Origin: Apostichopus japonicus
Taxonomy: Eukaryota; Echinodermata; Holothuroidea; Aspidochirotida; Stichopodidae
DNA: 64,000 bases
Direction: 5' to 3'
Assembly (NCBI RefSeq): GCF_037975245.1
Contig: NC_092565.1
Coordinates: 3,627,999-3,691,998, forward strand
The notes below the pieces were generated by a model, which made no database searches, was not told the origin of the DNA, and saw nothing but the letters and a program-made list of their open reading frames with translations. A program made the translations under genes and the position numbers. Of the stretch, positions 1 to 64,000 are shown piece after piece. The first letter of the stretch is position 1; every line of letters begins with the position of its first letter.

Positions 1-926
1 TCCCATGTGAAACAAAGTTAAAACCCAACGCAACATGTAGCTGTAAGAATAGACATGTGTGATTTGGCAGTTGGCAAACGTTTGTATGTTTATGACGCAT
101 TTGAAACAAAAACGTCCTCTCATCAGGATGCATTTGGGCAATCTTCCAATCGCGCATGCGCAATACGTTATTATTGGCTGCATGTGCGAATTATTGCCGT
201 ACCAATATCAGGATATTCCGTGGGTATATTGTTTTTGACACCCCGTGGTTTAAAATGCCCTTAGAAGTCAAGTTTATACCGGTGATATGAAAATCTCTGC
301 GGTTTAAGTTATAAAAAGGGTTAGGAACCGGTTAGAACAAGTTAAAACCTGTCGATGGATAAACTAAGACTGGTCTTCACAAACATGCCGAGAACGAAAT
401 TAGTCATATCTTGGCGTTTGCTTTGGGTGCGCAAACGAACATTTTAGGATTGCACTTAATTGGCTCAAAGGTTGTTGAATGATGATAAAATCTGTTTTGG
501 TTTTATAGCAAAACCCGGAGCTAATTATGACAATAAAAATATGGACGGTGTGTACCGGTAACTGATAGAATTGCGTCTAAACGTAATCGTCAAAATAATA
601 TTTTCAGCTGCAGCGGGTGGGGATGGTAGTGTAAACCAGCTCGACCCCAACGACCCCAGAACCACCCCTTCCTTTGTAAAATCCTGGCTCCTTCACTGTT
701 TACAGCGGCAATTACGAGATACATGTAATTACGATTGTAAGTACTTGTTTCGGAATTGTTTCATTTATTTATCTATTTTAACAAAACATTGATAAACAAA
801 GAGCATGTCATTTAAATGCGGAATTTCAAGAGGGACATCATAATCCTCAAATATATAGTTCTATTTAGGGAATGAAGAAGAGAGCCACGATAAGTATATT
901 GTCACGTAAACATCTGCAGTGGTTCT
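1..926. other. Intergenic, no gene seen
   Basis: I see no convincing exon here. Short open frames exist on both strands but lack splice context or recognisable motifs. The only notable site is a CCAAT plus NRF1-like palindrome near 147-176, listed separately. Confidence 0.5.
145..180. promoter_or_regulatory. CCAAT box and NRF1-like palindrome
   Basis: A CCAAT pentamer is followed at once by GCGCATGCGCAA, which matches the palindromic NRF1-type site, and then by an inverted CCAAT (ATTGG). Clusters like this are typical of CpG-poor housekeeping promoters in animals. No downstream exon is visible in the window, so the target is unknown. It could be chance. Confidence 0.3.
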
Positions 927-1535
927 GGATAGGGAGGGGTACAAATTAAGGAGGGGTTATATGGAGAGGGGAAAGAGGGGTTATGGAGAGGGTAAGGAGG
1001 GGTTAGCCGGAGAGGGAAATGAGGGGTTAGGCAGAAGGGAAAAAGGGTTAGGGAGATGATAAGGAGGGGTTAGGGAGAGGGAAAAGAGGGGTTAGGGAGA
1101 AGGAGAGAGGGTTAGGGAGAGGGGACTAAAGGGGTTAGGGAGAGGGGAAAGGGGGGTTAGGGAGAGGATAAGCAGGGGTTATGGAGAGGGTAAGAAGGGG
1201 TAAGGAAGAGGGAAGAGAGTGGTTAGGGAGATGGAAAGAGGGTTAGGGAGAGGGGACTAAAGGGGTTAGGAAGAATGGAAAGAGGGGTTAGGGAGAGGAA
1301 CTAGAAGGAATTAGGGAGGGGGGTTAGGGGTAAGGAGAGTGGAAGAGGGGTTAGGAAGAGGGAATGAGGGGTCAGGTAGAGGGGTTAGGGAGAGGGGAAA
1401 GAAGGGCTAGGGAGAGGGTAAGGAGGGGTAGGGAGAGGGGAAAAAAGGGTTAGGGAGAGGGGAAAGAGGGGTTAGAGAGATGGTAAGAATGGGTTGTAGA
1501 GAGGGAAAAGAATGGTTAGGGAGATGGAAAGGAAG
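927..1535 (+). repeat. G-rich telomere-like minisatellite
   Basis: About 600 bases of imperfect repeats, roughly 20-22 bases long, built on GGGGTTAGGGAGAGGGGAAA. There are about 28 degenerate units. Almost every unit contains TTAGGG, the vertebrate/echinoderm telomere hexamer, next to further G runs. The G-rich strand is the plus strand throughout, so it could form G-quadruplexes. No coding function. Confidence 0.9.
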
Positions 1536-3193
1536 GGGGAATGGTCTTTATATCCCCGCGAAATCCATTGTGCTGAAAAAGTTTATAGAATAGTCGGTAA
1601 ATCAAGAAATGTTATTTTAATCGAATAATTACACATACACTTCATATACGTAATCAGACATTGAATGCAGTAATATAACTAATATATGTGTACAATGTCA
1701 AGTGTCGCAATACATTACATTCCCAAAGCAGGTATCTATCATTGCTTTGATTTTTTACTCTGATTTAACTATGCTTAAAATGTTTTCGTTTGTTTTGTCT
1801 CAAAGGGATGGCCCAAGGGGCGGGGAGGGGGGGATGGGTTAAGTTTTGACTCATGAAAGAGAACATTTCATAAACATCCTAGAGGAATTCACATTCATAC
1901 CTCATCACATTCATATACATAACATTCATACATTCATACTTCTTCTCAACAGCAATATTCAAGTTGGAACGGAGTTTTGTAGCAAACGTGAACTTGAAGA
2001 AAACAGGTGGACCTGGACAGCGGGAAAACTGGACAATCCTTTCAAGGGTAGGACTATATTTTTTTGCCTGGTATGGCCTTTCTTAATATTGTGTTTGCAT
2101 AGTTATAACTGCGGAGTTTATTGAATGCGATCAATTTCGTATACGAATCGGTATGCACGAATTCATCGGGGAAATTTACCTTATGATGTAAACAAATTAA
2201 GAGTAAGTTCATAAATGTTTTAAAATGCAAGTATATGCATTCATAAACCCTTCCCACGAAAGGACACGAAAGGACAGAATCGTGAAGAACCAGATTGTAC
2301 CACGGGAACATTTATGTTATACCACGCCCCTTTTTGCACTCTTCATTTTCCAAGGTGTATTAAGAGTAGACTATATTCTTTCCCAATTTTTTTGTCACGA
2401 CTCCCTTCATACTTCCCCAGGCCCCCCACCCAAATTAAAACCCGGGCACTGGGCTGGTTACACCTTTCTCCCTCGCCCTCCCCTACCCTCCCCCCTTTCG
2501 TCAGGACTGTGGTGGGAGCCTGGGAAAACATCACGTGACGTGCAGATTAAGTAAACCTGCAAGAAATAGCTCTGATTCTTTTAAATTGTCTTACTCGAGT
2601 GCAGTCATATGTTATATAAGTGTTAAGGGTTATTATGTATGGCAGGTGGCATTCTGTGTACATTCGCCTCAATCGGAATGAATGTGCGGGTATTTTACCT
2701 CCATGGTGGTTTTCATAGATGGGTGGGGGTACATGTAAAGTGATCACACAAACCAAGAACTTGTAATGCAAAAACAAAGATGTTTTGAAGCGGCATATAT
2801 ACCACTAGAAGTATGTTAGTCTCCAGCGGCTTATGACCTTACCTTTAGGACCCTAGCTCTATGTGGTCCTTGGGTATGTTTCCGTTTTACTTGAGAAAGT
2901 TTAATTAAAATCAACTTGGAAAGTCACGAATCTGCGAATCGTGAGATACTGCAGATAATTAAAATATATATCAAAAATCACAAACAGTGGATTCTCATAA
3001 AATGGCACGAGCTACATGTAAGTCAAATCGTGGAGGTAAAAATTGTTGGCTACTCCAGGAGAGGTTATTCATTGATTAGTAACGGTTGACCTGGCATACT
3101 TTTGTAAGAAAAGTCTCCCAAGATGGAGCTCATGAGCACGAATACCAAATGACTTTCTATCCACTCTCAAACCCGGTCCCCTCATATCGAAAC
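1536..3193. other. Intergenic, no gene seen
   Basis: Unique-looking AT-rich sequence with some poly-G and poly-C tracts, for example near 1820 and 2420. The overlapping short open frames at 2225-2554 on both strands come from a C-rich low-complexity stretch and look non-coding. Confidence 0.5.
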
Positions 3194-3563
3194 TTTAAAA
3201 GTGTGTGAAGACTCGCGCAAAAAGAAACGTCTAATGCCGGTAATCTGACCTAGTTTCGAATGAGGTGTAACAGAAGTGTTAGACACCACCATCGATCCCA
3301 GAAAATACGCACACAGCTTGCTACCGTCGGTAATTAGACACTAGTGTACAGTCAGTACATACAGCTGCGGTCAATACCCACAGTACAGTGTACAGACGAT
3401 ACAGCGTTGGAAATCTCAGGTCCAGCTAAAGATAACAAGGTATCACGTTTCATTACTGTCTGCATTTTGTAGCGACACGAACAAAACGTCACTTGCAAGC
3501 AACGGAAAGTTAACTTTTTCAGATGGCCGCACGCGGTTTGGGGCGAGTCTTCAATGCCTTTAA
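3194..3563. mobile_element. Non-autonomous inverted-repeat element (MITE-like), copy 1
   Basis: The segment starts TTTAAAAGTGTGTGAAGACTC and ends with the inverse, GAGTCTTCAATGCCTTTAA, giving terminal inverted repeats of about 20-25 bases around TGAAGACTCGC. A second, clearly related copy lies in the same orientation at 13429-13768. Both copies are bounded by TTTAA, which is either the tip of the inverted repeat or a TTAA-type target site. At about 370 bases with no coding capacity it fits a MITE. The superfamily is not determined. Confidence 0.7.
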
Positions 3564-5937
3564 CTGTATGATCATGACGGTATTACGCCAAATAAAGCAA
3601 CACAAGTCCTTGTTAAAGGATAAAGATACTGCATAAGTTAAAGGTTCTACTGTGTAATGTTTACAGATCTTAGCCATAGGCCGAAAAAAAGCGTTTATAG
3701 GGACGCTAGGCCTAAGATTTCGTGCCCATAAGTCAACTGCCTTCTGTTTACTTTATACGTATACCTTTCCACATCATCGTGCATGTAGCTGGACGTTTTT
3801 AAACTTCAACTCGACTTTATACGAATAGACGCTCAATTACTATCTATTCATACATAGCGCCAACTATTTGTTATAGTTTGTTGCAGTTTTACCAACCTGT
3901 GGAACATCGCTCAAAATAAAATGAGTCACATGAATAAAACCTCCGGGAAGTTTTTGTTCAACAAACGAAGGTTGAATAGAGAGTACGGAATGCCATATGA
4001 ATCACACATTTCCAAAATAATATAAGCATGTCCAATTTTATATGGGCATGCCCAAAATGATATAATTGTGTCGAATATCAATACCTTAATTCTATCGAAT
4101 GATACCTTGGTTGACATGGCCGTATTATAATATTGCACTATATTTCAGTTTTTCAAGCGAATAATTCAGATGATATTAATATAAGACCATCATCTGTTAG
4201 TTTCCTTGTTAATATCCCTCCATAAAGTGAACAGTTCCATCCTATCTGAAGGTGCTGAAAGTATTCTTAATCTATACCAAATCCTCCACAGAGTTTTATT
4301 CAAAATATCGAAAAAGGGTCAGTTTCGATTTCATTTGGGCAGGGAATCCCGACAATCTTTAATAAACACTATTAAGGAGGAGGGGGGGGGGGGTTAAAAG
4401 CTATCCATATCGAGAGCTTTATCCATAGTATGAAATGTACGTGGGTAAGGCGCTACTGTAGTTAACACTTTGGCCAGTGGAAATACTCTTTTGTGGATAT
4501 ATTTGTCACCTCTTGGGAAAAGAACTTATTTTCCATTGTAATTTTAAAAATTAAGACGTAAACAATATTCCTAATACATTTATAAGACAGGTAGCCTAAG
4601 CCTGGAGTATGGTGGCATACGGTGAACCTATCTATTCGTTTGGACACCAGATTATTTGGTATAATTCGCAGATTCTTATTAACAAGAAAACAATATTCCA
4701 TAAAGAATTGTTTGACAGGGAAGTGGCATATGTGGGGGACCTGCTCGATAGCAATGGTAACCCCTAAGATATGACCCGGTTTATCATAAGATACAACCTG
4801 CCAAAGAATCCCTTTCACTGTTTACTGGGGTCTAATCAAATGCAACCCAAGCAAACTGGAGGCAAACTAATTGTGCGTAGTTTGAAATAAGGCCTGATTT
4901 GAAATGTCAAGGACATCTTGCTGATCAGAGCTATAAAGGCCTCCTCTTTGTCCCAGTTTTGCTACTCTATTTTCTTTAAAAAAATTGCTTGTAGACCCAC
5001 GGAGCTAAAGAAAATGGTTTACGCGTTCGAAAATATTTCAGACAGAGAATGGCAAAAAAATAGTCTCACTCTCTTTCACAAATTCTCACGAGCCCAAACT
5101 ACAGTGCTTTCAATATAGATTCCTTCCCAGAATTTTACCAACAAACATGTTGCTTGTTTTAATGAGGAAGACGAATTCCCCGCACTGTACGTTTTGTTGT
5201 ATTGAAGAGGAGATGCTAGAATAAAGTATTTATTGTGGATCTTTAGTTATTGTAGTGCGCGTGCGCGCTACAATATTGGCATTACTGGCCAAGTGAACGA
5301 GACCTATATGACTGGACTTTGAAACTTAAAGTTTCATATTATCTCTGTATATTTGCAGTTTCCGAGGCTAGCTGGGTAGCCAACTTATTCTGAGCCTGTC
5401 ACGCCGCTCACAAGTGCCCTCGCTTTGTAGGTTCCTGCATGACTAAATTCCCCGGTGTGTTGTCCGCCCAAAATATAGCACCATGAACAACCGAAAAGTT
5501 CTTCCTTACACTGCAAGCACTCCACGCGACTACGATACTGCGCATTTGCAGGCAAATGCAGTTCTAGTTCAACTGCGAAATTTATTCTGAACGCAGAAGG
5601 TAGATTCTTATATAACAATTGTTATTCTATAAGAGAGATGTATTTTTTGGTTATGGGAATTTCCATTGTCACCCGTTAAATTTTCTTTTAATATATATGA
5701 AATACTATATTAATGTTTGTAAAGTAAAGAACGAAAAAAAACCCAATAGAGGATTTTTGTCTTCATAAATTTAAGTTCGCTGTTCAAGTGGAGAAGAATA
5801 ATTGTTATAAACAGAGGAAACCCAAAAAACAAGGTGTACCTTATCCAGAACTGAGAAATGCATTTATCAATTGTGTTGAACTTTTCATTTAATTTAAGAT
5901 GAAGTGGTTGATTTCGTTACGTTGTTAATATCTGTAA
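3564..5937. other. Intergenic, no gene seen
   Basis: No exon with both splice context and recognisable protein content. A Cys-containing open frame on the minus strand near 5385-5618 was examined and not accepted. A near-perfect palindrome at 5249-5274 is listed separately. Confidence 0.45.
5249..5274. repeat. Near-perfect 26-bp palindrome
   Basis: ATTGTAG and CTACAAT flank a GCGCGTGCGCG core. The outer seven bases pair exactly and the core is almost self-complementary, so a short hairpin or a dimeric binding site is possible. No gene start is visible beside it. Confidence 0.6.
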
Positions 5938-6115
5938 CAGGGGCGTATCTAGGATTTTCTAACCCGGGGTGCGCGAATTACTATCTAAGCGGAGCGCCAC
6001 CATTGGTTGGCGCGCAGCGTACAAGAAAATTTTGGGTTTTTATACCCTCCAGATCACCGGAAATGGCACTTCTCGGGCTTGAAATGACCAACCAGATGTA
6101 CACTTTTGCATGAGA
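5938..6115 (+). repeat. Dispersed repeat with GGCGTATC end, copy A
   Basis: It begins CAGGGGCGTATCTAGG and contains CTAAGCGGAGCGCCACCA, a motif repeated almost exactly at about 6902. A related copy in opposite orientation lies at 55463-55746, sharing the AAGAAAATTTT and GGAAATGGCACTTC blocks. The family seems to be a non-autonomous DNA element with GGCGTAGCC-like termini. No coding. Confidence 0.65.
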
Positions 6116-6765
6116 ACCAAGAATTTCCCCCCATTTTTTTTTCATCCATAACTTCTTTGAAGATTGTCACCAGTCACACATCATGTTCGACCTCATCGCA
6201 TCTCCTGTGGATCATTGCTTTTTGTAGGTGTTTTTACGTCGCGGCCCACAATACCCGTAAGCCCCACTTTTCAAGGTTTTAACTCCTATTATTTGTTCAG
6301 AATTTGAAAATTCACAATTCCCGTGAATAAATACACTTCAAAACATACCCATAATGTTGCACAAAATTTCATCTATGGACAACCAATATAGAAAAACCTC
6401 CTTCAACCCCTAACAGACCGGTCAAAATTGCACGAGTAGAGGGAAGTATGATGAAGAATGGTGGTCAGGGAATTTTCGAAACTTCAGACACAGTTAATTT
6501 ATTGGTATACAAATATTAAAACCTCTTATAACGGCTACTATAAAACTTCGTTGAGGAAATGAAAACTACCATATATTTCCTCAGCCGAACACTACACACA
6601 TCTACAGTTTGGAGGTTGTTGTTTCCGGAACGCCATTTTCATGCTCACTGATATGATGTCATATCTGTTGTTTCCTTAAAAAATTCGAATAATTGAAATG
6701 AGACTGAAATAAATATCTATTATCTGTTTATTATGTAATGCCCCACATTCTTGCTCCACCAGTGG

Positions 6766-7000
6766 CGTAACGATGAGCCTGGGGGGCTCCTGGCCCAAAG
6801 GGGCCCCCTATCAGGAGGTTCAAGCAAGGGCGTCCGCAGAAATGTTTACAAGGGGGGGGGGGTCCGTAGGTCATATAGGTGTAACATAGTACTTGGTACT
6901 ATCTAAGCGGAGCGCCACCATCGGTTGGCGCGGAGCTTACGACGATTTTTTGGGCCAAAAAATACTCCTAGATCGTCGGAAAAGACACCTCCCGTTCAAG
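6766..7000 (+). repeat. Dispersed repeat, copy B and a related end
   Basis: AGTGGCGTAACGATGAGCC at about 6766 resembles the terminus of the same family. From about 6896 the body motif CTAAGCGGAGCGCCACCATC recurs, followed by diverged body sequence. Poly-G runs near 6851 and 7182 look like the low-complexity part of such elements. Confidence 0.5.
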
Positions 7001-8087
7001 TTGCATTTACACATCGGTTATTTTGAGATCTGATGTCTTAGGATTTGACTTTCAATAATTTCAGTAATGCATTATGTCCGTATGCAATGAACATAACTAG
7101 AGAGCTGTTAGTTGGGGGAAATCATTGAAATGTCATATGCTTAACTATTTTTCTTATATTTTTTTTGGATTTTCCAGGACGGGGGGGGGGGGGGGAATAA
7201 TTGAGACTTCTGTACAAATACAGTAATCAAACCTAAGCATAGGCCTAATTTCGACTGAAACTTTGTTTCCATCTAAGCCTAATTTCCTGTGCTTTTTTAC
7301 TTACCAGAAACACCGAAGGTATCTTTATTCTTACCTTTTATTATTATATTTATATGAAAGCCCTGTCTTCTTTTTCAAATGAACGCAGTTTCAAGTCTGT
7401 TGGGTTTGGGGTTATTGTTTTACAATTTTTCAAAAAAATTCCAAAAAAAGTCCCGATGTTGTGCTCAGTACAACATTGGCTGGAATTGGGTTTTAAATTA
7501 TATACTTTGTTTTCATTATCATAATAAATAACACAACTAGCTCGATACAGACATTAATACCCAATGAGCCCATGATCATGATGTCCGTATTCCGTATCAC
7601 GTGAAAATATGTATATTGTCTTGTTCAGTCTTGCATGAGTTTTTCTTTCACAGTTAAACGGGCCCTGCCTATCCAAAAATGTACCCCTTTTCTGTGCATC
7701 AGTATAGGGGGCCCTTTTGGTCGGGGCCACCGGCTCAGCACGGTCCGAGCCCATAGGAGTTACGCTATAATTTGCCCCACATTCTTTCATTTCCCGAAAG
7801 ACGCACAGTTTCAAGTTCATTATACACTGAAGGCTTCGATTCTCTATTTGCCTTCAGTTTAGGGAAGATCTTGGGATTTTCATCCCTAGATATCGCTGGA
7901 TATTGCTAGATATCCATACAGTAGAGTGCCCTTGGGATTTCTTGGATTTTTCGGGGCCTGATCTTGGGAAATTGAAAAGTCGGGAGTGATCACACTCCAT
8001 GTAGGTCAGCGCACGACCTCTATAGACGTCACTAATACGCAACCCGATCACTTGTTATCGATGAAGTGGTGTGTTGCCGGATTTTTC

Positions 8088-8250
8088 TACTCCCTCCTTC
8101 CTCTCCTTTTTCTCTCTTTCTTCACTTTCTTTTCCCTTTCTTCCTCTCCTTCCTCCTCTTCTTCCCTCTCTTTTTTCCCTTTTTTCCTCCCCTCTTTTTC
8201 TTACCCGGGGGGCGCGCGCCCCCAACGCCCCCCGGATACGCGCCTGTGTA
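8088..8250 (+). repeat. Polypyrimidine tract ending in a GGCGCG repeat terminus
   Basis: About 115 bases of almost pure C and T (TTCC/TCTT), followed by CCCGGGGGGCGCGCGCCCCC and GGATACGCGCCTGTG. The latter is the inverse of the GGCGCGTATCC-type terminus seen at 5938 and 55463. The overlapping Ser/Pro/Phe and Arg/Glu/Lys open frames are low-complexity artefacts. Confidence 0.6.
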
Positions 8251-11200
8251 AAATGTAGGAAATTGAAATAAAACTGGAGGAAGAAGAAAAATATATACAT
8301 GTTTGGGGAAATTAGAAAAATTCAAAAATACGACTTTTGCTATATTTTTTTAACTTGGCTGACCAAGAGTACAGCCTAAATATTCAAAGTAACGAATGGA
8401 CATTTTCTGCAGGTTAATGTCTTATGCTTGATATTTACAACATAGCAATTGCATGAGTATACTGGAGGATATGCTGGGCAGGCGGACAGTGCATTGTGGG
8501 AAATGTACCGTTTGGTGATGCATTCTATTTCTATAGGCCTATTTCACACAAAAAATTGAAAAATAGTGAGAGAAGAAATAATATTTTTGTGCATTATATA
8601 TATCGCATTTTGTTGATACGTTTTGAACAAAAGGTTTTGAAGGCCCAAACTGTACACATTTTTCGTTTTGACGTAGTTCTTTTACAGATTAATTAAATGT
8701 ATAGGCGTATACTGTTTGACTTATGCTTTTTTTTTAATCAATAAAATATTAAAACAACCTGATGTGAATGGCAAACGAGGAACTCGAAAAAAAAAACAAA
8801 TCTAGCCTACAAATGAAATTGGAAACATTTTCCAATTTCCGCCTCACTTTACCATAAGACGACACATTACATGATATGACATAAGTGCAGCCATTCGACT
8901 GGCAAGACCGGGAGGCTGCAGGAGTCAGTCTGAGAAGCTTTCGACCATTTTCGAAACATCATCAAAACGTGACCAGCTCTCTGGTTGCCGCCACATCCAT
9001 GACGCGATCTACGTCACATGGCAACACGCATGATCAAATTGTCGTCTGGTAAAAGTGGCAAAACTGGTTTCTACCGCTAGTGAAAGGTGTAGTATATGAA
9101 GACAGGTAAATGATGGCACGAACGTAGGAAAATCTCTGCTAGCAACTGCATGCGTTTACGCATGCGCAGTGTCACGTATTATATGACGAATTGACTCGAG
9201 TTTCCGGTCGAGTGATCAAGTCATTACGCAAACGCATTAAGTGGTACACGTAACTATGGAAACGTTCAGGTGCCCTCAAAATGTAATGATATTTCTGTAG
9301 GCAACATGTAGTATAGGAATATTTAACAAAATGATTAATTATGCAGATAATAGGTAATAATAACAATTTGCAACAAAATGAAAAAATCCCATAAGTGAGC
9401 AATTCAACATGTTACTGCGAGATTACAATATGATTATTTGTCAAGTGTGCTCAATTAAAAAAAATTGCAGCAAAATCAAACAAAATTGACCACTTCACAT
9501 ATTTTCGCCAATTCAACATATTTGCAAAAAAAATTAAAAATGCTGAAGTACGCTCAGAAAAGTTATCATTTCGACAATTTGCAGTATTATAATAAATTTA
9601 TCACTTAATTACAATCTCGTCATGCAATTTAACAATTTGTCAAGAAAATGTAATTAATATCCCATGAGAATGTCATCTTTTCAACGATTTAGTAGTAAAA
9701 TGATGCATTGCAGTAAAATTGCAGAGTAATTTCTTAACATGCACAAAACTAAACCAAAGTGCAACTTACATAACTTAAATTACTGATTACTACTCTTCGA
9801 GATGCTATTAAACCACTCTTTATACCTACTTCGTTTCATACCCTACATTTATTGTAAAATCAAGTGTTATAGTCGAGTAGTTAGTTAATCCTAGCACTGG
9901 GGCACTGAGAGAAGGCGGGTTCTGACTTAATCTGCTTAATCATGGTTTTTATTATACTTGTAGAAGTCCTTGGTTTATCCATCTAAATTGGTCCGCTCCC
10001 AAAGTAGTGAAGGAAAGGCCAACAAAATGAAAACAAACTGTAAATTGGAGAGCCGTTTCGACGTAAAACGTTTCCCCTGTGCATGTAATGTTGGCTTTTC
10101 CAACATGTTTATATGGTTGCCTATATAGCCTCGTAATGTATAGGTGCCTCTTGGGCTGATATTATATTATAATGATGTATCATTATTACTATTCTCTATT
10201 TCAGAATATTTCTCCAGAAGTGTATAGTTATGTAATGCCACAACTGTTGAGTAGAATCTTTATCTTATCTTTTATTGCGATGTTTTCAATATATGTTTTA
10301 CATATCTATATATGTCTTCATACATAGGGTGACATCAACAAAACAATATTAATATTAAATTAAAGACACATAACACAGAGATACATTTTTTTAATTTTGC
10401 AGGGGGGAAATGGTGTAGGCCAGCCATATACATACTACCGTATACGACATATTCAGACTGGTATAGACATGCCCTATCAAACCAGTGCCAATAACAAGTA
10501 TACCTTAATTGCAGGATTTGTGTAGATTTTTGTTGTTGTTTATTTTTGGTTTCTAGTCTCTTCCAGGACAACGCAGTTCACTGTGTAGAATAATTCAGTA
10601 CTTAATCTTACTTTAAACGATCTTCGATGGGCTTTATCAAGCTACCGACCAAAGGCAAACAGCTGTACTCTAATCTCATAGATATCTCGTATAGACATGC
10701 CCTATTATTTCGATTTATTAACATTAAGATCACCAGCAACTGTGTTATGTATAGTAATATATAGGCCAATATACAATATTTCGGCTGATTTAGTACACAA
10801 TGAAGATGATTATTTATACTTTTCTCATAATTGACAAAATGCACAGTAAACACCTCCTCTCCCCTTCACCCACCCACCCCACCCATTTCCCCGTACCTTC
10901 TAATCATTTTCTTCCGTTATGGTTGGTAGTGCTCGACCAGATCAGATTAAATATTAAGATTTGTTTTCATATTATAAACTAATACAAATTGAGTGTTTCA
11001 AATTGACACAACAGCTGTTTTGAATTCTATTGGCAACCGGGGTGGGTGGGGGGGGGTTGCAAATACGTGGGGGTGTTATTGCCCCCACCCGTAGCTACGC
11101 CACTACACGTATAATTTATGTATTATTTTTGTATAGATATATGCCTTAATAAGTGCTATTAGAAAAGCCAAACACACAAATCTCTTAGCCAATATTAATA

Positions 11201-11334
11201 CACAGATAGAATGAATACACATGCATCGTAGAGTGTTTGTGTTTGTATAGTCCAGGATAAAGTTACCTTGTGTATACATATCCTGTATCCCGTTAATTTT
11301 CCTGGTTAAACTCTGGTGTGTGTGTGTATGTATT
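8251..11334. other. Intergenic, no gene seen; 3' side of the transporter gene
   Basis: Very AT-rich around 9400-9760, without exons. Near 11083-11106 the sequence GGGTAGCTACG on the minus strand resembles the terminus of the GGCGTAGCC repeat family. The 3' UTR of the SLC16-like gene must lie just below 11335. I could not identify a canonical AATAAA for it. Confidence 0.4.
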
Positions 11335-24926
<13,592 letters not shown>

Positions 24927-25713
24927 AATGTAGTTACTTGGCAAAGTTGACCGCTGATGTAGAAAAGATGGCACCGTTCAATAGTACCTCTGAATGTATA
25001 TACTACATAACCCTCCTATCTCTCCGACGACGTTGACGCAATGAAATGAAAACCTACATAGCATTAGACGGCCGAGTTCTATGAAAGCATGTTTAGTCTT
25101 CTTATGCAATCTAATTTGATTTGGTATCGTAAAACGGATAACCCATAGTAGCCTGCCATACGCACCGTCAAATAACAGCGTTTCAACCGAAGACACATGT
25201 CTCTGATTTTCGTAATCGTTAGGGTAAATCTTGCCTCAACTCGTAAACAAACAAAAAACTCAACCGCGAGCAATAGCCTATACTTAATGTAATATGTGCT
25301 CTATGTCTGTATTGCTTTATATCAAATCGTTGAAATAACATATCATTAGACAGTGTAGGACCTTCCATATTCATGATTGAAGAATACATGAGTAAACATA
25401 TACAAGCATAAAACTCGATGATGATAGTGAAAAGACTCAAAAGAAGGTCAGTCAGATATTTCGACCGTGGAGAGGAGACCATCGATTACTTTAATTGTTG
25501 TATGGTAGTTGTATATGTCGTGCTACTTCACCCCACCCCCCTACCCCGATGGGAGCGCACATCCCCGTTTTTCGAGGGCTGTCTCCTGCACTTATCGGGA
25601 GCCGTTTCGGGAGACCTTCCTTCTGGTGGCCGAAGGCACCCGTTTATCGGAGGCTGCCTACACGTACACACTATGGATTCTAGCGCTCCCGTTTGTACGA
25701 GACGTCACATTAC

Positions 25714-25851
25714 CAAACCAACGATAGTTGCAAGACCTGCCAATGCATTTAATATCCAGAATATACTTTCCTCGTCACGGTCAAGCGGCACCCAAACAAA
25801 AGCGGGCATGTAAGATGTATCTAGAAGATACCATGCATCGGAGCCAAGGTC
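25714..25851 (-). CDS. Candidate isolated exon, 46 codons, unassigned
   Basis: The exon begins DLGSDAWYLLD after a good acceptor (TTTTTATCTCCTATCTCTTT..GAAG) and ends GLATIVGL before the donor TTG|GTAATG, phase 0 at both ends. It encodes a polar segment, then FWILNALAGLATIVGL, which looks like part of a membrane helix. The next possible acceptor downstream on the same strand (about 24954) is also phase 0 and reads into the SLC16-like ATG as RSTLPSNYIMGT. It might therefore be an alternative N-terminal exon of that gene, or an exon of an unrelated gene that continues upstream. I do not recognise the family. Confidence 0.35.
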
Positions 25852-25984
25852 CTTCAAGATGAAAGAGATAGGAGATAAAAAAAACAATCAAAATCCTTAT
25901 TGGAGACTTTTGTATTACTAAAAAAACAAAAAGAAACTTTTAGCAAACTGCGTATCCACTAGAGAGCCTGTGCGAGAGGATTTT

Positions 25985-26035
25985 AGCCTCTGAGTCTGAA
26001 GAACATCCTGCTATAGGATCGAAACGTCAGGCCAA
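25985..26035 (+). ncRNA. Degenerate hammerhead-like motif
   Basis: CTGAAGA is followed by a small ATCC/GGAT stem, then CGAAAC and GTC: the conserved core order of hammerhead ribozymes (CUGANGA, stem II, GAAA, NUH). The bases directly beside stem II do not pair well, so activity is doubtful. Such motifs are common remnants of Penelope-like retroelements and retrozymes in animal genomes. Confidence 0.25.
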
Positions 26036-26094
26036 CTTATTTTTACACACTTTTATAATGTATATAAATCACGGGAAATGAAACATCCTATATA

Positions 26095-26233
26095 TACAAT
26101 TGATATATATATATACAATTGATATATATATATATATATATGTCCATAAATGTCCATTATTATTGTTAATGTTATTATTATTATTACTACTTTCAAACTT
26201 CTGTATATATATATGTGTGTGTCCATAAATGTC

Positions 26234-26278
<45 letters not shown>

Positions 26279-26308
26279 CATTATTATTATTATTATTATT
26301 ACTTTCAA
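26095..26308. repeat. TA and ATT microsatellites
   Basis: Two TA runs are followed by two ATT/TTA trinucleotide blocks that share flanking TGTCCATAAATGTC and ACTTTCAAACTTCTGTA, so the block itself was duplicated. Ile- and Tyr-rich open frames here are artefacts. Confidence 0.9.
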
Positions 26309-27486
26309 ACTTCTGTAGGTGCAGTTACCTCAGCTTCCAAAGTTTGCCATAGAAACAATTAACGTCAAGCCAATGATTAATGTCGACTCACTCACTCGAT
26401 ACGATTCAGGAAAACTATTGACTAACATCCAATGAAGTCGACAATGTACATTAGTAGTGACTTCTTACAACTTCTGACGACAAAGAGTATTTTGGATTCT
26501 ATATATCTATGTCATGAGCAATAATATTCATCAAGCATTGATTATACATTATCAATGTTCAGGTTTAATTTCAACAATATCCTGTCCGGAAATGAGAAGC
26601 AAAATACGTTTTTTTAATTCACTGGGTAGACCTAATAACAGCTTGATAACGATAAGTTAAACTCGTTATAATATATTGAACATATACATTGACAACGTTT
26701 TCAAAGACCAACCAATGCCTGCCGGCTGCAGTAGGCCTTCATCTTGAATCTTGATGCGCAGGAATTTGACAGAATGTATATCTTTTTTATTCTATGGCAG
26801 TATAAAAACAACAACAAAACCATGATAGATCTATTCGTTAAGATGTATGTTTTCAGGGGATCAAAGTAAGGCTTATTCAGAGACCAATTAACTGTTTCTT
26901 TGAGATGCCTTGAAGAAAGGGGAGCAGTTTATTCCTTGTCAATTGACAATTATTGTGTACATCTCTTAGCCCCTACTACCGTATAACAAGGCAATTTGAC
27001 TCAAAGAAATCATTCGTGTGAAACTACATTTTCGTAACGGTACTAAAAGGTATGAACAACATCATAATCGGATGATGATCATCTTCATTCTCTGAAGTTG
27101 CTTTTAGACTGCATTAAGAAGAACAATTATAATCCCTTAAGCTACACCCCCCCCCCTCGCCCCACTCCCTATCGCCAACCACCTTTTTTTGTACTAGGAA
27201 GATGCTCCCTCACTGTGCGGGGAATTTTTGTAAATGGGGAGGGTGCTTAGATGCTATATTTTGCATATTTTGAAACAATATCACAGACTTTCAATTAGTT
27301 TACGACTTACATGTTATAGTATGTACTGTGCATTTATTCTGGAGGGATAAATCCCCTACCTGAGTCCTGTCTCTGTGGCTCGGGCATTGTGTGTTTGAGA
27401 GGGAGCACATGTACTGCCAGTATTCAAGTTCGCATATAACCTCACTTCCATTATGGCAACCGCAAGCCATCGATTTATTAATACGC

Positions 27487-27934
27487 ACGTTACGTATATG
27501 GCAAGCCATGTGGGACAAACACCGCATAATATATCCGCGTTTTAATTCGAATATATACGCGTATTAATTCGAATATATATGTGTTGTAAATGTGTAAAGT
27601 TTCGCTTTATGAAGCGATCTCGCGAGCCCGCCAAAACATTTATCGTTGGTATACGTACACAGCAAGAGCGGAAATGTGTTTTCGTGTATATTCTAATTAA
27701 TCCGTGCATATATTGGATTTAATCCCCATACAGTATGTATTCTATTTAATACGTGTATATATTCGAATTAATACGTGTATATATTCGAATTAATACGCGG
27801 ATATATTTGGGCCATATGATTGGCTAATAATATATACGCGTATATATTCCAATTAATACGCGTATAAATTACGATTAATACGCTGATATATTATGCAATG
27901 TTTGTCCCACATGGCTTGCCATATACGTACGTCG
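27487..27934. mobile_element. Foldback element with about 50-bp inverted repeats
   Basis: The left arm 27487-27539 and right arm 27881-27934 are inverse copies around TGTTTGTCCCACATGGCTTG and CCATATACGTA, with only a few mismatches. The 340-base interior contains repeated palindromic motifs of the type ATACGCGTATATATTCGAAT, at about 27541-27580 and 27755-27880, some abutting the arms. The whole unit could fold into one long hairpin. No coding capacity and no clear target-site duplication were found. Confidence 0.75.
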
Positions 27935-28079
27935 ATGCTGCAATCACATACATTACGTAATGGCCGTAGCTATGCCGCTACTTTGTTATCCGGAGGCTAT
28001 CATCACTCTCCCTGTAATCTAGCCGAATATGCCTTTTTCATCCATACCTTGCTAGCAGCCATAAGAAACGACTAAAAAG

Positions 28080-28967
28080 CTTCACATCTCATGTATTTTA
28101 TATGCTTTTGAGAAAGTGAAAGGCAAGCTTGCGGTAGGTTTTCGTTTGACATGAATTTGAAATTATAGCTTCCTTGACAACAATGGATAGAAATACTGCC
28201 CAAACGTTAGTACCAGTAATGCGAAGTAATGAATAAGTGGCAAAGCCGCAAGTGAACCGCTACTTACTAGTTCTTGCAGCGCTTCTTGTACAGAAAACAG
28301 GCCATAATGTGTGAATTAAATTTTAATATGCACAATTCCTATGAATTACGTCACATTTTCATGATACGTTGGCCCACGTGTTTTTTTTTTAATGAATTAT
28401 CACTAGGCCCACCAGCAGGTGTCGTAGGCTAATTGACTTATGTTGGCATCCTAGGCCTAGCCGAACGTTAGGCGTATCCCATAGAAATTACTTCAATTTC
28501 TATGGCGTATCCTATCAAGTAACATTAGCACAATCAGGTTGGGTCACGCAACAAAGCAAACGGTCAGTTTCTGTATAGGACAAAATCTAACTGAAACGGG
28601 AAGAAATATAAACTTACCCAATTACCACTTAACAAAATAGATGATACATATAAGTTACCTATCCTGAAATTTGTATCAAACTCCACCCTGAGGAAAACAA
28701 AGACAGCATCACCGCTAATCTTTTAACTTGAAAGTCAGATTATTTTGAGATAAGAATTTGGCAAAAGCAGATTTCTGGTGGTTGAATGCCTCAGCCAATT
28801 TACCAAATATTCAATGTCGCATATGTAAACCAAGAAACTGACACACCATTTCTTGTGATTGAAATGATGAATGGAACTTCATATCCAAACATGGGTCATG
28901 TACGAAACACGTTTGGGAAGCATGGGCGTTAGTTCTGTGTCTCACTGACTTTTCAATTGAATTTCAG
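28080..28967. other. Upstream region of the TRPV gene
   Basis: No coding exon is seen. A polypyrimidine tract and CAG at 28951-28967 look like a 3' splice site just before the TRPV start codon, so at least one non-coding 5' exon and the promoter lie upstream, probably within or beyond this stretch. Confidence 0.4.
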
Positions 28968-28974
28968 ACCGTCA

Positions 28975-29317
28975 ATGGGAGTCTCAATTAGCAAGAAAGC
29001 AATTAGCACAGAGGATCTTGGCAATGAAGATCAGGTGCAAGGAAGAGAGGGTCTATACAGATATGTCAATCTTCAGGGCGGTGGAGAACTTGTGGATATG
29101 ACCAGGAAAGCCCTCCGGAGCGGATGCTTCGACCTACTCGAAGCCAAAATTGCCAGTGAAGAGCTACGAAAGTACATGTACAATGACGGGATGGGAGAAT
29201 ACATTCCAGTCTCAAAGTTGATTGAGAAGAGAAACAGGGAACACCAGAAAGCCAAGCCCATTATCACCCAAACGTCAGCAAAGAAGAGAAAACTTACCTC
29301 AGTATGGCCAGAATCAG
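28975..29317 (+). CDS. TRPV exon 1 (coding)
   Basis: Residues 1-114: MGVSISKK start, a [17 protein letters not shown] segment and a conserved [19 protein letters not shown] block, then a Lys-rich linker. The donor TCAG|GTCAGG is followed by poly-A. Acceptor CAG at 28965-28967 lies seven bases before the ATG. Confidence 0.85.
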
Positions 29318-32300
29318 GTCAGGAAAAAAAAAATAATCCTGAGATGACTGATCGATTAATCTCTATAAATTTCCTTCCGTCTGCATTAATTAGTTGGCCA
29401 TTGATCAAGAATATGTTTAATATTCTCTTTCAATATCTTTGTCAATAAAATAAAGATTTGACTTTCTGAAATGTTTTGTTGACTTCATTCCCTCAAGTAC
29501 TATAGGTATTTTGACTAGGAAAGTTTCAGGTCGTATAAATAATGATATGTTGAAAAGTTTTCCACCTTTGGTTTTACATTAATTGATTTATTACTATGTT
29601 GAGAATGAAATCATGTTGATAAATTACTCGCTCAATATCATTCAGTCGATTGAAGAATCTAGGAGGCCATGTTTCTTCGACTTAATACAGTAACTTGAAG
29701 TCAACGGATATATCCAAATGTAAGAAACTTAATACTGGAAATGAAGCTTTGCATTAGTGCAAGTCTCCTGGAAACCTATAATGGTCAAATCATAAGATCT
29801 TTTATGCAGTGTTATATTTAATGCTCTCATATAATATGTGACATGTGAAAATGAGAATCACGATGCAATGAAATGTTGCAAGTCTGTAATGTCCTGATAC
29901 ATTTTGTTTTCTTCCTTAGATATGCGGTTGGTTTGCTGGCGTCTGGAGGAGAGAGGAAGCGTGGGAGAGACAATACTTCACCTATGCTTTCTCAATGCTT
30001 CTTTCATACATATCGAGCTGGCCAAAAGGTTGCTGAAAGCATACCCCTGTTTAGCGGAGGATATTTATGTCGGAGATCTGTATTACGGTGAATATTTTTA
30101 AAAGATAGTTTAAATGGGTACTTGAGTTTTTTAAGTGGAGGCTCATCACAGTTAAGTGTATCAATGTGCTCACCAATGTCGTAGCCACCATGGGGTGCCC
30201 TCCACCTTAAAATCATAATTTCTTCAAAATGGTTTACATTTAGTAGCACACAATACAAACTGAAAGCTTGTAAACAGAATGTAGTTCGAAAGTTGGAAAT
30301 GATATCAACATCTTCAATTTAATCCTCCCTTACCCAAAGAAAATATTCTCATTGGGGAGGGGTGTCCCTCCAGGAAACTTTAGACCCCTTCCTGGGAAGG
30401 ACATCATTTGTGCCAACCCCCCCCCTCCCTACCCGAACCCCAAATTTAAACTTTGGTTACAGGCGTGGTAGTCACTTCTCGTAGGTGTATTCATGACACA
30501 TCATATTGCTAAATCAACACATTTATGTGTTGTTTCAATTAGACACTGGCTGGTATGTACAGAATATTACAGCCAGAGCTCAGAGCAAAGACCAAGAGAG
30601 GCAACTTAGAAATTGTTTTTAAATTGAAATGTCTGTGGTAGAGCACCACAGACATTTTTCTGCCTTCACCAAGGCACCAAGGCAAATTTTAAAAATTTGT
30701 AAAGGCATCAAGGCATTTTTCCTGAAGTGAGAGAAGACTGGTCAGATGTTAATTTAACTTGAAATATTCTCGCAGAGTGGTTCGTTTGTTTCTTCTTCAC
30801 TGTCTCTAAAGTCTTTTTCTTTGAAATATATTTTGTTTATGTGATACTTTGATTTTCATAATATTTGCCAAACAGTCAGTGTACTTTTAATTCCAGGCTT
30901 GATGGAAATTAATTGGCACTTTTATTAATAGGTTATGCCATTGTATATGATTATGCACAATTTTTTAAAGAACAGCATTTTCTGTTTTGAAATTAATTGT
31001 CATAGCGATACCATTCATTCTGCTTCTGTCAGATTAAATTATTAAAATTTTGAAATTAACTTTTGGAAATTTATGTTATCCTTAAAAATCTACTGTGATA
31101 TAAAGATTTATAGGTTTTAGTTATGATGGGAGTATTGGGAAGTTGTTCACTTTGGCCACCAAAAGAAATCTCTTAAAATAGGTGATTGCACCAACCATAA
31201 ACCTTTCTCACCTTGCAAATAAACTCCCAAGCCCTAAAATAATTTGTTACTTTATTGCAGTATTTGTCAAAACATTGTTTAGCCTTAAGAAAGTCAGTCA
31301 AAGTTATACCACTTAACAATTGTTACTGTTCAAACAAGCCATGCAGAATTTTATGACATATGTATCATCTTTGGCTGCTTGAATCTCAAAATTTGTGCAG
31401 AAGTCTGTTGATGTTGCCACCGTTTGGTGAAGGGTAATTACTACAGTTTGGAATGTACCACTTGGACTGTTACACTTAAAACCTGACATTTAAGAGCAGT
31501 CTAATACTGACACTTTTCAACCAGGTGGATATGCGTGCTATATAAATCACCACTATTATTATTATTATCACCATTATTATTAATATAATTATGATTGTTA
31601 TATTATTATTATTATAATTATTGTTGTTGTTGTTATTATTATTATAATTATTGTTGTTGCTGTTGTTATTATTATTATTATGATCACCATTATTATTAAT
31701 ATAATTATGATTGTTATATTATTATTAATATGATTATTATTATTATTGTTGTTGCTGTTGTTATTATTATTATGATCTCTACTATTATCCCTTTTAGGTC
31801 ACAGTTTTGACAACTTATGACACCTTCTTATGCAACTTTCCAAAAGCTGATATTTCTATTAACTTCCATCTGTCAGCACTGCTGTACCAAATTGCACCTC
31901 TTTTTATTTTGTCAATTTTGAGCAGGAACAAATATTTCATTGCATTAATCTAACAAAAGGAATGTGCTAGTTACTTGAGTAACTTCTATAGGAAAGCAGA
32001 CTGTGAATATGAAATTATATATTATTAAACTGAAACAAACAACGGTGCTAAGTGGTAAACTTCCTTCTAATTTAATTTCAATACAGGAGAATCATGTCTC
32101 CACTTGGCAGTGGTGAATGAGAACATGGTCATGGTCAAGATGTTATTGAGGAACGGGGCAAACGTGAACCAAAGATGCTGCGGGAGTTACTTCATGACAG
32201 ATGACCAGCAGACCACACGGAGGGACACCATAGAACATGAGTGGTACAAGATAAGCAGCCGAACTAACTACGAAGGGTAGGTTAATTTAGAAATATAATT

Positions 32301-35300
32301 AAAAAATAGAGAAATTCTGAGGAGTACTTCATGACAGATGACCAACAGATCACACGGAGGGACACCATAGAACATGAGTGGTACAAGATAAGCAGCCGAA
32401 CTAACTACGAAGGGTAGGTTAATTTAGAAATATAATTAAAAAATAGAGAAATTCTGAGGAGTACTTCATGACAGATGACCAACAGATCACACGGAGGGAC
32501 ACCATAGAACATGAGTGGTACAAGATAAGCAGCCGAACTAACTATGAAGGGTAGGTTAATTTAGAAATATAATAAAAATAGAGAAATAATGAGGAGTACT
32601 TCATGACAGATGACCAACAGATCACACGGAGGGACACCATAGAACATGAGTGGTACAAGATAAGCAGCCGAACTAACTACGAAGGGTAGGTTAATTTAGA
32701 AATATAATAAAAAAATAGAGAAATTCTGAGGAGTTACTTCATGACAGATGATCAGCAGACCACACGGAGGGACACCATAGAATATGAGTGGTACAAGATA
32801 AGCAGCCGAACTAACTACGAAGGGTAGGTTAATTTAGAAATATATATAAATATAATATAAATATAATATAAATATAATATAAATATAATATAAATATAAA
32901 AAGTATATCAAGAAATTACTGTGAAGGACAATTCTGTTACTGAGGGAAGTTATTTATTGAATAATATGTAATATATACTCTCAAAATTAGAAATATGTGA
33001 ATGGGGGTGAAGAGGACGGTCTAAATCAGGGGTTCTAAGAAGGTGTGCAGGCCAAGTTTGGCCCACATAAGATTTCAGTATGTGCCTCCCCTCCCCCCCC
33101 CAAAAAAAAAATTTAAACATTCAATTAATCAGGTATGCTTGCCCTTAGTGTCCTAGGTTTGAGCACTATATACCAGCCTATCTTACACATTACTCAAACT
33201 AGGTCAAGACAGATTTTTGTTTTCCAGCCTACCTTACACATAACTCAATCTAGGTATAGTCAGGTTTCAGTACTCCAGCCTACCTTACACATTACTCAAT
33301 CTAGGTATAGTCAGGTTTTGGTTCTCCAGCCTACCTTACACATAACTCAATCTAGGTATAGTCAGGTTTCAGTACTCCAGCCTACCTTACACATTACTCA
33401 ATCTAGGTATAGTCATGTTTTGGTTCGTCAGCCTATCTTACACATTTCTCAATCTATGTATAGTCGGGTTTTCTTTCCAGCCTACCTTACACATTACTCA
33501 ATCTAGATATATAAATCAGGCGTTGGTTCTCACTGGCCCTTTGCTCCAGCCGATGTTTCTCTCTGGACCTCGTTGAAAATGAATGAAGTACCCCTGGCTT
33601 AAATGTTTCCCATTTTAAAATGGCCTAGTTGGCATGATGTATATGATCTTTTTAATTGTTGATTTTTTACAGGTTATGTTACTATGGGGAGTATCCATTA
33701 TCTTTTGCTGCCTGTTTGGGTAAACCGGAGATTGTACTCTACCTACACAGTAAAGGAGCCGACGTTAACCTGCAGGATACTAACGGCAACACAGCCTTAC
33801 ATATGACCGTCCTACATAACAATGAGGTAAACATGGTCAAAAAATTAAATCATAAATAATAACGGTGAAAAAAAATCAACTTTCTGCATTTGTATAATAA
33901 CTATTTGGAACCCTTTGACTCCAAGAGAATCTATCCAAAATATATACCTACTTTATGCTCTCAGCCATTCAATTTCCAGTAGTCTTAATTAAATATTATT
34001 GCATAAACGTTTGTTATTAAATATACCTCGTCGTCAGTAATGTTTTCCCATATTTCATATATAAGATCATATTGCTTTCATGGTTATGCGGTCTACCTGT
34101 GTACCATGACTGTTGTTACTGGACCAATCCAGCAAAATCTGCTTCAAATTTTATCTGTTCAAGAGTATGTATTTGATTAAATCAGTGATATAGGTATGTG
34201 TAGTATCCCAATGCAAAAATAAAACCCCCAAAAACAGACAACTGCAAAACAGAATTTACCCAAAGTTTTCCCTTTTGTTGTCATTATATGAAACAAAAAC
34301 CAACCTGCTTTAATTTGTGAAGAGATTTGTACTGTAAATTACCAAAGTCAATTTCCAAAGCAGCTATTCTCACTTGTGTTTGAACTGTAAATTCTCTCTC
34401 TTTACAGGAAATGTTTCTTCTCTTGTACGAGCTTGGAGCAGACACAAAGATTAAGAACAGGCAGGGGTACACGGTCCTCTCGTTGAGCGCCTCTCTCGGG
34501 AGAGCCGGATTGTTCCATCTGATCATCGGACTAGAGCGTCAGCTCTCTTGGAAGTTCACGACCACCACCTGTGCCCGTTACGAACTGCAGAATCTAGATA
34601 GCATTAATCCAGATGGAAGGCTTAATACTAAATCTGTCCTGTATGCCCTCTTGTCTAAGGTAGGGTAACATAAAATTTGTCCTGTATGCCCTCTTGTCTA
34701 AGGTAGGGTAACATAAAATTTGTCCTGTATGCCCTCTTGTCTAAGGTAGGGTAACATAACATTTGTCCTGTATGCCCTCTTGTCTAAGGTAGGATAACAT
34801 AAAATTTATCCTGTATGCCCTCTTGTCTAAGGTAGGATAACATAAAATTTGTCCTGTATGCCCTCTTGTCTAAGGTAGGGTAACATAACATTTGTCCTGT
34901 ATGCCCTCTTGTCTAAGGTAGGGTAACATAACATTTGTCCTGTATGCCCTCTTGTCTAAGGTAGGATAACATAAAATTTGTCCTGTATGCCCTCTTGTCT
35001 AAGGTAGGGTGACATAAAATTTGTCCTGTATGCCCTCTTGTCTAAGGTAGGGTAACATAAAAATTTGTCCTGTATTCCCTCTTGTCTAAGGTAGGGTAAC
35101 ATAACATTTGTCTTGTATGCCCTCTTGTCTAAGGTAGGGTGACATAAAATTTATCCTGTATGCCCTTTTGTCTAAGGTAGGGTGACATAACATTTGTCCT
35201 GTATGCCCTCTTGTCTAACGGAGGGTAACATAAAATTTGTCCTGTATGCCCTCTTGTCTAAGGTAGGGTAACATAAAATTTGTCCTGTATGCCCTCTTGT

Positions 35301-36875
35301 CTAAGGTAGGGTGACATAACATTTGTCCTGTATGCCCTCTTGTCTAACGTAGGGTAACATAAAATTTGTCCTGTATGCCCTCTTGTCTAAGGTAGGGTAA
35401 CATAAAATTTGTCTTGTTTGCCCTCTTGTCTAAGGTAGGGTGACATAAAATTTATCCTGTATGCCCTTTTGTCTAAGGTAGGGTGACATAACATTTGTCC
35501 TGTATGCCCTCTTGTCTAAGGTAGGGTGACATAAAATTTGTCCTGTATGCCCTCTTGTCTAAGGTAGGGTAACATGAAATTTGTCCTGTATGCCCTCTTG
35601 TCTAAGGTAGGGTAACATAAAATTTGTCTTGTTTGCCCTCTTGTCTAAGGTAGGGTGACATAAAATTTATCCTGTATGCCCTTTTGTCTAAGGTAGGGTG
35701 ACATAACATTTGTCCTGTATGCCCTCTTGTCTAACGTAGGGTAACATAAAATTTGTCCTGTATGCCCTCTTGTCTAAGGTAGGGTAACATAAAATTTGTC
35801 CTATATGCCCTCTTGTCTAAGGTAGGGTGACATAACATTTGTCCTGTATGCCCTCTTGTCTAAGGTAGGGTAACATAAAATTTGTCCTATATGCCCTCTT
35901 GTCTAAGGTAGGGTAACATAAAATTTGTCCTGTATGCCCTCTTGTCTAAGGTAGGGTGACATAAAATTTATCCTGTATGCCCTTTTGTCTAAGGTAGGGT
36001 AACATAAAATTTGTCCTGTATGCCCTCTTGTCTAAGGTAGGGTAACACAAAGTCTGTCTTATATGCCCTCTTGTATGCGAGGTAGCACAAAATCTTTACT
36101 GTATGCCCTCTTCTCTTAGGTATGGGTGGGTTAACATAAAGTCTCTCTCTGTTTGCCCTCTTGTATAAGGTATGATGGGTCAACACAACATCTGTTATGT
36201 TTGCCCTCTTGTATAAGGTATGATGGGTTAACACAAAATTTGTCCTGTATGCCCTCTTGTATAAGGTATGATGGGTTAACACCAAATCTGTTATGTTTGC
36301 CCTCTTGTACGGGTTAATGCAAAATCTCTCCCTGGTTGCCCTCTTGTATAAGGTATGTGGAAGGGGGTGGGGAGGGGGGGGGAGTTAACACAAAAGCTCT
36401 CCTTTTTTGCCCTCTTGTATAAGGTATGGTGAGGTAACACAAAATCTGTTATATGTACCCTCCTGTATAAGGGATGATGGGTTAACACAAAATCTGTTCT
36501 GTATGCCCTCTCGTATAAGTTCAGTTTACACTTGGAAACCATGATAAACATTAAGCTGGTTGTGATATGTATATAAACATTAGTTAGGCACCAAAAGTAT
36601 CAGGAAATTTTCAAGGTTTCAGCTTTTTTTTGTTATCTTTGTCAAAACTTGGACTAGACAAACTTGAACATCATTTGTTTATGGACTTGTAATGTCAAAT
36701 GAATCAAAACTTTTAACCCCAACTAACCCCAAACTGATATTCATATGGAATTCTAGTTCAGCATAAATCTCAAAGTGTCAAACTTAAACGTTACCAGATA
36801 ATCCCAGACATATTGGCATTGTATCATATTTTACCATTTGTTGCATTTCAAAGCTTAGACCTGGAATTGCTTGAG

Positions 36876-36934
<59 letters not shown>

Positions 36935-39900
36935 TTAGATAATTAAATTCAAATTCAAATCATTGCCTGTATTTCCCTTTTATGTTATTATTAGCATAAA
37001 CTTTGCAAGAGTCAAGTGCTTAGCATAAACTTTGCAAGAGTCAAGTGCTATTCAAGTGCATAAAAGTCAAGGCACTTGAAACATTTCCTTATTGTCATCC
37101 CATCTCTTCTCTCACAGAACCACTCCAACCAAGCAGATGTCGAGTTATCCCTCCACGGTCTCATCGAAGTCTTAATTCAGGAGAAATGGAAGTACTACGG
37201 TCGGTTTCGTTTCTACCGGATCCTAATTACCTTCCTCCTTCACATAATAACGTTAATGGTGGCTATCTATCTCAGGCCCGTGGAGGTAAAATGGCTGCAT
37301 ATACACTTTCCACTCCATTCATCAAGAAAACGACTTTTGATAGTTTGCCGTTGTTTTTTATCGCTGTCACTTTTAATTTTGCTTTGCAGTAGATAAGCTG
37401 TTTGCGAACAGTTCTTTCTCTCTTTGTGCTTTCAATTTAGCTTAGAATCGTTAAAAGTATTCTTACTGTTATGTGACAGTTCTGTGCTAGAGTTAATCCT
37501 GTACAATACAGGAAATCTAACTATAGATAAACAGCAGTCCAAGATACTCCTTTGTATGTATCTGCTCAACTCGTTGACATTTACAATTTACTTCGCTCTT
37601 CGCTTACCTGTCTCCTCACAACCTTAGCACCTTGTTCTACCATGACTATGAGGTCCTGGTAAAATAATAACACTTTAATAATACACACAATAATAACATG
37701 CAAATATAACCAAGACGAAATCCAAGGGAAGTTTTTTCACAAGAAAATCCGTGTGATGACACTTTGAATGGTAGAATGAGAAGGAAGGGCAGTGACCGGG
37801 GGGGGGTCCGGTCATAGAGGGCGCACAGTGTTATTATTTACTAGGACTAACATGGAAGATCTCTTCTTCGAAGACATCTACTATAGTATAGCATCAAATG
37901 TCTTCTAACCGAAAAGGCCCACCGTTTGTGAAGTATGTGAAGGCCTTGTCTACTTGAGCTGTGGCCTGTATTTTTTATGATATATTTGCAGAAAAAAGTA
38001 AAAACTTTGTGAATGGCAATACCTCCTCATAATGTGAATTAGGGTAACCTGACAGTTTGAAAGACATAATTTTAATACCATAAGGATTATAGGAAGGTTT
38101 ACCAGTGCTTTCAGTGGGATGGATGGATAATAAACACCAAAATAAAGTAAGTCCATCCACAACTGGTGACCTTAATCCACCTCAATTTCTGAGAGAAAAG
38201 CTGTGGAGATTTAATCTTTAGGGAAGTACCTTTTAATCTTATTGTACCAAATGTGGGAGAAAATATGGATGGAAAGTTAGTCTTGTGACAACTTCAAGAG
38301 CCTCTTTTACATATTAGCACTTTTTTTTGGGGGGGGGGGGGTAGTCATTCGACAGTAATTGTCAAATTATTCTAGAAAGATTTGGCAAAAACACAGGTGA
38401 TATCAGACTATCGTGTAGTCTCGTAATGGTAGTTATGGAAATAAAGGCAGTAATGTTGCTTTTAATGCAAAGAGGAATACAGAGATTTCTTTTTGTATGA
38501 ATAAAATTGTTCCAAATTTCAAGTGACTTGAAACAATTTAAGATCCTTGTTTTAGGTCCTTAGAGGACTTGGGAGTGAAGGAAAAATCGCGATTTTTCTT
38601 GCCTCAGTGTTAACCATTTAGAACCAATGCAATTTAACTATGTACTAACTGGTAATACAAAGTTTGCAAACAATATCACTTTGTTTGACAATTATTTGCA
38701 AAAGTTCTATAAAAAAACTAAGGCTGATTTAATTTGTTGACTATTGTAGGTGTGATGTGCAGCCTCCCTTGTTACATTAGTAATATTCACATACAAGCCT
38801 AAATGATGACTGAAATATCAACAAATTGTTTATATTGTTTAAAATGAAACTCAAACAGTTGTATTAGCAATCTACATTTCAACAGTATATTAACTAACAT
38901 CTAAATTTTCCCCTTGTTTGCAGCACAACTATTTTTGTTGAATTAGGGGGGCATAACATTCGTTCATTTGTTTTTAACTGTAGAGTGTGGTTTTGATTTG
39001 ACAATTCTAAATTCTTACAAGACACTAAAACCCCTGCAGTGAGATAACTCACTTTTCTGAATGTTGTATTCAAGGAAGAGAACATACTGCAACATAAGCA
39101 ATGGTTTTGGAAATATATTATGGTGTACACCACTCTGCCAAAAGTGCTCTCAGAAAACTACAATAAAACAGAACACTTTGTTGCTGGTAGTGTTTATTTG
39201 TAATATTAATATGTATATTGCTAAAGTACCATTTATATTGTAGAGTACTTAAACTGTACCTGTAAACAGCTGAATATCTCATTTGGTTGAGCACAGGGCT
39301 TGTTACCCCTGAGGTGCACTGGTTCAAATTCTTTTCCGGGCACAAAAATAAATGTCTTTGCTCCTTGTCTAGTTTGTTGATAACTATTCAGTCCGTGATT
39401 TGTTGTTTCGTTGACTTACCTGAAATGTTTCTTATCAGGATGAAACTGCTGCATCTGGTGTCTCCCTTGACAACCTGACCACATCAGAACCCTTCAACGG
39501 TACCCTGCATCGATTCCCTCACTGCTATCTATACTACAGAAACCGTCGAACTGATGTGGTAAGTTTTAACCATCTTCCTTAACAAAATATCGTTTGTAAT
39601 CGAAACCTTCTTTTATGTACTGTTATAGCTTCAAAATGCAATTTTAAGCATACCGTCATCATGTTAGGCTATGTAACCTTTTTGATATTGTAAGATCTAT
39701 GTTCATAATGGCATTATCGTTATCCAGAAATCATTCAGAAGGCTTTTTCCATTTTTTGTAGGTTCGCATCATCGTAGAATTCCTCTGTCTCGCACACGCC
39801 ATTGGACACTTGATTTCACTGGCTGTACATAGCAGTATTCTTGGTTTCAAGACATACGCATTACGCGCTGTAAGTAAATCAATTTATTTATTCATCACTC

Positions 39901-39976
39901 TCTGCCAACTGTACAGTCATGATGTGGGCATTACGTAATTATGAGTAACATCATACAATATACAATATGTGCTGAG

Positions 39977-40015
<39 letters not shown>

Positions 40016-43000
40016 AATGTTCTTAATCCAAGAACATGCCATCATTTTAATACTCGAGTGACTTTTGTAGCAAGTGGCACATGGCTGCTCAAAAGAAGGA
40101 CATGTTTATCTACGTAGAAAGGAACTTGTATTTCAAAAATTTATTCATTCACAGAAAGTTGCCCCAGCAAGAGAACTCTACTTGTTAGCCTGCTTATGTA
40201 TAATTACAGCGGGGGTGTGCCGTATACCCCCCTGCTTCCCCTTTCTTGAGGATGTTTGCCTGGTGATTGCCATCCTCCTGATGTGGCCGTACTGCTTCTT
40301 CTTTCTAAGGTGAGTATCGAATGAGATAACTTCATCAAAGGTTTTCTGACTGGCTTAATATTTTCATTGAATTTATTAATCAGTTTGTAGTATCATTCCT
40401 ATATTGTAACATTTTTAAAATTTAAATTTTTTTTTTTTTTTTTAAATAATGTCATTCCTGACTTCATCCCCTCACTCCCCCATCCCCACACCCTCCCTTT
40501 TACATACAAGTTCCATACTCTTCAGAATCTGTCATTATGCTGCAAGACTGATATCTCTGTGATACTAGAATAATTGAGATCCCTCTTTGTGTGTGTATTT
40601 GTTTGTGTGTGTATTTGTTTGTGTGTGTATTTGTTTGTGTGTGTATTTGTTTGTGTGTGTATTTGTTTCTGTGTGTATTTGTTTCTGTGTGTATTTGTGT
40701 CTGTGTGTATTTGTTTCTGTGTGTATTTGTGTCTGTGTGTATTTGTTTCTGTGTGTATTTGTTTCTGTGTGTATTTGTTTTTGTGTGTATTTGTTTCTGT
40801 GTGTATTTGTTTCTGTGTGTATTTGTTTCTGTGTGTATTTGTTTCTGTGTGTATTTGTTTCTGTGTGTATTTGTTTCTGTGTGTATTTGTTTCTGTGTGT
40901 ATTTGTTTCTGTGTGTATTTGTTTCTGTGTGTATTTGTTTCTGTGTGTATTTGTTTCTGTGTGTATTTGTTTCTGTGTGTATTTGTTTCTGTGTGTATTT
41001 GTTTCTGTGTGTATTTGTTTCTGTGTGTATTTGTTTCTGTGTGTATTTGTTTCTGTGTGTATTTGTTTCTGTGTGTATTTGTTTCTGTGTGTATTTGTTT
41101 CTGTGTGTATTTGTTTCTGTGTGTATTTGTTTCTGTGTGTATTTGTTTCTGTGTGTATTTGTTTCTGTGTGTATTTGTTTCTGTGTGTATTTGTTTCTGT
41201 GTGTATTTGTTTCTGTGTGTATTTGTTTCTGTGTGTATTTGTTTCTGTGTGTATTTGTTTCTGTGTGTATTTGTTTTTGTGTGTATTTGTTTCTGTGTGT
41301 ATTTGTTTCTGTGTGTATTTTGTTCTTGTGTGTCTCTGTTTTTATTCATTGGATAGCAGACTCCACTCCTCCCCCCTCCCCATCACCACCCTGTCCTGAC
41401 CCACACCTTTTGTTTTGATAATCTCGTTTAATCTTTCATTATGGTAGATACACAGGAAACCTCCATCTCTTTGTGGGCGAGATTTTTATTTTGTTAGTTG
41501 TGTATATATATGTGTTAGTTGTGTATATATTTGTTTGTTATGTATATTTGTGTTCGTTGTGTATATATGTGTTCGTTGTGTGTTTATGTGTTTGTAGTGT
41601 ATATATGTGTCTGTTGTGTATATGTGTGCATATATGTGTTTTTAGTATGTGTGTTCTGTTAGTTACTTGACCTTGCCATGTAGAGTCTTATCCATACGCT
41701 TCATTAATTTGCATTTAATATCATTTAACTAACATTGCCGGAGGACCCAATCAGAATACTCCTTGAGATCCCACATTGCATTGGTATCATTAGCTTGTGT
41801 TGTTTTGTCTCGTCGTTACGTTTAATGCCCAAAAGTCATCTCGACTCTCACGTTTGTCTGACCTCTTCAAATCCTTCTCGTTGTCTTCTCTCCTCCTACT
41901 TTCTTTCAGAGGTTTCACCAAATTTGGTAAATTTATAGCTATGATTTACAAGATGATGGCATCGGACCTGGTCATATTCTTTCTCATCTATGCGGTCGTC
42001 ATCATGGCGTTCTCTCAGGGTTCGTAGACAAACTTGCGTTCACGCCACCGAAACGTTCCTTTCTTTATTGATTTTTTCCCGTTTGATTTTGAAAAATATC
42101 AAATTTGATGATACTCTTCGCTTACTCCCGTGACACAATATCAGTCATCAGCTTGAGTTAGTCGAGTCTCATTTCAAATAATTAGACAACAGTAGAATTT
42201 TGGAATTTTTTCCAAATTTCATATATACTTTTGGATTAACACTAACATATGGAAAAGCTTCTAAGGTGTGCAAATAATACATTAAACCATGACATGTATT
42301 TTGTGCGACAAATGATTTTCTGTATTAGATGGAATTGCTGGCGATATGCTAAATTATACTACCGCCTAATTGATTGTTGTAAACGTGTAGATATCCGAGT
42401 AGATTTAGGGGTATCAGATTACTTATAATGCATAATTACATGGCCTCGATCGGTTGCAACCCAACTCAAAATATGCAGCTTTAGCTATTTCCCAGTGTGT
42501 GGGTGGATTCATAAAAGTTTTAAGTATTTATATAATTAAAGTCAGTGGTGAATCTCGTGTTCAAGAACAGACCCAGACACAACTAAGACAGACCTTGAGT
42601 GAATCATTCTGCTTTTGTAAAGTGCAACTTATTATATAAATATGGCTATATAATCATTCAATTATATAATAATATTATATATTATAATGTACTTTTCAAA
42701 CGTCAAGTGAGTCAAGCAAAGTTTTGTCAATTAACAGGTAAATGTGACATTGCAAGATGTCATTGACCCAAGTGACTGAAAATCACTGTTATTAATGACC
42801 TAATCCAGATATTACTAGTTAAGTGACTCGTTAGTTGAAGGCTTGTTTTTAGTGATCAGAGTGTACATCCCACACCCATTAAGTAACTACTGCAAACTTC
42901 ACTCTCATCATATTCAAAATTAGTACTTCTGGTTTGGGAATTGAGAAGTGGAGTTCTGTTTTTATTTTTTTTTAATGTTTTTGACACAAATTTACATTCA

Positions 43001-46000
43001 CCATAGCTGTACTGCATATTTGGTGTGTAGGAGTACCACATTGAGTACAACAAGTATATTGTTTTTGGTGGAGGTCAATGGTCATTTGGGGTCACCAGTG
43101 GTCAAATTGTGAAAACCTTGTAAACATGATATCTCAATATTGGAAGCTTGTGCAGATCTCATATTTGGTATAAAGGTGTAAAGCATATAAATAAAAGAAG
43201 CCTATTGATTTTGGTGGAGGTCAGAGGTCATTTGAAGTCAACAAATGTGAAACATTTACATCACTCCTCTCTTACCTGTCTCTCTACACTAATGCACCTG
43301 CCTAAACATAATATCGCAAGGGAAGCTTGGACAGATCGCATATTTGGTATGTAATTGTACCACATTGAGTACAGGAAGCCTAATGTTGTGGGCGGAGGTC
43401 AATGGTCGTATGAGTTCACCAGGGGTCAAATTATGAAAACCATGCTTATTTTCAAAATATTTCAGCAAGGACAGATGTCATATTTAGTATGTTGATGTAT
43501 CTATCACATTTAGTACAAGAATCCTGTTGTTGAGGCCAATGGTCATTTCAGGACAGCCTGTGTCATTGCGAATTTATTGTTTGTTACATCACACTGCTTT
43601 TCACTGTATTACTAAGATCAAGTATGTGTACACCCTCACTATACATTACTTCAGATTCATAAAGAAAATTGCGCATTAATACATCATCGAAGCCACAATG
43701 CATTTTTGCATTTCCACCCCCCCCCCCCCTTTTAATCACTGCGTTATACTTACCAGGGAGTTGCTAGAAGGAGAAACAATTCCAGTCATTTGTACTATGG
43801 ACATACATCCACTTTTGATAATAATCTTATGATATATTTTCTGCAATCATTTAATTCTTTGCTTTTGTTTTGGATCAGCAAAGTGATGCAGAATCATATA
43901 TGGAAGTGGCTTTTAAGTCCAAATGTCTGCATTGATGTAATATTGACAATCATCATGATGAAATTGCAACATTTGTTGAATTTTTTTACTCAAATATGAG
44001 TAAATAAGATCCATGCATTGAAGTAAATCATACAAATTTTCAAAAGTACACAGGTGTGTGTTTATACTCTTGCTAAGATAATAGAGTAATGCATATATGG
44101 GGGTAGGTGGAGGGGGAGGGGAGAAATGATTTGGTAGTTATTATGCGGTAGTTTGCTCAAAAAAATTCATGGTAATCCTACACCTCTGTACTATGCTGCT
44201 GTCTGTTATGAAATTATTTTAATTGGAACATTTTGTTTCGGGACAGGATAAGGATGGTGATTGAGCTAGAGAAAAGTCCTGTCCATGAACAGATTTGGCA
44301 TGAAAAAGATCCAGGTTCATGTTCAAAGTATCCACTATTAACCTTAAATATATTAGAAGCAAATGAAATCCTTCTCTAACAACTCTCTGAATCTCAGGAA
44401 TGGTTAATTCACCTGCTATGGAATGGTTTGTTCTAAATAAATAAATAAATAAAGTGGATGTATTTTATTGATACATGTATTGAATTTTTTTAAACATTTT
44501 ATTTCTGCAAGCTGCTTAACAAGGTAGGATATATTTTGAGGAAAAGAAAGCAGTAGTTGGGATTGAACCAGGGATCTTCTGCTTCCAAAACTTTTTCTCT
44601 ACCACTAGACCATTAGGTGGGAGATAGCTTTTGCTTGCTTTTCAAATATTTAAAGATCCAGTTGTTCAGTGGACTTAGTGTTTTTATAAAACATTTTCTC
44701 CACTGATCCATGTCAGGGAGAGGGAACCTTGTCAGGGGGGAGGGGTGCCGGCGATCTCCCCTGTCCGCTTGGGAACCTTGTCAGGGGGGAGGGGTGCCGG
44801 CGAACTCCCTTGTCAGCAAAGTCCTTTTGCCAGCGATTACTCACCCTGGACTTGAACCGAGTCGATCAGAAATTTCCAATCGCATACGGAACTACCAATT
44901 ACACCATTTTGGTTCCCAAGGAATCAACTTCGTTTCTTACCTTTATACTTCCACCTGCTTCAAAGAACAGAAAAGTAAAAGGCTCTGGCTGGACTTGAAC
45001 CATGGACATGCATCCTGTGGGAATTGAACCCCTACACAAGGAGTTTGTCTTGCTCTTCAGGTACAAGCACTAACCACTGCGCCACTTTATCTGTTGAGAA
45101 ATGATGCTCGTTTCTAATATTTAAGGTTCATAATGGAAGAAAAGAGGTATAAGAATAGAAAAAGCAAACTGCCCTCACTGGGGTTTGAACCCAGAGACAT
45201 AGAATCTTTAGGTACAGGCACTGACCACTGCACCACTGTAACTGTTGAGAAATAATGCTCGTTTCTAATATTTAAGGTTCATAATGGAAGAAAAGAGGTA
45301 TAAGAATAGAAAAAGCAAACTGCCCTCACTGGGGTTTGAACTCAGAGACATAGAATCTTTAGGTATGGGCACTGACCACTGCACCACTGTAACTGTTGAG
45401 AAATAATGCTCGTTTCTAATATTTAAGGTTCATAATGGAAGAAAAGAGGTATAAGAATAGAAAAAGCAAACTGCCCTCACTGGGGTTTGAACTCAGAGAC
45501 ATAGAATCTTTAGGTATGGGCACTGACCACTGCACCACTGTAACTGTTGAGAAATAATGCTCGTTTCTAATATTTGAACCTAACAATGTAAGGAGACTAA
45601 AAAAAAAATATAAAAAGCCAGTTGGCTTTGTGCTTCCTCGCCATATACTTTGCTCAAAATTTCACAAGTGAGCTTATAAGTGAGGCAAGGGAAAAGGTTT
45701 TGAAACTCTGAATACAATTTGTGAGGAGATGAGGAAAGACTTCATCTCACCAAGAGTTTCTCACAAACATGTCAACATAATATCTCACGAAGGCAAGCTT
45801 GGACCAATCTCATATTTAGTATGTAGTTGTAACACCTTGAGTTCAAAAACTCTTATTGTTTTGGTGGAGATCATAGGTCATTTGGGGTCACCAGTGGTCA
45901 AATTGTGAAAACCTTGTTAAAAACGATAACGCAAGAAAGTAGCTTGGACCAATCTTATATTTGGTATGTAGTTGTAACACGTTGTGTTCAAGAACCCTTA

Positions 46001-48903
46001 TTGTTTTTGGTGGAGATCATACGTCATTTGGGGTCACCAGTAGTCAAATTGTGAAAACCTTGTTAACATGATACACAAGAAGGTAAGTTTGGAGCAATAT
46101 CATATTTAGTATACAGTTCTGACACATTGAGTTCAAGAATTCTGTTGTTTTGGAATTTGGTGGAGGTCATTTGGAGTCACCAGGGGTCGATCAAATTGTG
46201 GAAATCTTGTTATACTTGGCATGTGCATGAATCATTATGAGAAGAAGTTTATTGTTTAAAGTGGAGGTTAAAGGTCATCTGAGGTCACCAGATGTCAAAC
46301 ACTGAAAACATTGTAAATACTATATCTCAAGTTAGGAAGCATGGAGATTTAACTTGAGATATAGTGTTTACAAGTGGCATGCGGATGCGTTATATTGAAT
46401 AGAAAAATTCAATTGCTTTTGGTAGAGGTCAAAGGTCATCTGGGTCACCAGCAGTCAAACTCTGGAGACCATTTAAACATGATACCGTATCTCATGGTAG
46501 AAATCAGGACATTTATATTATAATAGCTGTTTTTGGTGAATAAGCAGAAGTCTAATTGCAATGAAGTAATCAAATCTTCAAAGCAGTTTTGCATTCTGGT
46601 TACCCTTTGGAAATGCTAAACTAAACCAAGCAACTTTGCACACCTATCACCTTTGCGGCCGAGAGTTCATTCTTCTCGATTCACCTAAGATTGTTTTCTT
46701 TTTCAGCTATGCACGTTATTTACATTGGATTCCAAGGGGAGTCTGTGATGTATGGTGGTTCCATTATCAGCATGTTTGTGATGTCCCTCGGAGAACTAGA
46801 GGATATTTATGAATCCTTCGATCTGACCAGATATCCAACTGCAGCCAAGGTAAGCTAGCTACTGATTGTTAATAGCATATCTGTAAAATATGGAGTGAGC
46901 CAGCTACTAAATATGGATTAAATTACAAATAAAATATGTCCTTTAAAGTATGTTAACAAGGTAAAATTCAATAAGAAAAATTGATCCATTGGATTTTTCA
47001 ACTGTGAATACCTTCTTTTGAGCAAAATTATGTATATATGCTGATTTTAGATCCAAGAGGTTCAGGAGAATGGTTCCATGCCTGGTCCCTCCCAGGTAAA
47101 TAGATAAATAGATGTGCAACGAGTGAACCATTTGAACCCCCTTTTTTAGTTCTTGTAAAAGAAACCACCACACTCAAACATTTGATAAGGAGGGAAAGGT
47201 CACCGTCATACGATTGAACCCAACTGCCATGATGACGTAGTGTAGTTTTGTGCTTTCTCTGTGGGTGTTCCTATCTTTAAATTGCTGTCTCTGTGGCTGT
47301 CTTTCTCATCTTTGCAGGCATGTTTCTGGTTCTTCATGGTGAATGCAGGACTGCTGCAGTTGAATCTGTTTATTGCGATGATGGGCAATACGTTCAACTC
47401 GTTAGATAGCAAAAAGTACGAAGCCTTCAAACAGGTCAGATATTTAAATTTGAATTGTTTTTTTTATATATAATTATGAAGTATTCTCCTTGTATAGTTA
47501 CTGCACATATCTGTTATAGTTTTACATACATAGCCAGTCGCTACAATTTCACAAGTTTAGCCATTGCTGAAAATGTCTACTTGCAAAAGTGAATTTTTCA
47601 CTGGCCTTTTACTGAATTACAAACATGCATCTGTTGCTGTAAAGGCATATTCTGACTGATTATCAACCACTTATGATGTGTTAATGTAAGCGATGTCTAC
47701 TGGCCAGAGATTGCCTATGCCTGTTTCATCTACCGGCAATAGGGCTAACGAAAATTCACTGGCACTGAGCCAGTAAATAGCCCAAATTTCAAGGCCTGAT
47801 AGCCTAATGCGACCAATCATATTTGAAGGCAGGGGATGGAGGGGGGGGGGGAGGTGGAGCCTATAGGTTAAAGTCAAGTGGGATGAGGGATGGGGTTGGT
47901 ATGATGCATGGGCAATGACACAAGCATGACATTCCCTTGCACAATGCATTTCTCTATTCATGATGTTGTGCGTACGATATATAACACACATGAGACGTTC
48001 ATTTGTGCGTCTAGGGCCGCCCTGTTAACCGCGTATCCAGTCCAGTTTTGTTTGGTTTAATGAGCTGTCTGTTCCTCTAGCTAGCTTTTGTTTATGATTC
48101 CTTGCAGTGGGCTCAAATCATTTTGGTTTTGGAACAAGATCACACTAACTCTCAACGTAAGAAGATCATGCTGGGATATTCAACGCCTGGATGGACTGGA
48201 CCAAACAGCAGAGCAATATCGCTACAAACACAGAATGATGTAAGTTAGCTAAATAATGGAATTTATGGTCACGATTCGGTGGTTCCACACGGTCGTAAAA
48301 TGTCATGCCACACTGCAGCAATAGTTCTGTGTGATGTCACAAAAATCTGTTCTTGTTTAAAAACACATTCTAATGAAGCTGTTCCTGACTGGCATTTAAG
48401 TTTCATACACTGTTAAACATTCATTATGATGTCACAAGCTTCATTTAAATTTATTGAGATGTCACAATCAATCACAAGAATATTTGGACCTGTTTTTCCT
48501 TCAAAAGAAGACGTAACTTATTCTAGGCTGCACTCTAGTCAAGAAGAAGAAGGGAAAAAAATTATGTTCTTTGAGGTCTGCCTTTTTGCCAAAATTTGTG
48601 CCAAATTGCACCAAATGTGTGGCCTTGTTAAAAAAAAAAATAAAAAATGGAATTTTCATGTGATAAATACAAAGACTCTTTAATATGATGATGAATTTTT
48701 GTCATAATTTACAGGATTACGACGACTTAGCAATACAAGTATCAAACAGAAGGCATGCGAGGTACAAGAACATGGTTTTTGTGGACGGCTCCTGGCAGGA
48801 ACCCAAAGCAACTAGTGCTAAAGACGTCAGCATGAATGTACCGAATAGGAGCTGCACTTCAATGTCTGGAACTATTGCATCTGACTATGGTCTGCTATTG
48901 TAA
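28975..48903 (+). CDS. TRPV cation channel, Nanchung-like (complete, 14 coding exons)
   Basis: Fourteen exons with GT..AG introns and agreeing phases give 782 residues. Residues 125-360 hold about five ankyrin repeats ([56 protein letters not shown]), with the long finger loop [19 protein letters not shown] typical of invertebrate Nanchung/OCR-type TRPV. Six membrane segments follow from about 398. The S1-S2 loop has two N-glycosylation sequons. The S4-S5 region, [20 protein letters not shown], ends in FSQAM, a family hallmark. The pore filter is SLGEL (616-620) and S6 is [16 protein letters not shown]. The protein should form a tetrameric, Ca2+-permeable plasma-membrane channel. In insects and nematodes relatives act with a second TRPV subunit in mechanosensation, hearing or chemosensation; that role here is inference. 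The start is the first ATG after a splice acceptor. The stop overlaps a good donor sequence (TT|GTAAGT), so a longer tail is possible. Confidence 0.93.
29920..30087 (+). CDS. TRPV exon 2
   Basis: Residues 115-170: the first ankyrin repeat ([26 protein letters not shown]) and the [10 protein letters not shown] turn. The acceptor is TTTTCTTCCTTAG and the donor G|GTGAAT, phase 1. Confidence 0.9.
30900..31790. repeat. AT-rich intron with ATT/GTT microsatellites
   Basis: TRPV intron 2. From 31548 to 31785 it holds interrupted ATT, GTT and AATATAATT tracts, partly duplicated (TCACCATTATTATTAATATA appears twice). The rest is unique AT-rich sequence. Confidence 0.8.
32087..32276 (+). CDS. TRPV exon 3
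   Basis: Residues 171-233: ankyrin repeat 2 ([20 protein letters not shown]) and the finger loop after CCGSYF. The donor is GG|GTAGGT. The last ~90 bases plus the donor are the first unit of a five-copy tandem array running to about 32845. Confidence 0.9.
32188..32845 (+). repeat. 137-bp tandem array copying exon 3 end and its splice donor
   Basis: Five units at roughly 137-base spacing (135-138). The first is the true 3' part of TRPV exon 3. Each later unit repeats about 90 exon bases (from TACTTCATGACAGATGA to the donor GAAGG|GTAGGT) plus about 45 intron bases. Units 2-4 lack one T in GAGTTACTTC and share CAACAGATCAC; unit 5 keeps the T and CAGCAGACC. No unit has a proper 3' splice site. 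Splicing at a later donor would read straight into TAG after the first exon end. Confidence 0.9.
32840..32900. repeat. ATAAATATA microsatellite
   Basis: Short AT repeat with an 11-base unit (ATAAATATAAT), immediately after the 137-bp array. Confidence 0.9.
33165..33515 (+). repeat. 51-bp tandem array in TRPV intron 3
   Basis: About seven units of 51 bases. Each reads CCAG, then CCTACCTTACACATTACTCA, then ATCTAG|GTATAGTCAGGTTT. Since 51 is divisible by three, the array is open in one frame. Each unit contains an acceptor-like TTTCAGTACTCCAG and a donor-like TAG|GTATAG flanking 26 bases. No known protein resemblance. Confidence 0.9.
33673..33826 (+). CDS. TRPV exon 4
   Basis: Residues 234-285: ankyrin repeats 3 and 4 ([14 protein letters not shown].., ..[15 protein letters not shown]). 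The acceptor is TTGATTTTTTACAG and the donor GAG|GTAAAC. Confidence 0.92.
34408..34659 (+). CDS. TRPV exon 5
   Basis: Residues 286-369: the end of repeat 4, repeat 5 ([20 protein letters not shown]) and the start of the pre-S1 linker with SVLYALLSK. The donor AAG|GTAGGG and the last 22 exon bases are repeated about 33 times downstream. Confidence 0.92.
34637..36530 (+). repeat. 43-bp minisatellite copying exon 5 end and its splice donor
   Basis: It starts within TRPV exon 5 and repeats a 43-base unit, CCTGTATGCCCTCTTGTCTA then AG|GTAGGGTAACATAAAATTTGT, about 33 times to about 36060. More diverged units (TATAAGGTATGATGGGTTAAC) continue to about 36530. Most units keep AAG|GTAGGG, a usable 5' splice site. 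The intron part contains in-frame stops (GTA GGG TAA), so only use of the first donor gives the full channel. Confidence 0.93.
36880..36935. repeat. TA microsatellite
   Basis: Pure TA run in TRPV intron 5, followed by a local duplication of TTAGCATAAACTTTGCAAGA (36990-37045). Confidence 0.95.
37118..37285 (+). CDS. TRPV exon 6 (S1)
   Basis: Residues 370-425: the pre-S1 helix ([20 protein letters not shown]) and membrane segment S1 ([18 protein letters not shown]). The acceptor is TCTTCTCTCACAG and the donor GAG|GTAAAA. Confidence 0.92.
37286..39268. other. TRPV intron 6, no other gene seen
   Basis: Mostly unique AT-rich sequence with poly-G tracts near 37798 and 38330. I see no exon in it; the flanking exons join in phase without one. 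Confidence 0.6.
39269..39341 (+). repeat. tRNA-like sequence, plus strand
   Basis: GCTGAATATCTCATTTGGTT followed by GAGCACAGGGC resembles a tRNA D-arm with box A. GGTGCACTGGTTCAAATTC is a box B/T-arm about 45 bases later. The acceptor ends do not pair convincingly. Probably a SINE head or tRNA pseudogene in TRPV intron 6. Confidence 0.45.
39439..39558 (+). CDS. TRPV exon 7 (S1-S2 loop)
   Basis: Residues 426-465: the extracellular loop with sequons NLT and NGT and the conserved [12 protein letters not shown]. The acceptor is TTTCTTATCAG and the donor GTG|GTAAGT. Confidence 0.88.
39762..39869 (+). CDS. TRPV exon 8 (S2)
   Basis: Residues 466-501: membrane segment S2 ([20 protein letters not shown]) and the short cytosolic turn. 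The donor is GCT|GTAAGT. Confidence 0.9.
39980..40012. repeat. TA microsatellite
   Basis: Short TA run in TRPV intron 8. Confidence 0.9.
40155..40309 (+). CDS. TRPV exon 9 (S3-S4)
   Basis: Residues 502-553: S3 ([17 protein letters not shown]) and S4 ([19 protein letters not shown]). The donor is AG|GTGAGT, phase 2. Confidence 0.92.
40582..41335 (+). repeat. 16-bp minisatellite, about 46 copies
   Basis: The unit TTTCTGTGTGTATTTG is repeated almost perfectly for about 750 bases in TRPV intron 9. The first units carry TTTG instead of TTTC. The plus strand is entirely G/T-rich with few C and A. Cys/Val/Phe open frames on plus and Thr/His/Asn/Lys frames on minus span the array and are artefacts. 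Confidence 0.97.
41486..41660 (+). repeat. Degenerate TGTGTATATATGTGTT repeats
   Basis: Imperfect units of GTTGTGTATATATGTGTTC in the same intron, upstream of TRPV exon 10. Confidence 0.85.
41910..42019 (+). CDS. TRPV exon 10 (S4-S5 linker, S5)
   Basis: Residues 553-590: [16 protein letters not shown] linker and S5 ending AFSQ. The donor is G|GTTCGT, a weak non-consensus site. It is required because the next exon continues FSQ|AM in phase. Confidence 0.9.
43060..43600 (+). repeat. Degenerate satellite of about 130-bp units, block 1
   Basis: Repeated, diverged units containing GGTGGAGGTCAATGGTCATT, GGGGTCACCAGTGGTCAAAT, TGTGAAAACCTTG and a CATATTTGGTATG..ACCACATTGAGTAC block. About four units lie in TRPV intron 10. 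The same family returns at 45760-46500. Confidence 0.85.
44400..44554. other. Intronic spacer with AAAT microsatellite
   Basis: Contains a short TAAA run near 44437 and unique sequence leading into the tRNA-like cluster. Confidence 0.5.
44555..44623 (-). repeat. tRNA-like sequence 1 of cluster
   Basis: On the minus strand: TCCCACCTAATGGTCTAGTG, then GTAGAG and, at the end, CCCTGGTTCAATCCCA. Box A (TGGTCTAGTGG) and box B (GGTTCAATCC) are close to consensus and the 69-base length fits a tRNA. The anticodon arm is A-rich and does not form a proper stem, so it is a tRNA pseudogene or SINE head. Confidence 0.6.
44710..44815 (+). repeat. Short direct duplication
   Basis: GGGAACCTTGTCAGGGGGGA followed by GGGGTGCCGGCGA occurs twice, about 55 bases apart, in TRPV intron 10. 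Confidence 0.85.
44841..44920 (-). repeat. tRNA-like sequence 2 of cluster
   Basis: Minus strand begins CCTTGGGAACCAAAATGGTG, with box A TGGTGTAATTGGTAG and box B GGTTCAAGTCC at the expected spacing. The outer ends pair weakly. Confidence 0.55.
44985..45092 (-). repeat. tRNA-like sequence 3 of cluster, with a second T-arm
   Basis: Minus strand: TAAAGTGGCGCAGTGGTTAG with box A GTGGCGCAGTGG, a possible anticodon stem (CTTG..CAAG), an arm ACAAACTCCTTGTGT that looks like a long class II variable arm, and box B GGGGTTCAATTCCC. Beyond it another T-arm, ATGGTTCAAGTCCAG, remains from an adjoining copy. It most resembles a Leu/Ser-type tRNA. Confidence 0.6.
45092..45580 (-). repeat. 151-bp tandem repeat carrying tRNA-like sequences 4-6
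   Basis: Three units, 151 bases apart. Each holds a minus-strand tRNA-like segment (45170-45241, 45321-45392, 45472-45543): AGTGGTGCAGTGGTCAGTGC, a loop with AAAGATTCTATGTCTC, and box B GGGTTCAAACCCC. Each is followed by a constant 80-base spacer (AATGCTCGTTTCTAATATTT..AAGAGGTATAAGAATAG). Only the first unit keeps the fully paired T-arm; the other two have an ACTCAG change. Confidence 0.75.
45760..46500 (+). repeat. Degenerate satellite of about 130-bp units, block 2
   Basis: Same family as 43060-43600: GGTGGAGATCATAGGTCATT, GGGGTCACCAGTGGTCAAAT, GTGAAAACCTTGTTAA and CTCATATTTAGTATGTAGTT recur about five times. The tRNA-like cluster sits between the two blocks. Confidence 0.85.
46707..46849 (+). 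CDS. TRPV exon 11 (pore)
   Basis: Residues 590-637: extracellular turret, pore helix (SIISMFVM) and selectivity filter SLGEL, then the outer loop before S6. The acceptor is TTGTTTTCTTTTTCAG. Confidence 0.9.
47318..47434 (+). CDS. TRPV exon 12 (S6)
   Basis: Residues 638-676: S6 ([20 protein letters not shown]) and the MMGNTFNSL gate, then a TRP-box-like start of the C-terminus. The donor is CAG|GTCAGA. Confidence 0.92.
48108..48239 (+). CDS. TRPV exon 13
   Basis: Residues 677-720: [11 protein letters not shown], equivalent to the TRP helix with its conserved Trp, then a polar tail. The donor is GAT|GTAAGT. Confidence 0.88.
48715..48903 (+). CDS. TRPV exon 14 with stop
   Basis: Residues 721-782: hydrophilic tail ending SDYGLLL and a TAA stop. 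The stop codon sits in TT|GTAAGT, which could also serve as a splice donor. Confidence 0.75.
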   Translation, partial: DYDDLAIQVSNRRHARYKNMVFVDGSWQEPKATSAKDVSMNVPNRSCTSMSGTIASDYGLLL

Positions 48904-49150
48904 GTGAATTTAACTCCCCCGCTCCATCCCCCCCCCCCTCCCACATGCCTTAATTCACACAGTATGGTTGTGAAATGATTGAAGTAGTGTCATTAATGTC
49001 TGATCACTTTCTTTGTATCCTGGCGAGTCATAATTAGGACACAAATTTATCGTTGGTATAGATCCACTGCCAGTAATGAAATAATCATGTCATAAACTGC
49101 TTTTATTGGACATCTGTTTTTGATGGGTCATTTTAATTGTACTATTTCAG
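48904..49150 (+). other. Region after the TRPV stop codon
   Basis: A poly-C tract near 48925 and unique sequence, probably 3' UTR if the TAA at 48901 is the true end. The first good AATAAA-like signal is at about 49912 (CATAATAAAAG). Confidence 0.4.
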
Positions 49151-49154
49151 CTAT

Positions 49155-49475
49155 AATGACTTTCAAAGTCCAGTATAGTTAGTCCAGTAGAGTCCTGTAT
49201 ATTTAGTCCATTGAATTCCAGTATAGTTAGTCCAGTATAGTTAGTTCAGTATAGTTAGTCCAACATAGTTGGTCCAATATAGTTAGTCCAGTAGAGTCCA
49301 GTATAGTTAGTCCAGTAGAGTCCTGTATAGTTAGTCCATTAAATTCCAGTTTAGTTAGTCCAGTAGAGTTAGTCCAGTATAGTTAGTCCAGTAGAGTCCT
49401 GTATAGTTAGTCCATTAAATTCCAGTAGACTTAGTCCAGTATAGTTAGTCCAGTATAGTTAGTCCAGTAGTTTGG
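49155..49475 (+). repeat. Minisatellite built on GTCCAGTATAGTTA
   Basis: About 22 units of 10-15 bases, varying among GTCCAGTATAGTTA, GTCCAGTAGAGTCCT and GTCCATTAAATTCCA. It lies just 3' of the TRPV coding region, so it may be in the 3' UTR. Confidence 0.9.
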
Positions 49476-49904
49476 ATCCATCTCCTGCAATTACATTGAC
49501 TAATGTTAACAGACAGTAATAACAGCAGCCATTTAATTAAGGAAGGAGTAATTGCCTTTGCTTTGTACATTGACTTTCATAGATCTTGAATTTAAGCCCA
49601 ATTAAGTACGATGATGGTAATTTTGTCTTGAATGTTAATATTAAATGTTTACTCTAACTTTAAACAAGGCCAAGGAGTTTAGGCCATCTGACAGTAAGTG
49701 AAATGTGGACAAGTAATTATAGATCCCTTAACTAATCACAGGTAATATCCATGTGGTAGCAGAGAGATAACATTGCAGAGATAGGTGGTAATGTGTAGAC
49801 AGTTGAGTCTCACTGTGATTTACAATGTGTGAAAATCACATGAGACCTGCTGTTGTTTCTCCCCTTACACTTGTCTCTGTGGTATCGTTCATTTCCTTGA
49901 GGTT

Positions 49905-49920
49905 GTAATACATAATAAAA
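49905..49920 (+). terminator. Candidate polyadenylation signal for the TRPV gene
   Basis: CATAATAAAAGTTG contains AATAAA about 1 kb after the TRPV stop, followed by T-rich sequence. It would place the minisatellite inside the 3' UTR. Not proven. Confidence 0.3.
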
Positions 49921-49989
49921 GTTGCTCCTGCAGTATTAAGAAGTATTTGAGGAAGATTTATGATTCATATCTATTAACCATTTATAGCT

Positions 49990-50013
49990 ATATGTATATA
50001 AACATATATAGCT

Positions 50014-50044
<31 letters not shown>

Positions 50045-50165
50045 GCTATATGTATATAGCTGTTTATGTATATAGCATATGTTTATATATATATATGTAT
50101 ATATATATTTATCTAGCTATATGTATATATAGCTATATATGCATATTCATATAGCAGCATATATA
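49990..50165. repeat. TA / TATAGCTATA repeat block
   Basis: TA runs mixed with repeated ATATAGCTATATGTATATAG, highly self-complementary. Confidence 0.9.
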
Positions 50166-50749
50166 GACAAACGAGTAGTTTGGGAATGCCTAATAATATT
50201 ACCTGCAGTTGGTTATGTTTTTGATTTGTGTTGTCCACTATCAGGGTTGTGAAATAATCTCCAACATAAATTACACACAATAAAGATACCCAATTGTAGT
50301 ACTAAATTTTACTTCTACCATGAACTTTCAGCATTTGTCTTTCAGTCTTTTAATGTTTATTTTTACTTCTGTGACTAATATTTCGATACCTTGGTTTCAA
50401 GCACTCCTTAACATTCCTTTCCATAAAATATTTTATATTTATATTATATTTATAATACAATTCAGGTTTTCTAATATTTATTAGTTAAGGAACTATTCTC
50501 ACCTGACAGTCTTTTCTTTTCGAGTTAATAAAGCAATTTCCAGCAATATTCTTATGTTAGTCTCATTAATTATGATATTGGTAAATCTTAGAGGTGGGAG
50601 TGGGGGATAATTTATCAGGTATAGCAGGGTAAAGTGCAATACATTTTACCCAAATTGTTACACAAATTGCAAATAGGACATTTTTTTGTACTCAGTAATA
50701 TTTTGTACAAGTTTAACCAGCTTTCAATCATTTTATTAAGAACTTCATT

Positions 50750-51045
50750 CGTAAAAGTGTTCTGTGCAAAATATTAAACACAGGGTTATTTTGTCATGTA
50801 TTTGACTGTTTTGAAAATTACCACCTTCATCAAATATTGTAGTTTTGTTTCATTTTCAGAATACATTGGTTTTTAATTTCTTAAATTTAAATGGCACATT
50901 CCTAAAGTGTTCTATGCAAAATATTAAACACAGGGTTATTTTTTCATGTATTTGACTGTTTTGAAAAGTACCGCCTTGATCAAATATTGTAGTTTTGTTT
51001 ATATTTTCAGAATACATTTGTTTTTCAATTTCATAATATTTTCTA
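50750..51045 (+). repeat. Tandem duplication of about 150 bp
   Basis: The block from AAGTGTTCTGTGCAAAATAT through AGAATACATTGGTTTTTAAT is repeated at about 50904 with roughly 90% identity. Non-coding, intergenic. Confidence 0.85.
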
Positions 51046-51049
51046 TTTA

Positions 51050-52130
51050 AATGGCCTATTTTAGTGACAGCTGAGGTTGAGGAGGAATTTGAAGACCAAC
51101 TGTTTTTGTCCTGTAAATGTCTAATTTAAAGATGCGTGCGTTTTCTAGCGCAGAGATTTCCATGTTAAGGTTATGGCCAGTCGACATTGTACTGATATAT
51201 GTAATTATGATTTTTTTTATGACATTATCATTGAATGACAGCTAATTTATGGTCTATGCATTTTTATTTCAGTATTTTGTATCAGGCATTATTAATTTTA
51301 AAACTAAAATACATAATTTGACAACAAAGTTGATGTTCTGTTTAGAAATTTTTCAGACTGATGGCTTAAAAGTAAATTTGATTTGTAGAAGATTCTGTCA
51401 TTATTATATGAGAGCGAAAATATGTAAAATTGATAACCCACACAGAAGTAACTCGTCCCTCATCACACACACATCACACAAAAAGGAGAAATCATTTCAA
51501 TATTAAATAAAAACAATATTTGATAGCTTAATATCTTAGAAACACCTATCAATATCTTGATTCGATTTAAGGAATATGTTAGTTGATCAGTTTCTTGTAG
51601 TATGATAAGAACGTCGGGTGCCATTCCAATTTGGGTGGGGGTGGTGTTCAAATATTCATACCAATGGATGTGTCGCATGGAACACTACAAGGCTGGTGCT
51701 GTAATGGTGCAATGCTCCTCACTAATCGCCGATCATCTGGCACAGCATTCGACCGTTGTCTGTTTGAGCGTATATCTTGTATCGAGGTTGGTTAAGAGTG
51801 AAGTAAGAGCGGTTCACTCATTGTACCAAAAAATAGTTATTCGAGTAGGGGCATATACCGCAGATGTAGTAGTGATCCTATCGGCTACAAATGTACTGAA
51901 ATTCAACTACGTACGTACGCAGGCGACCATTATGTAGTTTGAAGAATACTGACGATAAAACACTTTAAGCCAAAAAGAAAAGAAAAAGACACAGAAATTT
52001 CCGTTCCAAAATTGAAATTTAATTTAATTTTATACTGGCCACACAGTAAGCTTTGTAAGCTATAACAATAGAATCAAATTATTCTATGAAACATTTGATG
52101 TTAAGAAAGACATTTTTGCCGGAATAGTCA
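51050..52130. other. Intergenic between TRPV and the secreted-protein gene
   Basis: No supported exon. The plus-strand open frame at 51602-51937 has no splice signals or recognisable motif. The 3' UTR of the minus-strand secreted-protein gene must occupy part of the upper end. Confidence 0.45.
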
Positions 52131-52624
52131 TTACAAGATTTCGTAGCAAATCATTAACAAAGACAGAAAACAAAGTGAAGGTTTGATGACGTAAGCATCA
52201 GATCCTTTATCGACCTCGGCGACCTCTTCGTCTGCGACGACCTGCACGTCATCGAGCGCGGGCTCACATTCAAAAGACGTTAAACTGTACATGGTATTTT
52301 CTGGGCATATACAGTCAAGCATATCTTCGTCGTGCCATGCGCCTTCAGGACACCCGACGGCACCGAAGGAGAGTCTTGCGCCGTGAGAGTCGGCTAAACT
52401 GTCATCGATATCTCGCTTGGGTCGGTCAAAGTATGTAGTGGTACTGTAACTTGATGCGGTGATGTAACCAGACCGTATAGCGTGGCGCGCAATGATCCAA
52501 TGTTCGGGAGCTACTCGACGTCGTCTGCGCGCTTTGTCGATAAGTTTGTAGACGTTGGTGATGGTGTAGTTGGACGATTCGGCGGATAGGGCAACATTTT
52601 TAAATGTTGCTTCGTGGTAAGGAA
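52131..52624 (-). CDS. Secreted protein exon 10 with stop
   Basis: Residues 539-702: polybasic RRRRR, RPKR, the Cys cluster and the hydrophobic C-terminus. The acceptor is CTTGTTTCCAG. Base composition is more GC-rich and codon-biased than flanking introns, supporting coding. Confidence 0.8.
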
Positions 52625-55600
52625 CTGGAAACAAGGAAGTTTATATTGTTTGTATTAATTAACAGACTGTTTATCATCGATGTTAAATGTTACGTCATCT
52701 TTGTGTCAATAATTATATTACGTGTATTAGAAACTAATTAACATAAAATAATGTCGTCAACTATAGGCAAAGCCTAGAAGGACTACCGCGTATAGAAGGT
52801 GGAGGGGATAACATTTTTTCCCCGCTTCACACCGCCCCAACCCCTCCCCCTCCCGTTCCCATCTTCCTCATACGTTAGTACTACATAAGGTGGACAACAC
52901 AGTGAATAGTTATCGTTTATATTTACCTGACAAGTCTTCACCATCTTCATCGGTAGTTACATAGCCCTGTGACGTCAATGGTTGTAGGTAGTCATCAGTT
53001 AAGTTAGCAACCGTGTAGGTGGCTAGCGCTGTCGACGTGTTGGACAACACAGTGTAGAGGAACTCACTCGCCTTGTGTGCCACGTACCTCTCACTGATTG
53101 GTGCTTGAAGACAACCCTTTATTATACGGGGACAACATTGATACGTATAGTAAGTTACATTCCATCTTGTGAAGATTTCTGAATTTGTTGTTGTTATCTC
53201 AAGGTTTAATTAAAATTTACATAACTTGTATGACAATGAATTGTGGGACAGAACGACTCAAACGTGAATATTCTATATGATAATGATGATGTACGCAGTT
53301 CAAATTATCTCTGCTTGATGTACAAAAAGTCGAACGAAATTAAATGATCCATGCCCATTTACATTGCTAGGAATGATTATTTTAATCGGCCCATCAACTG
53401 TTAAAAAAATGTCATCAAAAAGTGTGATTGAAATTTGATTGTGTCACTGTCTGCCAGCTCTGTCCTATGGAGGTATATTTACAATACGTTGAGACACTAA
53501 CCTGTAGAAAATTCTCCCCTGCGTATTGTTCTCCTTTGCAGACCATGAACAGCATCAAATCTAAGTCGTAATCCTTTCGAAGAAGAGCAGGTGAGAACTT
53601 GACTTGCAATGTCACGTCTTCCTTGTGAGCCACTCCACGCGCAGCGACACCACTGAGTTCGTCATTGTTGGCTCCTGTTTGGAGAAAAATTTATGGAGTT
53701 ACACTATAAAGGTGTCCATTTTCTTCAGTAGTGCGGAATGATTTTTTTCTTCTTCAAATATTTCGTTTTAAATCTCCTCAAGGAGTAAACTTACCTTTAT
53801 ACAGCCAAGGATGTTTATTTATAACCCAAGACACTAGACAGATTGCATATCTTATGAAATTGTGCGGAGCATACAAGTAGCCTATAGATATGATAAATAT
53901 TAAACAGGTGCCATTGACGGTGAACAGTTTTACACAAGACAATGTCAGTCCAATCCAGCTGTGGCCCATAGTCCTCCCCAATTATACGGGCCCGTAACCA
54001 GCTTGTCATATTTGGAAGGGCAGAGTGCTTGTTTAGAGGAGCAGAATTTTTGTTTAAGGGAGGCATTGGCACGGATCCACCATTACTGAAACCTTAAAGG
54101 GGGGCGTAATCGAAATTTGGTGGCATTGCCCGAGAATGCCCCCCCCCCCCCATTACGGGCCGCAACTCCATCCCACCATAACCCCTAATCCTAGGCAAAG
54201 TTGACTCAATCAGTTCGTTATTTAGATCTCTCCGATTTCATGCATGGATTACACGAACCACTCCCCCCCCCCCCCCTCCACCCGACACCACCCCCTGCAT
54301 AGGATCCAACGAATGCATGAACACAAACAAAGTCGTTAATCTTAAAAGCAGCCAATCTCTACCTTTTCCGCTGTACGGAAACGACTCTATAATACTATCG
54401 ACGAAAAAAAATGGATTCGATATCATACTGATTCAATCATCTGAATCAAAATAGTAACCCTTCCTCCGCACACACACGGGTTCCAAAGTTCTCGAAGGCT
54501 AACAGTAACCCTTTTTGGAGTAAAACTTTGTGCTATGCATTAATAGGTTAATAAGACCTAAAGTACTTAAATCAAATCAGATTCTTAGAGTACATTAGCT
54601 CCGACGCGGATGACTTTATTCGATCTTACCTTTCAATGACACGAGCAAAATGCTGACCTGGTCGTCCTCTTCGTCTGTGATAAATACCGTAGTCTGAATG
54701 GTAATGAGCGTAGAGACCTTAGCGGGAGCTGGATCTATTTTGTTACACGTCGCTTTATCTAACACGTTCTGTGTTAATTCGCAACTATACACATCGAAGA
54801 AGAAATCAAACGTTCCGCTGGCGTCGATCGGAACAAAATTCTTGGTTTGAGAGGCAGTATCAATATCCAAAACGAAAATAAAGTTCCAAGTCTATAATCA
54901 AAAGTAGAAGAAATATTTGATAAAAACGATAAAAGCCATCGTAATTAATTTTGCACAGTTTGCTTCATGTGATCACCAACTCTTCCAAGATTGTAAAAAA
55001 AATACGTTATTCCGTTCAGGAGACATGAGCTATGGTCACCAATTCTTTCAAGAATGTTAGAAAAAATAATATTTCGTTCAGTCCAAACAAAACAAACTTT
55101 ACATTCCCCTTTGTTTATATTTCGCGGGGTTAATTCGATACACGGCAGGAGTGCTGGAGATATGTTTCAGTTCATGTGGGTTTATACCCATCACTATACA
55201 AACGGTACAACAACCATTTTGGAACTGGGGAAGACGTTCAAAAAGTGGGGGGGGGGGGGTGAGGTAATAGCCCTTCTCCTCTGAGAAATTTTAGTAGCTG
55301 CAAAATGGTGCTACAATTTTGCAACTTCACAAACAATGTTACAAAATTAAGCACCGCACAATGCATACCATATGGAATACTAATAAAGTTGGGCAAATAT
55401 GTTACCCAACACCAATTACCTATTGATCCAACCAACATTGGATAAAATAAAGGAAATATTCAGGCGCGTAGCCAAGGGGCGAAGGCCCCCCCCCCCCCTT
55501 TGAGCATATTTTTTTAAAAATTTTTGTTTATGTTTTTCTGATATCACTAGTAATTTCAAGCTTAGATGCAACTAACAACGCCTGGGAAGTGCCATTTCCA

Positions 55601-58600
55601 GCGACCTGGGAGGCATTTTCAGCCAAAATTTTCTTGTACGCGTACCGCCAACGCTACGCTTAGACAGTTATCAATGCAGAATCCACGGGTCTGGTAGTTT
55701 CCCTACAGGTTCGCCCCTCCCTTGGCAACTGCCTGGCTACGCGTCTGGATATATTGACCAGTTCCCTTTGGCAATTAATTGGTTAAACTTTCGTGACTTT
55801 GACTTATTTGGGGGGGGGGGGGGGCAAAGCGTTACACAACGTTGGTTGGATACATATACGTACCCACTGTTGGGTCAAATATTTGCTCAACTTTTTAGGA
55901 TGTAGGCCTATATTTATATAAATATTTCTTTGGTATTATTGAATGCCAGTGAGGGGATTTCATCCCCCAGAAGTACACCTAAACACACATACTTAGTTCA
56001 CTTACTTGGTGACATTGAAACTGAGTTCCTGTTCCGACGTCCAACTGAATGTCACACACCGGAGCTGCGTCAAGGGTGGGCGTTGGCTCATAAACAATCT
56101 CTTTGAGACCATGTGAAGGGTTATCGGGGGTAAATTGGGTTCCACTGGAGTTATACGACACAATTTGTTCATCAGAGTCTAATATTGTGGTGAATCTATA
56201 GTTAACAAAGATGAGAACATTAACAAATGATAAATATTGTAGCACTGTAAATAAGCAAGAGCGCCATCCATATGGAATCGAGGATCGGGTGAATAGCTGC
56301 CCACCTTATTTTTTAAAGGGATTATGTAATAACTAAAATCTGCTAAATATGCTAAAATGACCAAAAATAGCTTAATGCTCTTGTCAGCATTTCTCCGGCA
56401 GATCTATAATCTCTACTTGATTGGTAAAGAATATTTAGGCAATCTTGAGTTTAAAGGTAGTCAGTATAGGCCCCAAATTATACCACGCTAAAATTGCTAA
56501 AAGTTTTCAAAAAGTACTTTATTCTCCAAATTATTCTCAGACATTTTTAAGGAACACACAAGATGACTGAATGTCACAGTTAAGAACATTCCTCAAAAGA
56601 TTGTAATAAAAACAGTTTAAGAATTTTGCCCACAGGTGACCATATATGTATATCTACCATATTTGGGGCCAATACAGCATATACTTTTAATTGTTATCCG
56701 TGATGACACACACTGATCATGGCGGCATTTTCGATGAATTTTGGTACTCGAGCAATAATTATTTTGCCCAATTTGCCCCCTTTGAGGTTCAATATATCCC
56801 ATTACGATATTATCAATTTAGTAGATTGATACAATTTAGTAGATCAATTTAGTAGATTGATATCAAATACGTAGATTGATACTTCTATCAAAATTCGTCG
56901 ATGTCGGGGGATGAAATTGTTATTTACCATTTGCTTATCCGTTAAGGTTACATTTGACTGCATCACTGAAGGATGAGTGTAAAATATTGAAGTAATAAAT
57001 ATTGAAGTAAAATTGAAGTAAAATATAAGTAAAATATTGAAGTAAAGTATTGATAAGCCACGGACCTAAAGATGCTTCATTCGCTCATCATTCAATATTC
57101 TTTTTCTTTGCATGATTCTATAAAAAATAAATAAAAAAATGGTCGACCATTATGATACACATTGCGTAATAATTGAATATATAGCCTTTTCCACTAGGCA
57201 CCGAAATATGACGTCAGAATTTTGCAATGCGCATTCCAGCCAACTCAACCGTATTTAATAATACCGAGCGGACGGTATGTCGGGACCTGTTGACGATATT
57301 TGTTCATATAAAATAGAGTAATGACCTATTAAATCCTTTCTAAAGGCTATCATTTAAACCCAAGGAAAAAATGGTTTCTAAATACCTCAGGTGAAGTCGT
57401 GTTTGTTCTGGTATAGGTTCTCCCTGTCCATCGAAGATAGCAGAAACTCTCGCAAAGTCGATAACTGGCTTCAAGATGGCCGTGGAACTGATTATGAAAT
57501 TAGAAATAGCTTGACGGGATAACCTCCAAATCAGTTCGATATGACTCTAAAAGAAGGAATAGAAAGAATGGAAACATGAAATATCTAGTCACGTGTGAAC
57601 TTTGTCCAGCTCCAGCTCATCGGTCCCATCTCCTCAGTATCTTAGTCACGTGGGAATTTCGTCTGGTCTAAAGACCATCCCGCACCCCTAAAAAATAAAG
57701 TTAAAAATGCAGAATTTTACTCTCTTTATACGAACCCTCCTTTTAGTGGGGGCCACTTCTCCCACTCGGCTCTGAATGCTCACAAAAAATGGGAAACCTC
57801 GAATGGGAAATGATGGTAAATGAAAGTAAAGGTACTTTGCCACTTTTAATGACTGTACAATGTGTGAAACTAAATCTTTACACTGACAAATACCACAAAC
57901 AGCTGGTCAGGGGCGAGGGGCGGGGGTGGAATAACCTTTAGGTTTTAGCACTACTAGGACGGCGTCTGGGGGTCCCGCTAGCCTTCATAGCCAAATAATC
58001 ATGTTGATATTTAGCACTCGTTTGCTTACAAGTTTCCTCCAATACTGTGTGACGCATCCATATAAGATAGAAAACAAACGTGGGCTAAACATATACCCTT
58101 TGTCTGTTGGAGAAGCGTAATGATGGCTTTTACACGAGGGCCCAGGACACCGCTAGTCCCGGACCCTTGGAAAAAAAGTTCAGGTTGGCTTACCGCTCAC
58201 AGTATTGCGATAATTAAAAAAAGGATTTGTTGTCACGGCAAAGCTTATGATATTTTCTGTGGATAAAGATGCTAAATGAAAATAGATAGATAATATATCC
58301 AGATAAAACCGAGTTGGAAACAAAACAAAAGTATATATACTCATACCTGTACAAAGGATACACCTGCTGTATTATCAGCTGGGTCCTTAGGTCGGACATT
58401 CGTGGCGTATACTTTGGTTCTGTATTCGATTTCATCATCACTGCTGGTGTTGGTCTGCACCCAAACATCGCTCTCCTCGTCAGATTTCTTACACTCAAAG
58501 AAACTAGCAATTGTTCCTCTGTAAATTATCTGGTCTGTCCGTATTCCGTCTCCTTTTAATTTAACCGAGACAAGAGAAAGGAAAATTAGATAATTTCGAA

Positions 58601-61600
58601 CATAAATCCTTCATACAAATAATTGCCATCTGTACATGAAACCTTCTTGAATATCGTTAAATATCGTTTGAGTAATAATTAGCTATAACTACAATATTAT
58701 CCAGACGATCAAGATAAACATTTTACCCCCTCCCAACCTCCCCATCCTTAAATACCAGACTTCATATAAGTTCCTATATTTCATTTGTAGATTTAGCGAC
58801 ATTTCTTGCCAGCTAACTTTTCATGGACAAGGGTACTATATACTGACTAAATACAGCCATAAAGCCTGCTCACGTTTGGAACGCCAAATGGGCCCCTGTT
58901 CTGAAACGTGTTTCAACCTGGAGATTGTCACCTTCTAGTAAATTTAACCTTGTAAATTATGTAGTTTGTGTCACAGTGCAAACACAATGTATACTTACAC
59001 ATTAAAATTATGAATGAATAGGCCGCTATATCTTTTTTAGAAAACAAACATTATCTCTCTGCGTGTAACATCTGCAACTTGAACATTGTGAATTATCTTG
59101 TTTGTGTCACAGTACAACAACAACATATACTTACACATTAAAGTTCGTTCATGAATAGGCCTGTATCTGTTTGAAACAGTGACATATATCTCTCTGTGTA
59201 GGCCTATATAAAACCTACCGAGCAATTTCTATACACTCACCGTCGTAATTTCCCCCGGAGACGAAGGACGTGAAGAGATTCTTCGTAGACAGCTGTGCTT
59301 CATTTCTGTCTCGAAAGTAAGAATCGTTGAAGAAAGTCCACTGTACCGTTTCGTAAACACTGGAACAATCACCTGTATTGTTTAGGATAAGTTCACCTGC
59401 CAAAAAGATGACATTCAACATATAAACATAGATAAATAAAAAACCTTCGCTCTTCTCACTAAATAGGGGAGGTGGTCAGGGGGGGCTGGGTAAACCATAG
59501 TGAATTTTAAATCACGCAAAAATATGCAAACATCCTGTCTATTTGCATATTAGAAAATTAGACCGAATGGTTTGCAAATTACAACATTGTCGCCCGATTC
59601 TTGCACGCGGCAATTTTTTGCCCAATATAGTTCTTCGCTAGTAGCAAATTACCCTATTCATCCTAACTATATAGAAAAAGATTATGTTTGAGGAATATCA
59701 TGGTACATTTCTGTATGAATATTTCAGTATACGGAAGGTAAATTTCCTATATATAACCACTATAGATTAGACTTCTAAAGCATAAAGTATAGGTAACTAT
59801 AACAACATGTGCCCCCCCCCCTCCCCCATCTATCCCTTCATCGTTCAATGGGGGATTTTTTTTACATTCAGTGTGGGAAGAATTAAACAACTTCTTGCAA
59901 TAAGTAATAAAATTATATAGACTTCAGAATGAACTATTTGATGTCTAGATGTCATTTGATTTATCTTGAAACCCAACTCACCAGTCAGTTCATTAACGGG
60001 TAGCGCGAACTCGTCAAAGCGGTATGGCTCGAAGTCTAAAATCCACAACTCGTCGATATTCTTAGTATCTTGAACATCAAAGATCAGCTCCACTTGTCCA
60101 TCCGTTATATCGAACGTGTTTTTCGTTACCTGACCCATTTCTATATAAAAAAAAATATAAAAAAGCGACGTCATAAATACTGATGTGCGATGTTGCTTGG
60201 GAATTGTCGTCCAGTTCAGGTCACAAAAACTATTAGAAATTATTTGCTTGACCCATTTCTTCGACCAAAAACAACTATGAAAGGTTGATCAGTGTAGAGT
60301 TTTCTTAAACTTGGTTGCAAACTGTAGTTACAGAAATGTACAAATTGTTATTAAAATATCATTTACGTTACCAGCAATGCAACCAGCTTCCTTCAGTCGA
60401 TACGAGGGCGCACGAGGTGGGAGGGTGGTTCTGAATCAAATTAGGGTAACGTTGGTAAGCACATGGTCGTGCTTTAAATTTAATTTTATTTAAAGGCAAA
60501 GATAGGAAATGTCGATTCGGAAAGAGTCTGACACTCAGTCCAAATATACTGATTCCATGTTAGTGTTTTGTATTGGCGAGAAAACCAAATTGAAATTCCT
60601 TTGGATTGACAGGATTTTGTTTATTGATCTACAGTTACATAATGTCCCCGAAAATGTATTCTAGAATATGTAAACAGGAATAGAATGTATACAAATTTGT
60701 AAAACAATTTCCGAAAATGTTGAATGCTGTACTATGAAAGCATGGTGACCATATTTCTTTGGCTGAAAATGGGAAACCATGTTCTGGAGAGGAGAGGGAA
60801 TGTCCGATTTGGGGAGAAGAGGGTTACATATGAATTGGTGGCATATTTTACAACGTTATAAACCAGCTTGATACAGTGAAAATTTCCTGAATTTGAATGA
60901 GAAGTTTTCTAGACAAATGGTGAATCTCATGCTTTCCAAAACGGTCACATACACTGATGCATGCTGCACGCGAATGCCTACTGTTTTTTCACCTAGTGAA
61001 TCGTGAAAACGAATTATCTCCTTTTTTTTTTGTGGAACGTCACAAAGACCTTGACAAAATCGGGACAGTTCAGTATGTCGACGGGGCAGTTATGTTTTCG
61101 CTGCAAAAACGGGATATTCCTGATTAATCGGGACGTACAGTATGTTAACCCTAGCTGGAAGTCTTGGTGAACAACAACACAACATGGTTATATTTGGTTT
61201 TTGGATTTCGGTGAATTATAGCAACGAAAAAAAAATAAGAAACGTCGCAGTTGACCATTCAAACACGATGGCTACATACAATATTCATATCAATTCTCAG
61301 CTAGGTTATTGGTATTTGATGTATACCTGGCGTGTATGTACGTCTTATTCTATAGTTATACGATTAGTAACGCAAAAAACGAACTTAGATGTACCCTGTA
61401 TAACATACAAACTTTACGTAATGAACTTTTCTTTAATCTCTATCATGGTTTTTTTTTTCTTAAAATGCCATAATATAACGAAAAAAGGGACAGAAATGAA
61501 AATGACATTACCTGCAAATCTGTTGTCTTCATTATCTTGAGAGATATCATCACCAAACACAGCGAACGTTTGAGAGAAAAAAGAAAGAAATATAGTAAGA

Positions 61601-61629
61601 ATTAACAAACGAGAGAAACCCGCGTCCAT
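52131..61629 (-). CDS. Secreted, possibly GPI-anchored protein of unknown family (complete, 10 exons)
   Basis: Exons in transcript order: 61629-61512, 60140-59982, 59396-59241, 58552-58347, 57546-57386, 56195-56006, 54891-54630, 53674-53502, 53116-52927, 52624-52131. All introns are GT..AG and phases agree throughout, giving 702 residues. Residues 1-23 form a signal peptide (LLILTIFLSFFSQTFA). The ectodomain is acidic and beta-strand-like, with at least seven N-glycosylation sequons and scattered cysteines (e.g. DCSS, FECKK, VCDIQL, FQCHQ). Near the C-terminus come RRRRR (571-575) and RPKR (606-609), both candidate proprotein convertase sites, then a short Cys cluster (CPEGAW..CICPE..FEC) and a terminal hydrophobic stretch LCFLSLLMICYEIL after GSDAY, compatible with a GPI signal. 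I do not recognise the family. The layout of ectodomain, furin-type site and hydrophobic tail recalls ZP-type matrix proteins, but no ZP signature is evident. Confidence 0.8.
52927..53116 (-). CDS. Secreted protein exon 9
   Basis: Residues 476-538: GCLQAPISERYVAHKASEFL with sequons NTS and NLT, ending DGEDLS. The acceptor TATAATAAAG was chosen because it alone keeps the phase; a nearer AG eight bases inside the exon would shift the frame to a stop. Confidence 0.68.
53502..53674 (-). CDS. Secreted protein exon 8
   Basis: Residues 418-475: GANNDELSGVAARGVAHKED through LMLFMVCKGEQYAGENFLQ. The acceptor is TTTTTCTCCAAACAG and the donor CAG|GTTAGT. Confidence 0.78.
54100..54300. other. Intron 7 with poly-C tracts
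   Basis: Homopolymer C runs near 54138 and 54264 in unique sequence of the secreted-protein gene. No exon. Confidence 0.5.
54630..54891 (-). CDS. Secreted protein exon 7
   Basis: Residues 331-417: TWNFIFVLDIDTASQTKNF, FDFFFDVYSCELTQ and TVFITDEEDDQVSILLVSLK. The donor is G|GTAAGA. Confidence 0.78.
55463..55746 (-). mobile_element. Inverted-repeat element with GGCGCGTAGCC ends
   Basis: The left end CAGGCGCGTAGCCAAGG and right end CCTGGCTACGCGTCTG are inverse to each other over about 16 bases. The interior, read on the minus strand, shares CTAAGCGTAGCGTTGGCGG, AAGAAAATTTT and GGAAATGGCACTTC with the repeat at 5938-6115. It contains a poly-C run. About 285 bases, non-coding, in intron 6 of the secreted-protein gene. 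Confidence 0.7.
56006..56195 (-). CDS. Secreted protein exon 6
   Basis: Residues 267-330: RFTTILDSDEQIVSYNSSGT through PVCDIQL and TQFQCHQ. The donor is CAA|GTAAGT. Confidence 0.78.
57386..57546 (-). CDS. Secreted protein exon 5
   Basis: Residues 214-266: SHIELIWRLSRQAISNFIIS through EQTRLHL. The acceptor is CCTTCTTTTAG and the donor AG|GTATTT, phase 2. Confidence 0.72.
58347..58552 (-). CDS. Secreted protein exon 4
   Basis: Residues 145-213: begins GDGIRTDQIIYRG, includes FFECKKSDEESDVWVQTN and ends GVSFVQ at donor CAG|GTATGA. The acceptor (TTAAAAG) is weak. The reading frame differs from the longest open frame here, which is a shadow. Confidence 0.7.
59241..59396 (-). CDS. Secreted protein exon 3
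   Basis: Residues 93-144: ELILNNTGDCSSVYETVQW, with two sequons, ending GGNYD. The acceptor is TTTTTGGCAG and the donor G|GTGAGT. Confidence 0.78.
59982..60140 (-). CDS. Secreted protein exon 2
   Basis: Residues 40-92: EMGQVTKNTFDITDGQVELI through PVNELTG. The acceptor is TTTTTTTATATAG and the donor G|GTGAGT. Confidence 0.78.
61512..61629 (-). CDS. Secreted protein exon 1
   Basis: Residues 1-39: signal peptide and an acidic stretch (DDISQDNEDNRFA). The ATG is the first of the exon that precedes the hydrophobic core. The donor is G|GTAATG. Confidence 0.75.
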
Positions 61630-61737
61630 TTTTAGAGTCAACGTATAAGAACCAACAGAATTGAACGGAACGGAAAGAGCACACTGCACGCAGATTACTT
61701 CCCAACTAAAGACTAAATGAAGAACACTTTATTCTGA

Positions 61738-61880
61738 GGATGTTATATGCATCATGGCATGTAAGAAATTTATAGGAGAAAAGAGCCCGATTTGTTTAAC
61801 AAAGGATTGAGATAGAAAAGAAATGATTACGTAAGGGAGCTTATTCAATGCTTAAAGGTGGAACATTGCGCATGCGTCTC
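61738..61880 (-). promoter_or_regulatory. Candidate promoter of the secreted-protein gene
   Basis: On the minus strand GCATATAACA (about 61741-61752) could be a TATA box about 120 bases before the ATG. Further upstream, GACGCATGCGCAATG near 61864-61880 is an NRF1-like site. Plausible, not proven. Confidence 0.3.
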
Positions 61881-61899
61881 ACCTAGAACTTAGGCAACT

Positions 61900-62956
61900 C
61901 ATGGATTTAATTACGTAATGTTTTCTGTCACACCCTTCAGACCTTTCCTCCTATATGTTTTAGCTGTTAACATGGTGTCTGCCAAGGAGGTTTAAAACTG
62001 TCTCTCACCCTTTTAGCTAAGAACATGTGTTATCATTGATAAACAAGAAACATGTAATTCGCTCATCTAACATTTAACCTCTACAATTGCCTCAATATTC
62101 TCAATTTTTGCACCACATGCATTTTGAATTCATTCATGCTCTTTGACTCTGAAGCCATTAAAACCAGATCATGCTTGAGTACCGGTACATACCGAAAAAG
62201 AGGATCTCCTGTTGCTTTTTTCGGTACTTTTCCTGAAGGGAACACTTGGGGCGGATTGATATAGAGTCATATTCTATATGGAATCCACCGTATATACGTG
62301 TCATACCGCGATTTATCGTTCCATTGACTTACATACTACATTCGTCACTTTCCAAGCCCAATAAAAGCCTATCGAGAGAAGTTTACAACTGGCATATCTT
62401 ATACTCATCACGAAATCATAGCCGTTTAGATTTTGGGCTAAAAGTGCAAATTTAGATCTAATCCTTACAACTGCTCCCTCATTTTGTCAAAGAATTTCAA
62501 TAATGCTTTGTATCACTTACAATCCTCATTATTTTCACACCATCAGTATGCTTTTGATTTATGCTCTTTCAATAGCAATTCAATAGATATCCCATGTCCG
62601 TAACAGAGAAAGCCTGAGAGGGCCATATCAATGTGTTTGGAGGTACCTAACATAACAAAAATTGCTCACCGACGCCCAAACCATGGTTGGCAATGGCTGA
62701 ATGTGGAATCTCCTTTCGGGACACATTTCTCATGGTATCACCATGGCGCTCTTGCCCGGCTACTTCGCCACTGGGTAGGACGGGGATTCCCAGTATAGCG
62801 TCCAGATATAGGCTATATGGCATTCTTAAAAGTGCCGTAAATAAATACATCAACATTTGAAGAAGTACACGAATGGCGGGAATTTGCGGTACATATTTGG
62901 GATGTCTCCATATAAAACACTATGTTATAGGTTGGCTTTGAATCACCCTTCCAAAA
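61900..62956. other. Intergenic between the GPCR and the secreted-protein gene
   Basis: No exon supported. Both neighbours are on the minus strand, so this stretch holds the GPCR 3' UTR and the upstream region of the secreted-protein gene. Confidence 0.5.
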
Positions 62957-64000
62957 TTAATCCCGGTCGTTCCGTGACATTATTATAGTTTCCCTTCTGA
63001 CGTCATACCTTGTCCCAGTCAGAGTTAATGTTTGACTCAACGTACTTAAGTGCGTTTTGACGTGTTTTGAAATTACCGGTACGAATAACCGAACGTATGT
63101 AAGTCGATAGCGTTTATTCCTCAGTGAGTAGATGACTGGATTCATCGCGGAAATAGCGAGTAACCAAAATTCAGTACATGTTTGTATAATAAACTGAAGC
63201 TGTTCCGATGGAGACAAATATACCTCCAGAAACAGTTTCACTGATACCGGAATGGTAAAGATACCGAATACCGTTACAACTAAAATCGAGGTAACCGTTG
63301 CTCGCATTCTCGATTTTGATTCGAGATGATGAACAAGTTTCACACTCATACCGACGCTGCGTCGTTCAGCGACATTTTTCAGATGTTGCTTTGCGATAAC
63401 AAAAATCCTTACGTAACAGACCAGTAATATCATAGTCGCAAGTGGAGAGAAACTTGCTCCTAACAGAGAATGAACGGTAACAACTTTCGCATTGTAATTT
63501 TCCGTCCCACACACCCACTGATTTGGAACTAAAGATGTTCCGATTGTCGGCATTGAACCGAAGATAATTCCCAAAATCCATCCAAATAACATGATTATTT
63601 TACATCGCGACATTGTCATGATCGAACGATATCTGAGAGGAAACGATACGGCGATATATCGGTCAATGGTCACCGCGATTAAATGAAACACGGAGACGAA
63701 AATGAAGACATAACCTGGTGCAAATAAAATAGTTCTGTATCTTGATGAGCACGTGAAGAAACTGACGACGACCCGAGCGAAAAGAATCGCAGGTAGAGCG
63801 ATGACTCCCGTAAGAAGATCGGCGACAGCGAGGCTGCACAAAAACACGTTATTAGGGGTTCTTTTAAACTTCTTGCCTAAAGTGGTAACGATTACCGCGA
63901 TGTTTCCTGATATAATGAGGAACGCCAATACACCGTGAAATAGTAAATAGAAAGTAAAAGGAAAGTAACCGATTCTGAGCAAAACACCGTCGGTGTAGTT
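62957..64000 (-). CDS. Class A G-protein-coupled receptor (5' end beyond window)
   Basis: The frame is open from the window edge to a stop at 62957-62959: 347 visible residues in one exon with all seven membrane helices. Motifs, in visible numbering: an N-terminal NYT sequon, GN in helix 1 (32-33), LAVAD with Asp61 in helix 2, Cys84 and Cys164 for the extracellular disulphide, DRY (113-115) followed by IAVSFPLRY, NPVIY (287-291) in helix 7 and a basic helix 8. Helix 6 has FGIFTIPV where most receptors have FxxCWxP; the Pro is kept, the Trp is not. The cytosolic tail is short and Arg-rich. The overall style is that of amine/melatonin/adenosine-type rhodopsin-family receptors in marine invertebrates, but there is no helix-3 amine-binding Asp that I can place with confidence. 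Ligand unknown. The receptor may start only a few codons outside the window. Confidence 0.9.
   Translation of the reverse strand, partial: NYTDGVLLRIGYFPFTFYLLFHGVLAFLIISGNIAVIVTTLGKKFKRTPNNVFLCSLAVADLLTGVIALPAILFARVVVSFFTCSSRYRTILFAPGYVFIFVSVFHLIAVTIDRYIAVSFPLRYRSIMTMSRCKIIMLFGWILGIIFGSMPTIGTSLVPNQWVCGTENYNAKVVTVHSLLGASFSPLATMILLVCYVRIFVIAKQHLKNVAERRSVGMSVKLVHHLESKSRMRATVTSILVVTVFGIFTIPVSVKLFLEVYLSPSEQLQFIIQTCTEFWLLAISAMNPVIYSLRNKRYRLTYVRLFVPVISKHVKTHLSTLSQTLTLTGTRYDVRRETIIMSRNDRD

Follow-up and report, generated by a model that had tools for sequence, protein, structure and literature searches.

The window, a 64,000-nucleotide stretch of Apostichopus japonicus DNA on contig C5, contains a + strand TRPV gene whose intron 5 opens with a tandem array in which the end of exon 5 and its 5' splice site are repeated many times over. 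The locus raises the question of how an exon end becomes a minisatellite and how a gene whose intron is filled with copies of its own donor continues to encode an intact protein.

Host gene and consequences of decoy use

The host gene was reconstructed from its splice sites and from comparison with proteins of solved structure. Six exons joined between 28975 and 37285 gave an open frame of 425 amino acids, whose best match among solved structures was Nanchung (E 5.8e-98), with the alignment running straight through the exon 5/6 junction. Four downstream exons, when joined, also matched Nanchung (E 4.5e-23). Exon 5 (34408-34659, 252 bp) was delimited by its acceptor and donor and by the alignment across that junction, and exon 6 (37118-37285) by its acceptor and the Nanchung alignment; intron 5 (34660-37117) is placed from the first donor, all three being on the + strand. 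Pfam searches of single exons detected Ion_trans in exon 11 at 21.6 bits, below the cut-off of 25, and the other TRPV exons searched singly gave no match except one at chance level. No S1-S2 exon was identified by eye within 37286-40154. A more distant TRPV paralogue of the Nanchung/Inactive type is present at G000:C20:30231195-30232808 (in L036), and no exon-end array was found at the exons located in it. A 99-bp array of 6.7 copies, with no known exon attached, lies about 5 kb from this paralogue. TRPV relatives were also sought in viral contigs, where none was confirmed.

Exon 5 closes in phase 0 at 34659 and reading through its end gives GTA GGG TAA, as the original prediction had it. The first donor is the only one in the array that preserves the frame. 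Any use of a decoy is predicted to give a protein consisting of the first five exons (369 residues, derived from exon lengths) followed by V and G and then a stop, which agrees with the truncation that had been proposed. Where this truncation would fall relative to the membrane part of the channel was judged from the TRPV family. Since the first donor is the sole choice that leaves the frame open, we infer that it is the one used, and the earlier claim that it has to stay in use is thereby supported.

Structure of the exon-5 array

TRF reported the array at 34630-36268 with a period of 43, 37.8 copies and 90% matches, and splitting on the shared core gave 43 units in all. In the proximal array (34632-36051, + strand) there are 33 units, almost identical and 43 bp long apart from one of 44 bp; the first of them is the real exon end. 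The distal array (36052-36531, + strand; the end is approximate and was set by a hand cut of the last unit) comprises 10 diverged units of 39-71 bp, most often 48 bp (5 of 10). Each 43-bp unit consists of 28 exon bases and 15 intron bases and so spans the exon-intron boundary. Unit 1 departs from the proximal consensus at a single base, 34634 (unit position 3), which is C in the exon and T in every one of the 32 intronic proximal copies.

Donor forms in the 33 proximal units, the real one included, were AAG/GTAGGG (27 units; the slash marks the splice point), AAG/GTAGGA (3), AAC/GTAGGG (2) and AACGGAGGG (1), so that AAG/GTAGGR is present in 30 of the 33. The donor is damaged in 3 of the 32 intronic copies, leaving about 29 good decoys downstream of the true donor. 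Eighteen unit types occur among the 33 units and the differences between them are orderly. The distal units are more diverged in sequence, have the donor form AAG/GTATGA and have an intron part unlike the proximal one (GTATGATGGG...); an AG/GTATG site is kept at the aligned place in six of the ten and is absent there in four.

Both TRF and the splitting into units bear out the original proposal that an exon end together with its 5' splice site is repeated in tandem, and the composition of the units supports its origin from the exon end. The details were less exact. The exon end is repeated over 28 bases, with the one differing base at 34634, and not over 22; the decoys are near-identical as described, and the "about 33" donors are better counted as about 30 proximal plus 6 distal; the array does extend to approximately 36531 (36530 had been given), its last quarter being an older, diverged stretch.

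Origin and age of the array

A whole-genome DNA search (671,581,487 bases, 35 contigs) with a 141-base query from the array found 19 places, all inside the exon-5 array itself. The search skips very common words and other copies are thus not strictly excluded; it provides strong but not absolute evidence that the array is of local origin and not a dispersed repeat. Unit position 3 is C in the exon and in 6 of the 10 distal units, and the T shared by all 32 intronic proximal units indicates that the recent wave of copies descends from one intronic copy. An exact repeat of 158 bases at a lag of five units indicates that several units were duplicated at once. The exon side of the array is homogeneous (1 of 43 bases differing), the inner block is near-identical and the distal edge is diverged.

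We propose that the exon 5/intron 5 boundary itself was the source of the minisatellite. The last 28 exon bases and the first 15 intron bases would have been duplicated in tandem and then multiplied by slippage or unequal crossing-over, probably in an older wave of units of about 48 bp, which have since decayed, followed by a recent wave of 43-bp units derived from the intronic copy carrying T. The intronic copies would be neutral, in keeping with the failure to detect selection on them (see below), and would be tolerated if splicing takes the donor nearest to the exon 5 acceptor, all decoys lying downstream of it in the intron.

Donor strength and tests for selection

The real donor scored 4.97, the same as most of the copies, with an assumed scoring matrix. 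Donor strength therefore cannot explain the choice of donor, and position, exon length or signals in the exon presumably must decide it. Variable columns among the 32 intronic proximal units were fewer, but far from significantly so, in the donor core (4 of 19) than elsewhere (9 of 24; P = 0.32). No conserved core was detected in the 10 distal units (168 of 190 core cells matched vs. 237 of 290 in the rest; max-window P = 0.47). An apparent conservation of the distal donor core (P < 0.0002; 0 of 5000 column shuffles) was an artefact of alignment forced at the unit edges and vanished when the units were aligned one by one to the consensus. At the level of sequence, these comparisons do not point to conservation of the decoys or to selection on them, in an array whose apparent youth gives such tests little power. 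A hairpin that would hide each donor scored z -2.52 in an isolated unit and -1.22 in a distal unit and only -0.34 and -1.72 in context, where it is not supported.

A second exon-end array in the TRPV gene

The exon-5 array is not the only one in this gene, although the original prediction named no other and did not link the array to a published type of repeat. Exon 3 (32087-32276, + strand; placed from its acceptor and donor and the Nanchung alignment) ends within an array of five units spaced 135-138 bp (32183-32854, + strand, end approximate). Unit 1 has 94 exon bases and the complete units have 42-44 intron bases; copies 2-4 have each lost the same single base of exon-derived sequence, a loss that breaks the frame. 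Among the TRPV boundaries tested for further copies in the window (+ strand), 2 of 10 donors and 0 of 10 acceptors had them.

The 25 arrays counted in the window were a merged choice from 60 TRF rows, with short-unit runs and overlapping rows omitted. Two of these 25 overlap an exon boundary vs. 1.38 expected by random placement (P = 0.41; circular shift, 0.40). Two arrays have a donor inside the first unit vs. 0.16 expected (P = 0.01), a count that was chosen after seeing the data.

Other repeats were observed in the window. A 16-bp array of 47 copies with 97% matches (40586-41341) has long open frames on both strands, and a GTACTCG-rich 129-bp tandem repeat of three copies (23168-23556) was linked to no exon found. 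Open frames at 42945-43354 and 45684-46523 share related, partly tandem (145 bp) stretches and apparently belong to a dispersed repeat. Rfam and ARAGORN gave no matches in the window, and 14 longer open frames elsewhere in it had no Pfam match above the cut-off.

Exon-end arrays elsewhere in the genome

The survey outside TRPV covered 84 exon loci: 66 of 134 kinase matches, taken as the best 30 (L037-L066, which include near-identical intronless copies) and then 36 picked from the rest (L067-L102), and 18 of 150 tyrosine phosphatase matches (L105-L122). Both samples are non-random. Loci L028-L031 are the exon-3 array itself, and short repeats overlapping an exon edge at L065 (10 bp, three copies), L074 (10 bp, 1.9 copies) and L109 (11 bp, 2.2 copies) were left uncounted. 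Many of the 150 phosphatase domain matches crowd on G000:C2 and G000:C16, suggesting large local expansions of that family.

Exon-end arrays were found at three kinase loci, one with 31-bp units (16 copies) and two, in paralogues, with 70-bp units (12 and 11 copies). The 31-bp array (L053 1854-2354; G000:C23, C23:17719552; 15.9 copies by TRF) follows the exon end CCCT/GTAAGT, and GTAAGT is present in 15 of the 17 sites listed, the real one included. In a relative of this locus, L054, the exon end is similar and the boundary carries no array. The 70-bp arrays, with AG/GTGAG, belong to paralogous kinase genes 3.3 Mb apart on G000:C11 (L075 with L103, and L076 with L104; C11:6327096 and C11:9613216). 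Each has 11 donors, and TRF counts 12.0 copies in the first and 11.0 in the second, a difference of a single unit. Downstream in L103/L075 lies another array, of 41-bp units in at least about 17 copies, which runs to the end of that stretch. We take these kinases to be MLCK-like and CDK-like, the latter being the pair on C11. In all three kinase arrays, a stop is met on reading past the first donor.

Homogenisation within the two CDK-like arrays was considered and rejected, units being not clearly closer within an array (mean distances 0.054 and 0.037) than between arrays (0.049). Exchange between array and exon tail was not significant (4 of 60 differing bases vs. 2 of 140, P = 0.07).

All five arrays, two in TRPV and three in kinase genes, sit on donors. 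Edges were counted where a family match broke off inside the domain by more than 8 model positions; exon-end arrays were present at 3 of the 63 edges on the donor side and at none of the 65 on the acceptor side (Fisher P = 0.12). Since the search began from TRPV and two of the arrays are paralogous, a donor bias is only suggestive and is best treated as a lead. A genome-wide count of three AGGTRAGT motifs spaced 49-79 gave 995 matches vs. 704 for the reversed pattern; these matches cluster in arrays and are non-independent, and we draw nothing from the difference.

Comparison with known repeats

The name mirage was given to tandem repeats over exon-intron boundaries in amphioxus Adh3, and further cases are reported from the amphioxus globins BflGb6 and BflGb9, TnC and PGBD5; those of the globins occur at both kinds of boundary, and splicing is reported to be normal (PMC3087553, PMC3902484). 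As in those accounts, the unit of the exon-5 array lies across the boundary and AG/GT signals occur in many units. By its DNA, the exon-5 array thus appears to match the anatomy of a mirage. The inner units of BflGb6 are homogenised and the cluster edges diverged (PMC3087553, PMC3902484); the exon-5 array resembles this in part, with a near-identical inner block and a diverged distal edge but an exon edge that is not diverged. There are differences. Two BflGb6 haplotypes have 6 and 3 units (PMC3087553), in contrast to 33 + 10 in the exon-5 array. Amphioxus mirages occur at both boundaries, but all five sea cucumber arrays are at donors, and the cases described in those accounts come from cephalochordates, whereas A. 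japonicus is an echinoderm. No mirage outside lancelets was recognisable by title or abstract among the open-licence papers listed by searches that had no query pairing mirages with echinoderms. The exon-5 array is a clear case of a known kind of repeat, very probably in a new animal group.

A minisatellite with multiple splice donor sites in the human gene IFI6 (6-16) was reportedly described by Turri et al. in 1995. As in TRPV, an exon-end repeat supplies several donors; in IFI6, two downstream units are reportedly used and three mRNA species result (PMC4526556), whereas use of decoys in TRPV would truncate the protein. Intron gain by tandem duplication of AGGT-containing segments likewise multiplies splice-site sequence (PMC3087553, PMC4974935), but the array copies lie inside an existing intron and no new intron was seen. 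Internal tandem repeats in human paralogues resemble the array as exon-end minisatellites able to change gene structure; they differ in having on average about four units of 30 bp, in lying in segmental duplications and in the alternative transcripts reported for them (PMC2812944).

Alternative explanations

The original prediction had offered three functions for the array, namely control of splicing efficiency, a landing array for U1 snRNP and neutral slippage; the last fits best, donor conservation being not significant. A regulatory role, in which U1 snRNP binds to the extra donors and splicing is thereby tuned or transcripts are retained, while a degree of decoy use gives truncated TRPV or a degraded transcript, seems to us improbable but worth keeping in mind. 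The supply of about 29 good decoys after the true donor speaks for it, as do the stop at GTA GGG TAA on reading past that donor, the use of two downstream repeat donors in human IFI6 (PMC4526556) and the hairpin over the donor in one isolated unit (z -2.52). Yet conservation at the donor positions does not significantly exceed that of the remainder of the unit and the hairpin is unsupported in context (z -0.34, -1.72), while the four additional arrays, with different units and in the same and other genes, fit a general mutational process. A U1 landing array and length-dependent control of splicing are as such neither supported nor excluded.

A recursive splice site combines a strong 3' splice site, in which CAG or TAG follows a pyrimidine tract, with an adjoining 5' splice site. 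The units end in pyrimidine-rich sequence followed by AAG/GT and might in principle form a ladder by which intron 5 is removed stepwise, an account we consider hardly credible. Pyrimidine content before the AG of the array was 0.75-0.81 in the four units scored, inside the span of 0.56-0.94 given by ten real acceptors; for 242 AGGT sites of the window it averaged 0.54. The copied exon, however, explains these pyrimidines; the copies end in AAG and not in the CAG or TAG of a recursive site, whereas the real acceptors end in CAG (9 of 10) or TAG (1 of 10), and the apparent conservation of the core in the old units was lost under better alignment. An inflated repeat number or a wrong order of units is similarly hard to credit. 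Tandem arrays are error-prone and an aberrantly assembled mirage is reported from an older draft genome (PMC3087553), but the differences between units are orderly, with 18 types among the 33, and the same anatomy recurs in five arrays. Misassembly is further made unlikely by read length if the assembly is the HiFi assembly of PMC10344927, in which reads averaged 14.7 kb, far longer than the 1.9 kb of the array. The origin that we consider probable is that of a neutral minisatellite derived from the exon end and tolerated through use of the donor nearest to the acceptor.

Implications for exon ends and splicing

A broader reading, which we regard as possible and put forward tentatively, is that in this echinoderm lineage exon ends repeatedly become minisatellites and that a splicing rule filters those that survive. 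Downstream copies of a donor would do no harm, the donor that comes first after the acceptor being the one chosen, whereas copies of an acceptor upstream would be used and hence purged. If this filter is true, the arrays, which occur in at least four genes and line up between 5 and about 30 near-identical donors, could serve as natural experiments on donor choice by position alone; each places many copies of one donor in a single transcript, so that position could be separated from donor strength. Five mirage-like arrays from one gene and 84 loci suggest that annotation has overlooked something more widespread in animal genomes, and such exon-end arrays may keep supplying new exon ends and introns.
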